The notes beneath the pieces are model-generated. The model was not told the origin of the DNA and ran no database searches. It was given only the letters and a program-made list of their open reading frames with translations. Below are positions 1 to 64,000 of a stretch of 64,000 nt of DNA, one piece after another. Numbering within the stretch: position 1 is the first letter of the stretch; each line of letters opens with the position of its first letter. A program made the position numbers and the translations under genes. The DNA lies in the NCBI RefSeq assembly GCF_002736105.1, contig NZ_CP024123.1, positions 426,001 to 490,000 on the forward strand, given 5' to 3'. This DNA is from Solibacillus sp. R5-41 (GTDB taxonomy: Bacteria > Bacillota > Bacilli > Bacillales_A > Planococcaceae).

Positions 1-182
1 TTTCGGTTAAAACAGGACGCACCATTATGGAAGTCATTGCAGCAAGTTGCGGTTTGTTGCTCGGTGGTCCAGTAGGATTTGGAACTGTTATTTTAGCATT
101 AGGTACAGGCTATATTATTCAGCCCGCATTAATTTATTTTAAACAGAAGCTCGAACAAATTATTGGGGAACCACTCATATAG
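1..182 (+). CDS. YczE/YitT-like membrane protein, C-terminal end only
   Basis: An open frame runs from base 3 to a TAG at 180-182, so only about 59 C-terminal residues are in the window and the 5' end is cut off. They read as a VRT-type polar segment followed by a glycine-rich hydrophobic helix (LLLGGPVGFGTV, then ALGTGYIIQ) and a short lysine-containing tail. This pattern matches the last helix of the YczE family of integral membrane proteins (COG2364), whose function is not established. The family call rests on that short motif only. It is followed after 86 bp by kbl in the same direction. Confidence 0.6.
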   Translation, partial: SVKTGRTIMEVIAASCGLLLGGPVGFGTVILALGTGYIIQPALIYFKQKLEQIIGEPLI

Positions 183-214
183 AGGTGGGAGACTTCTGCT
201 GAAAGAAGTTAAAA
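181..214 (+). repeat. Partial copy of the dispersed intergenic repeat (terminal block)
   Basis: The stretch just after the first stop codon contains GTGGGAGACTTCTGCTGAA followed by AAGAAGTTAAA. It matches the terminal block of the long repeat copies at 41513-41678 and, inverted, at 16533-16728. Only this end is present, so it is a remnant or a solo end. Confidence 0.55.
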
Positions 215-268
215 TTATCAGATTATGATAAAATGAAACTGATGTTAGAACAGAAAGGATGATCAAGC

Positions 269-1459
269 ATGTCAAACGTATTAACGACATTTTTAGATGA
301 AAATTTAAATGTATTACGCTCGCAAGGTTTATACAATGAAATCGATCCTGTTGAAGGTGCAAATGGTCCTATCATTCAAGTGCGCGGTCAGCAACTAATC
401 AATTTATCATCAAATAACTATTTAGGCTTAGCAACAAGTGATGAGCTAAAGCAAATTGCCAAAAAAACAATCGATACATATGGTGTCGGTGCAGGTGCGG
501 TTCGTACAATTAACGGGACACTTGATTTACATGTAAAGCTTGAAGAAACATTAGCGAAATTTAAAGGTACAGAAGCAGCTATTAGTTATCAATCAGGCTT
601 CAACTGCAATATGGCGGCAATTTCTGCGGTAATGGATAAAAATGATGCGATTTTATCGGATGAATTAAACCACGCTTCAATTATTGACGGCTGCCGTTTA
701 TCAAAAGCAAAGATTATTCCTTTTGCCCATGCGGATATGGATGATCTACGCGCAAAAGCAAAGGCAGCAAAGGAATCAGGTCTTTACAATAAAGTAATGG
801 TCATTACAGATGGCGTCTTTTCAATGGATGGCGATATTGCGAAACTGCCGGAAATTGTAGAAATCGCAAAAGAATTTGATTTAATTACGTATGTAGATGA
901 TGCACATGGTTCGGGTGTAACAGGTAAAGGCGCCGGAACAGTGAAGCATTTTGGGCTTCAAAACGAAATTGATTTCCAAATCGGCACGTTGTCAAAAGCA
1001 ATTGGTGTTGTTGGGGGCTATGTAGCGGGTAAGAAAAATTTGATTGACTGGTTAAAAGTTCGCTCTCGTCCATTTTTATTCTCAACAGCGTTACCACCAG
1101 GCGATGTTGCAGCGATTACGCGTGCGGTAGAAATAATTATGGAATCTACAGAGTTACATGATCAGCTTTGGGAAAACGGTCATTATTTAAAAGCGGGTCT
1201 TGCCAAATTAGGTTTCAATATTGGGGCATCTGAAACACCGATTACACCGTGTATTATTGGGGATGAAAACTTAACACAAACATTCTCAAAACGTCTATCT
1301 GAAGAGGGCGTTTATGCAAAATCAATCGTTTTCCCAACAGTTGCAAAAGGCACAGGTCGCGTACGCAACATGCCAACTGCAGCCCATACAAAAGAAATGC
1401 TAGATGACGCACTTGTTATATATGAAAAAGTAGGTCGTGAGTTAGGCGTAATTAAATAA
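269..1459 (+). CDS. kbl: Glycine C-acetyltransferase (2-amino-3-ketobutyrate CoA ligase)
   Basis: This 396-residue PLP enzyme of the alpha-oxoamine synthase family cleaves 2-amino-3-ketobutyrate with CoA to glycine and acetyl-CoA, the second step of threonine catabolism. Visible family features are the N-terminal substrate segment with [11 protein letters not shown], the histidine of [11 protein letters not shown], the PLP-phosphate contacts in DDAHGSG, and the Schiff-base lysine in GTLSKAIG near residue 240. Length is normal for Kbl. The start has an AAAGGATG ribosome site. Its partner threonine dehydrogenase lies 2.6 kb downstream rather than adjacent, with mtnE and mtnU in between. Related enzymes (BioF, HemA) were considered, but the N-terminal sequence and the nearby dehydrogenase favour Kbl. 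Confidence 0.93.
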
Positions 1460-1468
1460 CGATATATA

Positions 1469-1503
1469 AAGCTAGAAACGAAATTTGTTTCTAGCTTTTT
1501 TCT
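1469..1503 (+). terminator. Rho-independent terminator of kbl
   Basis: An 11-bp stem (AAGCTAGAAAC paired with GTTTCTAGCTT) is followed by a T run. Its 3' arm overlaps the last codons of the convergent mtnE, so the two genes share this boundary. Confidence 0.8.
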
Positions 1504-2696
1504 TTAATATAGGGCATTACCGAGTTGCGATTGGCGAAAATCCCCAATTTCTCAACACGTCGTATTGCTTCACGTAAGCGTTCTTCATCTACTAATAACC
1601 CAACGCGGATGTAACCTTCTCCGTATTGACCAAATCCATTGCCTGCAGCGACCGCAATATCTGCTTTATCCAGCAATAAATTGGCAAATGATTCGCTCGT
1701 ATAGCCGGATGGTACAGGGAGCCATGCAAAGAATGAACCTTTTGGCGCGGTTATTTTCCAACCGATTTTATGCGCTTCTTCAACAAGAACATTTCGGCGT
1801 GTTTCATACATAGAACGCAACTGTTCAACGCATGCCTGCTCATCATTTAATGCCGTTGCGGCAGCGTGTTGAATAGCAGGGAATTGACTACAAAATAAAT
1901 GATCTTGAATGATGTTAATCGCTTCAATCATTTTTGCATTTCCAACGGCAAAGCCAATACGCCAACCAGCCATATTATAGGATTTTGATAATGTATAAAG
2001 CTCGATTCCGATTTCTTTTGCATCCTTTACTTGTAGGAAACTTGGTGAACGCTCTCCATCAAAACCAATAGAACCATAGGCAAAATCATGGGCAACTGCG
2101 ATATGGTGTTCCTTTGCAAATTGAACCGTTTGCTCAAAAAAGGCAGCCGTTGCTGTACTACCTGTTGGATTGTTTGGATAGTTTAAATACATGAGTTTTG
2201 CACGTTTACAAATTTCAGGGCTTAAAGCTTCGTAATTGGGTAAAAATTGATTTTCAGCCGTCAATGGCATCGTATCAAAGTTTACATCCGCAAGCGCGAC
2301 ACCAGATAAATAATCGGGGTAGCCTGGGTCTGGTAAAAGCATATAATCATCAGCATTTAATAGGGCAAGTGGCAGTTCAACGAGTCCTATTTTTGTTCCA
2401 CCTAAAATAGCCACTTCCGTATTTGGATCGATGTCGACATCATATTCTCGCTTGTAAAAATTTGCTGCTGCTTGACGAAGCTCTGCAATTCCACGAAAAG
2501 GTGAATATTTATGCGTTTGAGGGTTTGATACAGCGAGTTGTAGCGCTTCAATAATATGGTTTGGCGTCGGCTGATCAGGATTGCCCTGTCCCAAGTTAAT
2601 AACATCACGACCCTCTGCTAAGGCTTGATTCACTTTATTGACTAATGCGGCGAAAAATTGTGGAGGGAGCTGCTGAAGTTTTTTCGAAAATTCCAT
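1491..2696 (-). CDS. mtnE: Methionine-salvage aminotransferase MtnE
   Basis: A class I/II PLP aminotransferase of about 401 residues that converts 2-keto-4-methylthiobutyrate to methionine, the last step of the methylthioadenosine salvage pathway. It shows the N-terminal INLGQGNPDQPTP motif typical of MtnE, the YPNNPTG motif, HDFAYG, and the PLP lysine in YTLSKSYNMAGWRIG. The likely start is the ATG at 2696, with AAGGTGA six bases upstream, rather than the TTG two codons earlier. It is divergent from mtnU, as expected for a salvage pair. I found no S-box leader in the intergenic region. The resemblance to Bacillus MtnE extends over the whole length. Confidence 0.88.
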   Translation of the reverse strand: MEFSKKLQQLPPQFFAALVNKVNQALAEGRDVINLGQGNPDQPTPNHIIEALQLAVSNPQTHKYSPFRGIAELRQAAANFYKREYDVDIDPNTEVAILGGTKIGLVELPLALLNADDYMLLPDPGYPDYLSGVALADVNFDTMPLTAENQFLPNYEALSPEICKRAKLMYLNYPNNPTGSTATAAFFEQTVQFAKEHHIAVAHDFAYGSIGFDGERSPSFLQVKDAKEIGIELYTLSKSYNMAGWRIGFAVGNAKMIEAINIIQDHLFCSQFPAIQHAAATALNDEQACVEQLRSMYETRRNVLVEEAHKIGWKITAPKGSFFAWLPVPSGYTSESFANLLLDKADIAVAAGNGFGQYGEGYIRVGLLVDEERLREAIRRVEKLGIFANRNSVMPYIKEKS

Positions 2697-2864
2697 GTAC
2701 AATCACCTTTTCTTCATATTAGTGGAATAATCGTATGCTTTTTATAGATTTAAGTAAAGTGAAAATTATGATAGCTTTGTTCGTAGTGATAAAATGAGCG
2801 TAATTGATAAAAAAAACATGTTAAAATGAAGAAAGAAGTAAAATTAATAAGGGCGGTGTCGGTT

Positions 2865-3653
2865 ATGAAAATCGGGTGTATTCAATTGAATGTTGGGTTT
2901 GGTAAAGTTGATGAAAATTACGAACGTGCGGAAAAGTTAATTCGTGAAGCGGTAGTAGGTGGCGCAGAAATCGTAGTCCTTCCAGAAATGTGGAACACGG
3001 GCTATGCGTTAGAAAAGCTTGAGGAATTAGCAGATGTAAATGGTGAACGTACGAAAGTATTTTTAAGCGCATTAGCAAAAGAGTTGACGGTACATATTGT
3101 AGGTGGCTCAGTTGCCGTAAAGCATAATGATAAGTTTTATAATACGATGTACACATACAATCGTGATGGTAAATTAGTTGGTGAATATAGCAAAGTGCAT
3201 TTATTCCGCTTAATGGACGAGCATTTGTATTTAGAGTCTGGCGATACGATGAATCGTTTTGCACTAGGGGAAATTGAAGCAGGTGGCGTTATTTGCTATG
3301 ATATTCGTTTTCCTGAATGGCTAAGAGCACATGCATTAAATGGAGCAAAGGTGTTGTTTATTCCTGCGCAATGGCCAACACCGCGCATTGATCACTGGAA
3401 AACATTATTACAGGCGCGCGCCATTGAAAATCAATGCTTTGTTGTAGCGGTCAACCGCATTGCACGCAAAGTGGAAAATTTCAACGGCCAATCGATGATT
3501 ATCGGTCCATGGGGTGAAGTGTTATGGACAGGTGCAGAGGATGAGGAATTAGCGATTATTGAAGTTGATTTTTCATTAGTGGATGAAGTGCGAGGGCGCA
3601 TCCCGGTGTACGAAGATCGTCGCCCAAGTTTATATGAGGCTGTTGTTAAATAA
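2865..3653 (+). CDS. mtnU: Carbon-nitrogen hydrolase MtnU, probable omega-amidase
   Basis: A nitrilase-superfamily amidase of 262 residues. The catalytic Glu-Lys-Cys triad is visible as the Glu of VVLPEMW, the Lys of YSKVHLF and the Cys of GGVICYDIRFPEW. In methionine salvage this protein probably hydrolyses 2-oxoglutaramate left by glutamine-dependent transamination, which fits its place divergent from mtnE. The start at 2865 is preferred over an upstream ATG at 2826, because AGGGCGGTG lies just upstream of it and the extra 13 residues precede the conserved first strand MKIGCIQLN. A hairpin terminator follows directly. Confidence 0.87.
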   Translation: MKIGCIQLNVGFGKVDENYERAEKLIREAVVGGAEIVVLPEMWNTGYALEKLEELADVNGERTKVFLSALAKELTVHIVGGSVAVKHNDKFYNTMYTYNRDGKLVGEYSKVHLFRLMDEHLYLESGDTMNRFALGEIEAGGVICYDIRFPEWLRAHALNGAKVLFIPAQWPTPRIDHWKTLLQARAIENQCFVVAVNRIARKVENFNGQSMIIGPWGEVLWTGAEDEELAIIEVDFSLVDEVRGRIPVYEDRRPSLYEAVVK

Positions 3654-3669
3654 TGATATGAAAAAACGA

Positions 3670-3700
3670 AGCGCATCGGTAATCGGTGCGCTTTTTGTTT
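3670..3700 (+). terminator. Rho-independent terminator of mtnU
   Basis: A nine-bp stem (AGCGCATCG with CGGTGCGCT, one G-T pair) is followed by TTTTTGTTT, 16 bp after the mtnU stop. Confidence 0.75.
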
Positions 3701-3764
3701 GACTAATAATGTTGCGATTTTAGGGAAATCTACATATGATAGAACATCTGCGTGCAGTTATGGG

Positions 3765-3903
3765 TCAATCAATTACGCTTTGGCGTAATTGCGTCCAGAT
3801 TTTTTCGAGCATGCTCGAAAAGCCCCCTTAAAAATCTGTGACATCCGCCGGGGGCTTTAACTTGATTCATCCGGGGGTCAAACCCCGGATAAATCAAGTT
3901 AAA
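3765..3903 (+). repeat. Dispersed multi-hairpin repeat, copy A
   Basis: This copy contains, in order, a hairpin AATTACGC/GGCGTAATT, a hairpin CGAGC-AT-GCTCG flanked by T and A tracts, the conserved core GACATCCGCCGGGGGC whose GGGGGC can pair with an upstream GCCCCC, and a long stem pairing TTAACTTGATTCATCCGGGG with CCCCGGATAAATCAAGTTAA. The terminal CTTCTGCTGAAG block seen in other copies is missing. It fills most of the 431-bp gap between mtnU and tdh. No ORF of note lies inside. Confidence 0.8.
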
Positions 3904-4083
3904 ATGAAACGACTATTTCACACGCACAATTGTATTGCTAGAAAAGAAAATTAATTAAATATTGTATTATATAAAAGAACACCGTATAATAACCCTCAAC
4001 GAAAGTTGTTCGCAATAAGGTTTACACGTGTTTTTGTGTATTTTTACAGAGGACAATTGTTTTGTGACAGAGGAGGTATCATT

Positions 4084-5037
4084 GTGAAGAAGATTATTGT
4101 GACCGGTGCTTTAGGTCAAATTGGTTCTGAATTAGTAGAGAAATTACGTAATACGTACGGTGTTGATAATATTATGGCAACAGACATTCGTAAAATAGAA
4201 AGCGATCAAGGTCCATTTGAAGTGTTAGACGTAACGGATGGCAAGCGTATGCACGAGTTAGCTCATGATTTTGGTGCGGACACTATGATTCACATGGCCG
4301 CTCTGTTATCTGCGACTGCCGAAAAAAATCCAGTATTCGCGTGGAATTTAAATATGGGTGGCTTAATGAATGCGTTGGAAGTAGCTCGTGAATTAAATAT
4401 GCAATTTTTTACACCAAGCTCAATCGGTGCATTTGGTCCATCGACACCAAAGGACAATACACCTCAAGATACATTACAGCGCCCAACAACAATGTATGGG
4501 GTAAACAAGGTGGCAGGAGAATTACTTTGCGATTATTACTACACACGCTTTGGTTTAGATACGCGCGGTGTACGATTCCCTGGTTTAATTTCATATGCAA
4601 CGCCTCCAGGAGGGGGAACGACAGATTACGCGGTCGACATTTATTATAAAGCGATTTTAGAAGGTCGTTACACATCATATATTGCGGAAGGTACTTACAT
4701 GGATATGATGTATATGCCTGATGCTCTACAAGCAATTGTTGATTTAATGGAAGCAGATCCAACAAAGCTTATCCACCGCAACGCCTTTAATATTTCGGCA
4801 ATGAGCTTTGAGCCGTCACAAATTGCCGCGGAAATTAAAAAGCATATACCAACGTTTGACATGAGCTATGAAGTCGACCCAGTTCGCCAAGCTATTGCAG
4901 ACAGCTGGCCAAATGCTATCGACTCAACTGCAGCAATTAATGAGTGGGGCTTTAAAGCGCAGTATAATTTAGAAAAAATGACGATCGATATGCTTGAAAA
5001 ATTACATTTGCGTTTAGAAAAGAAAATCATTTTATAA
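4084..5037 (+). CDS. tdh: L-threonine 3-dehydrogenase, SDR (UDP-galactose-epimerase-like) type
   Basis: A 317-residue extended short-chain dehydrogenase that oxidises threonine to 2-amino-3-ketobutyrate with NAD, supplying Kbl. It opens with the Rossmann motif GALGQIGSE, has the acidic NAD-ribose residue in [14 protein letters not shown], and the catalytic YxxxK as MYGVNK. The family usually has about 310-320 residues, so it is full length. The GTG at 4084 is the likely start, since GAGGAGG lies seven bases upstream; the ORF extends upstream to 4006, but that part has no family sequence. This is the epimerase-like family, unrelated to zinc-dependent Tdh. Confidence 0.88.
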
Positions 5038-5043
5038 TTCAAA

Positions 5044-5092
5044 ATAAAAAACCACCATCTTGACCTCATTACAGTCAAAATGGTGGTTTTCA
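5044..5092. terminator. Bidirectional rho-independent terminator
   Basis: AAAACCACCAT and its complement form a stem of about 16 bp around a short loop, with A and T tracts on both sides. It can end both tdh and the convergent small membrane-protein gene, and probably the trp operon beyond that gene. Confidence 0.8.
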
Positions 5093-5095
5093 CTG

Positions 5096-5311
5096 TTAAG
5101 CTGCTTTTCGACTCACAAAAAATCGTTTAATAAGCGTCAGCCCTAAGTTGAAAACGAAAATAATTAACGCTACACGGAAAAAAGCGATAAAGTATTGCCA
5201 CATTGTCGTACTTTCAATGAAAAGCTGTGGCATGTCTTGTACAAGTTCATACGTAAAATATCCCGCGATAAAAAGAAAAAAGAGTCCAGCAAAAAAATCC
5301 TTCTTTTTCAT
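5096..5311 (-). CDS. Small two-helix membrane protein, unrecognised
   Basis: A 71-residue protein with a lysine-rich start (MKKKDFF), a hydrophobic helix at about residues 6-20, a short polar part containing QDMPQLF, a second helix at about 42-60, and a basic tail (KRFFVSRKAA). The ATG at 5311 has GAGGGGG seven bases upstream and is preferred over a TTG two codons earlier. It lies about 60 bp after trpA on the same strand, with no terminator visible between, so it may be co-transcribed with the trp operon. I recognise no family and assign no function. Confidence 0.6.
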   Translation of the reverse strand: MKKKDFFAGLFFLFIAGYFTYELVQDMPQLFIESTTMWQYFIAFFRVALIIFVFNLGLTLIKRFFVSRKAA

Positions 5312-5371
5312 ACGCAATCCCCCTCGTATAAGTTTATTTCACTTTACCATATGATGGGAAGAGGAGATAGA

Positions 5372-6151
5372 TTAAAGAACGGTTACTTTTTTTGACGCAT
5401 GAACAAGGGATTCAATCGTCGTCCAATCCTGCTGCTCCAAAGCGGCGACAATTTGACTGCCAACAATGACCCCATCTGCAATAGCACTAAAATTTTTGAC
5501 ATGTTCTGGAGTAGAAATGCCAAACCCGGCCAATATAGGAACCGCACTATGTTGCTTCAATACTTTAAAATGAGCTTGTAAATTTTCTGCAAACTCCGCT
5601 CGAATCCCTGTTGTTCCGTTTACTGTAACCGCATAAATAAAGCCTTCACTCGCCGCTGCTAATTTTTTTACACGCTCAAGAGGGCTCGTTAATGAAACAA
5701 GTTGTACTAATGCGATGCCATGCGTTTTTAATGCTGGATGTAGGAGTGCACTTTCCTCTAAGGGCATATCAGGAACAATCAAACCGCGAATTCCAGCAGC
5801 ATAAGCATCGCGTGCAAAAGCTTCAATGCCATAAGCTAATATTGGATTTAAGTACGTCATCGCAACGAGTGGCACCGAAATGTCATCTGCAAAGCGAGAA
5901 AGTTCCGCTAGTACATTGCGTAACGTTACCCCGTGAGCAAGGGCGCGTTCTCCAGCTTTTTCAATCGTTGGTCCGTCTGCAACAGGATCGGTAAAAGGAA
6001 TGCCAATTTCAATCGCGGAAACGCCAAGCTGCTGCAATTTTAAAATCGTTGGCTTTAACGTTTCAAGTCCACCATCACCAGCCATTATATATGGAATGAA
6101 TGCCTTATCTCCGCGTGCAAGTATTTGCTCAATTGTTTGCTGTAAAATCAT
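5372..6151 (-). CDS. trpA: Tryptophan synthase alpha chain
   Basis: A TIM-barrel lyase of 259 residues that splits indole-3-glycerol phosphate into indole and glyceraldehyde 3-phosphate, passing indole to TrpB. The catalytic Glu is in [11 protein letters not shown] and the catalytic Asp in DPVADGP; the phosphate-binding GFGIS and the VIVGSQIV strand are intact. It overlaps trpB by four bases (ATGA), which implies translational coupling, and is the last biosynthetic gene of the operon. No hairpin terminator follows directly. Confidence 0.95.
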
Positions 6152-7335
6152 TGCTCAACGTCTCCTAACTTTTCCATTAATGTGTGCACATCTTTATCCC
6201 CTCGACCTGATAAGCAAACGACAATAATTTCGTCTACTGGTCGTACTTTCGCAAATTCAGCCGCATAATAAATGGCATGGGCACTTTCAATCGCGGGTAA
6301 AATTCCTTCCGTTTCACAAAGGAGCCTTACACCTCGTAATGCCTGTTCATCTGTGACAGAAGGATACTTAGCACGATCGATTTCATGTAAATAGCAATGC
6401 TCTGGTCCAACACCTGGATAATCGAGCCCAGCAGAAATGGAATGCGCCTCTTGAATGAAGCCATTTTCATCCTGTAATAAATACATAAATGCCCCGTGTA
6501 GTACGCCGGTTTTGCCAACATGAATGGCTGCCGCATGCTGATTCGTGTCAACGCCCTCGCCAGCTGCCTCAATGCCATAAAGGGCAACATCCGTATCTTC
6601 AATAAATGGATAAAACATGCCGATTGCGTTACTTCCTCCACCAATACATGCAAATACTGCATCTGGTAAACGGTTTTCCTGCTCAATTATTTGCACGCGC
6701 GTTTCATCTCCAATAATACGTTGGAAATCTCGAACGATTGTAGGGAAGGGATGCGGGCCGAGTGCAGAGCCTAAAATATAATGTGTATCCTCGATATGTG
6801 TAACCCAGTGACGCAATGCTTCATTCACCGCATCTTTTAATGTAGCAGAACCTTTTTCCACAGCAACTACTTTTGTGCCGAGCAACTCCATACGGAAAAC
6901 ATTGAGCTGCTGGCGACGAACATCTTCAGCGCCCATATAGACGATGCATTCCATATCGAGCAGGGAACACGCAGTAGCCGTTGCAACTCCATGCTGACCA
7001 GCGCCAGTTTCTGCAACAATTTTCTTTTTTCCCATACGTTTAGCGAGAAGTGCTTGCCCAATGGCGTTATTAATTTTATGGGCGCCCGTATGATTTAAAT
7101 CTTCACGCTTTAAATAAATTTTCGCACCACCCATTTTTTTTGTTAAGCGTTCAGCAAAATAAAGTGGTGTTTCGCGTCCGACATATTGCTTTAAATAATA
7201 AGCAAGCTCCTTCTGAAAATCAGGATCTTGTTTTGCTTCCTCATATGCGTCCTCTAATTCCTGTAATGGTGTCATCAATGTTTCAGGAACGAATTGCCCC
7301 CCAAATTGTCCGAAACGTCCTTTTGTTGTTGTCAT
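6148..7335 (-). CDS. trpB: Tryptophan synthase beta chain
   Basis: A PLP enzyme of 395 residues that condenses indole with serine. The N-terminal [13 protein letters not shown] segment, the PLP lysine in [13 protein letters not shown], the catalytic ETGAGQHG loop, the phosphate-binding GGGSNA and the C-terminal CLSGRGDKD are all present, so this looks fully functional and of the TrpB1 type that pairs with TrpA. It overlaps trpA and trpF by four bases each. Confidence 0.96.
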
Positions 7336-7949
7336 AAAATTAATTCTCCTTTCGCTTTTTCAATAAATGTCTTAATGGCGTCGATATTTTTTTGTCCATC
7401 CACTTCAACTCCACTTGAAACATCCACTGCAAAGGGCTCGACAAGTGTAATCGCAAGCGCAACATTTTCTGCATTTAAACCACCAGCTAAAATCACTTTT
7501 TCCAGCGGGATTTTTACATCATCCAATAACGTCCAGTCAAATGAATGACCGCTTCCTCCTCGGTAATCCGTACTAGGTGCATCAAATAGATAGAAATCCA
7601 CATCATATTTTGCCGCTTGTACTACATCCTCTTTTGAACGAATGGAAAATGCCTTTATGGATGGCAGTCCGATTGCTGCTATCATTTCAGGCGTTTCATC
7701 TCCGTGATATTGAATATAATCAAGGCCCACATTTCGAGCGATTCGTGCAATTATTTCAGGCGCTTCATTAACAAACACTCCCACTTTTTTTACCTCTTCC
7801 GGGATCATTGCGGCTAAATTGATTGTTTCCTCTACCGATATACGTCTTTTACTAGGCGCAAACATGAATCCGATAAAATCAGCGCCTGCCTGTATTGCCG
7901 CATCTACATGTTTGGTCTTTTTTAATCCGCAAATTTTTACTTTTGTCAT
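7332..7949 (-). CDS. trpF: Phosphoribosylanthranilate isomerase
   Basis: A TIM-barrel isomerase of 205 residues in the third step from anthranilate. The catalytic Cys is in VKICGLKK near the N-terminus, QYHGDE follows strand 3, and the catalytic Asp with the phosphate site is in VDVSSGVE near the C-terminus. Length is normal. Four-base overlaps with trpC and trpB place it in the translationally coupled chain of the operon. Confidence 0.95.
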
Positions 7950-8740
7950 CGATTTTCGCCATCCTTTGTCATTATGTCGATTTGTAGCGATTGAAGTGAT
8001 TTTTTGACGTCACCGCTGCGCATTAATGATTCCCCAACTAAAACACCTCTTGCACCAGCTTTCGCCACGAATTGTGCATCTTCCACATCCCAAATGCCGC
8101 TTTCACTTATGAAGGCAATATCGGAGTGGGGGAGTTGCTCGGCGATTTCCTTTGTATGCAGTAAATTGACTTCAAAAGTATTTAAATTGCGGTTATTTAC
8201 ACCGACAATTTTCGCCCCAATTTTAAGTGCGCGCTGCAGTTCTTCCACATTATGTACCTCTACAAGCACCTCTAAATTTTGGGCAGTGGCATAAGCATGT
8301 AACGAGTGTAATTGGTCATCAGTTAGCGCAGCCACAATTAGTAAAATAACGGATGCCCCCGCAGCTTTTGCGTAATCAATTTGGACCGTATCAATCATAA
8401 AATCCTTGCATAATACCGGAACATTAACGGCGTTCGCAACCGCGTTTAAATCCTCGAATGAACCTTTAAAAAATGCTTGCTCTGTTAAAACGGAAATACA
8501 TGCCGCGCCAGCTTCTTCATACTGCAGTGCCTGTGTAACAGGATCAATATGTGTCGCGATATCCCCTTTAGAAGGGGAGGCGCGCTTCATTTCAGCGATA
8601 ATTTGTACTGTTTTTGTGTACTGCAATGTTTCGTATAAAGAGGGGCGCTGTTTTTGAACTGTTTGGAAGCTGGGCTCTTTTGCAAGTAAAGCAGGTAATT
8701 CCATTTTTTTTTGGTTAATAATTTTCGTTAAAATTGTCAT
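7946..8740 (-). CDS. trpC: Indole-3-glycerol phosphate synthase
   Basis: A TIM-barrel enzyme of 264 residues that closes the indole ring from CdRP. Visible motifs are the catalytic Lys of IIAEMKRASPSKG, CKDFMID, GVNNRNLNTF, the ISESGIW loop and GVLVGESLM. It is a separate protein, not fused to TrpF as in enterobacteria. It overlaps trpD and trpF by four bases. Confidence 0.95.
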   Translation of the reverse strand: MTILTKIINQKKMELPALLAKEPSFQTVQKQRPSLYETLQYTKTVQIIAEMKRASPSKGDIATHIDPVTQALQYEEAGAACISVLTEQAFFKGSFEDLNAVANAVNVPVLCKDFMIDTVQIDYAKAAGASVILLIVAALTDDQLHSLHAYATAQNLEVLVEVHNVEELQRALKIGAKIVGVNNRNLNTFEVNLLHTKEIAEQLPHSDIAFISESGIWDVEDAQFVAKAGARGVLVGESLMRSGDVKKSLQSLQIDIMTKDGENR

Positions 8741-9774
8741 TTTGATGCTCCCTCCTTTTCGACCTGCTCACTATAAGCAATGACATTGTGCAGCTTTTGC
8801 AGTGCGCGTCCTGAAAAAATGCTATCCTTCGCCATTTCAATCCCTTCTTTCATCGTTTCAGCTAATCCGTAAGCAAAAAATCCGATGCCCGCATTTAAAA
8901 TAACCGTGTCGAAATATACACTTTGCTTGCCCGCTAATAGCTCGCGCATAATGTGCGCATTTTCCTGTGGACTGCCTCCGCGAATGGCCGATAATGGTTG
9001 CGCGGTTAATTCGACATCCTCAGCTCGCAATTTGAATGGAATAACATCTCCATAATCGAGTAAAACAAATGTATTTTCACCGTCCAATGAGGCCTCATCC
9101 ATCCCTTGCGCACCCGAAACAACAACAGCCCGTTCGCGTCCAAGCATATGAAGAACTTCTGCATAATCAGTTGTGAAATTAGGGCGATTAATGCCAACAA
9201 ATTGAGTTTTTAATGGTACTGGATTCGTTAGTGGTCCTACTAAGTTAAAAATGGTTGGCTTGCCGATTGCCTGTCGAATTTCCCCGATTCGTTTCAGCTT
9301 AGGGTGCATATTCGGTGCATGTAAAAAGGCAATGCCGTATTCCTTCAGTAAATCGGTTGTTTGCGCTGTATCGGGAATGAGTTTAATTCCAAGTGCCTCT
9401 AGAACATCCGAGCTACCTGATGAACTAGATACTTTCCGGTTGCCATGCTTCGCGACTAAAATGCCACCGCCCGCGAGTACAAAAGCTGCTGTTGTACTAA
9501 TATTGAAGCTATGCAAGCCGTCGCCACCCGTCCCGCAGTTATCCATATAAATTCCTTCAGGCGCATTCATTTTGACTGCATGGGATTGCATAACTGATGC
9601 CAACCCCGCCACTTCATGGACCGTTTCTCCTTTGTTACTCATTGCAATAAGAAAGTCGGCGATTTCTTGTTTCGCAGTTTGCTCATTAAAAATATAGTGT
9701 GCGGCCTGCACCATTTCTTCAAAAACGAGATGTTCAGATCGTTTAAGTTGGTTAATAAACGGCTGTAATGACAT
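8737..9774 (-). CDS. trpD: Anthranilate phosphoribosyltransferase
   Basis: The enzyme joins anthranilate to PRPP. Its 345 residues carry the PRPP-binding GTGGDG motif, the KHGNRKVSSSSGSSDVLEALG loop, NLVGPLTNP and the metal-binding acidic pair in DEASLDGE. It is a stand-alone TrpD without a fused glutaminase. Two starts are possible: the ATG at 9783 overlaps the trpE stop as ATGA, but the ATG at 9774 has AAAGGA eight bases upstream and is more likely. With trpC, F, B and A it makes an apparently intact route from anthranilate to tryptophan. Confidence 0.94.
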   Translation of the reverse strand: MSLQPFINQLKRSEHLVFEEMVQAAHYIFNEQTAKQEIADFLIAMSNKGETVHEVAGLASVMQSHAVKMNAPEGIYMDNCGTGGDGLHSFNISTTAAFVLAGGGILVAKHGNRKVSSSSGSSDVLEALGIKLIPDTAQTTDLLKEYGIAFLHAPNMHPKLKRIGEIRQAIGKPTIFNLVGPLTNPVPLKTQFVGINRPNFTTDYAEVLHMLGRERAVVVSGAQGMDEASLDGENTFVLLDYGDVIPFKLRAEDVELTAQPLSAIRGGSPQENAHIMRELLAGKQSVYFDTVILNAGIGFFAYGLAETMKEGIEMAKDSIFSGRALQKLHNVIAYSEQVEKEGASK

Positions 9775-9779
9775 ATTCC

Positions 9780-10778
9780 TCATCCTTTCATAAGTGCGTG
9801 AAACGTAAGGTCAGACGCATCATTTGTCGTTTGGATATACGCTTTGTCGTCAATAATCGTCAAAGTTTTTACAGGTGTTGTAAAATCGACCTGACCATTA
9901 AATCCGATATAACCAATTAGCCCATCTTGTGGAATCAGCTGCTTGACAGCATCAATGGCGTGAAAAGCGGGGGAGAGTAACCCCGTCTGCAATGCGTTTT
10001 GTTTCTTTATGGAATTGGTTTGACATAATGTGTCGAGATTTGCCTCTTCATTCGTCGTAGAAAGCACGCCATCTCGAATTTGTAAAAAGCTTTTTGGAGA
10101 AGTCCCAATGACCGTGCATTCATCAAATTCGATGTAATACATATAAGCGGCCGCCTCCTGTACACGTAAATTTCGGTATAAGGCAAACACATCACCAGAA
10201 AATTGTGCGGTTGCTAGTTTCTGGGATTCTTGCTGTAATGAATGAAGTGTATAATACGTGTCACCTAAAGTGGAGTCGGTGAACAGTTCATCGATTAGTT
10301 GATCAATATTTGGTTCCACTTGTTCGGCTTCAATATTTGTATGGAAAACAGCAATTTCATCAGTCAAATGGTCAAAAATAATGAGCGTGTCATACACATG
10401 AAACTGGAGCGTCGGCACTGTTGACTGTAATGTTGCAGGAAGGGCATGAATATAACCAATGCCACCGCCCGTTAATGGATATTCCGTTTGGCTTGTAACA
10501 CGTGGCATCACTTGTTTCAATAACGAAATGAGTTCACCTTCATAGTGATAGTGTTTATTGGTTAAATGCGAGAAATCCTGTAAATGTGTATCATTTCCGC
10601 TATAGGTTTTACGAGGATCGACGCCAATAAAGGAATAGCGCCCATTGCCTTCATTTTTTGTGGAACTCTCAAGTAAAAATTTCCGCTTTCCTTGTAGTCG
10701 CAAAAAAATAGAAATAGGGGTTAATAAATCGCCATTCACCTTTTTCATAGATGTACGAAATTTTTGCTTTAATGTCAT
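9780..10778 (-). CDS. trpE: Degenerate anthranilate synthase component I, catalytic core missing
   Basis: A 332-residue open frame at the head of the trp operon, well short of the 450-500 residues usual for TrpE. The N-terminal regulatory fold is recognisable: the tryptophan-site motif appears as KFLLESS, followed by GRYSFIG, and YMYYIEF and GTSPKSFLQ mark the entry to the chorismate domain. After that the conserved core is absent: no PIAGTRPRG, no ERAEHxMLVDLGRND, no SGAPK. The C-terminal strands return as IGYIGFNGQVDF. It therefore cannot be a normal anthranilate synthase. The frame has no internal stop, an AAAGGAG ribosome site and coupling to trpD. The start at 10778 is chosen because the upstream 25 codons lie in repeat sequence. 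It could be a pseudogene in progress or a protein kept for another purpose. Confidence 0.8.
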   Translation of the reverse strand: MTLKQKFRTSMKKVNGDLLTPISIFLRLQGKRKFLLESSTKNEGNGRYSFIGVDPRKTYSGNDTHLQDFSHLTNKHYHYEGELISLLKQVMPRVTSQTEYPLTGGGIGYIHALPATLQSTVPTLQFHVYDTLIIFDHLTDEIAVFHTNIEAEQVEPNIDQLIDELFTDSTLGDTYYTLHSLQQESQKLATAQFSGDVFALYRNLRVQEAAAYMYYIEFDECTVIGTSPKSFLQIRDGVLSTTNEEANLDTLCQTNSIKKQNALQTGLLSPAFHAIDAVKQLIPQDGLIGYIGFNGQVDFTTPVKTLTIIDDKAYIQTTNDASDLTFHALMKG

Positions 10779-10803
10779 ATTGAACACTCCTTTAGTTTTA
10801 GAA

Positions 10804-10925
10804 TCTATGACATCCGCCGGCGCTTTATCTTCGTTCAGTGTGCATTTGACCATACACTAATAATGACGAACAATGCATTCACCTCAACATTTATAGATGG
10901 GAGTCCTCTACTGAACGAAGATAAA
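10804..10925 (-). repeat. Repeat-like insert in the trp leader with perfect 16-bp inverted ends
   Basis: Bases 10824-10839 (TTTATCTTCGTTCAGT) and 10910-10925 are exact inverted copies. The outer part has TGACATCCGCCGG, the core of the dispersed repeat family, and the inner part has TTATAGATGGGAGTCC, resembling its terminal block. It lies between the T-box terminator and the trpE ribosome site and would be transcribed as part of the leader mRNA. Confidence 0.6.
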
Positions 10926-10967
10926 AAAAAAGCCCTCAACAAAAGGAAAAATCCTTTTGTTGAGGGC
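10922..10967 (-). terminator. T-box-controlled terminator of the trp operon
   Basis: On the minus strand a 15-bp stem (GCCCTCAACAAAAGG and its complement) with a short AT loop is followed by nine T residues. It directly follows the T-box sequence and is the termination arm of the leader switch. Confidence 0.9.
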
Positions 10968-11240
10968 GATAAATACCGCGTTGCCACCTCGATTGAAGCA
11001 AAACTACTACTTCCACTCATTCCTGATAACGGCAGGGAAACCGTCCACTAACTAACGCTAGTAGCTTTCATAAGGCCCATTCACATTTTTATTTTGACGC
11101 ATTTTCACCAGCCATGCGCTCTCTAAGCAAAATCAGAAGAACTTCACCTTGCACTAAATAATGCACTGTCATGTCCTTACTGAGGTAGATAAGAAAGTTC
11201 CTTTTTCTATCCACCAAAAAATGCTACTCTTCTTATTCAT
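10922..11240 (-). promoter_or_regulatory. T-box leader with tryptophan (TGG) specifier
   Basis: Read on the minus strand, this leader has the AGAAGAGTAGCA start of stem I, the AGAGAG...GGCTGGTG motif of its distal part (around 11110-11125), a specifier region GAATGGGCC in which TGG is at 11077-11079, and the T-box GAGGTGGCAACGCGG at 10976-10990. A strong terminator stem follows. Uncharged tRNA-Trp would stabilise the antiterminator and let transcription enter the trp genes. The specifier fits the downstream genes. Stem I limits are approximate. Confidence 0.92.
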
Positions 11241-11437
11241 CAATTTGACTCAACTCAGCTAAACTCATCTAAACTTTGCTAGTATGGTGGTCACGCTATC
11301 GCAACCTGCTACCATGTACACGAACAAATTAGAATAGAAACATTGTACTCATTATTAGAAAGAAAAGTCAAATAATTCCGAGAGGTAAAAATGAAAATAA
11401 AAAAACCAACTAACAATTGCTAGTTGGTTGAAACCAT

Positions 11438-11923
11438 TTAGATTAATTTTTTGAAGTTTAATCGTTTATTCAGTGCGTACATAATCGGTGCACCTACAGC
11501 AAGGACAACGAACTCACCGAATGCGACAAAAGCCCATGTTTCCCAGAATGGTAAGTCCAACACAAGATTTAATTGCGCCGCGATAATAAACATTGTAAAT
11601 GTAAATAACAATGTATTAATAATTAGGCGTGCCCAAATATTTTTCACGAACTTACAAATGACAATGAAAATACCTAATGTAATAATCGTGTGGCCAACAC
11701 CAAAAATTAAATCCATTGGTCCAACTGAGGACATCAAGAAGTTAGAAATAAATACGCCCAATACCACACCAACCATATAGCGTGGGTTAAAAGCGATTAA
11801 ATGGTTAAACATTTCGGCGATACGAAACTGTACTTGACCGAAACTAATTGGAGCAACAAGCATCGTTACTGCAATGTAAAGAGCAGCAATAATGGCACTC
11901 ATAGCTAAAAATTTTACTTTCAT
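11438..11923 (-). CDS. queT: QueT family queuosine-precursor transporter, ECF S component
   Basis: A 161-residue, very hydrophobic protein with about five or six predicted helices. The FRIAEMFNHLIAFNPRYMVGV segment after the first helix is the typical QueT signature. As a substrate-binding S component it would deliver a queuosine precursor (preQ0, preQ1 or queuine) through the shared energy-coupling module, which is not in this window. The call is strongly supported by the preQ1-I riboswitch directly in front of the gene. It is a single-gene unit; AGGAGG precedes the ATG. Confidence 0.9.
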   Translation of the reverse strand: MKVKFLAMSAIIAALYIAVTMLVAPISFGQVQFRIAEMFNHLIAFNPRYMVGVVLGVFISNFLMSSVGPMDLIFGVGHTIITLGIFIVICKFVKNIWARLIINTLLFTFTMFIIAAQLNLVLDLPFWETWAFVAFGEFVVLAVGAPIMYALNKRLNFKKLI

Positions 11924-11932
11924 AATTCAATT

Positions 11933-11971
11933 CCTCCTAGTTTTTTTACGTGGGATGGTTACGAACCACGA
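11933..11971 (-). promoter_or_regulatory. PreQ1-I riboswitch overlapping the queT ribosome site
   Basis: On the minus strand, stem CGTGG/CCACG encloses TTCGTAACCATC and is followed by the A-rich tail AAAAAAACTA, the arrangement of class I preQ1 aptamers. The tail runs straight into AGGAGG, the queT Shine-Dalgarno, so ligand binding would hide the ribosome site and control translation. Confidence 0.88.
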
Positions 11972-11991
11972 TGCTTTTTGCATAAGGTAAT

Positions 11992-12021
11992 ATTTTAATA
12001 TAATGACGGGACTTTCGTCAA
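11992..12021 (-). promoter_or_regulatory. Probable sigma-A promoter of queT
   Basis: On the minus strand TTGACG and TAAAAT are 18 bases apart. A start about seven bases beyond would begin the transcript some 15 nt before the preQ1 aptamer. Confidence 0.6.
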
Positions 12022-12150
12022 ATTTCACAATTATTTTTATATATTGTCACAAATTCAAAGAATACAGTAGTTTAGCGGTTTAAAGCGCCAAATTAATGAA
12101 AATAGTTAAAAATATAGGCGTGAAAATATGTCAGAAAATTCTAAATGTTA

Positions 12151-12179
12151 TTGACTATCTGAAAACGTAGAGGTAATAT
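12151..12179 (+). promoter_or_regulatory. Sigma-A promoter of the TrpXYZ-type transporter operon
   Basis: TTGACT and TAATAT are separated by exactly 17 bases, and a gene-proximal hairpin follows at about +5. Confidence 0.75.
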
Positions 12180-12190
12180 AGCTTTAATTC

Positions 12191-12212
12191 ACACTTCATC
12201 CAGATGAAGTGT
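12191..12212 (+). promoter_or_regulatory. Perfect 10-bp inverted repeat at the transporter transcript start
   Basis: ACACTTCATC and GATGAAGTGT are separated by CA. From the promoter at 12151-12179 the repeat would lie at about +5 to +26. There is no T run, so it is not a terminator; it could be a repressor operator or a 5' stabilising hairpin. Confidence 0.55.
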
Positions 12213-12252
12213 GACACATAAAATAGAGAAAGAAATAGGGGGATTATTGTTA

Positions 12253-13269
12253 ATGACTAAAAAGTTAATGAGGCTTTCGTTTTTAGTATTTGGGCTTCTT
12301 TTATTATTGGCAGCATGTGGAGGGGAAGAACAAGATTCAACATCTAAAAATGCGGATAATATTGGATCAGCCAATGCAGCCAAAACAGAGGACGGGAAAA
12401 CATTTAAAATTGGGACAACTCAAATTGTTGAACATCCATCATTAGATGCAGCAAAAGCAGGATTCAAAAAAGCAATTGAAGATGCTGGTATTAAAGCAGA
12501 GTATATCGATAAATCTGCAAGCAACGATAACACGGCCAATTTAACGATTGCGCAACAGCTAGTAAGTGAAAATGTAGATTTAATTTTTGCCAACTCAACA
12601 CCATCAGCCCAAGCCGTAAAAAGTGTAACGACTGAAATTCCAATTCTGTTCACATCTGTAACAGACGCGGTTGGCGCAGAATTAATTGATTCAATGGAAG
12701 CACCAGGTGGCAACGTGACAGGTACAATTGATTTACATCCAGAAACTATGCCAAAAACAATTGCATTCTTAAAAGAATTAGGTGTAAAAAATATCGGTAT
12801 GGTTTACAACGCAGGGGAGCAAAACTCAGTAGCGCAAATTACGACAGTAAAAGAATTAGCAGCGAAAGAGGGCTTAACAATTGTTGAAGCGCCTGCATCT
12901 ACTCCGGCAGAAGTGCAACAAGCTGCGGAATCTTTACTTGGTAAAGTAGAGGCGTTTTATATTATTACAGATAACACGGTAGTATCGGCTTTAGAATCAG
13001 TAATCGGTGTTGCAAACGCAAACAAATTGCCATTAATCGTAGGCGAGCTTGATTCAGTAGCGCGTGGCGGTTTAGCAGCGTACGGATTTGAATACTTTGA
13101 TATTGGTTATGAAGCAGGTCAAATGGCGGCACAAATCTTATTAGAAGGTAAAACACCAGCTGAAATTCCAGCGGCATACCCAGCTAATTTAAAACTATTA
13201 ATTAACGAAAAGACTGCGGAAACAATCGGTTTAGAAATTAAGCCTGAGTGGGAAGCAGAAGCACAGTAA
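12253..13269 (+). CDS. ABC transporter substrate-binding lipoprotein, TrpX type
   Basis: A 338-residue extracytoplasmic lipoprotein with a basic N-terminus, a hydrophobic segment and the lipobox LLAACG, whose Cys is near residue 20. The mature part belongs to the COG2984 family (IGTTQIVEHPSLDAAKAGF, then ANSTPSAQAV and SVARGGLAAYG), the binding proteins of TrpXYZ-like importers. In streptococci this family is linked to tryptophan uptake by T-box leaders; here the inference rests on family plus position one gene away from the trp operon. The ATG at 12253 starts the signal peptide; an upstream GTG at 12211 would add 14 residues with no role. The permease and ATPase follow. Confidence 0.8.
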   Translation: MTKKLMRLSFLVFGLLLLLAACGGEEQDSTSKNADNIGSANAAKTEDGKTFKIGTTQIVEHPSLDAAKAGFKKAIEDAGIKAEYIDKSASNDNTANLTIAQQLVSENVDLIFANSTPSAQAVKSVTTEIPILFTSVTDAVGAELIDSMEAPGGNVTGTIDLHPETMPKTIAFLKELGVKNIGMVYNAGEQNSVAQITTVKELAAKEGLTIVEAPASTPAEVQQAAESLLGKVEAFYIITDNTVVSALESVIGVANANKLPLIVGELDSVARGGLAAYGFEYFDIGYEAGQMAAQILLEGKTPAEIPAAYPANLKLLINEKTAETIGLEIKPEWEAEAQ

Positions 13270-13358
13270 TACCGATTCGCGCTAAGATCTACTACTTAGC
13301 GCGAATCCTCATTTTAAAACAACTTAAACAATAAAAAACAGTTAGGAGATGGTTCAAA

Positions 13359-14399
13359 ATGTTTACAGCTTTGTTTGGTTCAGTTGAGCAAGGGATCATC
13401 TATGCAATTATGGCGCTCGGGGTGTATTTAACATTCCGAGTGTTGGATTTTCCGGATTTAACAGTCGATGGTAGCTTTGTGACGGGGGCTGGTACAGCAG
13501 CAATGATGATTGTGCTTGGTTACAACCCAATTTTAGCGACAATCGTAGCAACCGTTGCTGGATTTATTGCAGGATGTATGACAGGTTTATTGCACACAAA
13601 GGGTAAAATCAATCCGTTACTATCTGGGATTTTAATGATGATTGCCTTGTATTCCATCAACCTCCGTATTATGGGAATAACATCTGACACAGGGGTAACA
13701 CGTCCAAATATTCCATTATTAAATACGGAAACAGTGTTCACGATGTTTAACGACTTCTGGTCAAAACTAGGAATTGATAATGTACTTTCAAATGCAGTAA
13801 CAGCAATGGGAGGCAAATCACTTCCATCGTCATGGGGCATTTTAATTTTCATGATGGTCGTAACAATTGTCATCAAATTCGTAATGGATCGATTCTTAAA
13901 AACAGAAATTGGGCTTGCTATTCGAGCGACAGGGGACAATAAACGAATGATTCGAAGCTTTTCTGCCAACACAGATTCTTTAATCATTTTAGGTCTCGGC
14001 TTATCAAACGGGATGGTGGCATTATCTGGTGCGTTAATTGCCCAGTATACAAAGTTTGCGGATATCGGCCTTGGCATAGGGATGATTGTTGTCGGATTAG
14101 CCTCGGTTATTATAGGTGAAGCCATTTTTGGTACGAAATCAATCGTACGCACAACATTTGCAGTTATTGCGGGTGCGGTTATTTACCGTTTAATTTATGC
14201 TCTTGCGCTGCGTGTTGGCTGGTTAGACACGGGGGATATGAAATTAATTACCGCAATTATCGTCATTTTAGCATTAATTATTCCACAAGTTTTAAATAAG
14301 CAACAAGAGAAGAAACGTAAGGCAAAGCGTTTAGCGGCGCGGGTAGCAGCTCAAAAGGCGACGATAAATGTAGAGCAAGGGGGAAATGGTCTTGCTTAA
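13359..14399 (+). CDS. ABC transporter permease, TrpY type
   Basis: A 346-residue inner-membrane protein of COG4120, related to branched-chain permeases, with roughly eight or nine hydrophobic helices. Typical segments are LTFRVLDFPDLTVDGSF near residue 25 and AIRATGDNKRMIRSF around residue 190, the cytoplasmic loop that contacts the ATPase. The C-terminal tail is strongly basic (KQQEKKRKAKR). It lies 89 bp after the binding protein and overlaps the ATPase by 14 bases. Substrate is inferred to be tryptophan or a related amino acid from family and location. Confidence 0.78.
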   Translation: MFTALFGSVEQGIIYAIMALGVYLTFRVLDFPDLTVDGSFVTGAGTAAMMIVLGYNPILATIVATVAGFIAGCMTGLLHTKGKINPLLSGILMMIALYSINLRIMGITSDTGVTRPNIPLLNTETVFTMFNDFWSKLGIDNVLSNAVTAMGGKSLPSSWGILIFMMVVTIVIKFVMDRFLKTEIGLAIRATGDNKRMIRSFSANTDSLIILGLGLSNGMVALSGALIAQYTKFADIGLGIGMIVVGLASVIIGEAIFGTKSIVRTTFAVIAGAVIYRLIYALALRVGWLDTGDMKLITAIIVILALIIPQVLNKQQEKKRKAKRLAARVAAQKATINVEQGGNGLA

Positions 14400-15186
14400 A
14401 CTAGATGGCATCAACAAAATATTTAACGAAGGTACACCGGATGAAAAAAATGCATTAGACAATATTAATTTGTATTTAGCAGCGGGTGATTTTGTTACAA
14501 TTATCGGCAGTAATGGTGCAGGGAAGTCAACGATGATGAATATGATTTCTGGTGCATTGACCCCGGATTTTGGATCGGTTGTCATTGATGGCAATGATTT
14601 AACGCGTATTCCTGAGCATAAACGCGCGGTGCATATCGGACGCGTTTTCCAGGATCCAATGGCGGGTACGGCACCCTCTATGACGATTGAGGAAAACTTG
14701 GCAATCGCGTATTCACGAAATGCAAAACGTGGATTACGTGGTGGTGTAGATAAAAAGCGTCGGGAATTTTTCAAGCAATCATTAGAAAAGCTTCACCTTA
14801 ATTTGGAAAACCGTTTAACTGCTAAGGTCGGATTACTATCAGGTGGTGAGCGCCAAGCGTTAAGCTTGTTAATGGCGACGTTTACAAAACCAGCCATTTT
14901 ATTATTAGATGAACATACAGCAGCCCTTGATCCGTCACGTGCAGAGCTCATTACAAAGCTAACAAAGGTGCTTGTTGAGGAAAGTAGCTTAACGACGCTT
15001 ATGGTAACGCACAATATGCAGCAGGCGCTGGATTTAGGAAATCGCCTCATTATGATGGACAAAGGTCAAATTATTTTGGAAGTCGGTGCGGAACGAAAGT
15101 CTGCATTAACCATTCCAGATTTAATGGCTGAATTTGAACAAATTCGCGGAGAAAAAATGAATTCAGACCGCGCATTACTAGGATGA
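14386..15186 (+). CDS. ABC transporter ATP-binding protein, TrpZ type
   Basis: A 266-residue ATPase of COG1101. Walker A is GSNGAGKST, the signature is LSGGERQ, Walker B is ILLLDEHTAALD with the DEHTAALDP form typical of this family, and the switch His is in VTHN. The start ATG at 14386, behind AAGGGGG, lies within the permease gene, so the two are translationally coupled. It energises the importer formed with the two preceding genes. A strong shared terminator follows. Confidence 0.85.
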   Translation: MVLLKLDGINKIFNEGTPDEKNALDNINLYLAAGDFVTIIGSNGAGKSTMMNMISGALTPDFGSVVIDGNDLTRIPEHKRAVHIGRVFQDPMAGTAPSMTIEENLAIAYSRNAKRGLRGGVDKKRREFFKQSLEKLHLNLENRLTAKVGLLSGGERQALSLLMATFTKPAILLLDEHTAALDPSRAELITKLTKVLVEESSLTTLMVTHNMQQALDLGNRLIMMDKGQIILEVGAERKSALTIPDLMAEFEQIRGEKMNSDRALLG

Positions 15187-15190
15187 AAGA

Positions 15191-15236
15191 ACAAGCCCGT
15201 ATTCCTTCATATGAGGAATGCGGGCTTGTTTGTTTC
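15191..15236. terminator. Bidirectional terminator between trpZ-type ATPase and ilvA
   Basis: ACAAGCCCGTATTCCT and its near-perfect complement form a long stem followed by TTGTTTC; the A-rich other flank lets it also end ilvA on the minus strand. Confidence 0.75.
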
Positions 15237-15237
15237 G

Positions 15238-16506
15238 TTATACTAATAGCGCAAATAACGTACTATCCTTATTCACTTCTTTATATTCAAAACCATTTGC
15301 GGACATGCGTTCTAATAAACCGACTCGATCATCTGGGTGGCCGATTTCAATACCGACAAGTGCAGGTCCGCTTTCTTTATTGTTCTTTTTCGTATATTCA
15401 AACGTTGTAATATCATCATTTGGCCCAAGTACGGATGTTAAAAATTGACGCAATGCACCAGAACGCTGTGGGAAGCTGACGATGAAGTAATGCAGTAACC
15501 CTTCATAAATTAATGAGCGCTCCTTAATTTCCTGCATTCGGCCGATGTCATTGTTTCCGCCTGAAATAATGATGACAACAGATTTCCCTCGAATTTCTTC
15601 CGCGTAAAAATCGAGTGCTGCAACAGAAAGTGCCCCAGCAGGCTCTGCAACAATGGCATGTTTATTATATAAATCTAGAATGGTCGTGCAAACCTTACCT
15701 TCAGGGATAGTAATAATATCATCTAAATGTGTTTTACAAACTTGATACGTTTCATTGCCTGCTAACTTTACAGCGGCACCATCTACAAATTTATCAATCC
15801 AATCTAGTGTAGTGGGTCCCTCTTGCTCGAAGGCAGATTTCATACTGGCAGCCCCAGCAGGCTCCACACCAATAACTTTACTATTCGGTGATAGGTTTTT
15901 AATATAAGCAGATACGCCAGCCATTAAACCACCACCACCAATACTACCAAAAACGTAGTCTATCGGCTCTTCAATATCATTCATAATTTCAACAGCAACT
16001 GTCCCTTGACCAGCAATGACATCTAAATCGTCAAAAGGATGAATAAAAACACGCCCTTCTGCCTCGCAATAAGCAAGGGCACTCGCAGCAGAATCGTCAA
16101 ATGTATCTCCAGATAGCTGAATTTCAATAAAGTTGCGACCGAACATCCGCACTTGATCAATTTTCTGTTTTGGGGTCGTTTTTGGCATGAAAATGGTCGC
16201 TTGAATTTCAAGTTTCGCACAAGCATAAGCAACGCCTTGTGCATGATTGCCTGCACTCGCACAAACAACACCCGTATCACGTGCCTGTTCTTCAATTTTT
16301 TTAATTTTATAGTAGGCACCGCGCAACTTAAAAGAACGGACATGTTGCAGGTCCTCTCGTTTAAAATAAATATTTGCCCCATATTTTTCAGATAAATAAT
16401 CATTACGTTGAAGCGGTGTATGTACGACTACATCCTTTAAAAAATGGTGCGCAATCAAAATATGCTCCACTGCAATTGTTTTCATTTGTGCAACTTCCAT
16501 TCCCAT
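15238..16506 (-). CDS. ilvA: Threonine dehydratase, biosynthetic
   Basis: A PLP fold-type II deaminase of 422 residues that makes 2-oxobutyrate from threonine for isoleucine synthesis. The PLP lysine is in HVRSFKLRGAYY, SAGNHAQGVA binds the substrate carboxylate, GSIGGGGL holds the phosphate, and ISGGNND closes the site. The C-terminal 90 residues form one ACT-like regulatory domain (PQRSGALRQFL, then VGIEIGHPDDRVGLL), as in the Bacillus IlvA. GGAGG lies four bases before the first ATG and ten before an in-frame ATG at 16500, so either could be used. I see no T-box in front. Confidence 0.92.
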   Translation of the reverse strand: MGMEVAQMKTIAVEHILIAHHFLKDVVVHTPLQRNDYLSEKYGANIYFKREDLQHVRSFKLRGAYYKIKKIEEQARDTGVVCASAGNHAQGVAYACAKLEIQATIFMPKTTPKQKIDQVRMFGRNFIEIQLSGDTFDDSAASALAYCEAEGRVFIHPFDDLDVIAGQGTVAVEIMNDIEEPIDYVFGSIGGGGLMAGVSAYIKNLSPNSKVIGVEPAGAASMKSAFEQEGPTTLDWIDKFVDGAAVKLAGNETYQVCKTHLDDIITIPEGKVCTTILDLYNKHAIVAEPAGALSVAALDFYAEEIRGKSVVIIISGGNNDIGRMQEIKERSLIYEGLLHYFIVSFPQRSGALRQFLTSVLGPNDDITTFEYTKKNNKESGPALVGIEIGHPDDRVGLLERMSANGFEYKEVNKDSTLFALLV

Positions 16507-16532
16507 GTAACCTCCGTTATTTAGATCAAAGT

Positions 16533-16728
16533 TTAACTTGCTTCAGCAGAAGTCCTCCACTTCTATAAGTGAGGGATGCATGCCAGATACAACCTTAATT
16601 CAGTGGGGTTCAATCCCCGGATGAATCAAGTTAAAGCCCCTGGCGGATGTCACAGATTTTTAGCGGAATTTTTTTTGAGCAAGCTAAAAAAAATCTGGAC
16701 GCAATTACGCCGAGGCGTAATTGATTCA
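16533..16728 (-). repeat. Dispersed multi-hairpin repeat, copy B (inverted, full length)
   Basis: On the minus strand the copy runs from AATTACGCC-TC-GGCGTAATT through a T/A-flanked AGC-TT-GCT hairpin and the core TGACATCCGCC to GAACCCCACTGAATT, then CACTTATAGAAGTGGAGG and the terminal CTTCTGCTGAAG block. Compared with copy A it keeps the pairing of the second hairpin with different bases. It ends 27 bp from the ilvA start and would form part of the ilvA leader. Confidence 0.8.
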
Positions 16729-16914
16729 GTTTAACATAAAAAGAAGTGTTAATGTTTTAAAATTCAGTTAATTATGAAATTTCACGAAATAAACACAATG
16801 AAAACGCTTTATTGGAGAGTAGAGAGTTCATAAATGAAATGAATTTAAAAGTTGCTTAATGAAATGAAAGTCGTATATCTTAAAGTTAGAACAAGCATAA
16901 GGAGATGAAAGACA

Positions 16915-17412
16915 ATGCAGAATACGTCAAAAACAATGTTAACAATGAAAAGAACATTTGCAGTACCTGCAGAAAGTGTTATGAATGCATGGTTGAGCGC
17001 GCAAATGATAAAAAAATGGCTTTTTACAATGGAACATACAAATAAAGTGGCTACAAATGAACCGGTGGAGGGGGGGACATGGGAAATTGTAGATCATCGC
17101 GGAGGTATAGATTACCGAGCGATAGGTAAGTATTTAACATTGGACCAACCAAATTTAATTCGTAAAACATTTAGAATGCCACAGTTTAGTGAAACTGAGG
17201 ACATAATTACAGTTGAGTTGAAAAATACGGAAAACGGTTCTGAAATGACATTTACACAAGAAATTACAGTGCCGCATGAAGAAGGTTGGAGTCAAGATGA
17301 CATTGAAAAGGCAGAAAAAGAATATGTTGTCAGCTCTGAGCAAGGTTGGCACTATATGTTTGAAGGTTTAAAACAACTAGTTGAAACAGGAAAAATTAAT
17401 TACCCGCAATAA
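16915..17412 (+). CDS. SRPBCC (AHSA1-like) domain protein
   Basis: A 165-residue protein of the START/Bet v1-like hydrophobic-cavity fold, AHSA1 subgroup. Typical features are RTFAVPAESVMNAWLSAQMIKKW near the start, GGTWEIVDHRGG in the centre, the EMTFTQE strand, and a C-terminal helix beginning QGWHYMFEGLKQL. Such proteins bind small hydrophobic ligands or act as stress-related factors; the substrate cannot be told from sequence. It is a single-gene unit with an AAGGAG site and its own terminator, convergent with the YjiH-type gene. Confidence 0.8.
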   Translation: MQNTSKTMLTMKRTFAVPAESVMNAWLSAQMIKKWLFTMEHTNKVATNEPVEGGTWEIVDHRGGIDYRAIGKYLTLDQPNLIRKTFRMPQFSETEDIITVELKNTENGSEMTFTQEITVPHEEGWSQDDIEKAEKEYVVSSEQGWHYMFEGLKQLVETGKINYPQ

Positions 17413-17431
17413 TTTACTTTCATAATCATAC

Positions 17432-17468
17432 AAAAAGCCATTTTGACGTATAAATCAAAATGGCTTTT
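17432..17468. terminator. Bidirectional terminator
   Basis: AAAAGCCATTTTGA and its complement form a 14-bp stem around CGTATAAA, with A and T tracts on both sides, between the SRPBCC gene and the convergent membrane-protein gene. Confidence 0.85.
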
Positions 17469-17471
17469 CAC

Positions 17472-18824
17472 TTAAAATATAATATGTGCAATCGCAGCGA
17501 TGATTGGAATCGAAATAATTGTACGGATTAAGAAAATCGCGAATAGATCCCATAATTTCAACGGTAATTTTGTTCCTAAAATTAATCCACCTACTTCAGA
17601 TAAGTAAATTAATTGTGTTACAGAAACCGTTGCAATGAAGAAACGCGTTAATTCTGATTCAATGCCAGCACCTAAAACAGAAGGTAAAAGCATATCGGCA
17701 AAACCGACAATCATCGTTTGAGCAGCTTCACTCGCTTCTGGAATTTGTAATAATGTTAAAATTGGCTCGAATGGCATCCCTAAAATACGGAATACACTTG
17801 TAAATTCAGCAAGCACTAATGCAATTGTACCGAACGCCATAATAATCGGGGTAACGGCAAACCACATTTCTAACACGTTTTTAAACCCACTTGCGATAAT
17901 TTTACCTAAGTTTTTATTTGATTCAGCTTTCGTTAACGCGTTGTGTAAGCCGAAAGAAAATGCGTTAAAGCCTTCTTGTACATCTTCACGATTCGCAGGA
18001 GCTTCTGTACCATCGATTAATGTATCGGCCTTTTGTTTTAACGGATAAATACGCGGCATAATAAAGGCTAAAACGATACCAGAAAAAACGACTGATGCAT
18101 AAAACTCTAAAAAGTAATCCGCAATGCCAATCGTTTCAATAACAACTAAGCAAAACGTAATCGAAACGACAGAGAAGGTTGTGGCAATCGTTGCTGCTTC
18201 ACGTCCTGTATAATTTTTTTCTTCATATTGCTTGCTCGTTAATAGAACACCAATCGTTCCATCACCAACCCATGAAGCTAAACAGTCAACTGCAGCGCGC
18301 CCAGGAATTTTGAAAAGGGGACGCATAACTTTTACCATCATTGAACCGAAAAATTCAAGTAGACCAAAGTCTGTTAATAAAGGTAATAATAGCCCTGCAA
18401 ATAAAAATAGCACGAACATAAATGTCACAAGACCAGAAGCCGGATCAATTAATATACCCGCAGTATTTTCACTAATAATGCTTTCAGGACCGACCTGGAA
18501 TAAGTACATCGTCGTAAAAATGACGGCAAGTACACGCATAATTGTCCAGAACCAGTTGACACGGAATAAAGAATCCATCAGTGTACGTGGTCCTTTTTGT
18601 GGAATAAATTGCATGATGACTGACCCAGCTGCTGCAATAGTAAAGGTAATGAGTGCAAACCAATGGATAAACGGCTCGACTTTACCTGCAAGCATATTGG
18701 CAAGAATCGCAATTGGAACCTTCATGCCTTCTTCGGTATTAATCGGTGTAATGAATAAAAATACCCCTAATGCCGAAAGTACAACGAACAGGAACCAAGT
18801 ATAGAAAGGAAATTTTTTCGTCAT
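17472..18824 (-). CDS. YjiH family membrane protein (nucleoside-recognition GATE domain)
   Basis: A 450-residue integral membrane protein with about ten hydrophobic helices. Two gate-type segments stand out: GRAAVDCLASWVGDGTIGVLLTS around residue 195 and GFADMLLPSVLGAGIESELTRFF around residue 380, characteristic of the nucleoside-recognition domain found in YjiH and spore-maturation proteins. The substrate of YjiH proteins is not established; they are inferred to be transporters. The ATG at 18824 follows AGAGG by nine bases; an upstream TTG/ATG extension of 14 basic residues is unlikely. No partner genes lie beside it. Confidence 0.8.
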   Translation of the reverse strand: MTKKFPFYTWFLFVVLSALGVFLFITPINTEEGMKVPIAILANMLAGKVEPFIHWFALITFTIAAAGSVIMQFIPQKGPRTLMDSLFRVNWFWTIMRVLAVIFTTMYLFQVGPESIISENTAGILIDPASGLVTFMFVLFLFAGLLLPLLTDFGLLEFFGSMMVKVMRPLFKIPGRAAVDCLASWVGDGTIGVLLTSKQYEEKNYTGREAATIATTFSVVSITFCLVVIETIGIADYFLEFYASVVFSGIVLAFIMPRIYPLKQKADTLIDGTEAPANREDVQEGFNAFSFGLHNALTKAESNKNLGKIIASGFKNVLEMWFAVTPIIMAFGTIALVLAEFTSVFRILGMPFEPILTLLQIPEASEAAQTMIVGFADMLLPSVLGAGIESELTRFFIATVSVTQLIYLSEVGGLILGTKLPLKLWDLFAIFLIRTIISIPIIAAIAHIIF

Positions 18825-19043
18825 ATATGTTAACCTCTTTTGTTGTCGATTTGTATATTTATACAATATAAACTGAATATATGCAGATGTCTACTCTTTT
18901 TGTTAAAGATTAATTTTTCAGATTTTTTAGAGTGATTAAAATTATGAATAACAGTTGGGGGATGTATTTGTGAAAAGTTTGTTATATAGAGTTTCCCTCA
19001 TATTTATAAATTATATAACTGTATAAAAAAACATTTTATTGTA

Positions 19044-19073
19044 TGAAAAAGGCGAAGGAATAATCCCTCGCCT
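19044..19073 (-). terminator. Terminator of yojF-bshB2
   Basis: On the minus strand AGGCGAGGGA, a short AT loop and TTCCTTCGCCT are followed by TTTTTC. Confidence 0.75.
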
Positions 19074-19091
19074 AAAATAATAATTATACAG

Positions 19092-19769
19092 TTAGTCTTC
19101 AAATGTAATTGGGTAAAATTTTTCGACATTTAACCAGCTGTCTGTTAACGTTTCACCATCGTCTACACGCTTAGCTGTTTCAGCCATCATCCAAGCGGTT
19201 TGAGAAGCATGTGCTTGTAAAGCCTTTATTTTATCGTCCTTCACACTACGAATGTCGATTACAATTGGCGCTTCACCAATTTTTTCGATTGTATCATTCG
19301 CAAATGCAACCGCTAAAATACGAGGGCGTGATTCTTTTGGCATGCGACGTACTGCTTCAACGACCGCACGAGCTGTTGCTTCATGATCTGGATGTACGGC
19401 AAAGCCTGGGAAGAATGTGTAGACAATCGAAGGATTTAATTCCTCGATTAAATTCGTTACAAGCTTCACCATTTTTTCATCATCTTCAAATTCAACCGTT
19501 TTATCACGTAAGCCCATCATTCGTAAATCTTCAATGCCCATTGCCACACATGCAGCAAGGAGCTCTTGGCGGCGAATGTCTGGTAAAGATTCACGTGTCG
19601 CAAAAGGTGGGTTTCCTAAATTTCGGCCCATTTCGCCTAATGTTAAACAAGCGTATGTAACGGGTACACCCATATTACTATACATACGCACCGTACCAGC
19701 AACTGAAAACGCTTCATCATCTGGATGAGGGTAAATAACTAAAACGTGGCGTTCCTCTTGTAAAGTCAT
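19092..19769 (-). CDS. bshB2: Bacillithiol deacetylase BshB2
   Basis: A LmbE/PIG-L-type zinc deacetylase of 225 residues that removes acetyl from N-acetylglucosaminyl-malate in bacillithiol synthesis, or acts as the related detoxifying amidase. The zinc-binding PHPDDEAF is at residues 14-21 and the second metal motif HPDHEA near 125; the GEMGRNLGNPPFATRE loop is typical of the BshB2 branch. It lies 12 bp after yojF, the same pair as in B. subtilis (yojF-yojG), so the two are one operon. Confidence 0.9.
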   Translation of the reverse strand: MTLQEERHVLVIYPHPDDEAFSVAGTVRMYSNMGVPVTYACLTLGEMGRNLGNPPFATRESLPDIRRQELLAACVAMGIEDLRMMGLRDKTVEFEDDEKMVKLVTNLIEELNPSIVYTFFPGFAVHPDHEATARAVVEAVRRMPKESRPRILAVAFANDTIEKIGEAPIVIDIRSVKDDKIKALQAHASQTAWMMAETAKRVDDGETLTDSWLNVEKFYPITFED

Positions 19770-19781
19770 TGTATTTCCCCC

Positions 19782-20132
19782 TTAATAAGCAAATGGCTTT
19801 TCGCTAATTTCAAGTGCGACTGCCAGCTTCCCTGTATAATCTAAACCAGCCATTAATAGGCGACCTTCTGTATCCAACTTAAAATGTGTGATGCCCTGCG
19901 CATAAACCCAGCCATGCTCCATTTTTAAACCAACACGGTGTGGGGCATCCCCAACAATTTTGCCTAACTCGTAACGTAATTTGACATTGCGGATAAACGC
20001 ACCTGCATTAAAAAATTTTTCATCGTAATGGGCCGCGTAAGAGCCATTTGTCGTTTCTAAATGAATAAAAACGTCTTTATTTGCAAAAGAATTCAGTAAT
20101 TGTTGGAGTTCTTGCGTATTTACTTCCTTCAT
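19782..20132 (-). CDS. yojF: YojF family protein
   Basis: A 116-residue soluble protein of the DUF1806 family. Recognisable parts are the N-terminal helix VNTQELQQLLNSFANKDVFIHLETTNGSY and the central NAGAFIRNVKLRY with HRVGLKMEHGWVYAQGITH. Its biochemical role is unknown. It precedes bshB2 by 12 bp, and this pairing is conserved in bacillithiol producers, which suggests it supports BshB2. Confidence 0.85.
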   Translation of the reverse strand: MKEVNTQELQQLLNSFANKDVFIHLETTNGSYAAHYDEKFFNAGAFIRNVKLRYELGKIVGDAPHRVGLKMEHGWVYAQGITHFKLDTEGRLLMAGLDYTGKLAVALEISEKPFAY

Positions 20133-20246
20133 CTTTTAATCCCCCTAAATCGTACTCTCACTTTAGTATAGTAAAATGAGCCGATAAAAGAAAATAGAAA
20201 GGCGCGTGTTTCGTCAAAATGAGCATATTTCAGATTCCTTTTACCA

Positions 20247-20290
20247 ATAAAAAAGTCACACAAGGCGACAAAGCATCTTGTGTGACTTTC
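20247..20290 (-). terminator. Terminator of pdxK
   Basis: AAAGTCACACAAG and its exact complement form a 13-bp stem; on the minus strand it is followed by TTTTTTATT. Confidence 0.85.
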
Positions 20291-20306
20291 ATTTAGATTG
20301 GTCGAA

Positions 20307-21155
20307 TTATGCGATTGTTACACTTGGAATTGTTGTAACGGTTACTTGTGGTGCGCCGAAACGTGGTTTTGCACCGTGCATGACAGGACCAACGTGATCG
20401 TTTAAAGCCCAGCCGTGTTTAATAGCAGCTGAAACGAATTCTTTTGCTTCAACAACCGATTCTTCCACAGTGAAGCCGTTTGCTAAGTTCGCACATACAC
20501 TAGCCGCAAACGTACAGCCTGCACCATGATTATACGTAGAAGCGATTTTCTCAGTTTCAAGTAGCTTGAATTCATTACCATCAAAGAATAAATCTACTGC
20601 TTTTTCATGGGCTAATGCTTTTCCGCCTTTAATGACAACGTTTTTAGCACCTAATGCATGGATTTTAGCAGCAGCAACTTGCATTTCTTCAATTGTTTTT
20701 GGTGTACCAGTTCCTGCTAATTGTCCCGCTTCAAAAAGATTTGGTGTAACAACAGTTGCGTAAGGTAATAAATAGTTAATCATCGCAGTTGTGTTACCTG
20801 GATTTAAAACTTCATCATCACCTTTACAAATCATAACTGGGTCAATGACAACTTTGTCTGTTCCTGATTTTTGAATAGCATCTGAAGCAATTTTAATAAT
20901 TTCCTCAGTTGACAGCATCCCTGTTTTAACGGCATCTACACCTGTTGAAAGGGCAGTATCAATTTGTTTTTGTAATAATTCAGTAGGGAGCGGTGTTACA
21001 TTGTGGCTCCATGTTTTTGGGTCCATCGTTACGACAACAGTAAGGGCAACCATGCCATATGTGCCATGCTCTTGGAAAGCCTTTAAGTCAGCCTGCATCC
21101 CTGCACCAGCTGATGTATCTGAACCTGCAATTGTTAACGTTTTTTTCAATGACAT
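20307..21155 (-). CDS. pdxK: Pyridoxine/pyridoxal kinase of the ThiD-like family
   Basis: A ribokinase-fold kinase of 282 residues. TIAGSDTSAGAGMQAD binds the substrate, VKTGMLS and VIDPVMICKGDD are internal family motifs, VIKGGKAL precedes the nucleotide site, and the anion hole with the catalytic residues is YNHGAGCTFAASV. The GAGCT form with a Cys is that of the B. subtilis PdxK/ThiD2-like enzymes, so pyridoxal is the favoured substrate; HMP kinase ThiD is the alternative, but no other thiamine genes are near. The start is the ATG at 21155, nine bases after AAGGAG; the upstream ATG abuts the ribosome site. Confidence 0.85.
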   Translation of the reverse strand: MSLKKTLTIAGSDTSAGAGMQADLKAFQEHGTYGMVALTVVVTMDPKTWSHNVTPLPTELLQKQIDTALSTGVDAVKTGMLSTEEIIKIASDAIQKSGTDKVVIDPVMICKGDDEVLNPGNTTAMINYLLPYATVVTPNLFEAGQLAGTGTPKTIEEMQVAAAKIHALGAKNVVIKGGKALAHEKAVDLFFDGNEFKLLETEKIASTYNHGAGCTFAASVCANLANGFTVEESVVEAKEFVSAAIKHGWALNDHVGPVMHGAKPRFGAPQVTVTTIPSVTIA

Positions 21156-21323
21156 GAAAAACATCTCCTTATTTAAAAAACAAATTGTTATTTATAGTAT
21201 TAATTATAACTTGCTTCTGACTGCTTGAAATAGTCAGAATACGAAAAAACTATAAGGTCAGGTGAGGTGATACTTGAATTTTGAGCCAGTATTGATTACT
21301 GTTTGGACAGAGGTGAAAGCACA

Positions 21324-22004
21324 TTGATCGAGACTTTAACGAATACGTGGCGTGATATTTTAGCTCCACAATTACAACAACCTTATTTTCAACAGCTCCA
21401 GCAATTTTTACAACAGCAATATAGTGAAGAAACGGTTTATCCGAAAAAGTCGGATATTTTGAATGCTTTACAATTAACGGATTTCCCAATTGTAAAAGTC
21501 GTTATTTTAGGGCAGGATCCGTATCATGGCATTAATCAAGCGCACGGTTTAAGCTTTTCAGTAAAGAATGGACAAAAGCTGCCGCCAAGCTTGAAAAATA
21601 TGTTGAAAGAATTACAGGAGGATGTCGGCTGTCCGATTCCGCAAAATGGTGATTTAACAGCATGGGCAGAGCAGGGAGTTCTCCTATTAAATACGGTGCT
21701 TACAGTACGTGAAAAAGAGGCAAACGCACATAAAGGACAGGGCTGGGAGGAATTTACAGATGCCATCATTGAACGTATTGCCAACCGTGCAGAGCCCGCT
21801 GTTTTTCTTCTATGGGGTAAGCCTGCACAAAGTAAGCGTACATTAATCGAACGTTTTCATAAAAATCATATTATCCTAGAAGCACCACACCCAAGTCCGC
21901 TAAGTGCATATCGCGGTTTTTTTGGGAGTAAGCCTTATTCACAAACAAATGCGGCATTAATCGCAATGGGGAACGAGCCGATTCAATGGTGTTTATCCGA
22001 TTAA
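21324..22004 (+). CDS. ung: Uracil-DNA glycosylase, family 1
   Basis: A 226-residue base-excision repair enzyme that removes uracil from DNA. The catalytic motif GQDPYHG with the water-activating Asp is near residue 66, VLLLNTVLTV follows, and the DNA-intercalation loop is HPSPLSAYRGFFG. The TTG at 21324 is the likely start, eight bases after AGAGGTG; a TTG at 21303 would place the ribosome site inside the gene. The stop codon lies at the very edge of a dispersed repeat whose terminal TTAACTT shares it. In B. subtilis ung also sits in the ywd region with the genes that follow here. Confidence 0.95.
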   Translation: MIETLTNTWRDILAPQLQQPYFQQLQQFLQQQYSEETVYPKKSDILNALQLTDFPIVKVVILGQDPYHGINQAHGLSFSVKNGQKLPPSLKNMLKELQEDVGCPIPQNGDLTAWAEQGVLLLNTVLTVREKEANAHKGQGWEEFTDAIIERIANRAEPAVFLLWGKPAQSKRTLIERFHKNHIILEAPHPSPLSAYRGFFGSKPYSQTNAALIAMGNEPIQWCLSD

Positions 22005-22198
22005 CTTGCTTCAGCAGAAGTAGGGGAACTCAGGCTAAAGGTAGGGAAAAAGGCTAAATCCGTCACGTCCAGTGACAACGCCTAATTGACCAACATCATT
22101 TGACCCAAAGACCCCGGCGGATGTCACAAATTTTTAGAGGATTTTTTCGAGCATGCTTGAAAAAATCTGGACAAAAATTAGCCGAGGTGTAATTGATT
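22003..22198 (-). repeat. Dispersed multi-hairpin repeat, copy C (inverted)
   Basis: On the minus strand the copy has a decayed first hairpin, the T/A-flanked AGCATGCT hairpin, TTTGTGACATCCGCCGGGG and the terminal CTACTTCTGCTGAAGCAAGTTAA. Between core and end it carries about 60 bp that other copies lack, including a GTCAC/GTGAC hairpin nested in AGGC/GCCT. It starts at the ung stop codon and ends 37 bp before the next gene. Confidence 0.75.
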
Positions 22199-22235
22199 TT
22201 ATGGTAAAGTGTAATAGAAAGAGAGGGAGCAGCTG

Positions 22236-22412
22236 ATGAAAATTGATTGCTTTAAATGTCAATACTTCCGTGTCACATGGGATCAAAATAACCCACGTGG
22301 CTGCTCGGCATACGGCTTTAAAACAAAACAGCTGCCGTCCGTCCTTGTAAAACAGTCTTCAGGTATGGATTGTCTAAAGTTTGTAGCTAAAAAACAGGAG
22401 GGACAGCGATGA
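22236..22412 (+). CDS. Small four-cysteine protein, probable zinc-binding
   Basis: A 58-residue protein, MKIDCFKCQYFRVTWD at the start, with cysteines at positions 5, 8, 23 and 46. A CxxC followed by two single cysteines, with CSAYGFKTKQLPS and SSGMDCLKF, looks like a small zinc-ribbon-type domain. It starts six bases after AGAGGGAG and overlaps ywdI by four bases (ATGA), so it belongs to the ung-ywdI operon. I believe it is a conserved hypothetical protein of Firmicutes, but I cannot name a family. Zinc binding is inferred from the cysteine spacing. Confidence 0.75.
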   Translation: MKIDCFKCQYFRVTWDQNNPRGCSAYGFKTKQLPSVLVKQSSGMDCLKFVAKKQEGQR

Positions 22413-22687
22413 TTTCCTACGAAATGATTGTTCAACAAATTGAAAAGCATGCTAGTCAAGCAAAGCAGGTGCGTGGGGAACAGCAAATACGCGAGCAATT
22501 ATCGGCGATTCGTGCGCTATGTGATGTCGTTTTAGACGAAGGAAAGTCTGTTGCCAAGTTACCCGAAGCCGCACTAAGCGTACATAACATCCAAACATCT
22601 TCTATGATGATTTCACAGCTACCTGTCACTTCATCTCAAAAAATAGAGGAAGAAGATGCAAATGGCGAATCGCTTTTTGATTTTTAA
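22409..22687 (+). CDS. ywdI: YwdI family protein
   Basis: A 92-residue, mostly helical protein. The start MISYEMIVQQIEKHASQAKQ followed by EQQIREQLSAIRALCDVVL matches the YwdI family (DUF5327), and it ends with an acidic tail EEEDANGESLFDF. Function is unknown. Four-base overlap with the preceding cysteine protein and position between ung and the DUF423 gene match the B. subtilis ywd order. Confidence 0.8.
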   Translation: MISYEMIVQQIEKHASQAKQVRGEQQIREQLSAIRALCDVVLDEGKSVAKLPEAALSVHNIQTSSMMISQLPVTSSQKIEEEDANGESLFDF

Positions 22688-22736
22688 GTAGAAACAAGTT
22701 TGTATTGAGTAATCAATTAAAAAAGGGGTTTTTATA

Positions 22737-23117
22737 ATGAAAGGTTCTATTATTTCAGGTGCCATTCAAGGCTTTTTAGCGGTAGCATTAGGTGCATTTG
22801 CTGCACATGCACTAGAAGACAAATTAGATGCATATAGCACAGACATTTGGAATACGGCGATTCAATATCAAATGCTGCATGCAGTAGCGATTGTTTTAGC
22901 GGGTATTTTAATGTCAAAAGCAATTTTTGGCGAAGTAAAACAATTAAAAATTGCCGTTATTTGTTTTAATGCAGGAATCATTTTCTTTACAGGTAGTTTA
23001 ATTGTGTTAGCTCTTACAGGTATTAAAGTATTAGGGGCCATTACACCGATTGGCGGCGTCCTATTTTTAATCGGCTGGGCTATGATTATAAGCGCAACAT
23101 TAAAACAAACAAAGTAA
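22737..23117 (+). CDS. DUF423 membrane protein (YwdK type)
   Basis: A 126-residue protein with four hydrophobic helices. The first helix carries GAIQGFLAVALGAFAAHALEDKL, then NTAIQYQMLHAVAIVLAG, and a glycine-rich third and fourth helix with ITPIGGVLFLIGWAM; this is the DUF423 pattern. Function is unknown. It is the last gene of the ung unit, 50 bp after ywdI, with a strong terminator downstream. Confidence 0.88.
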   Translation: MKGSIISGAIQGFLAVALGAFAAHALEDKLDAYSTDIWNTAIQYQMLHAVAIVLAGILMSKAIFGEVKQLKIAVICFNAGIIFFTGSLIVLALTGIKVLGAITPIGGVLFLIGWAMIISATLKQTK

Positions 23118-23134
23118 CGCTTAATTGAATACGG

Positions 23135-23176
23135 AAAAATCCCCTTTCGACTTGAAATTGAAAGGGGATTTTTTTT
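23135..23176 (+). terminator. Terminator of the ung-ywdI-DUF423 unit
   Basis: AAAATCCCCTTTC and GAAAGGGGATTTT pair around a short loop and are followed by a run of T. Confidence 0.85.
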
Positions 23177-23378
23177 ATGGATGAACCACACCAGCAGAGA
23201 ATGTTTATTAAAAGAATAATTTTGATTGAGATATGTCTTTTAATGGAATAAAATAAAGAACTATAAACAATAAATTCTGATAGTTCCGATATTTCAGGTG
23301 TGATATAAATTTGCTTTTTTCTAAATTATCACAAAATATAGTATAGTTAGAAATAAGAATAGTTAAGGTGGGAATGTC

Positions 23379-24557
23379 ATGAATCAATTAAAAACAAAGT
23401 TGCAAGAAAGCTTTGAAGAAATGGTTATTATTCGACGTTATTTACATGAATATCCAGAATTATCGCATGAAGAAGTACATACCCCGATTTATATTGCCAA
23501 TTTTCACCGTGAGCTTGGTCTAGAAGTACGTGAACAGGTGGGGGGAAGAGGAGTTGTCGCGACATTAAGAGGGGCAAAACCTGGGAAGACTGTTGCGTTA
23601 CGTGCAGACTTTGACGGCTTAGCCATTAATGAATTAAATGACATCCCGTATAAATCAAAAAATGACGGAATTATGCATGCTTGTGGTCATGATGGACATA
23701 CCGCGACTTTGCTAGTTCTTGCAAAAGTATTAACAGAAATGCAAGAAGAGTTAGTAGGGAATGTCGTTTTCATTCACCAACATGCTGAGGAACTCGCACC
23801 AGGTGGGGCAAAAGCAATGATTGAAGATGGCTGCTTAGAAGGTGTTGATGTCATTTATGGCACGCATTTATGGGCGCCAACCCCACTTGGAGATGTATTA
23901 GTTCGAGAAGGTGCCATAATGGCTGCTGCTGATCGATTCGAGATTACAATTCAAGGAAAAGGTGGCCATGGTGCAGAGCCGCAGCATTCGGTTGATGCGA
24001 TTGTCATCGGATCCCATTTTGTTACACAGCTCCAAACACTTGTATCGCGTCGCATTGCCCCACTATATTCAGCTGTTGTAACGGTAGGACATTTTGAGGC
24101 AATCAATCCTTTTAATGTTATAGCGGATACAGTGAAGCTAAAAGGGACTGTACGTACATTTGATGAAAACGTGCGCCAGCAAATCAAGCAGGAAATTGAA
24201 CAATTATTACAAGCGACATGTACGGGGATGCATGCGACCTATAAATACGAATATTTTGATGGCTATCCACCAGTAATTAATCATGCAGAAGATACACAAT
24301 TTGTGGCACAAGTAGCGGAGCAAATTGATGTGGTAAAAAATGTCCAAAAATGTCCGCCATTTATGATTGGTGAGGATTTTGGTTATTATATGCAGCATGT
24401 CCCAGGTACTTTTTTCTTTACAGGGGCCAAGGATCCTTGTTGGGACCAGGCGTATCCACATCATCACGGACGATTTAATTTCGATGAACGTGCCATGCTT
24501 ATAGCAGCGCAAATTTTAGGTGAAGCAACAGTAGCTTATTTAACAAAAAATAATTAA
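23379..24557 (+). CDS. M20 family metallo-amidohydrolase (N-acyl amino acid/hippurate hydrolase type)
   Basis: A 392-residue zinc peptidase-fold hydrolase. The N-terminal RRYLHEYPELSHEE, the metal motif MHACGHDGHTA, the catalytic Glu pair in HQHAEELAPGGA and the GTHLW loop are those of the M20D subfamily. The lid domain starts near residue 180 with GKGGHGAEPQHSVDAI. Likely substrates are N-acetyl or N-benzoyl amino acids; the sequence does not decide. It stands alone, 46 bp before a chemoreceptor gene in the same direction, which in B. subtilis is not part of this neighbourhood. Confidence 0.85.
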   Translation: MNQLKTKLQESFEEMVIIRRYLHEYPELSHEEVHTPIYIANFHRELGLEVREQVGGRGVVATLRGAKPGKTVALRADFDGLAINELNDIPYKSKNDGIMHACGHDGHTATLLVLAKVLTEMQEELVGNVVFIHQHAEELAPGGAKAMIEDGCLEGVDVIYGTHLWAPTPLGDVLVREGAIMAAADRFEITIQGKGGHGAEPQHSVDAIVIGSHFVTQLQTLVSRRIAPLYSAVVTVGHFEAINPFNVIADTVKLKGTVRTFDENVRQQIKQEIEQLLQATCTGMHATYKYEYFDGYPPVINHAEDTQFVAQVAEQIDVVKNVQKCPPFMIGEDFGYYMQHVPGTFFFTGAKDPCWDQAYPHHHGRFNFDERAMLIAAQILGEATVAYLTKNN

Positions 24558-24602
24558 TCATCATTGTAAAACAACAAGTGATAGAAGGAAGGTATAGATA
24601 AA

Positions 24603-26291
24603 ATGGGTGTTGGAGCAAAATTAAATATTGCGATTTACTCGATTGTTACAGTGTTAATTCTAACAATTGGATTTACTTTTTTAAACTTAAGTAACATTGA
24701 GGAGAACTCGGAGGAGGCATTGAATAATCGCGTAGAGCAAATTCGAGCGGCTGAACAAATTCGGTTTGGCTTAGCGATGCAAAGTTTATATGCACGCGCG
24801 GTGGTGTTAGATAATTCTGAGGAAAGTATAGAAAAATTGGATTTTTATATGAATTCTTTAAATGAAGAAATTTTAGGCTTAAAAGAAATGGTAAAAAGTC
24901 AAGAGATGATTGATTATATTGAAGAAATGGAAAGCTTTAACGAACAATTTAATGTTGGCACAATCAGTTTACTAGAGGCGGTCAAAAAGGAGGATGCGCG
25001 ATTAGCGAATGGTTATATTAATACGACATTAAAAAAAGCAAACGACGGTATTTTAGAGGTTTCGAATAAAATCGTAGACTATCAAGAGGAAAAACTTGCG
25101 GAAATTAATAAAGAAACAGAGACTTCCATCAATAATTCTAAAATAACAGCTTGGTTTTCATTGTTTGTTAGTCTCCTTATTAGTGTAGCTGCAGTTATTT
25201 TTATCCGTTTCAAAATTGTTGCCCCACTAAGATTTGTTGTATCAGAGGCGAATGTTATTGCATCAGGAGACTTATCGAACGAAGATATTCAAACGAAATC
25301 AAAAGATGAAATTGGACAGCTTGGCCGGTCATTTAATTTAATGAAAAATAACTTAGCTTCACTCATTAAAAATGTTCAACTGAATACCGGACAATTAACG
25401 GCTTCTGCACAAGAACTGTCAGCGAGTACGGAGGAAATGTCCGCGACTTCTGAAGACGTAACATTACGCATTAACCAAACTTTCGATACGTCACAAGCTT
25501 CGGCCCATGCATCGAAAGAAAGTGCAAATGCAATGGAAGAAACAGCTAAGGGTGTCCAACGAATTGCAGAAGCGACGCAAGTATTACATTCCAACTCTAT
25601 CGAGGCATCTAATACGGCCGATAAAGGTGGTACGATTATTGAAGAAGCGAAAAAGCAAATGGAAACGATTAATGAAACGACAAACTCTGTGAATTTATTA
25701 GTTCAAAAATTAGCACAGCAAACAGAAGAAATTAATTCGATTTCTAAAGTTATTACAAACATTACAGATCAAACGAATTTATTAGCATTGAACGCTGCCA
25801 TTGAAGCGGCACGTGCGGGTGAGCATGGAAAAGGGTTTGCGGTTGTAGCAGATGAAGTTCGAAAGCTTGCCGAGGAATCAAAAAACTCAGCAAATTCAAT
25901 TGTTAATTTAACGTTGGAAATTAAAGCGGATACAGGAAATGTAGAGCGAGCAGTTTCAGAATCGTTAATGTCGGTAAAGGATGGCGTCAAAATTATTAGT
26001 GAAGCTGGTCAATCGTTCGCATCGATTGAGCAGGCGGTAACTCAAATGACGACTCAAATTCAAGAAATTTCGGCAACTTCTGAGCAAATATCTGCAAGCG
26101 CGGAGGAAGTAACTGCTTCTGTCGCAGAAATTGCGGATGGCTCGGGTAATGCAAGTCGAAACTTAGAAATGATTGTAGCAGCAACGGAAGAGCAGGTTAC
26201 AACGATGCAACAAGTGAATGGCGTAGCAGTGACGTTAAGTGAAAGTGCGCATCACTTACAAAACGAAATTCAACAGTTTAAAGTCCGATAA
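24603..26291 (+). CDS. Methyl-accepting chemotaxis protein
   Basis: A 562-residue transmembrane chemoreceptor. Helix 1 spans about residues 8-28, followed by a helical four-helix-bundle type sensor region to about 182, helix 2 at about 184-203, a HAMP linker (residues 204-260, ending [13 protein letters not shown]), and the cytoplasmic signalling coiled coil. The conserved hairpin tip reads [20 protein letters not shown] then [18 protein letters not shown] around residues 388-425. There is no C-terminal CheB/CheR pentapeptide. Ligand is unknown. It ends with its own terminator. Confidence 0.93.
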
Positions 26292-26296
26292 ACGAA

Positions 26297-26334
26297 AAAC
26301 GTCACTTCGCTTTTACAGGAAGTGGCGTTTTTCT
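26297..26334. terminator. Terminator after the chemoreceptor gene
   Basis: GAAAAACGTCACTTC pairs with GAAGTGGCGTTTTTC (one G-T pair). The symmetric A and T tracts also let it end gerQ on the other strand. Confidence 0.8.
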
Positions 26335-26357
26335 CAACTATTCGCATCCCACAATCC

Positions 26358-26693
26358 CTATGTTGTTTGCGGGAAATAATTAAGTTCTTCATCAAATTCA
26401 GCATAGTCAAAATAAATCATCGGGAATAAATAACGATGATCCGATTTTAAATCGCGTAAAATAACATGATCTCGACCTGCGGCTTCAACAACACCTCTTA
26501 CCGATATTTTATTATCAGCTGCACCGGTATTATTAAACGAAAAATGAAATACCCCAGGCTTCCCTCGGTTCAATCGTAAAATATTTTCAATGTAAGATTC
26601 CTCACGTGGGAGGGTAGTTCCTGGGTAACTTGGTTGCATCGGAATAGTTGATGGATTCATTTGTTGCATTGGAGATGTCCAATAATAAGTCAA
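26358..26693 (-). CDS. gerQ: Spore coat/germination protein GerQ
   Basis: A 111-residue protein with a Tyr, Met and Pro-rich N-terminus and a conserved C-terminal domain (ESYIENILRLNRGKPGVFHFSF, then RDHVILRDLKSDHRYLFPMIYFDYAEFDE). GerQ (YwdL) is a coat protein cross-linked by transglutaminase and needed for the cortex hydrolase CwlJ to localise; its presence implies sporulation. Translation starts at a TTG, seven bases after AAAGGA. In B. subtilis it directly follows the DUF423 gene; here the M20 and chemoreceptor genes lie between. Confidence 0.88.
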   Translation of the reverse strand: MTYYWTSPMQQMNPSTIPMQPSYPGTTLPREESYIENILRLNRGKPGVFHFSFNNTGAADNKISVRGVVEAAGRDHVILRDLKSDHRYLFPMIYFDYAEFDEELNYFPQTT

Positions 26694-27037
26694 ACTCGCA
26701 TCCTTTCCAAAAGAAAATTAAACTGTCGGCTGGCTATTCATTATAGTTGCAAAAAAAGAAATGTGTCTCAAAGCGACTAGTATTTTATTGCCCGTACCAA
26801 TGTACAAGTAGGGCTGTGAATTAATCGATCGTCTGAATTGTCGACGATGACTTACCCTCCTTTTCGTACAGTATATGCAACAAGCCCAGAATGATGCTTC
26901 AAAAGCCCGGCATAAAAATGGAATATTCGTATATACTAATAATAATTAGTTGGGAAAGTGGGATAATTTTTGGGGTATGGGGAATAAATAAATGAAGAAA
27001 TGTTGCCTCGTGTTGAAGTAAAGCTCGAGGGGTGAAT
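26694..27037. other. Intergenic region, no feature recognised
   Basis: The 344 bp between the gerQ start and the small membrane-protein gene are AT-rich with no ORF, strong hairpin or clear sigma-A promoter. Promoters for the divergent genes, perhaps sporulation-type for gerQ, must lie here, but I cannot assign them. Confidence 0.4.
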
Positions 27038-27211
27038 ATGGTGCAATTAGAAATATGGCTGGGCATTATATTTAGTGCAATTTTGGCTTTTGGCGTAGCG
27101 ATATTTTATGAACAGCCTGTGCATTGGTTTTTATTTATTATTATTATTTTCATCGGACTATTTATTAATACCGTAATCCTCATATTAAAGATGAAGGATG
27201 AGAATACATGA
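27038..27211 (+). CDS. Small two-helix membrane protein, unrecognised
   Basis: A 57-residue protein, MVQLEIWLG at the start, with two hydrophobic helices (about residues 7-22 and 30-50) joined by YEQPVHW and a short charged tail KMKDENT. GAGGGG precedes the ATG at 27038. A rho-independent terminator begins at the stop codon. The coding call rests on the ribosome site, the membrane-like composition and the terminator placement; I recognise no family. Confidence 0.55.
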   Translation: MVQLEIWLGIIFSAILAFGVAIFYEQPVHWFLFIIIIFIGLFINTVILILKMKDENT

Positions 27212-27245
27212 AAAAGGTGAGTGCATATGGCAGCTCACCTTTTTT
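27211..27245 (+). terminator. Terminator of the small membrane-protein gene
   Basis: AAAAAGGTGAG and CTCACCTTTTTTT form a stem of about 11 bp that begins at the stop codon. Confidence 0.85.
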
Positions 27246-27268
27246 TGCGTGTTTTATTGTTAGACAAC

Positions 27269-27299
27269 AAAAAATCCGTGGGGATAAAACCCACGGATT
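27269..27299 (-). terminator. Terminator of hemQ
   Basis: On the minus strand AATCCGTGGG, a TTTTATC loop and CCCACGGATT are followed by TTTTGTTG, directly after the hemQ stop. Confidence 0.8.
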
Positions 27300-27304
27300 G
27301 AATG

Positions 27305-28042
27305 TCACACAGCCAATAATTTTTCTAACTTTTCGTTATCTAATAAATTCCCTACTAAAAACTCACCGAATTCACCGTAACGCGCTGATACTTCATCAAA
27401 ACGCATTTCGTACACGATTTTTTTGAATTGTAGCATGTCATCAGAGAATAATGTAACGCCCCATTCATGATCGTCTAAACCAACAGATCCTGTAATGATT
27501 TGCTTGATTTTTCCGGCATAGCTACGTCCGATTAATCCATGAGAATGCATTAACTGACGGCGCTCGTCCATCGGTAGCATATACCAGTTGTCATTGCCTT
27601 CGCGACGCTTGTCCATTGGATAAAAGCACACATGTTTCGACTTTGGTAATTCTGGATACAGACGTGCACGCACATGTGGGTTTTGATACGGATCTTCTGT
27701 AGATTGTCCAGCTAAGTAGTTAGAAAGCTCGACTACTGAAACATAGGAATACGTTGGAATGGTAAAGTCAGCAATAGCTAGCTTCGCAAATTTTGTCTCC
27801 ACCTCATGTAATTCTTCTGGTGTTTCACGTAATGTCATCAACATAAAGTCAGCTTTTTGACCGATAATCGCGTAAAAAGCATTCGATCCTGTAGCTGTAT
27901 TTAAGTGTTCTAAGTATTCGATAAATTCTTTTGTAGCGGCTTCACGTTCTTCTTGTGATACTAATTTCCATGACGCCCAATCAATTGAACGGAATTCATG
28001 TAAAGCGTACCAACCATCTAATGTAATTGCTGCTTCATTCAT
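27305..28042 (-). CDS. hemQ: Coproheme decarboxylase HemQ (ChdC)
   Basis: A 245-residue protein of the chlorite-dismutase fold that turns coproheme III into heme b, the last step of the Gram-positive heme pathway. The catalytic Tyr and neighbouring Lys are in [10 protein letters not shown], and the proximal heme-ligand His is in [12 protein letters not shown]. The N-terminal [16 protein letters not shown] and the C-terminal [15 protein letters not shown] are typical. The ATG at 28042 has AAGGAG upstream; the ORF extends 19 codons further without family sequence. The gene corresponds to B. subtilis ywfI and lies divergent to lipL; the pta gene that separates them in B. subtilis is absent. Confidence 0.93.
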
Positions 28043-28204
28043 GTTTTTTACACTCCTTATAATTGAAAATGATTCACAGTTAGTGTAGCACAAAAGCAAT
28101 GAGAAAAATCGTCTGAAACCGAAAAATGCGTGAATTTCATCAATTTGACATGACTTTCATTTGCGGTATGCTTAGGGCATGAAAAAAAGTGAGGAGTACG
28201 AAAG

Positions 28205-29029
28205 ATGATGAATTTTTTATCGAAAAAAAAATGGCGTTTTATAGACCAATCTATTAGTGCAAATAAACGTTCACCATTGGAATCCTTTGCGATGGATGAT
28301 ACCCTTTGTCATATAATTGGACAGCAAAAAAGCTATGCAACCATTCGCACTTGGGTGCATCATGATGCGGTTGTATTAGGCATTCAAGATCACCGCTTAC
28401 CTTATATTGAAGAGGGCATGAATGTGCTAATTCAAAATGGATATGAGCCGATTGTTCGAAATTCGGGTGGTTTAGCCGTTGTACTTGATAGTGGTGTACT
28501 TAATATTTCGATTATTTTAGGGGAAGAAAAGCCACTAAGCATTAATGATGCATTTGAATTAATGGTAGACTTAATTCGCGCATTATTTCCAGAAGTGGCT
28601 CATAAAATCAAAGCCTATGAAATTATAGGCTCGTATTGCCCAGGCTCCTATGATTTGAGCATAGACGGACAAAAATTTGCTGGTATTTCGCAGCGACGTA
28701 TGAAAAATGGTATCGCAATTCAAATTTATTTATGCGTTGAGGGCGATGGTAGTGAACGTGCTGAGCGCATAAAACAATTTTATGAAACGAGTTTAAAAGG
28801 GGAGCAAACAAAGTTCCAATATCCAATAATTACGCCACATGTCATGGCTTCCTTACAGCAGTTAATCGGACAACCGCTCACAGTCCAGCAAGTGAATGAA
28901 CGCCTGCGTCAACTGTTAATGGCATGGAATGGACAACTATATGAAACACCGATTCAGTTAGATGAGATGGAACTGTATAACTATTATTTAGCACGAATAT
29001 TAAAACGAAATGAATCGATGCTACGTTAA
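28205..29029 (+). CDS. lipL: Octanoyl-[GcvH]:protein N-octanoyltransferase LipL
   Basis: A 274-residue amidotransferase of the biotin/lipoate ligase fold that moves octanoyl from GcvH to E2 subunits in lipoate synthesis. The conserved Arg-Asn region is IVRNSGGLAVVLDSGVLNIS, the acyl-thioester Cys is in GSYCPGSYDLSI, and the catalytic-site Lys lies in GQKFAGISQRRM. Length fits LipL (YwfL) rather than LipM. GAGGAG is eight bases before the ATG. It is convergent with the rsfA-type gene. Confidence 0.88.
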   Translation: MMNFLSKKKWRFIDQSISANKRSPLESFAMDDTLCHIIGQQKSYATIRTWVHHDAVVLGIQDHRLPYIEEGMNVLIQNGYEPIVRNSGGLAVVLDSGVLNISIILGEEKPLSINDAFELMVDLIRALFPEVAHKIKAYEIIGSYCPGSYDLSIDGQKFAGISQRRMKNGIAIQIYLCVEGDGSERAERIKQFYETSLKGEQTKFQYPIITPHVMASLQQLIGQPLTVQQVNERLRQLLMAWNGQLYETPIQLDEMELYNYYLARILKRNESMLR

Positions 29030-29060
29030 AAAAAATAGATTGTTAAGTAAGGGGGAAGTA

Positions 29061-29705
29061 CTACATATGTACTTCGCCCGATTCATTTGTAGGTAAATGG
29101 GTAATTAGATTCCCGTTCTTCTCCATTTTAAACGTCGGAGCGACACGTGCATCCTCTGTTTCTAACGTTACAAGGCGACGGGCGCGGTTCATAATCGAAA
29201 CGAACTGTTCGTAATCTTCCTTAATTGCTTTGTTTTCCGTTTGAATCATAGCAAGCTCTTGTTGAAGCTCTTGTTTTTGTTCTGTTAGTACACCAGCCAG
29301 CTTGCGCCATTTTAACACTTCCTGATCAGATGTTTGAGAATGTTGTAATCTTACTAAATAAGCAATTACGATATCTAGTGATAGTGCTGAAAGAGGGATA
29401 GATTTCGGCTCCTCCTCAGAAGTTGGTAATAAATAGATTGGGTTGATTCGTCGTTTCGTTGCGGCATTTAACACACGCATTTTTTCTTTGCGCTCTTTTT
29501 TTGCCTGTGATAATTCCTCTTCATAAATACGGCGTACAACCGCGTTCCAGCGAAATCCACAAGCCGCTGCCGTACGATTTAATGCATCTCCTGCTTCTTC
29601 AAATGCATTTAATTGTGTGCTTCCTTCTTTGACGTGACGTAAAACAGCCTCCGCTAATAATTCGTCATTATCTTGCATCCAAGCATCTTGTCTAGTTTTT
29701 GTCAT
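29061..29705 (-). CDS. rsfA: RsfA family transcriptional regulator
   Basis: A 214-residue protein with an N-terminal Myb/SANT-like DNA-binding domain (TRQDAWMQDNDELLAEAVLRHV, then GDALNRTAAACGFRWNAVVRRIYEEE) at about residues 1-75, a linker, and a C-terminal coiled coil at about 135-185 (LKWRKLAGVLTEQKQELQQELAMIQ). RsfA is a prespore-specific regulator in B. subtilis (YwfN), and this gene sits in the same ywf neighbourhood. Other members of the family (for example YlbO) are possible, so the symbol is by synteny. Confidence 0.8.
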   Translation of the reverse strand: MTKTRQDAWMQDNDELLAEAVLRHVKEGSTQLNAFEEAGDALNRTAAACGFRWNAVVRRIYEEELSQAKKERKEKMRVLNAATKRRINPIYLLPTSEEEPKSIPLSALSLDIVIAYLVRLQHSQTSDQEVLKWRKLAGVLTEQKQELQQELAMIQTENKAIKEDYEQFVSIMNRARRLVTLETEDARVAPTFKMEKNGNLITHLPTNESGEVHM

Positions 29706-29930
29706 TTAAATGACCTCCTGCCATGTTGATAGATTTGTTGTTCATAATCTATCATGTCCAGATGAGAGGATATTTATTCAATAAAATTGGAAAATCTATA
29801 TTTTACTGCTCTATCAGACCTTTGGCGGAATTGATAGGAAATTGCTTGAATGAAGTTCACCATTTACGTTACAATAATAAGATAAGAAAAAATTTAATGA
29901 ACAAATTTCATAAGAAAGGGTGTTGACACT

Positions 29931-30155
29931 ATGGCAAACTTATTTCACGTTTGCGATGAATGTCAGGCCGTTAATTTAAAGACGTTAATTCCTAAGCTAC
30001 AAGAAATTGATCCAGAAGCAACGATTGAAATTGGCTGTCATTCATATTGTGGTCCAGGCCGCAAAAAAACATTTACATTTGTAAATAACCGACCAGTTGC
30101 CGCATTAACTGAAGAGGAGTTAATGGTAAAGGTACTAGACAAACTAAAAAAGTAA
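29931..30155 (+). CDS. DUF1450 (YuzB-like) protein
   Basis: A 74-residue protein with [18 protein letters not shown] near the start and [27 protein letters not shown] in the middle. The CxxC and CxxxC pairs and the CGPG motif are the DUF1450/YuzB signature, a thioredoxin-fold-like family of unknown function, possibly metal-binding. GAAAGG precedes the ATG. It is a single-gene unit with its own terminator. Confidence 0.82.
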
Positions 30156-30161
30156 CGACGT

Positions 30162-30200
30162 AAACTACTAGGAGCACAGACAGCCTGGTAGTTTTTGTTT
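30162..30200 (+). terminator. Terminator of the DUF1450 gene
   Basis: AAACTACTAGG pairs with CCTGGTAGTTT (one G-T pair) and is followed by TTGTTTTG. Confidence 0.75.
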
Positions 30201-30257
30201 TGTTCTGAAAGCGCGTCAATTATAATAGAAAGAAAACAAATGAGGAGGTCGTTAGGA

Positions 30258-31508
30258 ATGGATGTATATGCACAAAAAAAATTGCAGGAAGAAAAGGTTT
30301 TTAAAGACCCCGTTCACCGATATGTCCACGTACGCGATCAAGTCATATGGGATTTAGTCGGAACGAGGGAATTTCAACGCTTGCGCCGCATTAAGCAGCT
30401 CGGAACAACGTATCTTGTGTTTCATGGGGCCGAACATAGTCGCTTTAGCCACTCGTTAGGTGTGTACGAAATTGTACGCCGCATTATCGATGATGTATTT
30501 AAAGGCCGTCCGGAATGGAATGAAGATGAGCGCCTGCTAGTTTTATGTGCGGCACTGCTGCATGATTTAGGACATGGACCATTTTCTCATGCATTTGAAA
30601 ATGTATTTGAAACCGACCATGAATACTTTACACGCCGAATTCTTTTAGGCGATACAGAAGTCAATAAGGTGCTAAGTAAGGTATCCGCAGACTTCCCTGA
30701 AAAAGTAGCGCAAGTAATTGAAAAAACGTATCCGAATGAGCTAGTTGTGAGCTTGATTTCCAGTCAAATTGACGCTGATCGCATGGATTATTTACAGCGG
30801 GATGCATATTACACTGGGGTTAGCTACGGACATTTTGATATGGAACGTATTTTGCGTGTGATGCGCCCACGAGAATATGGTGTCATCATAAAATCGAGCG
30901 GTATGCATGCGGTGGAGGACTATATTATGTCGCGCTATCAAATGTATTTGCAAATATATTTCCATCCAGTGTCACGTAGCGCGGAAGTCGTACTCCATAA
31001 CATTTTAAAGCGCGTCAAGCAGCTATGCCAGCAAGATTACCAGTTTAAGCAGGAGCCAACGCATTTCCACTCGTTTTTTAAAGGCAATGTTACGCTAGAG
31101 GAATATTTAGCGCTCGATGAAAGCATCATGCTCGCTTATTTTCAGTTTTGGATGCATGAGGAAGATACCATTTTACAAGATTTATGCCGCCGCTTTGTAA
31201 ATCGCGATTTATTCGTTCATATGGATTTAAATCCCGAGGAAGAGCCAGAGCGGTATGCATGGCTTATTGAACAAGTGAAGTCTGCTGGATTTGATCCAAA
31301 CTATTATGTGAATGCAGATTCAACATCTGATTCGCCGTATGATTTTTATCGACCAGGCGTGGCATCGACGAAGCGTCCGATCTATTTGGAAATGCCAAGC
31401 GGTGAAATTCGCGAGTTAGCCGAGCAATCTCATATTGTCTCCACAATCGCCAACAATATCAAGACAGATTATAAGGTATATTACCCTAAAGAAATACATT
31501 TATTGTGA
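30258..31508 (+). CDS. ywfO: HD-domain phosphohydrolase YwfO
   Basis: A 416-residue member of the SAMHD1-like HD family. The first metal His is in GAEHSRFSHSLGVY, the HD pair in ALLHDLGHGPFSHAFE, and the last metal Asp in SSQIDADRMDYLQRD; all are present. In B. subtilis and relatives such proteins hydrolyse nucleoside triphosphates, so (d)NTPase activity is inferred. The start is the ATG at 30258, nine bases after GAGGAGG; the longer ORF start at 30195 lies in a terminator. It follows the ywf gene group (hemQ, lipL, rsfA) seen upstream. Confidence 0.88.
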   Translation: MDVYAQKKLQEEKVFKDPVHRYVHVRDQVIWDLVGTREFQRLRRIKQLGTTYLVFHGAEHSRFSHSLGVYEIVRRIIDDVFKGRPEWNEDERLLVLCAALLHDLGHGPFSHAFENVFETDHEYFTRRILLGDTEVNKVLSKVSADFPEKVAQVIEKTYPNELVVSLISSQIDADRMDYLQRDAYYTGVSYGHFDMERILRVMRPREYGVIIKSSGMHAVEDYIMSRYQMYLQIYFHPVSRSAEVVLHNILKRVKQLCQQDYQFKQEPTHFHSFFKGNVTLEEYLALDESIMLAYFQFWMHEEDTILQDLCRRFVNRDLFVHMDLNPEEEPERYAWLIEQVKSAGFDPNYYVNADSTSDSPYDFYRPGVASTKRPIYLEMPSGEIRELAEQSHIVSTIANNIKTDYKVYYPKEIHLL

Positions 31509-31590
31509 TAAAAGACTTTTAATTCATATGAAAAATTGTAGTCCTATAATCTTAAAATAGGTATTTATGTACTGGAATTACTAGAAAATC

Positions 31591-31619
31591 TTGACAAATA
31601 ACTAGAGAACCTTTATAAA
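31591..31619 (+). promoter_or_regulatory. Strong sigma-A promoter in front of a short transcribed unit
   Basis: A consensus TTGACA is 17 bases from TATAAA, located 83 bp after the ywfO stop. The only structure shortly downstream is a terminator hairpin at 31677-31702. Confidence 0.7.
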
Positions 31620-31626
31620 ATAGAGT

Positions 31627-31702
31627 GTTCCTTTTAGAAATTACTTACTTGTAAGTTAATAAATAGTTTTAAAGACCCGGTTATGTATATAGCCGGTTTT
31701 TT
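31627..31702 (+). ncRNA. Candidate short RNA or attenuated leader, about 75 nt
   Basis: From the promoter at 31591-31619 a transcript would begin near 31627, form a small ACTTAC/GTAAGT hairpin around 31640-31655, and end at CCGGTTATGTATATAGCCGG plus TTTTTTC. No start codon with a ribosome site is inside. It could be an independent small RNA, or a leader that attenuates the adhesin gene 370 bp downstream. Existence of the RNA is inferred, not shown. Confidence 0.4.
31677..31702 (+). terminator. Rho-independent terminator upstream of the adhesin gene
   Basis: CCGGTTA pairs with TAGCCGG around a six-base AT loop and is followed by six T. It may end the short RNA above and any read-through from ywfO. 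The 370 bp from here to the adhesin start hold no further gene that I can support. Confidence 0.7.
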
Positions 31703-32070
31703 CTTACAGATAAAAAACTTGGAAAACTGTGGTAAATGGTTAAGAGAGGAACACGCATCAGAATTTCTCTATCTAAATGGAAATCCAACTATAAAATGTA
31801 TTTGATTAATAAATAAATGGAAAATTTAGTCGGTTAATGTTTATTAAATTCGAATCAGATTGATAGTCTCGGTAAGTTTTTCATGAACTAGAGATACGTT
31901 TATGGGGGAAGTTTTATATAGAAAGGGAAATTCGGGATTTACACTGCATGAAGCAATTTTATCCGAAGCATTTGGCTAAATGGACGGCGGAAACAAGCAA
32001 TTAATTTCTGCTGCATTGTAGCTAATGTGAAGGACGATAACCAAAATATATAGAAGGAGGAAAAAGGAAA

Positions 32071-35000
32071 ATGAAGAAGCTGAATATAGCTGTGTTAACG
32101 GTATTATTAGTTTTCCAAACACTGCTATCACCACTCGCTACTTATGCAAATGAACCAGATGCAACAAAACCTGAAATAAGTGAGCAACCTGATGGTGGGA
32201 ATGATGTAGGTGGCGGTGATGTAGTGGAAGAGCCAGGGAATGATGGCGCTATGGAAGACGAAGGTGAGAGTAAACCTACTTTACCACCAACTGATGATAA
32301 TGAATCCATGGAAGATGGAAAAGAATCAGTAGAAAAAAATCCTGATAACGAACTTACTGGTGGCGGTGAAGATAAGGCATTGCCTAGTGAAGGTACTGCA
32401 GAATCTATTCAGGAAGATGTAATACTAAATTTCGTGAGTTTATTTACAGGTGGTCAAACTATCACAAACGCTTCTGAGGCAGCTAGTGTTACACCAACAA
32501 TTGGTCAGGAAGTTGACGTAAATTATGAATTTGAGATTAATGCAAAAAAAGATTATGGTGTGGGTTCAACATTTAGTTTTGATTTGCCAAATGCCTTGTT
32601 AAATTTTAATCAGGGTGGACTAGATGGCAAAGTAACTCTTGAAGGTGGGGGTATTGAATTTGATTATAAAACGATAGGGAGTACAGTTACACTTACATTA
32701 ACTACGGGAACAATCGAGGATGGAAATATTCTTGAGAATGGGAAACTTAAATTCAGTGCTTTGTTTTCTGAAGTAGGAGCAAAGGATGGCTTTGATCAAG
32801 AATTGGACATTCCAGTTATCGGAGGAGACACAGTTAAGCTTCCTTTTAAATTCAAACCGAAAGTTGACAGTAGTAAGACGCCGTTAGCGAAATCTGGAGC
32901 TGCTAGAACTACCAACGGAGAGCGTTTTATTGATTGGGTTGTTTGGGTCAATGAGAGTGGTCAGTTACTAAATAATGCCACTATTGAAGATGCTCTCGGT
33001 AAAGGGCACGAATTAGTGAATGATGTTACGATTGAGCGTTATCCATTTACTTTTACGGGTCTGTCAACTACTTTTGATAAGACAGAAACATCAAAGAATT
33101 TATCTAATATTGAATTAGATGATGGTTATTATGCATACAAACTCACATATTCAACAAAAGTAACACGTGTGGCTACAGAGGTAGAGGAACTGTTTGAAAA
33201 TAAAGTGACATTTAAAAATAATGGTTCTACTGTAGATACAAAGGATATTTCGGTAAATCATGTATACGGTACGAAGCTATCTAAAGAAGCTTTAGGTACA
33301 GATAAGTACGGTGTAAAGTGGGAAATTAAATACAACTACTTTGGGTCGAAGTTTGACACTAAAGAAATTACAGATACAGTATCAGGCCCGCATATAATTA
33401 AAGAGGAAACTGTTAAGGTTTATCATGTAACGGTAGATGCCACTGGGAAGGGTACAAAAGGTGTGGAATATACTCCTCAGCCTAAGCCTTATCTTTCTAC
33501 TGATAAAAAAACATTAAAAATAAATTTACCATCTCCAAACGGTGAAGCTTATATTATTGAGTATGAAACAGAACTTAATGATGAGTTTTATACAGGTCAA
33601 GATGGAAGTAGAGTAGAAAATAAAGTTAGTTATGACAATGAAAGCGATAAAGAAGGATTTAATATTACCGAGAATATTTTCCATAAAACAGGTGGAGAAA
33701 ATTCAACTTCAATTGACTATGATAAAAAGGAAATTACTTGGACGTTAACAATCAATGCAGAGAAAGCAATGAAAGACGTTGTAATTACGGATACTTTTGA
33801 AGAAATTGATGGTAAAACACGCCAAAAGCTTATTGAAAACAGCTTTACAGGTCTACCAAGTGGAGTAACGCCTAAAATAGTAAAAGATATTGACGGCTAT
33901 ATCGAAAGTTTTGTGTTAAACCTAGATAAACTTCCTGAAGGCAAACACATAATAACGTATAAAACAAATTTTGATATTGATGCAAATGGTGCCACGTATG
34001 GTGTATATAAAAATACAGCCAAACTAGATTGGAAGAGTACAGATCCATCGAACATGAAATCATATTCTTTAGAAAAGAGTGCACAATACGATCCGGGTAC
34101 GAGTCCAACTGGAAGAAATGGTTATAAAGAAGGTACATTTGACCATGTAAATCAAAAGTTTAATTGGTATCTGGCAGTTAATATTAATAAACAAGATATT
34201 GAAGGTGCTGTTTTAACAGATACGATTGGGGACGGACATAAATTAGTCTTAGACAGTGTCAAAGTGTATAAATTAGACTTAACTCAGGGTGAAAAAGGTA
34301 AAAAAGGTGACGAACTCAAAACTGGTCGTGATATTAATGAAACTGAAAAAGGTTTTACAGTCACATTTAATAAACCTACAACAGATGCTTATATTGTAGA
34401 GTATCAAACAGAAGATGTAGACGATATTATTGGATATAGTGGCGGTGATACTTACGATAACACTGCTAAATTTGTTACAATTAATAATAAGGAATTTGAG
34501 TTCGAGGCAAAAGCAACGGTTCAGCATGCGAATAAATTAATTAGTAAGGATGTACCAATCCAAAATACTAATGAAGAAACGATTACTTGGACTGTGAAGG
34601 TGAACGAATCTCATTCCACAATAGGAAACCCAATAAAATTAACGGATAAAATGTCTTCTAACCAAATGATATTAAAAGATACATTTGAAGTGCGAGAAAT
34701 TAAGATGGATGCTAATGGTAAACATTCTTATGGAAATTGGACAGGTGCCACTCCTATCTTCAATGATTTGGAAAATAGTTTCACAATTGATTTAGATTTG
34801 AATCAAAAAGGTTGGGAAGTACGTTATACGACCTTCTTCACAGGTGGCCCGGATGATGTATTTTCAAATGAAGCATCAATTAGTTATGCAGGAGCTACAA
34901 CTGGAGTTGACAGTGATGCAAAACAAGAGAATATCAAGTTTAGCTTTAATGACTCTGAAGGTTCAATTTCTGCTAAAAAGGGAGATTTAAAAATCAAAAA

Positions 35001-37299
35001 AATCGGTTACAATCCAGTAACTGGTGAAAGAAAAAATCTTGATGGTGTAGAGTTTATTTTATACAACCGTGCTGGAACAGTTGAGCTTCAGCGAGGTAAA
35101 ACGAATAAAGAAGGTATTGTAGAGTTTTACCAAGTTCGCTACGGTTATTACAAATTAGAAGAGATTGCAGTATCTGGTTATAAGCAAATTGATGCACAGG
35201 AAATTCGCATTGCAGATACAACAAACTTTAATGAAAATGGTGGAAAGTACCACGAAGTGATTAATCTAGCGGATGTACCTGCACCAAAGTGTACAATTTT
35301 TAAAATTGAAGTAAAAGATATCGATGACAATTTAATTAAAGATGGTATTGTTACATTAAAAAATACGATAACAGGTGAAAAAACTTCACATCCAGTAGAC
35401 ACTTCAGGAATAGTTACGTTACCTGAAAACTTCCCAGCAGGTGATTACAAAGTAACGCATTCAACTGAAGGAGAGTTAAATAGTGTTAATGTGAAATACG
35501 ACGACGTTGACTGTAATGCCAAAGTCCAACCAAATCCATCATGTGAACAGTTCACAGTTGTTATTAAGGATAAAAACGGAGATAACCGTACGGATATTTC
35601 AAAAATCACTTTAAAACAAGGCAATTTAGTAGTAGCTGAGACAACAGTAAATGCAACAGGTAAATTCGAGTTTGATTCTAACGTTAAGGATCCTGCAAAT
35701 GGATTAAAGCCAGGTAATTATGACGTTTACGACAATCAACAATTCTTAGGAACAGTTAAAGTAACGTATAAAGTAGTATGTGGCACAGAGTTAGAAGTTG
35801 ACTATGCACCAACATGTCCTAAGTTCACATTAACTGTAAAAGACGTTGATGGAAAACATCTGGAAAATTTTGATGTAAAAATTAAATCTGAGGATAGAGC
35901 AGATGCCTCAGATGTGAAAATTGGAAAAACAAGTAATGCTGGGGAAGTAGAATTTACTGATTTAGAACCAGGAAGATACTATGTGTATGACAACGATGGA
36001 AATAGATTAGGTGAGTTTACTTCAAAATCAGACTGTAAAGCAGAAGTTCAACCACTTCCTGCTTGTCCGAAGTTTGAAATTGAAGTTCCAGGCTTTGATT
36101 CAAATAAGTCTACTGGTAAACTTGCTATAAAGAAAGATTCAGATGAAAGTGTTTCATTTGAAGTTTCTCAAGGTTCAAATGAAAAATTTGAATATGATCC
36201 TAAAGTAAATCGTATTCCAGCAGGTAAATACAAAGTATATGATGGAAAACTTTATTTAGGTACTATTGATATTTCGTATGACAAGAATAATTGTGAAGCG
36301 ACAGTAAATATAGACGCTAATGGTCCATCTTGCCCACAATTCATTCTAACTATCAACAACGCATACGGTCAGGCGCGTCAGAATGTGAAAGTAACACTAA
36401 CAGATGCTGCTGGCAAAGTTGTTGAAGATGTTGATGGAAACAAAGAATTTACAACAGATGCGAACGGTCAAATTTTAATTGAAAATAATTTTATTAAACA
36501 AGGTAAATATACGGTAAAAGAAAATGGTGTGACAATCGGTAAAATTACTGTGGGGAATACGTGTGAAGCAAAAGTTCAACCGAACCCACCAGTAGATCCA
36601 GGTCCAGGTGAGCCGACAGATCCAAATCCGGAAGATCCAAACAAACCAAATCCGGAAGATCCAAACAAACCAAATCCGGAAGATCCAAACAAACCAAAAC
36701 CGGAAGAACCAAACAAACCAAAACCGGAAGAACCAAACAAACCAAAACCGGAAGAACCAAACAAACCAAAACCGGAAGAACCAAACAAACCAAAACCGGA
36801 AGAACCAAACAAACCAAAACCAGAAGATCCAAACAAACCAAAACCAGAAGATCCGAACAAACCAAAACCGGAAGATCCATCTAATCCGACGAACCCAGGC
36901 ACAACACCACCGCCAACGTTACCAGGATTAGAGGAAGTTATTAAACCAATTCCACCATCAATTATTCCGACTCCAAAGGATCCACTTACCCCTGGAGATT
37001 TAGCGGAATTGATTGAGGAATATAGTAAAGATCCATCAAAATTAGATGATGTAGTAAAAGGGTTGAAAGACTTATTAGATTACTACGACTCACTTACACC
37101 GGAGCAAAAAACTGAATTTGAACGTCTTTATGATGTAAATGGTTTAAAAATGCTGTTAGATGAGCTTGAAAAAGTAGCAAGCTTACAAAAGAAATTACCT
37201 CAAACAGACGGTGCTTCTCAATTTGGAACGATGTTAGTAGGTTCGGCACTATTACTTGCAGGTGCATGGTTATTTGTAACACGTCGCCGTAAAGCGTAA
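32071..37299 (+). CDS. Large cell-wall-anchored adhesin with Cna-type domains and LPQTD sorting signal
   Basis: A 1742-residue surface protein. A signal peptide (MKKLNIAVLTVLLVFQ, cleavage near TYANEP) is followed by an acidic Gly/Glu-rich stretch to about residue 115, then a series of collagen-binding/Cna-A-like beta domains from about 120 to 965 (recurring ITWTLTI and TDT patterns). A CnaB/SpaA-like domain lies at about 970-1060 (GDLKIKKIGYNPVTGE, GYYKLEEI). Five related domains at 1074-1498 each begin and end with a cysteine. A proline-rich stalk of eight-residue repeats (about 1519-1606), a helical segment, LPQTD at 1709, a hydrophobic helix and RRRKA complete the anchor. GGAGG precedes the ATG. 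It probably mediates adhesion; the ligand is unknown. The only nearby processing gene is the convergent sortase. Confidence 0.88.
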   Translation: MKKLNIAVLTVLLVFQTLLSPLATYANEPDATKPEISEQPDGGNDVGGGDVVEEPGNDGAMEDEGESKPTLPPTDDNESMEDGKESVEKNPDNELTGGGEDKALPSEGTAESIQEDVILNFVSLFTGGQTITNASEAASVTPTIGQEVDVNYEFEINAKKDYGVGSTFSFDLPNALLNFNQGGLDGKVTLEGGGIEFDYKTIGSTVTLTLTTGTIEDGNILENGKLKFSALFSEVGAKDGFDQELDIPVIGGDTVKLPFKFKPKVDSSKTPLAKSGAARTTNGERFIDWVVWVNESGQLLNNATIEDALGKGHELVNDVTIERYPFTFTGLSTTFDKTETSKNLSNIELDDGYYAYKLTYSTKVTRVATEVEELFENKVTFKNNGSTVDTKDISVNHVYGTKLSKEALGTDKYGVKWEIKYNYFGSKFDTKEITDTVSGPHIIKEETVKVYHVTVDATGKGTKGVEYTPQPKPYLSTDKKTLKINLPSPNGEAYIIEYETELNDEFYTGQDGSRVENKVSYDNESDKEGFNITENIFHKTGGENSTSIDYDKKEITWTLTINAEKAMKDVVITDTFEEIDGKTRQKLIENSFTGLPSGVTPKIVKDIDGYIESFVLNLDKLPEGKHIITYKTNFDIDANGATYGVYKNTAKLDWKSTDPSNMKSYSLEKSAQYDPGTSPTGRNGYKEGTFDHVNQKFNWYLAVNINKQDIEGAVLTDTIGDGHKLVLDSVKVYKLDLTQGEKGKKGDELKTGRDINETEKGFTVTFNKPTTDAYIVEYQTEDVDDIIGYSGGDTYDNTAKFVTINNKEFEFEAKATVQHANKLISKDVPIQNTNEETITWTVKVNESHSTIGNPIKLTDKMSSNQMILKDTFEVREIKMDANGKHSYGNWTGATPIFNDLENSFTIDLDLNQKGWEVRYTTFFTGGPDDVFSNEASISYAGATTGVDSDAKQENIKFSFNDSEGSISAKKGDLKIKKIGYNPVTGERKNLDGVEFILYNRAGTVELQRGKTNKEGIVEFYQVRYGYYKLEEIAVSGYKQIDAQEIRIADTTNFNENGGKYHEVINLADVPAPKCTIFKIEVKDIDDNLIKDGIVTLKNTITGEKTSHPVDTSGIVTLPENFPAGDYKVTHSTEGELNSVNVKYDDVDCNAKVQPNPSCEQFTVVIKDKNGDNRTDISKITLKQGNLVVAETTVNATGKFEFDSNVKDPANGLKPGNYDVYDNQQFLGTVKVTYKVVCGTELEVDYAPTCPKFTLTVKDVDGKHLENFDVKIKSEDRADASDVKIGKTSNAGEVEFTDLEPGRYYVYDNDGNRLGEFTSKSDCKAEVQPLPACPKFEIEVPGFDSNKSTGKLAIKKDSDESVSFEVSQGSNEKFEYDPKVNRIPAGKYKVYDGKLYLGTIDISYDKNNCEATVNIDANGPSCPQFILTINNAYGQARQNVKVTLTDAAGKVVEDVDGNKEFTTDANGQILIENNFIKQGKYTVKENGVTIGKITVGNTCEAKVQPNPPVDPGPGEPTDPNPEDPNKPNPEDPNKPNPEDPNKPKPEEPNKPKPEEPNKPKPEEPNKPKPEEPNKPKPEEPNKPKPEDPNKPKPEDPNKPKPEDPSNPTNPGTTPPPTLPGLEEVIKPIPPSIIPTPKDPLTPGDLAELIEEYSKDPSKLDDVVKGLKDLLDYYDSLTPEQKTEFERLYDVNGLKMLLDELEKVASLQKKLPQTDGASQFGTMLVGSALLLAGAWLFVTRRRKA
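36624..36887 (+). repeat. 24-bp tandem repeat encoding the proline-rich wall-spanning stalk
   Basis: Eleven in-frame 24-bp units encode PNPEDPNK, PKPEEPNK or PKPEDPNK variants. Inner units are nearly identical in DNA, suggesting recent expansion or slippage. Other frames stay open across it because of the repeat, which creates spurious reverse ORFs. Confidence 0.9.
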
Positions 37300-37383
37300 T
37301 GATTCTACCTTGCTCGCTGTGCCGGATATTCAAATGTTCGGCATCGCTAGCAAGTAGTGAATGATTTAAAAAATAGTGAACGT

Positions 37384-37428
37384 AAAAGCCCCTATCTTTA
37401 GGATTCATTTCCTAGAATAGGGGCTTTC
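37384..37428. terminator. Bidirectional terminator between adhesin and sortase genes
   Basis: AAAGCCCCTATCTTTAGGA pairs, with one bulge region, with TCCTAGAATAGGGGCTTT; A and T tracts are on both sides. Confidence 0.8.
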
Positions 37429-37437
37429 TTATTGTAT

Positions 37438-38112
37438 TCACTTCAACCCAAGCTGTTTCGCTTCCTCTGCAGCTGTTTTCCCAACAAATTCAGCTACGAC
37501 GGACAAACGACGTGTACCATCCTCTGCGCACGTAATTAGCGTGAGGCGCGTGTCGTCCTTTAGATCTTCAATGACATGAACATCAGTCGCCTCAATGACT
37601 TTAATCGAGGTTGTTTTGTATTCATAAACAAATTCCATATCAGATATAAAAATCGAATCACCCTTTTTTAAATGATAGAGCGGACCAAATAACACATCTT
37701 TTCCTTCAATATAATGAGAAGCGAGTGCGTAATTGCCTTGCCCCATTTTTTGTGCTGGTTTCATCGTACCAGCGCCTACTGCCAGCGCATATTTACCGAC
37801 GCCATTTAAAATAGGGAGCGTCATGTCTACGGTAGGGATATGGATACTGCCGATTGCAGGGATATCGTTTACTTTTCCTTGAGCTTCTAAAATGTCCCAA
37901 ATCGTTAAAGACTGCACCTCTTCAAAATCATAGCTTGCCACGGGCTGTTCGACAGCTACGTCATCTGCAGGCATTGCGACCGTCACCTGTTTTTCGACAA
38001 CGCGTTTACTCGTCTGTGCGATTAAAAAGTTTTGGATTGGATTAATAAATAGGAGCGTTAGTCCAATGATGAAACATAGCGCAATGACAACGTTTACTAG
38101 TTTATTTCTCAA
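37438..38112 (-). CDS. Class A-like sortase
   Basis: A 224-residue membrane-anchored transpeptidase. One N-terminal helix (about residues 6-25, VVIALCFIIGLTLLF) anchors it outside-facing, and the sortase barrel follows from about residue 85 (IPAIGSIHIPTVDMTLPI). The catalytic His is in NYALASHY, the Cys in TLITCAEDG and the Arg in TRRLSVVAEF. The TTG at 38112 is chosen because AGGAGTG lies six bases upstream. It is convergent with the adhesin gene, 138 bp away, and is the natural candidate for anchoring that protein. The subclass is judged from motif spacing only. Confidence 0.87.
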   Translation of the reverse strand: MRNKLVNVVIALCFIIGLTLLFINPIQNFLIAQTSKRVVEKQVTVAMPADDVAVEQPVASYDFEEVQSLTIWDILEAQGKVNDIPAIGSIHIPTVDMTLPILNGVGKYALAVGAGTMKPAQKMGQGNYALASHYIEGKDVLFGPLYHLKKGDSIFISDMEFVYEYKTTSIKVIEATDVHVIEDLKDDTRLTLITCAEDGTRRLSVVAEFVGKTAAEEAKQLGLK

Positions 38113-38162
38113 TGCAATCACTCCTGTCAAATCTACTTATTCCAGTTTAATTGATTCCACAA

Positions 38163-38189
38163 AAAAAGAGAATCTACAAGACTCTCTTT
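38163..38189 (-). terminator. Probable terminator of the tautomerase gene
   Basis: On the minus strand AAAGAGA and TCTCTTT pair across an 11-base loop and are followed by TTTTTGTGG. The stem is short. Confidence 0.5.
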
Positions 38190-38254
38190 GACATTAATCT
38201 GAGGATTAAATTATTTCAGCGGATGTTTGGGCGCCATCTGATATAAGTTGAATC

Positions 38255-38440
38255 CTATTTATCACTATATCGTACACCGGCAGTTGCGTAATGGCTTTTT
38301 GACATTTCTTCAATAATAATAGATACATTTTCAACAGGAGCGTTTACTGTTTTTGAAACTGCTTGTGTTACTTCATCGACAAGGGCACGTTTTTGTTCGT
38401 CTGTTCGTCCTTCAAGCATTTTAATTGTTACGATTGGCAT
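38255..38440 (-). CDS. 4-oxalocrotonate tautomerase family protein (YwhB type)
   Basis: A 61-residue enzyme beginning MPIVTIKMLEGRT, with Pro1 as the catalytic base after removal of Met, and conserved arginines in the EGRTDEQKR and GVRYSDK segments. Members make small hexameric tautomerases; the physiological substrate in Bacillus-type genomes is not known. GGAGG is seven bases before the ATG. It is divergent from ywhD, as part of a ywh-like block. Confidence 0.88.
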   Translation of the reverse strand: MPIVTIKMLEGRTDEQKRALVDEVTQAVSKTVNAPVENVSIIIEEMSKSHYATAGVRYSDK

Positions 38441-38505
38441 ATAGTCGCCTCCATTTAGTAATATAGTGTATAGTATTTATAATAGCGCAATTGGAGGTAA
38501 ATACA

Positions 38506-39018
38506 ATGACAAATGAAGAAAAACCAAAACCAAAAATGGGATTTACTATTATAAAAAATGACCCGACAGATGGGCATAAAGGCTTTGGCATAGGTTCACT
38601 TTCACTTGAAAATGTGTCACCAGTCATCATTGATGTGGCAGAGGAGACAGCGACAGTCGAAATCGGAGCAATGCATGCGAAAAGTGATGTAGAACGTGGC
38701 ATTAAATTTACGATGAATCGTGAGGACTCAGCTGGCGGTAAGGATTATTGGCTTGTGTGGGTAACAATTGATCATAAAGAAGATGGCGCTTATTTTGCGG
38801 GCGTTGCAGCTTGTGAAATGGTCGTAAACCGTGAGAAGCGCCGTGGCTATAAAATTTTAGCCGATCATGTAAATAAAATGGATAAATCGATGAAACGCAA
38901 TATTCTTGTGGATCATATGGATGCCCGTTCAAAAGGAATTCTTGCAACATTTTTACAATCACATAATGAAGATATGTGGAATCGAAGCGAGCAAAAACTG
39001 CATGAGGATCTTGCTTAA
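38506..39018 (+). CDS. ywhD: YwhD family protein
   Basis: A 170-residue soluble protein of unknown function. GFTIIKNDPTDGHKGFGIGSLSLENVSPV near the start, AMHAKSDVERGIKF in the middle and MDARSKGILATFL near the end are YwhD signatures. The ATG at 38506 is eight bases after GGAGG; a TTG five codons upstream overlaps the ribosome site. It lies between the tautomerase and the PBP gene, in the order of the B. subtilis ywhB-ywhD-pbpG region. Confidence 0.85.
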   Translation: MTNEEKPKPKMGFTIIKNDPTDGHKGFGIGSLSLENVSPVIIDVAEETATVEIGAMHAKSDVERGIKFTMNREDSAGGKDYWLVWVTIDHKEDGAYFAGVAACEMVVNREKRRGYKILADHVNKMDKSMKRNILVDHMDARSKGILATFLQSHNEDMWNRSEQKLHEDLA

Positions 39019-39318
39019 GGAAGCCTCCCGGAAATTACAGGACAAAATCTGGAATCAGTAAGAATCCAACCTTACAATTTGATTCCGTCAATTGTTTATT
39101 TAGAAAAATGCCTCTATTCAGTGAACAATATGTGACATTTCTAAAACATCATGAATACGTGGTTGAAACTATTTACAAAAGAAAGTAAACTGAATTTAAA
39201 GCTTGCGAATAGTAGGCTAGGACACATGGACAATGGATGGCGTTGAGGACAATGCGGCATTTGAACTTTCCCAAGCTGAATGCCCCATGATTCTCAACCC
39301 TTCATTAGCCATCAATAG
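39019..39318. other. Intergenic region with a long imperfect inverted repeat
   Basis: No gene is visible in the 300 bp between ywhD and the terminator. GTTGAGGACAATGCGGCATT at 39242-39261 pairs imperfectly with 39279-39298 (AATGCCCCATGATTCTCAAC), and flanking ATGGATGG/TTAGCCAT bases may lengthen the stem. No T run follows it directly. The role is unknown. Confidence 0.45.
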
Positions 39319-39368
39319 AAAAGCTCTTTCGTCTTACGGACTTGAACCGGAGACGAAAGAGCTTTTTT
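39319..39368. terminator. Bidirectional terminator between ywhD and the PBP gene
   Basis: AAAAGCTCTTTCGTCT and its complement form a 16-bp stem around TACGGACTTGAACCGG with A and T tracts on either side. Confidence 0.85.
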
Positions 39369-39418
39369 AGTTGGAAGTGCTGGTTTTTGTTTGGAGAAGA
39401 AAGCAAGTCATTCAAAAA

Positions 39419-41476
39419 CTACTCCCAAAATGAACGAAACGCTTCGCCAGGGATCATGTCCCACACATTGCTCCACGAATCCTTTTCAAAGAAATCAAAA
39501 GTTGAACATTTTTTAGTCGGCACATCTTCATTTTTCATATAAACGACACGTTGATTAGGGCACGCGCTTGTTGATAAGTAGCCGCTGTTAATATCAACGG
39601 AAACAGGCTGCACTCCATTTGGAATTGTAAACTCTTCGTTGGCCTTACCTTCAAGTGCGGTCTCCATAAAGTCAATCCACACCTGCTTAGATGCGGCCAT
39701 ATCGCCTTTAACGGATAATGTTTTGCCTTGATCATAGCCGTTCCAAACCCCAGCAGTTAAGCTTGGTGTAAAGCCGAGCATCCACTGATCGCTATTCGTT
39801 GTCCCGGATTTTGCGGCATACGTATGTGTCATACGTGAACGTAATGAAAGGCCTGTTGCAGGAGAATAATCACTGTATACAGGATCGAATATGCCCGTCA
39901 TCATTTGCGTTAGAACAAACGCATCTTTCTCGTTCAGAACTTGCTCAGCTTTAGGTTTTTCGTATTTATAAACGACATTTCCCTTTGCATCGGTAATCGA
40001 GAGTATCGTTGTTGCATTTCGCTTTTCCCCGCCAGCGGCAATGATATTATAGGCATTTGTTAAGTCATATAGTGAATTTTCCGTCGTTCCTAACGCAATC
40101 GAAGGATTTTCGTCTTCAGAATAGTTTAAGCCAAGCCGTTTTTGCATGTCGCGGAAAGGCTTATAACCAATGCTATCTAATGTTTTAACTGCATAAACAT
40201 TGTCAGAAATCGCGAGCGCCTGTGCCATTGATAGCTCATGATCCGCATATTTCTTGTTAATATTTTGTGGTGTATAGTTTGCGCGACCGCTATCATAAGT
40301 AAAGGTTGTTTCGCTAACGTCTAAAAACGACATCGGATTAAAGCCTTTTTCTAGAGCTGCTGCATAAAGAATCGGTTTAATCGCGGAACCGGGCTGACGT
40401 TTACCGAGTGTGACACGGTTGTAGTTACTCACACTATAATCACGCCCGCCAACAAGTGCCGTAACAAATCCTGTGTGAGCATCCATACTGACAAATCCGA
40501 CTTGCAATTCATTATCTGGCATATTTTTTTTCACAGCATCTTCCGCAGCGCGCTGATGGGCTTGGTTGAGCGTCGTTTGAATTGTCCAACCACCGCCGCT
40601 TATCGGCAAATTTTTCGATTCTAAAATATCACTTGCCTCATTCCAAACAACATCTAAAAAGTAAGGAGCAATTGATTTTGTAGCGATCCATTCATCACTT
40701 TTAAAAGCAAGTGGCTCTTTAATCGCACGTGTTTTTTCATCCTCTGTAATGATCCCTTGCTCATTCATCAGTCGTAAAATGACTTGCTGACGATTTGTTG
40801 CTTTTTCTAAATTGTTTAAAGGGGAGTAATAGCTTGGCCCTTTTGGCACACCTGCAAGCATCGTAGCTTCAGCCAAAGTTAAGTCCTTTGCAGACTTCCC
40901 ATAAAAATAGCGACTTGCGGCTTCCACTCCATACATACCATGCCCGTAATAAACGGTATTTAAATAGCCCTCTAAAATTTCGTCCTTCGAATAAAACAGC
41001 TCTAAACGGTATGCGTAAAGTGCTTCATTAATCTTTCGATTCCAACTTTTTTCATGCGTCAAATATAAATTTCGCGCATATTGCTGGGTAAGTGTACTCG
41101 CTCCTTGCACCTTACTACCCGCCTTTATATCAGCAAGAACAGCACCTGCAATACGTGAATAATCAAACCCACCATGTTCGTAAAAGTCTTTATCTTCAAC
41201 TGCTACCGTGGCATCTATTAAATATGGAGAAATATCTTTTAGTTCCGTCCAATAGCGACGTTCTTCCGTGAAACGATCGCCAATTGGATTGTTTTGACTA
41301 TCTAAAAATATGGACGCTTTTGGCACAGTGAGCGGAGGTGCTCCAGCTACTTGTGCATATATTCGTATTGAAAGAAGGCTGACAGCGACGGCACAAAAAA
41401 GACCAATCATAAATAAACCTAGCTTTTTGCTAAATATTCTACGTTTTTTATGCTTGAAGTATTGCTGTCTTCTCAA
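39419..41476 (-). CDS. Class A penicillin-binding protein (transglycosylase/transpeptidase)
   Basis: A bifunctional murein polymerase of 685 residues. A basic N-terminus and one membrane helix (about residues 20-40) precede the GT51 transglycosylase domain with the catalytic Glu in VAVEDKDFYEHGG, then GASTLTQQYARNLYL. The transpeptidase domain carries GSAIKP (nucleophilic Ser and Lys), SDN and KSGTT. The C-terminal part has two cysteines in STSACPN and TKKCSTF. The likely start is the TTG at 41476, six bases after GAGGTGG. Synteny with ywhD and speB points to B. subtilis pbpG (YwhE), a sporulation-related PBP, but I do not fix the symbol. Confidence 0.92.
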   Translation of the reverse strand: MRRQQYFKHKKRRIFSKKLGLFMIGLFCAVAVSLLSIRIYAQVAGAPPLTVPKASIFLDSQNNPIGDRFTEERRYWTELKDISPYLIDATVAVEDKDFYEHGGFDYSRIAGAVLADIKAGSKVQGASTLTQQYARNLYLTHEKSWNRKINEALYAYRLELFYSKDEILEGYLNTVYYGHGMYGVEAASRYFYGKSAKDLTLAEATMLAGVPKGPSYYSPLNNLEKATNRQQVILRLMNEQGIITEDEKTRAIKEPLAFKSDEWIATKSIAPYFLDVVWNEASDILESKNLPISGGGWTIQTTLNQAHQRAAEDAVKKNMPDNELQVGFVSMDAHTGFVTALVGGRDYSVSNYNRVTLGKRQPGSAIKPILYAAALEKGFNPMSFLDVSETTFTYDSGRANYTPQNINKKYADHELSMAQALAISDNVYAVKTLDSIGYKPFRDMQKRLGLNYSEDENPSIALGTTENSLYDLTNAYNIIAAGGEKRNATTILSITDAKGNVVYKYEKPKAEQVLNEKDAFVLTQMMTGIFDPVYSDYSPATGLSLRSRMTHTYAAKSGTTNSDQWMLGFTPSLTAGVWNGYDQGKTLSVKGDMAASKQVWIDFMETALEGKANEEFTIPNGVQPVSVDINSGYLSTSACPNQRVVYMKNEDVPTKKCSTFDFFEKDSWSNVWDMIPGEAFRSFWE

Positions 41477-41512
41477 TTCAGTCCACCTCATTTTCTAAAA
41501 AGTAATAGGCAA

Positions 41513-41678
41513 GTTAATCAATTACGCCTTGGCGTAATTGCGTCCAAATTTTTTTCGTGCTTGCTCGAAAACTCATCTAAAAATCTGTGACATCCGCCGG
41601 GGCATTAACTTTAACTTTATTTAGCCGGGGTTTGGATCCCCACTTATAGAAGTGGGGGACTTCTGCTGAAGAAAGTTA
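41513..41678 (+). repeat. Dispersed multi-hairpin repeat, copy D (full length)
   Basis: It begins with AATTACGCC-TT-GGCGTAATT, then the T/A-flanked second hairpin, AAAATCTGTGACATCCGCCGG, a GGGG/CCCC segment (CCGGGGTTTGGATCCCC), the CCCACTTATAGAAGTGGG hairpin and the terminal CTTCTGCTGAAG block ending in AGTTAAA. It lies in the region between the divergent PBP gene and speB. Confidence 0.82.
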
Positions 41679-41920
41679 AAAAATTCTTGCACTTTTCGTC
41701 AAAACAACTATAATTTTTGTCGTAGTCCTTCGATTTATGTCGACAAATGTAAGTTTCCTTTAATTATACGAAAATAGCGAATAAAAGTTTCGTTTCGTGA
41801 TTTTAGTATGGGCAATTTCGAGGATACATATGCATGAGCAGGAAATATTGTGTATGGTAAAATTAAGAAACGCAAGAAAATAGAACAAAAAAACAAATAG
41901 GAAGATGTAGGTGATTGTTG

Positions 41921-42793
41921 ATGCGATTTGATGAAACTTATGCAGGGAACATGTTTATTAAAAGTCATCAAAATTATGAGGAGAGCAAGGCGGTACTTTA
42001 TGGAATGCCGATGGACTGGACAGTAAGCTATCGTCCTGGTCAACGCTTTGGTCCTGCTCGTATTCGAGAAGTATCGATTGGATTAGAGGAATATAGCTTT
42101 TATTTAGATCGTGAGCTAGGGGATGTACCATTTTTTGATGCAGGAGACATTCCATTACCGTTTGGCAATCCAGAAAAATCGCTTGCTGAAATTAAGAATT
42201 TTGTGCGCCAAGTACTCGCGGATGGCAAAATTCCTGTTGGTATGGGCGGGGAGCATCTTGTTTCATTACCTGTGATGGAGGCAGTGTATGAAAAGCATCA
42301 AGATTTAGCGGTAATCCATTTTGATGCACATACAGATTTACGCACGGATTATGAAGGAGAGCCTTATTCACACGCAACGCCAATACGTAAAATTGCCGAT
42401 ACAATCGGTCCGGAAAACGTGTATTCATTCGGCATCCGTTCAGGCTTGAAGGAAGAGCTTCAGTGGGCAAAGGAAAACGGAATGCACATTTCACTATTTG
42501 AAGTTTTTGAGCCATTAAAAAAAGTATTACCTACATTAAAAGGGCGCAATGTCTATGTAACGATTGATATTGACGTGCTTGATCCAGCACATGCACCGGG
42601 TACGGGTACAGTTGATGCAGGAGGTATTACACCAAAAGAATTGCTCGCTGCCATCCACGAAATAGCAAGTTCAGAAGTAAATGTTGTCGGCTGTGATTTA
42701 GTCGAAGTTGCACCAGTGTATGATCATTCGGATATTACAGTAAATACTGCGGCTAAATTATTGCGTGAAATGATACTTGGTTGGGTAAAGTAA
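41921..42793 (+). CDS. speB: Agmatinase
   Basis: A 290-residue binuclear-manganese ureohydrolase that converts agmatine to putrescine and urea. Metal ligands are in GMGGEHL, HFDAHTDLR and IDIDVLDPAHAPGTGT; the C-terminal GCDLVEVAPVYD completes the site. The ATG at 41921 follows AGGTGA by six bases. In B. subtilis speB follows speE in this neighbourhood; here no spermidine synthase gene is beside it, so aminopropylation must be encoded elsewhere or be lacking. Confidence 0.92.
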   Translation: MRFDETYAGNMFIKSHQNYEESKAVLYGMPMDWTVSYRPGQRFGPARIREVSIGLEEYSFYLDRELGDVPFFDAGDIPLPFGNPEKSLAEIKNFVRQVLADGKIPVGMGGEHLVSLPVMEAVYEKHQDLAVIHFDAHTDLRTDYEGEPYSHATPIRKIADTIGPENVYSFGIRSGLKEELQWAKENGMHISLFEVFEPLKKVLPTLKGRNVYVTIDIDVLDPAHAPGTGTVDAGGITPKELLAAIHEIASSEVNVVGCDLVEVAPVYDHSDITVNTAAKLLREMILGWVK

Positions 42794-42873
42794 CTCCATT
42801 TTGAATGGGGCGTGAAGTGTTCAACTTTGTCAATGGAAGGATACATTCAAAAAATTCCCTCTAAAAAACCATC

Positions 42874-42911
42874 AAAAACAGCTCGTCCAAAAAATGGCAC
42901 GAGCTGTTTTT
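42874..42911 (+). terminator. Terminator of speB
   Basis: AAAACAGCTCGT and ACGAGCTGTTTT pair around a 12-base loop with a trailing T tract, 80 bp after the stop. Confidence 0.8.
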
Positions 42912-43043
42912 ACTATTTCTTCTTTAAATTATTTGCGTGGAAATACGTCTGCGGGAAATAGGCTTTGGCATTTTGTTGTGCAATGATGAGGCTTTCACTA
43001 GGCTTTCATAATTGTCTGCGGATTGTAATTGATGAGTTGAGTC

Positions 43044-43073
43044 TTGCTTATAGGCGTTAATTTATCCTATAAT
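43044..43073 (+). promoter_or_regulatory. Sigma-A promoter of ywiB-argS
   Basis: TTGCTT and a consensus TATAAT are 18 bases apart; the implied start lies about 30 bp before the ywiB GTG. No T-box is present between promoter and gene. Confidence 0.7.
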
Positions 43074-43112
43074 AAAAAGGTTATAGAAATCGAAGTAAGG
43101 GAGCTGACCACT

Positions 43113-43550
43113 GTGGTGAAAGATACAGGTAAAACAGTTAAAATAAAGATTGTTTCCTCCATCAATCCAACCGATGGCGAGCTTGAAAAATATGAAATGT
43201 GTCTTGAAGGTAACCATATTGAAAAAGGTGGAAGTTCGTACTTACGGTATGAGGAAGTACAGGAAGATTTGGAAATTCAAACGACAGTTAAATTAACGGA
43301 AAATCGCTCCGTTATTATGCGAAAAGGTGGCGTGAATATGCGCTTACCATTGAATCCAGAACGACGCGAAGATGGCCATTATGAAAGCCCAATTGGTTCA
43401 CTTCCTATCACGACGAATACACATCAACTATCATTAGAAGTTAAAAAAGGTAGTCAAGTATCAGGGCGCTTTTTGACGCAATATGATCTTATAATTGGCG
43501 GGAGTTCAGTCGGCCACTATACATTAGAAATACATTATTCGGAGGTATAA
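43113..43550 (+). CDS. ywiB: DUF1934 beta-barrel protein (YwiB)
   Basis: A 145-residue protein of a lipocalin-like calycin fold, DUF1934. It reads as alternating beta strands ([63 protein letters not shown]). Function is unknown. The GTG at 43113 lies nine bases after AAGGGAG and downstream of the promoter -10, whereas the longer ORF starts inside the promoter. Its stop is two bases from argS, whose ribosome site lies in its last codons, the usual ywiB-argS pairing. Confidence 0.82.
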
Positions 43551-43552
43551 AT

Positions 43553-45220
43553 ATGAACGCAGTAGAACAATTACAGCAGTCCATTAAAGCAGCACTTGTA
43601 GCAGCAGTAGAAAAAGCAGGCTTAGTGGAAGCTGGTACAGAATTAAACATTCATTTAGAAACACCAAAAGATAAAGCAAACGGCGATTTTGCAACGAACA
43701 TCGCGATGCAATTAACAAAATTAGCAAAAAAGCCTCCTCGTGCAATTGCAGAGGCAATTTTAGAAAGCATTGAAATAGAGGGAACAGATATCGAAAAAAT
43801 CGACATCGCAGGTCCTGGTTTTATGAATATTACAGTACGTAAAGATTTCCTTGCAGGTGTAGTAAAAGCGGCATTTGAACAAGGTGAAGTGTATGGTCGC
43901 TCGAACGCGGGTGGCGCACAAAAAGTACAGGTTGAATTCGTTTCAGCCAACCCAACAGGTGATTTACATTTAGGTCATGCGCGTGGTGCTTCGGTAGGGG
44001 ATTCTTTATGCAACGTGCTTGATTTTGCTGGCTATGATGTGTCACGTGAATACTATATCAATGATGCGGGTAATCAAATTAACAATTTAGCGTACTCTTT
44101 AGAAGCGCGTTATAAGCAAGCATTAGGCATGACAGCTGAAATGCCAGAAGATGGATACCATGGTCAAGACATAATCGACATTGCAGGAAGCTTATCAAAA
44201 GAGTTTGGTGCAACGATTTTAGAAAAAACGGATGAAGAGCGTTTCGAATTTTTCCGTGAGCATGGCTTAAAGCTAGAATTGGACAAGCTAAAAAAAGATT
44301 TAAAAGATTTCCGTGTTGATTTCGATGTGTGGTATTCAGAAACATCGTTATATAAAAACGGAAAAATCGAAGTGGCATTAGATAAATTAAAAGCGAATGG
44401 TCACGTATTTGAAGAAGAGGGCGCGACTTGGTTCCGTTCGACAACTTTTGGTGATGACAAAGACCGTGTATTAATTAAAAATGACGGCTCATTCACGTAT
44501 TTAACACCGGATATTGCGTACCATGAAGATAAAATTGTGCGTGGCTTCCAAAAGTTAATTAACATTTGGGGCGCGGATCATCACGGCTATATTCCACGTA
44601 TGAAAGCGGCAATCGAGGCACTTGGTTATGACCGTGAGACGTTAGAAGTAGAAGTGATTCAAATGGTACAACTTTACAAAAACGGCGAGAAATTTAAAAT
44701 GTCTAAACGTACAGGTAATGCGGTAACAATGCGTGAGCTTGTTGAAGAAGTAGGGCTAGATGCAGTACGTTATTTCTTCGTAAAAACAGCGGGCGATTCA
44801 CATATGGATTTCGATTTAGATTTAGCGGTTTCACAGTCGAATGAAAACCCAGTGTACTATGCACAATACGCACATGCTCGTATCGCATCAATTTTACGTT
44901 CAGCAAAAGAACAAGACTTTACAGCGACTTTAGAAAACGTAGCGTTATTAACAGCTGAAAAAGAAGAGGACGTTCTGAAAAAAGTTGGTGCATTCCCACA
45001 AGTGGTGGCAGATGCTGCGAAGCACCGCACACCGCACCGTATCGCCAACTACATTCAAGAATTAGCAGCTGCATTCCACAGCTTCTACAATGCAGAAAAA
45101 GTGTTAAATGCTGATAACAAAGAGTTAACAGAGGCACGTTTAGCATTAATTACTGCAGTAAAAACAACATTAGCAAATGCATTAAAATTAATTGGTGTAA
45201 GCGCACCGGAGAAGATGTAA
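43553..45220 (+). CDS. argS: Arginyl-tRNA synthetase
   Basis: A class I aminoacyl-tRNA synthetase of 555 residues. The N-terminal Add-1 domain (about residues 1-105) recognises the tRNA D-loop; the HIGH-type motif is DLHLGHARG near residue 143, and [10 protein letters not shown] near 382 is the KMSKS-type loop, which is complete here as in many Firmicute ArgS. The helical anticodon domain (DALR) follows to the end, with [14 protein letters not shown]. Length is typical. It is translationally coupled to ywiB and ends at a strong terminator. Confidence 0.96.
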
Positions 45221-45252
45221 GTTACTAGTGGGCTGAAGACCTAAATAAATGA

Positions 45253-45297
45253 AGACCAGTCACTTTCTTTTAAATAAGAAAGTGACTGGTCTTTTTT
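45253..45297 (+). terminator. Terminator of ywiB-argS
   Basis: GACCAGTCACTTTCTT and its exact complement form a 16-bp stem with a six-base loop, followed by TTTTTTG. Confidence 0.9.
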
Positions 45298-45361
45298 GCA
45301 TATGAAAGGGATGCCAAAATAACCAATTTACTATTCCGATAAAAAAACTTGGTATTAATTA

Positions 45362-45390
45362 TTGACTCCCGAATATTCTGAAAGTATGAT
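45362..45390 (+). promoter_or_regulatory. Sigma-A promoter of the flavoenzyme-ABC importer operon
   Basis: TTGACT and TATGAT are exactly 17 bases apart. The promoter overlaps the first codons of the longest ORF and so shows that translation must start downstream, at 45434. Confidence 0.75.
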
Positions 45391-45433
45391 AGAGTACAAC
45401 AGTTTAAATCAGTTAAAAAAGGTGGCGTTTTAT

Positions 45434-46612
45434 TTGAGTAAACAATTATTTATTCAGACCGAAAAACAAAGGTTCTGGCTGGAGAAGCTTGCAACGCTTG
45501 AAGAGGAATTTAAGCAAACTGCACAGCAAGTAGATGAGGAATCCGTTTTTCCTTTTGAAATATTTAAAAAACTACGCGATATAGGCTATATGAAAACGAC
45601 GTTACCAGCAGAATTTGGCGGGGAAGGCTTTACTGTTTATGACGCGGTATTAGTGCATGAAACGTTGTCGAGCTATTGCGGAAGTACAGGTTTAGCTGCT
45701 TCCTGGACGATTCAAAACGTCGGTGAACTTTTTGAGTATCGTTATTGGGAGCAAACAAAGCTCGAGGCATTTGCACAGGAGGTTAATCGAGGTGCAACGA
45801 TTAACCGGGCCGTGAGTGAATATGCGATGGGCAGTCCAGTCCGCGGTGGAAAACCAGCAACGACAGCCAAAAAAGACGGTGAGTTTTATATTATAAACGG
45901 GCGCAAAAATTATACGAGTGGTGCACCGGATTTAGACTATTTTTTAGTATCAGCATGGATAGAGGAAAGTGATCATTTAGGATTTTTCCTCGTACCAAAA
46001 ACAGCTGCGGGCGTATCCATCGATAACACTTGGGATGTGATATCGATGCGAGGTACAGGGAGTGATGACCTTGTACTCGAAAATGTACGTGTGGAGCTGA
46101 CTAATTTGGTTGAAATTCCGAGTTATTCTACAGGTTTTAAATTGAATGGTTGGTTGTTATTAATTCCCGCTACTTATTTAGGCATTGCACAGGCAGCTCG
46201 TGATTATGCAGTTAACTTTGCAAATGAGCACTCACCGAACAGTATTCAAGGGACAATTGCTCAATTGCCCAATGTGCAAAATTTAATAGGGGAGATGGAT
46301 TTAGAGTTGGCAAATGCACGATTCACGCTTTACGGGGTTGCCCAATTATACAGCAACCCCCAGACGAAATCGAAAATTACAAACGAGGTGAATATCGCCA
46401 AGCACGTGGTGACGAATACAGCCGTGCAAGTGGTAGATAAAGCGATGCGTTTAGTTGGCGCGAAAAGTTTACAGCGCACGAATCCCTTGCAACGTTATTA
46501 CCGAGACGTACGTGCAGGGCTCCATAATCCACCTATGGACGATATAACGATTAAAAAATTGGCTGAAACAGCGATAAAAGAAAATCAAAAAAAGAAAGAG
46601 GTTATTTTATGA
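45434..46612 (+). CDS. Acyl-CoA-dehydrogenase-fold flavoprotein, SfnB/DszC-like
   Basis: A 392-residue flavoprotein with the three acyl-CoA dehydrogenase domains: an N-terminal helical part with MKTTLPAEFGGEGFTVYDAV, a middle barrel with GEFYIINGRKNYTSGAPDLDYFLVSAW, and a C-terminal part ending RYYRDVRAGLHNPPMDD. The C-terminus lacks the YEGTSEIQ loop with the catalytic Glu of true acyl-CoA dehydrogenases and resembles the flavin monooxygenase-like branch (PF08028; SfnB, DszC). Translation starts at TTG 45434, eight bases after GGTGG. It overlaps the ABC binding-protein gene by four bases, so its substrate is probably imported by that system; an organosulfur compound is a guess from the SfnB family. 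Confidence 0.75.
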   Translation: MSKQLFIQTEKQRFWLEKLATLEEEFKQTAQQVDEESVFPFEIFKKLRDIGYMKTTLPAEFGGEGFTVYDAVLVHETLSSYCGSTGLAASWTIQNVGELFEYRYWEQTKLEAFAQEVNRGATINRAVSEYAMGSPVRGGKPATTAKKDGEFYIINGRKNYTSGAPDLDYFLVSAWIEESDHLGFFLVPKTAAGVSIDNTWDVISMRGTGSDDLVLENVRVELTNLVEIPSYSTGFKLNGWLLLIPATYLGIAQAARDYAVNFANEHSPNSIQGTIAQLPNVQNLIGEMDLELANARFTLYGVAQLYSNPQTKSKITNEVNIAKHVVTNTAVQVVDKAMRLVGAKSLQRTNPLQRYYRDVRAGLHNPPMDDITIKKLAETAIKENQKKKEVIL

Positions 46613-47478
46613 ACGTGAAAAAGTTAGTGAAGTTTGCAGTTGTTGGTTTTGCGGCAGTAGCCATTTTAGCGGCTTGTGGGAATGACCCAGATTCGGGTTC
46701 AGCTTCATCAGGAGAGAAAAAAGAAGGCGTAACGGTTATCAAAGTAGCATACGATCAGGCGAGTAAACCGATGTCTTATCTTGACGAAAAGGGCAATCCA
46801 ACGGGCTATGATGTAGAAGTTATGAAACTGGTGGATAAAGCACTAGAAGATTATGAATTCCAATATGTAGGCACAACGAGCGATGATTTATTAATTGGTG
46901 TGGAGCAAGGGAAATACGACGTCGGTGTAAAAAATGCCTTTTGGACGGAAGAACGCACACAAAAATATATTTTCCCGCAACAGTTTTTAGGGTTAAGTAG
47001 TGCCGGGCTTGTTTTGAAAAAAGAAAATGAGCATATAAATAATTTAAGTGATTTTGCATCTGCCGGTTTGGAATTAGCGCCGATTGCTGCAAATAACGCG
47101 CAGTATACAATAATAGCTGAATACAATGAGGCAAATCCAGATAATCCAGTAAACTTGAAGGCTGGCGAAGAATTTTCCGTAGATGTCATCCAGTGGGTAA
47201 ATGAAGGGCGCGTCGATGGTGGTGTCATTATCGAAGGCGCATTTGCAGGAAAAGTGTTAGAAGAGGGCGCACCTTATAACAATTTAAAAGATGCTGTCGT
47301 TTATAACGAATTTGCCGTTATTAAAACATGGCCGTTATTTAACAAAAAACAACAGGAATTTGCAGATGCTTATGATCAAGCGATTGCTGAAATTAAGGAA
47401 ACCGATGCGTTACGCAATTTAAGCGTTGAGTTTTACGGCAAGGATTTGTTTGAAGTTTTAGATACTGTTAAACGTTAA
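46609..47478 (+). CDS. Polar amino acid-type ABC transporter substrate-binding lipoprotein
   Basis: A 289-residue lipoprotein: basic start, hydrophobic segment, lipobox ILAACG with Cys near residue 22. The mature part has the solute-binding family 3 layout, with VAYDQASKPMSYLDEKGNPTGYDVEVMKLV, DLLIGVEQGKYDVGVKNAFWTEER and a hinge segment VDGGVIIEGAF. Such proteins bind amino acids; relatives bind cystine or other sulfur-containing amino acids. Four-base overlap with the upstream flavoenzyme and the following two permeases and ATPase show one five-gene operon. Confidence 0.87.
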   Translation: MNVKKLVKFAVVGFAAVAILAACGNDPDSGSASSGEKKEGVTVIKVAYDQASKPMSYLDEKGNPTGYDVEVMKLVDKALEDYEFQYVGTTSDDLLIGVEQGKYDVGVKNAFWTEERTQKYIFPQQFLGLSSAGLVLKKENEHINNLSDFASAGLELAPIAANNAQYTIIAEYNEANPDNPVNLKAGEEFSVDVIQWVNEGRVDGGVIIEGAFAGKVLEEGAPYNNLKDAVVYNEFAVIKTWPLFNKKQQEFADAYDQAIAEIKETDALRNLSVEFYGKDLFEVLDTVKR

Positions 47479-47566
47479 AATAGTGGAGCTGCTTAGAGAA
47501 TTTTGCTTTGCAGCTCCTCTCTATAGACTAAATTTCCTGAAAAAATAGATTGGAGGTGGAGAGCAG

Positions 47567-48277
47567 TTGGAAAAGTATTTTGATATGTCCTATATTTGGT
47601 CGTCACTACCTGCATTAGCACCTTATTTATGGATTACGATATATATAGCCGTGCTTTCAGTCATTTGTGGTTCGCTCATGGGGCTTGGATTAGCGGTAGC
47701 AAAATTAAGTAGAAAGAAATGGCTGCGAGTGTTAGCGGAAGGGTATACAACGATTATGCGCTGTACACCTTCTATTGTATTACTTTTTTTAGTTTATTAT
47801 GGTGTTCCTGCATTTGCTGAAAATCTTTTCGGACTTGATTTGCAAAACGTTTCTACGGGTGTTTTTGTCGTTATCACATTTAGCTTACAATTTGCGGCGA
47901 TGATGTCCGAAGTAATCCGGTCAGCGTATTTAGCCATTGACCGAGGTCAATACGAGGCAGCTGTAAGTGTCGGTTTAACTCCATTTCAAGCGTATCGACG
48001 AATTATTTTCCCGCAAGCATTTGTGATTGCACTACCGAATTTCGGGAATGGTTTCATCTCGGTTTTACAAGAGGGGGCACTCGCCTACACAATTGGTTTT
48101 ATCGACATTGTTGGGAAGGCGAATTTAATTATTGCGAATAATTACGGAACGCATACATTAGAAATATTCATCGCACTCGCAGTTATTTATTGGTTACTTG
48201 CAATTACAATCGAAAAATTCTTTTCATGGCTTGAAAAAAACTTTCAAAAAGGGAAGCAACCAATTCGGGCGACATAG
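47567..48277 (+). CDS. Polar amino acid ABC transporter permease (first)
   Basis: A 236-residue HisM/GlnP-type permease with about five helices. The EAA loop reads QYEAAVSVGLTPFQAYRRIIFPQA around residue 130. The predicted start is the TTG at 47567 with GGAGG upstream; an ATG six codons later is an alternative. It lies in an operon with a second, distinct permease, so the importer channel is probably a heterodimer. Confidence 0.88.
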   Translation: MEKYFDMSYIWSSLPALAPYLWITIYIAVLSVICGSLMGLGLAVAKLSRKKWLRVLAEGYTTIMRCTPSIVLLFLVYYGVPAFAENLFGLDLQNVSTGVFVVITFSLQFAAMMSEVIRSAYLAIDRGQYEAAVSVGLTPFQAYRRIIFPQAFVIALPNFGNGFISVLQEGALAYTIGFIDIVGKANLIIANNYGTHTLEIFIALAVIYWLLAITIEKFFSWLEKNFQKGKQPIRAT

Positions 48278-48289
48278 GAGGCACACTTG

Positions 48290-49000
48290 ATGGGATTCAT
48301 TGATTGGCAATTTTTAATTAATACATTTTTTGTGGCATTAAGTGGTGTTCCAGCGGCGCTTCTCGTCACGATTATTTCGTTACTAGTTGCGGTTCCGTTT
48401 GGATTTTTACTAGCATTGTCACGCATTTATGAAATACCGGTGCTCAATTCATTTGCGAAATTATATATTTCATTCGTCCGAGGAACACCGATTATTATTC
48501 AAATTTTTGTCCTGTATGCAACGATTCCGCTGTTATTAAGTGGGCTGTTCGAGAAATATCAAATTGATTACCCCATTTATGAAATTCATCCGCTATGGTA
48601 TGCGTTTTTTATCTTTTCGTTCAATACGACCGCAGTTTTAATCGAAGTTTTTCGTTCGGCATTACAAACGGTACCTAAGGGGCAAATTGAGGCGGCGCAT
48701 TCAGTGGGGTTAACTACGAAGCAGGCATATCGCCGCATCATCATCCCACAGGCTCTAGTTGCTGCGATGCCAAATTTATGTACGGCAACAATTAATTTAA
48801 TTAAGGCAACGTCATTAGGTTATGCGATTTCATTACAAGAAATTACGCTAAAAGCAAAAGTAGAGGCCAATTTCGGATACAACTATTTAGAGGCATATCT
48901 TGATATTTTCATTGTCTATTTACTTATTTGTATCACCGTCGAGTATTTATTTAAATGGTATGAAAAGAGATTGAGTCGGTATAAGTTGGCTGTCATTTAA
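48290..49000 (+). CDS. Polar amino acid ABC transporter permease (second)
   Basis: A 236-residue permease of the same family with the EAA loop QIEAAHSVGLTTKQAYRRIIIPQA near residue 125 and FVRGTPIIIQIFVLY near 60. The ATG at 48290 is eight bases after GGAGG. It partners the preceding permease; both precede the ATPase, as in cystine-type systems with two different permeases. Confidence 0.88.
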   Translation: MGFIDWQFLINTFFVALSGVPAALLVTIISLLVAVPFGFLLALSRIYEIPVLNSFAKLYISFVRGTPIIIQIFVLYATIPLLLSGLFEKYQIDYPIYEIHPLWYAFFIFSFNTTAVLIEVFRSALQTVPKGQIEAAHSVGLTTKQAYRRIIIPQALVAAMPNLCTATINLIKATSLGYAISLQEITLKAKVEANFGYNYLEAYLDIFIVYLLICITVEYLFKWYEKRLSRYKLAVI

Positions 49001-49012
49001 GGAGGATGCAAT

Positions 49013-49768
49013 ATGTTAGAAATTAAAAATGTGCATAAAACCTTTGGAAATAATGAAATATTAAAAGGTGTTGATTTAACAATTGATAAAGGGGATGTTG
49101 TTGTTATTTTAGGCCCGAGTGGCTCCGGGAAAACGACCCTTTTACGTTGTATAAATTTTTTAGAGCGTGCAGATGAAGGCACGGCAAGTTTTGATACGAT
49201 TCAAGTGGATTTGCATAATGCATCGAAAAAGGACATTTTAGCGATTCGTAAAAAGACAGCCTTTGTTTTTCAAAACTATAATTTATTTAACAATAAAACG
49301 GCGCTTGAAAATGTGGCGGAAGGGCTCCATATCGGGCGTGGCTTGAAAAAGGAGGAAGCGTTTAAAATTTCCCGAGAAGCACTGAATCGGGTAGGTTTAG
49401 CTGAAAAATACGATGCATATCCTAGTCAGCTTTCTGGTGGGCAGCAGCAACGGGTCGGAATTGCTCGCGCGCTCGCTTTGAATCCAGATATTATATTATT
49501 TGATGAACCTACATCAGCATTAGATCCTGAGCTTGTTGGAGAAGTATTAAGTGTCATGAAGGATATTGCAAGGGAAGGAACGACGATGCTAGTTGTAACG
49601 CATGAAATGTCATTCGCACGTGATGTAGCAAACCGCGTCATCTTTATGGATGGTGGGAATGTTGTCGAGGAGGGCACGCCACATGAAATTTTTGTCCAGC
49701 CAAAGCAAGAGCGTACAAAACGTTTCCTTCAGCGCGTGTTGCCGGATGACTATACGTATCATATATAA
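49013..49768 (+). CDS. Polar amino acid ABC transporter ATP-binding protein
   Basis: A 251-residue ATPase. Walker [11 protein letters not shown]-loop in FVFQNYNLF, signature LSGGQQQR, Walker [13 protein letters not shown] and switch His in VTHEMSF are intact and of the GlnQ/TcyN type. GGAGG is seven bases before the ATG. It completes the operon that begins with the flavoenzyme at 45434. Confidence 0.92.
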
Positions 49769-50231
49769 AGGAAAATAATGGGTGATTTTTCACTCGCGAT
49801 GAATAGATTTTAGATGGAATGTTGAAAACTATACCCATCTTACTATTGTAGTGATAAATATCCGCAGGTTTCAGTAACTGCTGTAAGGTGGCTAGATTGT
49901 TGATTAATCGAGATGAAATTGTCTATTAAAACAGGGGTTATATATTAACCGAATTACAATAACCTTCAAATAGGAGACTCTCTAAGTATTTTGCAATGTC
50001 ATTCATAACACATCCGTCACTTTATTAATCAATCAAATACTTGAAGGATCATACTCTTAGTACACTTGTAAAAATACTGTAAGAAATTTTAATTTCATAC
50101 AGTATTTTTAGGGCAAAGTGCCACTTCTTTATTGATGTATACAAACTATGTATTAATAGCGCCCATCCTAGGAACAATGCACGTAGCTAGCTTTCTTGTG
50201 CAGCAGTAAATCAGATGTCTTCTTAAGGGAA
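49769..50231. other. Intergenic region with a long palindromic terminator
   Basis: No gene is seen in these 463 bp. The one clear structure is the palindrome at 50069-50110, described separately. The rest is AT-rich with no ribosome site followed by a reading frame. Confidence 0.4.
50069..50110. terminator. Bidirectional terminator-like palindrome
   Basis: AAAAATACTGTA, then GAAATT/AATTTC, then TACAGTATTTTT form a near-perfect 40-bp palindrome with A and T ends. It lies 300 bp after the ABC operon and 120 bp after the convergent deacetylase gene, so it probably ends both. Confidence 0.6.
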
Positions 50232-51188
50232 TTACATACGTACATCATTCTGAAAGTTGAGGGAGAAATGATTAGCTTCATCGTATACGACAAACTTATA
50301 TCCTTGTTCTCTGTAAAATGCAATTATACCTGGAAGTGCCTCCAAAGTTTGTGGTTTCTCGTGCATTAGCACAACTTCTCTGTCAGAATTTGTGCTACTT
50401 TTAATATTTTCAATAATTTGGGCTGGATTATCCTTTAACGTCCAGTCATTGGAATCAATTGTCCAATCCCAAACTTTAATGCCTGCGTCTACAATTTGGT
50501 TGCGAATCTGTTCACTTTTCAACCCTGGTGCGGAACCATAAGGAGGGCGAACTAAATGGGGGTTTGTACCTGTAATCTCATGAATTAGTGCTAACGTTTC
50601 ATTCATCTCAGGCACAAACTGTTTTTCCTTATATAATGTTTTGAATTCATGCGTCATGCTATGGGCACCGATATAATGTCCTTCTGTTGTTGCGCGTTTC
50701 ACACTTTCCTGGAGGTGCTCTTTTTTCAGGTTACTTCCTTGCATAAAAAAGGTTGCTTTGACATCTTGTTCGTGCAAGACATCTAGAAATTGGTCTGTTA
50801 GATTACTAGGGCCATCATCAAATGTTAGGTAGACCACTTTACCTAAAGGTTTTTCTTCTGTACTTGCTTGTTCTTTTGTTTGTCCATTATCTTGGGTAAT
50901 TGGGGCTTCTACCTCCTTTGTCGAATCTTGTTGGGTGCTGTTGATAGCGTCAGAATTAGAGTGTTTTAAAGATTCATCCTCTAGATTAGTTTGTTCTTTA
51001 CCTTGGCTAATTGAAGCTTCTACTTTTTCAGTCAACTCTTGCTTGCTATTTTTTTCATTGACAGCATACGATTTCCCTACAACAAAACCGGTAAAAAAAA
51101 TAGGGATTAGCATAACTAGTATAATCAATACAATTCGTAATCTTCTTTTTTTTCTTCTTTTGGCATACTCATTTTGTGGTGCTTTCAT
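50232..51188 (-). CDS. Membrane-anchored polysaccharide deacetylase (NodB domain)
   Basis: A 318-residue protein with a very basic N-terminus (AKRRKKRRLR), one helix at about residues 17-38, an extracellular low-complexity Gln/Glu/Ser/Thr-rich linker to about 112 with a duplicated segment (EASISQGKEQTN and EAPITQDNGQTKEQ), and a NodB domain at about 116-310. Catalytic motifs are TFDDGP, HSMTH, RPPYGS, DWTIDSNDW and VLMHE. It probably removes N-acetyl groups from peptidoglycan or another cell-surface glycan; the true substrate cannot be read from sequence. It stands alone. Confidence 0.88.
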   Translation of the reverse strand: MKAPQNEYAKRRKKRRLRIVLIILVMLIPIFFTGFVVGKSYAVNEKNSKQELTEKVEASISQGKEQTNLEDESLKHSNSDAINSTQQDSTKEVEAPITQDNGQTKEQASTEEKPLGKVVYLTFDDGPSNLTDQFLDVLHEQDVKATFFMQGSNLKKEHLQESVKRATTEGHYIGAHSMTHEFKTLYKEKQFVPEMNETLALIHEITGTNPHLVRPPYGSAPGLKSEQIRNQIVDAGIKVWDWTIDSNDWTLKDNPAQIIENIKSSTNSDREVVLMHEKPQTLEALPGIIAFYREQGYKFVVYDEANHFSLNFQNDVRM

Positions 51189-52029
51189 GATTAATAAATC
51201 CTCCTACTGTTATTTTGAGTGTTTAGATACGTTTATTTTTCCATATATTGTATAGTTTTGGTAGATATGTGAATGTGTTTACTACTTGAAATGCAATGCG
51301 ATTAGTTAATATATGTGCCATTTACCAATAAACCTTAGGATATCCAAAGGTATTTCAAACCTCATACCCCCATGTAATCTGGCGCCACTTTATATTTGTC
51401 GAATGAAATTCACAAGCATATGATTCTAAGTTATATAGCAGTTTTTGATCGTGTTTAATCTATTCAAATCTCTTGTGAAACTAAAAGGAGTTTTGTACAA
51501 TATTGAACGCATTTTCTTTATTTTTAATAGAGCTAAATAATCATCTTTTTTAATTTTCAACATGTCGCAAATACGTTCTAACTATTTGACGGGCTAGGAA
51601 CTTAAAAAGTTTAAATTAAATATAAATAAAATGGCAGACCGAATAATTATAACGGGGCACTATATATATAATGCTTTAGTACTACCAATTTCGGAAGCAG
51701 TTGGGCTTTCACAAAGCACACAGCTGAGTCGTGCTGTTTTGTGCCAATAAAGCTTTGCGTCGCTTATACTTAGCCAACCTAAAAATTTTAGCACTTCTAA
51801 AAATCTATAAGTCGAAAACTTACATAAAAATAGCACCCAACCGAAATGGAAATAAAAGAAATACTGGATTTTAATTAATATATCTGAAAACTCTCGCTTG
51901 TCTACATACAAACAATCATTTTTCCGCTACAATAGAATTGCCTATTAATTAAATAAGAAATGTGAAGGTTCTTATATGTGAGTTAGAAAAACATATTTTA
52001 TGTATTCAATAAAAAAGGTTTATCAAATT
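51189..52029. other. Intergenic region, no gene supported
   Basis: The 841 bp between the deacetylase start and the cobalamin riboswitch are AT-rich. One 83-codon reading frame on the minus strand (51660-51911) has no ribosome site and no recognisable family. I see no strong terminator or promoter. It could hold remnants of lost genes. Confidence 0.4.
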
Positions 52030-52034
52030 GACTA

Positions 52035-52215
52035 ATAAGGATTAAAAGGGAAATCGGTTACATTCCGATGCGGTCCCGCCACTGTAAATGCGAGTTTGTT
52101 GGAAAAAGCCACTGAAGAAATTTGGGAAGGTGTCAACAAGTGTTATAATGCATAAGCCAGGAGACCTGCCTTTACATTGCCAATAGTAAACCTGCGTGGA
52201 ACGGGAGTGGCTTAT
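52035..52215 (+). promoter_or_regulatory. Cobalamin (B12) riboswitch
   Basis: The leader shows the usual order: GGGAAATCGGT at the 5' side, GATGCGGTCCCGCCACTG, the region AGCCAGGAGACCTGCC (the B12 box, about 52154-52170), and a closing segment CGTGGAACGGGAGTGGC. With the terminator at 52250-52277 it would switch off transcription of the uptake genes when adenosylcobalamin is bound. Boundaries are approximate. Confidence 0.93.
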
Positions 52216-52249
52216 AATTATCATTTAGAAATTATTTGCATACGTCAAT

Positions 52250-52277
52250 GAAGTCTCCCGAGTTGGAGGCTTTTTTC
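52250..52277 (+). terminator. Riboswitch-associated terminator
   Basis: AAGTCTCC pairs with GGAGGCTT (one G-T pair) around CGAGTT and is followed by TTTTTCTTTT, 35 bp beyond the aptamer and 70 bp before the first gene. Confidence 0.8.
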
Positions 52278-52349
52278 TTTTGGTTGAAGGAAGTGTTCAT
52301 TCGTACTCACAAATAGGCTACATATAACAAAATCTAGGGGGAAAAAGAG

Positions 52350-53312
52350 ATGAAGAAAATACAAAAATTAGCAGCGTTATTATTAATGTCGATGCTACTA
52401 CTAGTAGGCTGTAGCACAGGAGATTCAAAGCCTGCAACAAATGAATCGGAACAAAATAAAGCAGCAAGTGGAGAGGAAAGTGCAGCGGCGCAGTTCCCTG
52501 TAACGATAACTGATGCATTGGGGAGAGAGATTACATTAGAGAAGAAACCAGAACGCATTATTTCTATGGTACCTTCCAATACTGAAATATTATTTGGCTT
52601 AGGTTTAGATGAAGAAATTGTTGGCGTTTCGGATAATGATAATTTCCCAGAACAAACAGCTACAAAGGAAAAAGTAGGAGGCATAGAGTTTAATATAGAG
52701 CTGATGGCATCACTTAAACCGGACATTATTTTTGCACATGGATCAGGCATGTATAATTTTGAAAAGGGCATGGAACAGTTAGAAGCGATGGGTATTCCTG
52801 TATTTGTCGTAAAAAATGCAGTGAATTTTGAAGAAACATATGAAACGATGAAGCAGATGGGCCAATTAACAGGGCGAGTAGCACAAGCAGAAGAGATGGT
52901 TGCTTCTATGCAAAAGGATATTGAAGAAATAAAAACAAAGGCAACTGGTTTAGATGAGAAATCGGCATTTATTGTCGTAGGTACTAACCCAGATTTATAT
53001 GCGGTTGGCACAGGAACGTTTATTAATGAAATGCTTAATACTCTTGGCATTAAGAACAGTGTGACACAACCAGACTGGCCACAATATAGTGCAGAGCAAT
53101 TTGTAAGTGACAATCCTGATGTGATTTTAGTAACGTATGAAAACGATATTGACGCAATTTTATCGAATCCAGCATATGCAGAAATGGATGCAGTAAAGTC
53201 TGGAAATGTTTATTTAATTGATGCTGATACAACAAGTCGCCAAGGACCTCGTATTGTAGATGGCATTCAATCGATTGCACAAACAATGTACCCAGAGGTT
53301 TTCGGTGAATAA
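52350..53312 (+). CDS. btuF: Cobalamin ABC transporter substrate-binding lipoprotein BtuF
   Basis: A 320-residue lipoprotein with lipobox LLVGCS (Cys near residue 21), a Ser/Glu/Ala-rich linker to about 48, and a class III binding fold: ITDALGREITLEKKPERIISMVPSNTEILFGLGL, then KPDIIFAHGSG and the C-terminal domain from about 205 (SAFIVVGTNPDLYAVG). It captures corrinoids for the BtuC/BtuD pair. Substrate assignment rests on the cobalamin riboswitch directly upstream and on CbiZ and adenosyltransferase genes in the same operon; siderophore-binding relatives look similar. GGGGGA precedes the ATG. Confidence 0.88.
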   Translation: MKKIQKLAALLLMSMLLLVGCSTGDSKPATNESEQNKAASGEESAAAQFPVTITDALGREITLEKKPERIISMVPSNTEILFGLGLDEEIVGVSDNDNFPEQTATKEKVGGIEFNIELMASLKPDIIFAHGSGMYNFEKGMEQLEAMGIPVFVVKNAVNFEETYETMKQMGQLTGRVAQAEEMVASMQKDIEEIKTKATGLDEKSAFIVVGTNPDLYAVGTGTFINEMLNTLGIKNSVTQPDWPQYSAEQFVSDNPDVILVTYENDIDAILSNPAYAEMDAVKSGNVYLIDADTTSRQGPRIVDGIQSIAQTMYPEVFGE

Positions 53313-54303
53313 AAAATACGTATTCGCTTATGTAGTTTCAATAGTATTGCTGCTATTAAGCGTATGGTTTGGTGTGTCAATAGGTTCGGTTAGTATTCCC
53401 GTTTCAACATTATGGGATAGTACGACCGATCCCGTTGCCCACAGTATTTTGTGGAAGATTCGAATGCCGCGTGTCATTTTAGCGGCTATAATCGGTGCTT
53501 CCTTAGCAATTGCAGGGGCGGCCTTTCAAGGGTTGCTCAAAAATCCATTGGCAGACCCGTATACATTAGGAATTTCTTCAGGTGCCTCGGTTGGTGCGGT
53601 AATGACGATTTTCTTAGGTATTTCCATCCCGTTTTTAGGAAGCTTTACATTACCCGTTTTTAGTATGATTGGTGCACTGTTGACAATGATTGCGGTATTA
53701 AGCTTTGCCCGAATTGTAGACCGTACTATGAAAATGGAGACGCTCATTTTAACAGGTGTCATTTTTAGTTCCTTTTTAGGTTCTTGTATTTCATTAATGG
53801 TCGCCTTAACAGGAGAAGAACTAAGAGAAATTATTGGCTGGCTTTTAGGGAGCGTTTCAATGCGTGGCTGGCCTTATGTGAAAATGATTTTACCTTTCGC
53901 AATTATAGGAACTGTCATCATTTGGTTACAACGCCGTGAACTGAATGCGATGATTTATGGCGAAGAGCGTGCGCAATATTTAGGGGTCAATGTGAAGCGT
54001 AGTAAATTTATGATCTTGGCGGGTGGTTCGATACTAACTGGGGCATCCGTTGCAGTGTCAGGAACAATCGGTTTTGTCGGCCTTGTTATACCGCATATGG
54101 TGCGTATTATTATCGGAGCAGATCATCGCCATTTACTACCGATTTCCTTATTGAACGGGGCAAGTTTACTTGTCATTTGTGATTTAGTATCACGTACAAT
54201 TATTGCGCCAGTTGAGCTACCAATCGGTGTTATTACAGCCTTTATCGGTGCACCAGTGTTTGCTTATATATTCTTTAAGCAACGTAGAAAGGGTGGGGCA
54301 TAA
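53305..54303 (+). CDS. btuC: Cobalamin ABC transporter permease BtuC
   Basis: A 332-residue FecCD-family permease with about ten helices. Signatures are WKIRMPRVILAAIIGASLAIAGAAFQGLLKNPLADPYTLGISSGAS (residues about 48-95) and GLVIPHMVRIIIGADHRHLLP near residue 260, the loop that contacts the ATPase. The GTG at 53305 overlaps the btuF stop and has AGAGG six bases upstream; the ORF extends further upstream only inside btuF. It overlaps the ATPase gene by one base. Confidence 0.88.
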   Translation: MNKKYVFAYVVSIVLLLLSVWFGVSIGSVSIPVSTLWDSTTDPVAHSILWKIRMPRVILAAIIGASLAIAGAAFQGLLKNPLADPYTLGISSGASVGAVMTIFLGISIPFLGSFTLPVFSMIGALLTMIAVLSFARIVDRTMKMETLILTGVIFSSFLGSCISLMVALTGEELREIIGWLLGSVSMRGWPYVKMILPFAIIGTVIIWLQRRELNAMIYGEERAQYLGVNVKRSKFMILAGGSILTGASVAVSGTIGFVGLVIPHMVRIIIGADHRHLLPISLLNGASLLVICDLVSRTIIAPVELPIGVITAFIGAPVFAYIFFKQRRKGGA

Positions 54304-55766
54304 TGCTAACGGTGCAAAATATTTCAGGTGGCTATCACGCAAAACCAGTTGTCAAAAATGTGTCATTTCAAGTAGGGAAGGGAAAAATCCTTGGAATACT
54401 TGGGCCGAATGGTAGTGGGAAATCGACACTGTTAAAGATCATTAGCGGTGTACTCAAACCGCAAGACGGGCAAATCATTATAGACGGGCACGCCATTGAA
54501 AGCTATTCCGTAAAACAGCTAGCCAAAAAAATGGCGGTTCTTCCTCAATTACACGCGAGCAGTTTTTCAAATTCTGTCTATGCTGCAGTTTCTTTAGGGC
54601 GTTATCCCCATCAAAATGGCTTTTTCTCTTCGTGGTCGAAAGAAGATGAACAGGCGGTACAAACCGCGATGGAACAAACGGGTGTAGCACGCTATAAAGA
54701 GCAGTATTTAGAGCTGTTATCAGGTGGTGAGCAGCAGCGTGTGTTTATTGCACAGGCATTAGCTCAAAATTCGGAGTTACTATTATTAGATGAACCAACG
54801 AACCATTTAGATATCGCGCATCAAAAGCAAATTTTAGATATGATTCGGCAACAAGTTGAACAAAATGGCTTAACGGTCGTTTCCATTTTTCATGACATTA
54901 ACTTAGCCTCGCTCTATTGTGATGAATTATTGCTATTAGAAAATGGTGAAATGCGCTCGTTTGGATTACCTCATGAAGTCGTTTTACAGGAGCAAATTGA
55001 GGACGTTTACCAAGCGCGGATTGCTACATATCCGCATCCTGAGTTACCGAAGCCACAAATTACGATGCTACCTGCGAAGGAAATGCAACGTCATTTCGCG
55101 AAGGTAGCAGTGGGGGATTTTCGCATAACAAAGGATTATATTGAATACACTGCACAAGCCCCGTTAAAAGTGGTTTCATCAGCGGTGCATAATGCGGGTA
55201 TGGGCTGGTACGAAAGTTTTTTAAATCGCGCCATTTCTCCATACTATGATATAAATCAAGTGAATGAAGAAACGGTTGCCTTTTTGCAACAGCACCAGTT
55301 TGCTCCGACAAATACGGTCGTGATGCTTACGGCAGTTGCAACGAAATGCGCGGAAATTCAATCTTTTTCATCAGGGAATTGTGAAATTGTCGTCATGGTT
55401 ACGGCGGGTGTTGGCAATGGAATTGATGTTACGAAAGCTTATTTGCGTGATGAACCGTTTCATATTGGTACGGTAAATACATGGGTTTTTGTGAATGGCA
55501 AGCTGTCCGATGAAGCGTTTATCCAAGCGATGATTACCGCGACAGAGGCGAAAACGAAAGCATTTACAGAGCAGCAAGTCGTCGATCAACAAACGAAAAC
55601 GATTGCTACCGGTACGGCAACAGATAGCTTATTAATTGCGGCGACACAGCAAGGCGAGGAAATGCCCTATGCTGGGCCAATTACCGAGGTCGGTAAGTTA
55701 ATTGGTCGAGGTGTTTTCGAAACGACAATGGCGGCAATCGAAAAATATAAGCAAGCGAAAAATTAG
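54303..55766 (+). CDS. BtuD-CbiZ fusion: cobalamin ABC ATPase plus adenosylcobinamide amidohydrolase
   Basis: A 487-residue two-domain protein. Residues 1 to about 235 are an ABC ATPase (GPNGSGKST, LSGGEQQR, LLLLDEPTNHLD, switch His in IFHDINL). A linker of about 35 residues leads to a CbiZ domain at about 270-487 with VTAGVGNGIDVT, GTVNTWVFVNGKLSDEAFIQAM, TEAKTKAF and ATGTATDSLLIAATQ. CbiZ cleaves the aminopropanol arm of adenosylcobinamide so that imported incomplete corrinoids can be rebuilt. The fusion ties uptake to salvage in one polypeptide. It is in frame with no stop between domains. Such fusions are known in other bacilli. Confidence 0.9.
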   Translation: MLTVQNISGGYHAKPVVKNVSFQVGKGKILGILGPNGSGKSTLLKIISGVLKPQDGQIIIDGHAIESYSVKQLAKKMAVLPQLHASSFSNSVYAAVSLGRYPHQNGFFSSWSKEDEQAVQTAMEQTGVARYKEQYLELLSGGEQQRVFIAQALAQNSELLLLDEPTNHLDIAHQKQILDMIRQQVEQNGLTVVSIFHDINLASLYCDELLLLENGEMRSFGLPHEVVLQEQIEDVYQARIATYPHPELPKPQITMLPAKEMQRHFAKVAVGDFRITKDYIEYTAQAPLKVVSSAVHNAGMGWYESFLNRAISPYYDINQVNEETVAFLQQHQFAPTNTVVMLTAVATKCAEIQSFSSGNCEIVVMVTAGVGNGIDVTKAYLRDEPFHIGTVNTWVFVNGKLSDEAFIQAMITATEAKTKAFTEQQVVDQQTKTIATGTATDSLLIAATQQGEEMPYAGPITEVGKLIGRGVFETTMAAIEKYKQAKN

Positions 55767-55812
55767 GCAGCCATTTGTTGAGTTATGGATTATTCACGAA
55801 AGGGTGAACAGG

Positions 55813-56373
55813 ATGAAATTATATACGAAGCAAGGAGATAAAGGGAAAACAAGCATCATCGGAGGTCGCGTCGACAAAGACCATTTACGTGTACAGGCAT
55901 ATGGCACAATGGATGAGCTGAATTCCTTTATTGGGAAGGCGATTTCCGAATTAGAAAAAGGCAAATTTGCAGATATTATTGCAGACTTAACGGCAATCCA
56001 GCATGAGCTTTTTGATGGTGGTGGAGATTTAGCCAATGTCATGAAAGAACGTCACTATAAGCTAAAAGAAGAGCCAATTGTTATTTTAGAACAACGAATT
56101 GACGCCTTATCAGAAGAAGCCCCACCACTGCAACGATTTATTTTACCAGGTGGATCACCAGCAGCCGCAACCCTTCATATTGCACGCACAGTGGCGCGTC
56201 GTGCAGAACGCGAAACCGTGACACTCATGAAAGAAATAGAAGATGTATCACCCGTTGTTCAAAAGTATTTAAATAGACTATCAGATTATTTATTTGCCGC
56301 TGCGCGCATTGCAAACAGTCGATTATCTATCCCGGATGTCGAATATATTCGCAGTGCCAATGTATTTAAATAA
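55813..56373 (+). CDS. Cob(I)alamin adenosyltransferase, PduO type
   Basis: A 186-residue trimeric-type ATP:corrinoid adenosyltransferase. The N-terminal ATP loop is MKLYTKQGDKGKTSIIGG, VQAYGTMDELNSFIG follows, and the C-terminal active-site helix has HIARTVARRAERETV and YLNRLSDYLFAAAR. It makes adenosylcobalamin, both the coenzyme and the ligand of the upstream riboswitch. The ATG at 55813 follows AAAGGGTG; upstream in-frame codons belong to the end of the previous gene. It is the last gene of the operon before a strong terminator. Confidence 0.92.
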   Translation: MKLYTKQGDKGKTSIIGGRVDKDHLRVQAYGTMDELNSFIGKAISELEKGKFADIIADLTAIQHELFDGGGDLANVMKERHYKLKEEPIVILEQRIDALSEEAPPLQRFILPGGSPAAATLHIARTVARRAERETVTLMKEIEDVSPVVQKYLNRLSDYLFAAARIANSRLSIPDVEYIRSANVFK

Positions 56374-56376
56374 CCG

Positions 56377-56423
56377 TAAAATGCTAGCTAACGATATAAA
56401 AATCGTTAAGCTAGCATTTTTTT
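56377..56423 (+). terminator. Terminator of the cobalamin operon
   Basis: AAATGCTAGCT-AACGAT pairs, with one bulged base, with ATCGTTAAGCTAGCATTT and is followed by TTTTATG. Confidence 0.85.
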
Positions 56424-56460
56424 ATGAGTATTTAATTTTCAGAATTTATTTAAAATAGTG

Positions 56461-56489
56461 TTGACTGAATGCTCATTCATTATTAAAAT
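56461..56489 (+). promoter_or_regulatory. Sigma-A promoter with embedded palindromic operator
   Basis: TTGACT and TAAAAT are 17 bases apart. Between them TGAATG-CT-CATTCA (56466-56479) is a 6-2-6 palindrome that resembles the half-sites of the Bacillus FadR operator. A TetR-type repressor bound there would block polymerase. A related site is at 58946-58959. Confidence 0.65.
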
Positions 56490-56573
56490 GAAAATATAGA
56501 TTTGTATGTAAATTCAGTTTAATTAAAACAGATCAAAAAGGGGCTCGGAAATTAGTTTTAAAGGGGGAGTATT

Positions 56574-58832
56574 ATGAATACATTATTAATTATCAATTGG
56601 ATAGCGTTTGGAGCGGTGTTACTTTACGCACTCGGTTTATTCGTTTATTTATTAAAAACACGCTATGACTTTATTCAATTAGGTAGAAAAGAAGAATTCA
56701 ATCAAAAATTATCGGCACGTATTGGCGATATCGTCGAAAAAGTTTTTGGACAGTCAAAATTATTGAAGGATAAGAAAATGGGCTTAACGCACGTTTTCTT
56801 CTTCTACGGATTTTTACTCGTTCAACTCGGTGCGATTGATTTAATTTTGAAAGGGTTAATACCAGGTACACATTTGCCACTCGCTGGATTATATCCTGTA
56901 TTTACATTCTTCCAAGAAATCGTGGCACTTGTTATTTTAGTAGCCGTATTTACAGCGTTTTACCGTCGTTATGTGGAAAAGCTTGTCCGTTTAAAACGAG
57001 GCTTTAAAAATGGACTTGTCCTTATTTTCATCGGTGGGTTAATGCTTTCGACATTAATAGCAAATGGAATGGGCTTAATTTGGCATGATCATGGTTTAAC
57101 AGGTGCCGAGCCAGTTGCATCGGGCATCGCATGGCTGTTCCAATGGTTACCACAGACAGCAGCAATCGCAATTTTTTATGTGATGTGGTGGGCACACTTA
57201 CTATTTTTATTAACGTTCCTAGTATATATTCCGCAATCAAAGCACTTCCACTTAATTACGTCGATTATGAACGTATTTGCCAACCGTCAAGAGCGTATGG
57301 GCACATTACGTCCGATTGACTTTGCAGCATTAGAGGAAGCAGAAGATGAAGAAAATATGCCGCCATTAGGTGTTGGAAAAATTCATGATTTCACACAAAA
57401 ACAAATGCTGGATCTATATGCTTGTGTAGAATGTGGTCGCTGTACAAATATGTGTCCTGCAACGGGTACAGGGAAAATGTTATCTCCAATGGATTTAATC
57501 GTAAAGTTGCGCGATCATTTAACATTTACAGGCGCGGTTGAAACAAAGCAAAAGCCGTGGGTACCATTTTCATTCTTTAAAAACACACAAGGAAATCAGC
57601 TTGCTATGGCTGCAGGTGCAGAAGGCGCAGTCATCGACAACATTTATAGCCCATCTTTAATCGGTGATGTTATAACAGAGGAAGAAATTTGGGCTTGTAC
57701 AACATGCCGTAACTGTGAAGACCAATGTCCAGTTATGAATGAGCATGTGGATAAAATTATTGATCTACGTCGTTATTTAACGATGACAGAAGGAAAAGTT
57801 AATCCAGATGCACAACGCGCGATGACAAATATCGAGCGTCAAGGTAATCCATGGGGCTTAAACCGTAAAGAAAAAGAAAACTGGCGGGACCTTGATCCAT
57901 CGATTTCAATTCCAACAGTTAAAGAACTGAAAAAATCAGGCGAAGAAATGGACTATTTATTCTGGGTAGGTTCTATGGGTGCATTTGATAACCGCTCACA
58001 AAAAATTGCTTTAGCCTTTGCAAAGTTGATGAATCAAGCAGGTGTGAAATTCGCCATTTTAGGTAACAAGGAAAAGAACTCTGGAGATACACCGCGCCGC
58101 TTAGGAAATGAGTTTTTATTCCAAGAGCTTGCAACAGCGAATATTGATGAATTTGAAAAAAATGATGTGAAGAAAATCGTTACGATTGACCCGCATGCCT
58201 ATAATATTTTTAAAAATGAATACCAAGATTTCGGCTGGAAAGGTGAAGTATTGCACCATACAGAATTACTTTACGATTTAATCCAGGAAGGTCGTTTGAC
58301 GATGGATTACCGTGTAGATGAAACGATTGTATTCCATGATTCCTGCTACTTAGGTCGTTACAATGACGTGTATGATCCACCACGTGAAATTTTAAAAGGC
58401 ATTCCAGGCGTGAAGCTAGTAGAAATGGCACGTAATCGTGAAGAAGGTATGTGCTGTGGTGCCGGTGGTGGTTTAATGTGGATGGAAGAGCATGTTGGAA
58501 ACCGTATTAATGTTGCTCGTACAGAACAAGCGCTTGCAACAGAGGCATCGGTCATTTCATCCGGCTGCCCGTACTGTTTAACGATGCTATCAGATGGTAC
58601 GAAAGCAATTGAAGTGGAAGACAAGGTTAGCACTTACGACATCGCAGAATTACTAGAGCGTGCTGTATTTGGTACTAAGGTAGCTCCTACAGTGGAAGAA
58701 GTACTTGTAGAAACAATTGAAGAAGGTACTCCAATTGTAGAAGAAGTCCAAGTGAAAGAAGCGGTAACTGTAAGTGGTGTAGAATCTGTAATTGAAGAAT
58801 TACCAACTATATCTGAAAAGAAAGATGAATAA
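56574..58832 (+). CDS. FadF-like membrane iron-sulfur oxidoreductase
   Basis: A 752-residue protein with four or five membrane helices in the first 240 residues (cytochrome b-like gamma subunit part with several His), two 4Fe-4S motifs (CVECGRCTNMCP near 283 and CTTCRNCEDQCP near 374), and a C-terminal region with cysteine-rich CCG-type motifs (DSCYLGRYND, CCGAGGG, GCPYC). An acidic Val/Glu tail of about 60 residues follows. This is the B. subtilis FadF (YwjF) architecture, thought to pass electrons from acyl-CoA dehydrogenases via ETF to quinone. Its place before thiolase and acyl-CoA dehydrogenase genes supports that role. Confidence 0.85.
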   Translation: MNTLLIINWIAFGAVLLYALGLFVYLLKTRYDFIQLGRKEEFNQKLSARIGDIVEKVFGQSKLLKDKKMGLTHVFFFYGFLLVQLGAIDLILKGLIPGTHLPLAGLYPVFTFFQEIVALVILVAVFTAFYRRYVEKLVRLKRGFKNGLVLIFIGGLMLSTLIANGMGLIWHDHGLTGAEPVASGIAWLFQWLPQTAAIAIFYVMWWAHLLFLLTFLVYIPQSKHFHLITSIMNVFANRQERMGTLRPIDFAALEEAEDEENMPPLGVGKIHDFTQKQMLDLYACVECGRCTNMCPATGTGKMLSPMDLIVKLRDHLTFTGAVETKQKPWVPFSFFKNTQGNQLAMAAGAEGAVIDNIYSPSLIGDVITEEEIWACTTCRNCEDQCPVMNEHVDKIIDLRRYLTMTEGKVNPDAQRAMTNIERQGNPWGLNRKEKENWRDLDPSISIPTVKELKKSGEEMDYLFWVGSMGAFDNRSQKIALAFAKLMNQAGVKFAILGNKEKNSGDTPRRLGNEFLFQELATANIDEFEKNDVKKIVTIDPHAYNIFKNEYQDFGWKGEVLHHTELLYDLIQEGRLTMDYRVDETIVFHDSCYLGRYNDVYDPPREILKGIPGVKLVEMARNREEGMCCGAGGGLMWMEEHVGNRINVARTEQALATEASVISSGCPYCLTMLSDGTKAIEVEDKVSTYDIAELLERAVFGTKVAPTVEEVLVETIEEGTPIVEEVQVKEAVTVSGVESVIEELPTISEKKDE

Positions 58833-58908
58833 AGAATAATATTACGTAAAAACTTTAAATTCTAAAAATTCGGTTGATTAATATTTTCAGATTTTGTAAA
58901 ATGGAAAT

Positions 58909-58933
58909 GGGAGTGAATTTACTCCCGTTTTTT
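58909..58933 (+). terminator. Terminator after the FadF-like gene
   Basis: GGGAGT and ACTCCC pair around GAATTT and are followed by GTTTTTT. The thiolase gene therefore probably has its own promoter. Confidence 0.7.
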
Positions 58934-58945
58934 ACACTATCATAT

Positions 58946-58959
58946 TGAGCGAGCGTTCA
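58946..58959 (+). promoter_or_regulatory. Second 6-2-6 palindrome, candidate TetR-family operator
   Basis: TGAGCG-AG-CGTTCA has the same layout as TGAATG-CT-CATTCA at 56466-56479 and fits TGARYG-NN-CRTTCA. It lies 75 bp before the thiolase start, just after a terminator, where a promoter is expected. Confidence 0.5.
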
Positions 58960-59033
58960 GTCAGTCAGCTGATGAATTGAGCGCAAACTTGGATAAAACG
59001 TTTTCCAGTCAATCAAACAAAGGGGTGTATGGA

Positions 59034-60236
59034 TTGTCAAAAACAGTGATTTTAGATGGGGCACGAACGGCTTTTGGAAAATTCGGTGGGGTATTGGGAT
59101 CTTTATCGGCAAGTGATTTAGGTGGCATTGCTATTGCAGAAGCTTTAAAAAAGGCCGATGTTGCGGTAGATGATGTACAGGAAGTCATTATTGGGAACGT
59201 TTTACAAGCAGGTCAAGGACAAATTCCTTCTCGTCAAGCAGCTACAAAAGCAGGGATTCCATGGCATGTCAAAACAGAAACAATCAATAAAGTTTGTGCA
59301 TCAGGTATGCGTAGCGTGACGCTTGCAGATCAATTGATTCGCTCAGGGGATGAGGAAATCATTGTAGCGGGTGGAATGGAATCGATGTCCAATGCGCCGT
59401 ACTATATGCCAAAAGGACGCTTTGGCTTGCGAATGGGAGACGCAACCTTAGTAGATGGGCTATTACATGATGGACTAACATGTGCATTTAACCCACAGCA
59501 AGTACATATGGGTGTTTACGGAAATGAAACAGCACAGCAATTTCAAATTAGCCGTGAGTTACAAGATGCTTGGGCTGTACGCAGTCATGAACGAGCAATT
59601 GCTGCAATAGAGGATGGGAAATTTGCGCAGGAGATCGCCGTAGTGGAGCTAGCGCAACGTAAGGGTGAGCCGATCCGCATTGAACAAGATGAAGCCCCAC
59701 GTAAAGGGACTTCAATGGAAGCGCTTTCGAAATTAAAGTCAGCGTTTAGTCAAGATGGTACGATTACCGCTGGAAATGCACCAGGCGTAAATGATGGTGC
59801 CTGTGCGCTCGTATTAATGAGTGAAGAACGTGCGCAAAAGGAAAATCGTCAACCATTAGCAAAAATTCTTGCACATGCAGAAGTAGGCGTTGCACCTGAA
59901 CAATTCCCTCAAACACCGGGACTTGTAATCAATGCTTTACTTGAAAAAACAGGGAAATCACTAGAAGAAATTGATTTAGTTGAAATTAATGAAGCGTTTG
60001 CGGCAGTAGCACTTGTAAGTAATGAGCTAGCGACGCTGGATGCAGAAAAAGTAAATGTCAATGGTGGTGCAGTAGCACTTGGACATCCGATTGGCGCAAG
60101 TGGTGCACGCATTATTTTGACGCTTGCTTATGAATTAAAGCGTCGAGGTGGTGGACTTGGAATCGCAGCGATCTGTTCAGGTGGCGGTCAAGGGGATGCG
60201 ATATTAATTGAAGTACCAGGCAAGGGGGAGAAATAG
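59034..60236 (+). CDS. Acetyl-CoA C-acyltransferase (thiolase)
   Basis: A 400-residue thiolase. The acylated Cys is in [18 protein letters not shown] near residue 88, the NEAF motif is in [11 protein letters not shown], the His in [18 protein letters not shown] and the second Cys in [12 protein letters not shown] at 59034, eight or nine bases after AAAGGGG, is the likely start; the ORF extends 19 codons upstream without thiolase sequence. It could act in acetoacetyl-CoA formation or in beta-oxidation; the neighbours (hydroxyacyl-CoA dehydrogenase, acyl-CoA dehydrogenases) favour degradation, like the mmg-type operons. Confidence 0.9.
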
Positions 60237-60237
60237 G

Positions 60238-61089
60238 ATGAATATTCAAACGGTTATGGTCATCGGTGCAGGGCAAATGGGATCTGGCATTGCGCAAGTT
60301 TGTGCACAAGCGGGCTATCACGTTGTATTAAACGATATGAAACAAGAGTTTTTTGAGCGCGGGATCGCATCAATCACGAAAAACTTAACGCGTGACGTAG
60401 AAAAAGGACGAAAAACAGCGCAACAAAAAGAGGAAATTCTTTCACGAATTACGATGTCTTTATCAATTGAGGATGCAAGTAAAGTAGATATTATTATCGA
60501 GGCAGCTGTTGAAAATATGGAAGTGAAACAGTCGATTTTCCAACAGCTGGACCGCATTGCACCAGAACACGCCATATTAGCGACGAATACATCAAGCCTT
60601 CCAATTACAGAAATTGCAGCTGTAACGAATCGACCTGAAAAAGTGATTGGAATGCATTTTATGAATCCTGTACCTGTTATGCAACTCGTTGAAATCATTC
60701 GTGGCTTAGCAACGGCAGATGAAGTTTATGAAACGGTTGCGACAATGACAAAGCAGTTAGGTAAAACAGGCGTTGAAGTAAATGATTTCCCAGGATTCAT
60801 TTCAAATCGTATTTTATTACCAATGATTAATGAGGCTATTTATGCACTATATGAAGGCGTTGCAACGAAAGAAGCAATTGATGATGTCATGAAAATGGGA
60901 ATGAATCATCCGATGGGGCCATTAACATTGGCAGACTTTATCGGACTGGATACTTGTTTATCCATAATGGAAATCTTACATGAAGGACTTGGAGATAGTA
61001 AATATCGCCCATGCCCACTCCTTCGAAAATACGTAGCAGCAGGTTGGCTCGGTAAAAAATCTGGTCGAGGCTTTTACGTATACGAATAG
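60238..61089 (+). CDS. 3-hydroxybutyryl-CoA dehydrogenase
   Basis: A 283-residue NAD-dependent dehydrogenase. The Rossmann motif is [14 protein letters not shown], with the catalytic His in [20 protein letters not shown] and its partner Glu shortly after; the C-terminal helical domain has [18 protein letters not shown] and [16 protein letters not shown]. It matches Hbd/MmgB in length. The ATG at 60238 follows GGGGGAG by seven bases; its distance of one base from the thiolase stop shows co-transcription. Confidence 0.92.
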
Positions 61090-61101
61090 GAGGAGAGTAT
61101 C

Positions 61102-62238
61102 ATGAATCTACAATTTACAGATGAACAGCTTATGATGCGCAATATGGTTCGTGATTTTGCAAAAACGGAAATTGAACCTTTTATTGAACGAATGGAAGCG
61201 GGCGAATTCCCGCGGGAGATTGTTCAAAAAATGGGTGAGCTCGGCCTTATGGGCATTACCGCACCTGAACAATATGGTGGGGCTGCAATGGATTTCACCT
61301 CTTACATTATCGCGATTAATGAGTTATCGAAAGTAAGTGCGGTCATGGGCGTTATTTTATCCGTGCATACGTCAGTTGGGACGAATCCGATTTTATATTT
61401 TGGTAACGAAAAGCAAAAGCAACACTACATACCGAAGCTTGCAAGTGGTGAATATTTAGGAGCATTTTGCTTAACGGAAACGAATGCAGGAAGTGATGCG
61501 GGTGCATTAAAAACGCGTGCAGTCCGTGATGGCGATGATTATATAATAAACGGGTCAAAAGTATTTATTACAAATGGCAATGAGGCGGATGTGTATATCG
61601 TCTTTGCCTCAACGGATCCAGAGGCGGGCTCACGCGGCATTTCGGCATTTATTGTTGAGAAAAATACAGCGGGGTTCATTATCGGTAAAGATGAACGGAA
61701 AATGGGCTTACACGGTTCGAGAACGGTTCAGTTAACATTTGAAAATATGCGTATTTCGGCTACTCAGTTATTAGGGGAAGAGGGAGAAGGCTATAAAATT
61801 GCGCTTGCAAATTTAGATGTGGGACGGATTGGAATTGCCGCGCAAAGCTTGGGGATAGCTGAAGCCGCATTAGATGCAGCGACAGCTTATGCAAAGGAAC
61901 GTGTGCAATTTGGTAAACCGATTGCACAGCAGCAGGGGGTAGGCTTTAAATTAGCGGACATGGCAACTGCCGTGGAAGCAGCAAAATTACTCGTATATCG
62001 AGCGGCGCATTTACGTTCGCAAAATTTACCTTGCGGAAAAGAAGCATCAATGGCTAAGTTATTTGCCTCACAAACCGCGATGGATACAGCGATTGAAGCG
62101 GTACAAATTTTAGGTGGCTACGGCTACACCGAGGACTACCCAGTAGAACGCTATTTCCGCGACGCTAAAATTACGCAAATTTACGAAGGTACAAGTGAAA
62201 TTCAAAAGATTGTTATTAGCAAACATGTAATGGGATGA
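61102..62238 (+). CDS. Acyl-CoA dehydrogenase (first of tandem pair)
   Basis: A 378-residue FAD enzyme. FCLTETNAGSDAGALKT binds FAD and substrate, YIINGSKVFITNGNEADVYIVFA is in the middle domain, QILGGYGYTEDYPVERYFRDAK follows, and the catalytic base Glu is in QIYEGTSEIQ. Chain length cannot be told exactly; short-chain or butyryl-CoA type is likely given Hbd and thiolase. GGAGGAG precedes the ATG, 12 bp after the hydroxybutyryl-CoA dehydrogenase gene. Confidence 0.92.
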   Translation: MNLQFTDEQLMMRNMVRDFAKTEIEPFIERMEAGEFPREIVQKMGELGLMGITAPEQYGGAAMDFTSYIIAINELSKVSAVMGVILSVHTSVGTNPILYFGNEKQKQHYIPKLASGEYLGAFCLTETNAGSDAGALKTRAVRDGDDYIINGSKVFITNGNEADVYIVFASTDPEAGSRGISAFIVEKNTAGFIIGKDERKMGLHGSRTVQLTFENMRISATQLLGEEGEGYKIALANLDVGRIGIAAQSLGIAEAALDAATAYAKERVQFGKPIAQQQGVGFKLADMATAVEAAKLLVYRAAHLRSQNLPCGKEASMAKLFASQTAMDTAIEAVQILGGYGYTEDYPVERYFRDAKITQIYEGTSEIQKIVISKHVMG

Positions 62239-62276
62239 AATGAATTAAAAACTTCATAACAAAGGGGAAATATAAA

Positions 62277-63413
62277 ATGAACTTTCAATTATCAGAAGAG
62301 CATCAACAATTACGTGAAATGATTCGTGATTTCGCAGTGAATGAAGTAGCACCATCTGCAGAACACCGCGATGAGCATGAGGAATTTGACCGTGGCATTT
62401 TCGATAAAATGGCTGAGTTAGGCTTAACAGGTATTCCATGGCCGGAAGAGTACGGCGGCGCAGGGTTTGACTATTTGGCTTATTGTATCGCAGTAGAGGA
62501 GCTGTCACGCGTTTGTGCATCAACAGGGGTAACGTTATCAGCTCATACATCACTTGCAGGTTGGCCGATTTACAAGTTTGGCAACGAGGAGCAAAAGCAA
62601 AAATTCTTGCGCCCAATGGCTGAAGGGAAAAAAATCGGTGCTTACGGTTTAACAGAGGCAGGCTCGGGTTCTGATGCAGGCGGCATGAAAACATATGCGG
62701 TGAAAGATGGCGACGATTATGTGTTAAATGGCTCGAAAATATTTATTACTAATGGTGGCGTAGCGGATATTTATGTCGTGTTTGCTGTGACAGATCCAGA
62801 GGCTAAAAACGGAACGACGGCATTTATTGTAGAAGCTGATTTCCCAGGCTTCTCAGTAGGGAAAAAAGAACGTAAATTAGGCATTCGTTCATCGCCAACT
62901 ACAGAAATAATTTTTGAAAATTGCCGTGTACCAAAGGAAAATATGCTTGGTGAAGAAGGGCAAGGCTTTATCATTGCGATGAAAACATTAGATGGCGGTC
63001 GTAACGGCATTGCGGCACAGGCAGTTGGTATCGCACAAGGGGCACTTGATGCAGCCGTTGATTATGCGAAAGAACGCGTACAATTTGGTAAGCCAATTGC
63101 TGCGAATCAAGGGGTATCCTTTAAATTAGCGGATATGGCAACAGAAATCGAAGCATCTCGTTTACTGACATATCAAGCGGCTTGGTTGGAATCAAATGAT
63201 TTACCATACGGAAAAGCGTCTGCAATGGCAAAATTATTAGCTGGAGATACAGCGATGAAAGTAACGACAGAAGCTGTGCAAGTTTTTGGTGGCTACGGCT
63301 ATACGAAAGACTATCCGGTAGAGCGCTATATGCGTGATGCGAAAATTACGCAAATTTATGAGGGCACACAGGAAATTCAACGCCTCGTAATTTCGCGTAT
63401 GCTGACGAAATAA
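62277..63413 (+). CDS. Acyl-CoA dehydrogenase (second of tandem pair)
   Basis: A 378-residue paralogue of the preceding gene, colinear throughout. [50 protein letters not shown] and the catalytic Glu in [10 protein letters not shown] are intact. Sequence differences in the first 100 residues suggest a different acyl chain preference, possibly a butyryl- or isobutyryl-CoA type. AAGGGGAAA precedes the ATG. The TetR-type regulator follows after three bases. Confidence 0.92.
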
Positions 63414-63416
63414 TGT

Positions 63417-64000
63417 ATGACAAATGTAGATAAATTGCGTGTCGGAACATCAATCAAGGATGAAAATAAAATTATTGAGCGCAGACAACAAATTATCCAT
63501 GCGGGGGTAAAGTTGTTTAAAGAAAAAGGATTTCATCGCGCGACAACACGTGAACTTGCAAAAGCAGCAGGATTTAGCATCGGCACTTTATATGAATATA
63601 TTCGTACAAAAGAAGATGTTTTGTTTTTAGTTTGTGACAGTATATTTGACGAGGTGATGAATCGTTTGTCACAGTTTCCGGCTAATGCGGGAACGATTGA
63701 CGATTTGAAAGAAGCGATTCGCCAATATTTCATGTTAATTGATAGCATGCTGGATGAATTTACAATTATGTATCAAGAGACGAAATCATTGCCAAAAGAA
63801 GCAATGCATTACGTGCTAGACAAGGAAATAGAGATGGTTGCGATTTTTGGACGGATTTTACGAAATTGCAAAAAATCTAACGCCATTTCTCTTCCGGATG
63901 AAGCCATTTATTTGGCGGCCAATCATGTAGTGGTTCAAGGGCAAAGCTGGGCATTCCGTAGATGGGCCTTAAAAAAACACTATACAATTGACCGTTATAT
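63417..64000 (+). CDS. TetR family transcriptional regulator, cut by the window edge
   Basis: The frame opens at an ATG at 63417 and continues to the last base, giving 194 residues with no stop yet. The N-terminal domain is a TetR HTH: RQQIIHAGVKLFKEKGFHRATTRELAKAAGFSIGTLYEYIRTKEDVLFLV, residues about 24-73. The rest is the helical ligand domain. It starts three bases after the second acyl-CoA dehydrogenase, so it belongs to that operon. Members beside acyl-CoA dehydrogenases (FadR, KstR2-like) usually bind acyl-CoAs and repress their own operon. The two 6-2-6 palindromes upstream are candidate targets. Confidence 0.85.
   Translation, partial: MTNVDKLRVGTSIKDENKIIERRQQIIHAGVKLFKEKGFHRATTRELAKAAGFSIGTLYEYIRTKEDVLFLVCDSIFDEVMNRLSQFPANAGTIDDLKEAIRQYFMLIDSMLDEFTIMYQETKSLPKEAMHYVLDKEIEMVAIFGRILRNCKKSNAISLPDEAIYLAANHVVVQGQSWAFRRWALKKHYTIDRY

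Follow-up and report, generated by a model that had tools for sequence, protein, structure and literature searches.

Regulatory pseudoenzymes are already known from histidine synthesis, where HisZ, the partner of HisG-S, descended from histidyl-tRNA synthetase. HisZ is reported to enhance a phosphoribosyltransferase (the short-form HisG-S) and to mediate end-product inhibition (PMC9734150). In the tryptophan pathway, TrpA (TrpEa) of Chlamydia trachomatis is catalytically inactive yet needed for TrpB function (PMC3937554), and in enteric bacteria the phosphoribosyltransferase activity of TrpD is sensitive to tryptophan only in complex with anthranilate synthase, i.e. in the TrpE-TrpGD complex (PMC10464499). 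In Serratia TrpE, residues G328, T329, H398, and G485 are associated with chorismate, and S40, P291, M293, V453, and Y455 with tryptophan (PMC10464499).

The first gene of the trp operon of Solibacillus sp. R5-41 encodes a protein, here called TrpE1, that resembles TrpE (TIGR00564; structures 1I7S, with bound tryptophan, and 5KCK) in ancestry, N-terminal domain, operon position, and most of the tryptophan pocket, but the dead TrpE1 proteins have no linked trpG, and the shortest of them lack as much as about 45% of their length. Like HisZ, TrpE1 is a non-catalytic, enzyme-derived protein of an amino acid pathway; unlike HisZ, it has another fold and belongs to another pathway, and the regulation of TrpD by TrpE1 is a proposal. 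As with chlamydial TrpA, a dead trp-pathway subunit appears to be kept for a partner, which is putative for TrpE1, whereas the chlamydial protein is full length, belongs to another gene and lineage, and has a known partner. The enteric TrpE is active whereas TrpE1 is dead, and a complex that would place a phosphoribosyltransferase under tryptophan control is likewise putative for TrpE1. No relevant report of a TrpE-derived regulatory pseudoenzyme or of a truncated Lysinibacillus trpE was found in the open-access papers searched.

The window, i.e. the whole stretch of 64,000 nucleotides that was analysed, corresponds to positions 426,001-490,000 of a one-contig genome of 4.28 Mb. The operon (trpE1-D-C-F-B-A, 10778-5372, minus strand) is preceded by a T-box leader and terminator, and its features are as follows, in window positions.

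10959-11163, minus strand: T-box leader of the trp operon with a UGG (Trp) specifier (RNA model score and reading of the specifier)
10926-10974, minus strand: T-box terminator, a long inverted repeat with a stretch of T after it (direct sequence reading)
9780-10778, minus strand: trpE1, gene 1 of the trp operon, encoding a catalytically dead TrpE paralogue of 332 aa (profile searches, alignments, and AlphaFold)
10665-10682, minus strand: codons for KFLLES, residues 33-38, in which Glu37 and Ser38 correspond to E39 and S40 of the tryptophan pocket (sequence and alignments)
10134-10148, minus strand: codons for AYMYY, residues 211-215, corresponding to the pocket strand P291-Y292-M293-F294 with Ala replacing P291 (sequence and alignments)
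9894-9917, minus strand: codons for IGYIGFNG, residues 288-295, corresponding to the pocket strand V453-G460 (sequence and alignments)
9780-9783, minus strand: stop/start overlap of 4 bases that couples trpE1 and trpD (open reading frames and intergenic distances)
8737-9783, minus strand: trpD, intact, encoding anthranilate phosphoribosyltransferase (348 aa)
7946-8740, minus strand: trpC, intact
7332-7949, minus strand: trpF, intact
6148-7335, minus strand: trpB, intact (395 aa)
5372-6151, minus strand: trpA, intact (259 aa)

The ATG at 10778 yields the 332-aa product, and an alternative in-frame ATG upstream would yield 357 aa. An earlier note on this DNA, made from the sequence alone, had described trpD, C, F, B, and A as apparently intact genes joined by four-base overlaps behind a complete T-box, and this was confirmed at all five junctions and by a T-box score of 94.8 bits against a cut-off of 93. 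Just upstream of the operon lies a gene for the transporter QueT together with a PreQ1 riboswitch (11438-11975, minus strand), and PreQ1 riboswitches also occur near trp operons in four other loci (L009, L109, L110, and L111). Divergent from the operon is an ABC transporter (12211-15186, plus strand; an ABC_sub_bind lipoprotein, a permease, and an ATPase) of the type often named TrpXYZ, and a search for a T-box in front of this transporter found none. Elsewhere in the window are a cobalamin riboswitch (51999-52186, plus strand) and a Bacillaceae-1 RNA (22038-22103, plus strand).

The loss of the catalytic core, as claimed in the earlier note for the 332-residue protein, was borne out. Pfam Anth_synt_I_N matched TrpE1 over nearly the whole model (E=1.9e-24), and the match to Chorismate_bind was restricted to model positions 34-84 of 257. 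Against TIGR00564 (trpE, NCBIfam; cut-off 517.7 bits), TrpE1 scored only 119.8 bits, whereas TrpE2, the intact TrpE of this genome with 464 aa, scored 579.8. TrpE1 is 132 residues shorter than TrpE2 (the earlier note had put the loss at about 120-150 residues), and the gaps in the alignment lie mainly at TrpE2 positions 200-225, 289-325, 340-353, 377-402, and 444-458. The motifs said to be present (KFLLESS, GRYSFIG, YMYYIEF, and IGYIGFNGQ) were all found, and those said to be missing (GTRPRG, EHxML..DLGRND, and SGAPK) are indeed absent. A ligand table was compiled for 100 TrpE proteins in Serratia TrpE numbering; TrpE1 of the window retains none of the 10 chorismate or Mg ligands scored, namely G328, T329, H398, and G485 together with E361, Y449, R469, G483, E498, and K502, the latter six of which are further ligand positions.

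The tryptophan pocket fared differently. The claim that its motifs are kept calls for a small correction: S40 (Ser38 in window numbering), M293 (Met213), and Y455 (the last residue of Ile288-Gly289-Tyr290, which equals 453-455) are retained, P291 is Ala (Ala211), and V453 is Ile. Other pocket equivalents are Glu37 (E39), Tyr212 (Y292), Gly225 (305), Gly289 (454), and Gly295 (460). Among the 38 dead TrpE1 proteins identified (see below), the equivalents of E39, S40, G305, G454, and G460 show no variation, 37 proteins retain Y292, and Y455 is either Y or F; E361, H398, R469, G485, and E498 are gone from most or all of them, and most also have a degenerate NPSP turn. Only 30 of the 136 columns conserved in active TrpE survive in the dead proteins; the N-domain accounts for 21 of these, and the 9 in the C-lobe include Y292, G305, G454, and G460. 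In addition, R56, T58, and N148 are fixed in the dead TrpE1 proteins and absent from active and intermediate TrpE, a pattern of sequence conservation that suggests a newly constrained surface of the N-domain.

Orthologues of TrpE1 were found directly before trpD in all 16 Solibacillus genomes, all of which also contain an intact TrpE2; these orthologues are 325-334 aa long, and their identity to the window protein is 62-86%. Six genera have dead TrpE1 proteins, with lengths of 257-457 aa: Solibacillus, Lysinibacillus (435-457 aa), Caryophanon (341-379 aa), Metasolibacillus (257 to about 272 aa), the L. odysseyi group (383-396 aa), and genus g15 (457 aa, full length). They are present with open frames in all 38 genomes of this six-genus clade and are accompanied by TrpE2 in 37, the exception being a 90%-complete assembly of 170 contigs. 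In a pattern scan of 84,980 genomes, none of the 79 loci retained showed a dead TrpE1 in front of trpD in an organism outside the family. Genera g5, g11, and g10 contain TrpE2-TrpG and no TrpE1. In the sister genus g17, one genome (G087) contains TrpE2 and trpD and lacks the operon TrpE1, which is kept by two others (G072 and G099); a fourth (G031) is probably a tryptophan auxotroph, because it gave neither a TrpD match nor a match to the TrpE N-domain. Two record titles look doubtful: L175, titled 'Arthrobacter beigongshangensis', contains a Sporosarcina-like trp operon, and L190, titled 'Bacillus subtilis DE0224', contains a lone TrpE resembling that of Lederbergia.

The genome search for a second trpE or pabB that had been recommended identified three full-length chorismate-binding proteins: TrpE2 at 2.87 Mb, PabB at 88 kb, where its gene is accompanied by pabA and pabC, and, at 3.36 Mb, a protein resembling isochorismate synthase. 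TrpE2 is intact (GTKPRG, EHKMLVDLGRND, and SGAPK), with trpG directly after it, and the pair lies 2.4 Mb away from the trp operon under its own T-box, which has the same UGG specifier as that of the operon; each of 20 trpE2 loci examined in various members of the family proved to have a T-box. This pair explains the supply of anthranilate, so that the suggestion that another TrpE covers this step was supported and a loss of anthranilate synthesis need not be assumed. The separate trpE2-trpG pair is likely to be the anthranilate synthase of Lysinibacillus and Solibacillus. TrpE2 retains a complete tryptophan site of its own, and the loss of this site was not seen in the ligand table; feedback has therefore not obviously been outsourced to TrpE1.

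Nei-Gojobori dN/dS ratios between Solibacillus species, with ranges taken from pairs with dS >0.2, were 0.05-0.14 for TrpE1 (0.04-0.10 for its N-domain), 0.01-0.06 for TrpD, and 0.03-0.08 for TrpE2; a very close pair (dS 0.05) gave 0.23 for TrpE1. AlphaFold folded the 332-aa TrpE1 (pLDDT 89.4, pTM 0.90) and a 257-aa TrpE1 (pLDDT 88.4, pTM 0.87) with high confidence, and the best structural matches to the models were TrpE and PabB. The possibility, raised in the earlier note, that the shortened protein is retained thus gained support from the presence of orthologues throughout Solibacillus and in five other genera, the low dN/dS, and the confident fold. An assembly collapse, which that note had named as a possible refutation if the core were found in sister strains, was rejected, because every congener has the same short form. 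Two features of HisZ-type pseudoenzymes (a kind of protein, with no common homology), descent from an enzyme without its catalytic residues and purifying selection beside a pathway enzyme, were found in TrpE1; binding of the end product and a complex that alters the activity of a partner enzyme would be two more. TrpE1 is almost certainly a selected pseudoenzyme and neither a decaying gene nor an assembly error.

The stages of this change are distributed among relatives. In a phylogenetic tree, TrpE2 forms one clade (support 100) and the altered TrpE1 another (support 98). Paenisporosarcina and other canonical relatives have trpE-trpG-trpD, with trpG filling an E-to-D interval of 555-815 nt. 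In Sporosarcina and two further genera, trpG is gone from the operon and DLGRND and SGAPK are altered, with all direct ligands kept; the altered motifs of the Sporosarcina loci (L066-L075, L152, L156, L165, L172, and L179; trpG absent after trpE) include EVSKKE and TGSPK. The Sporosarcina protein is presumably still active, because it is the sole TrpE in all five genomes checked with both family models, and it may be an anthranilate synthase that depends on ammonia or has a different partner. In genus g4 (L077, L081, and L085), trpG lies between trpE and trpD and reads GISLGQ versus G(V/I)CLGHQ in active glutamine amidotransferases; its catalytic cysteine is seemingly a serine, and the protein may be inactive. 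TrpE proteins with altered DLGRND or SGAPK (DLSRQE, DLSCED, SGDPK, and SGSPK) and neither trpG nor trpD found after them also occur in Lederbergia-type (L190, L192, L193, L200, L203, L204, L206, L216, L219, and L220) and Siminovitchia-type (L191, L195, L211, L215, and L221) loci, and that of L204 scores above the TrpE cut-off. The loss of the RND helix seems to accompany the loss of a linked trpG.

The trpE1-trpD gap is 13-65 nt with ligand-intact TrpE1 and -32 to +8 in all genomes with dead TrpE1, whereas the trpD-trpC gap is about -4 throughout, in genera with dead and with ligand-intact TrpE1 alike. The Sporosarcina locus L156 also has a -4 trpE1-trpD junction, so the link between the tight gap and dead TrpE1 is not absolute. 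The core deletions spare the N-terminal domain and, in the C-lobe, the pair of strands needed to complete the pocket. Those of Caryophanon are not the ones seen in the group made up of the L. odysseyi group, Metasolibacillus, and Solibacillus, which indicates that trimming occurred at least twice; the same core remains in Caryophanon and the Solibacillus/Metasolibacillus line (N-domain, YR..R..Y.YY..G.., and GYIGFNG). Independent deletions in each genus were unsupported: the L. odysseyi group, Metasolibacillus, and Solibacillus have common deletion boundaries near TrpE2 positions 285-353, and g15 was not separable from their clade (p-AU 0.57), so only two independent trimmings are claimed, one in Caryophanon and one in the other three.

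Because the catalytic site has been lost, the gene is nevertheless held by selection with most of its tryptophan pocket, and an intact second copy exists elsewhere, the product of the head gene is probably a regulatory partner and not an enzyme. In the mechanism proposed, TrpE1, which has given up every chorismate and Mg ligand examined while TrpE2-TrpG is equipped for anthranilate synthesis, would have been kept because it still binds L-tryptophan in the former feedback pocket, where the N-terminal domain meets the two surviving C-lobe strands, and, as a regulatory subunit, would pass this signal to another pathway enzyme. The favoured recipient would be TrpD, the product of the next, translationally coupled gene. 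Points against this mechanism are the Ala in place of P291, the decay of the NPSP turn, and the tryptophan site that TrpE2 still has. TrpE1 has a somewhat better than even chance of still binding tryptophan, and its being a regulatory subunit of some trp enzyme is about evenly balanced. The overall reading, a TrpE-derived pseudoenzyme kept as a tryptophan-binding regulatory subunit with TrpD as the favoured partner, likewise stands near the midpoint between acceptance and doubt.

Among the alternatives, a regulatory or assembly role in which TrpE1 pairs with the live TrpE2 and modulates TrpE2-TrpG is improbable. TrpE enzymes are dimers of heterodimers, TrpE1 and TrpE2 belong to the same fold family, dead TrpE1 was never seen without TrpE2 in well-assembled genomes, and a T-box precedes both units, the specifier in the window genome being UGG in each case. 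However, TrpE2 has its own tryptophan site and no residues that are fixed in the genera with dead TrpE1 and absent elsewhere; genera g5, g11, and g10 use TrpE2-TrpG without any TrpE1, and the DLGRND helix was lost from TrpE1 along with the neighbouring trpG. A tryptophan-independent scaffold or stabiliser, e.g. for TrpD or a cluster of trp enzymes, in which the pocket merely joins the N-domain to the C-lobe, is unlikely to a similar degree. The equivalent pocket of Escherichia coli PabB contains a structural, non-inhibitory tryptophan, and the pocket residues of TrpE1 may be held only for folding; the newly fixed R56, T58, and N148 lie outside the pocket, and chlamydial TrpA sets a precedent, but the invariance of Glu39 and Ser40 in all 38 proteins despite the decay of most of the C-lobe argues against such a role.

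The stepwise shortening and ligand loss across genera and the stop/start overlap with trpD would also fit a pseudogene in decay, or a remnant whose sole use is to bring ribosomes to trpD. This is very unlikely in view of dN/dS values far below 1, the open frames, the residues invariant specifically in dead proteins, and the high-confidence fold; moreover, the g17 genome without TrpE1 (G087) has an intact trpD, so an upstream TrpE1 is unnecessary for trpD expression. That the 332-aa protein has kept anthranilate synthase activity or acts as a different chorismate enzyme is scarcely conceivable, since only its homology to TrpE speaks for this, whereas none of the 10 ligands remains and the C-lobe parts that bear most of them are gone.

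Within the preferred reading of a tryptophan-binding regulatory subunit, TrpD is a tentative choice of partner, less likely than not to be the right one but favoured because of gene adjacency, a coupling that tightened around the catalytic loss, and the enteric precedent. In a first distance-matrix test of co-evolution, TrpD came out ahead of TrpE2/TrpG (partial r 0.56), but an operon control removed this signal (TrpE1-TrpD 0.14, TrpE1-TrpC 0.32, and TrpE1-TrpF 0.43), and co-evolution thus lends TrpD no particular support over its operon neighbours. Fixed-difference counts in TrpD, TrpC, TrpF, TrpE2, and TrpG were too small to single out a partner. Leu at position 90 of TrpD (PRPP loop) was discarded as a mark of partnership, for which it is no evidence because it is shared by a genome of genus g5 without TrpE1 (G019). 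The most specific form of the proposal, in which TrpE1 is a tryptophan-sensing, HisZ-like allosteric subunit of TrpD that arose once and was trimmed at least twice towards a receptor core of about 257 residues, is possible but less likely than not.

Close relatives thus contain intact trpE-trpG-trpD, ligand-complete TrpE1 without linked trpG, full-length dead TrpE1, and forms of 257 residues, and because every stage is present, the way in which an enzyme gives rise to a regulatory subunit would be directly testable in this family. For Lysinibacillus and Solibacillus, annotation of the operon's first gene as trpE does not tell which protein is the anthranilate synthase.
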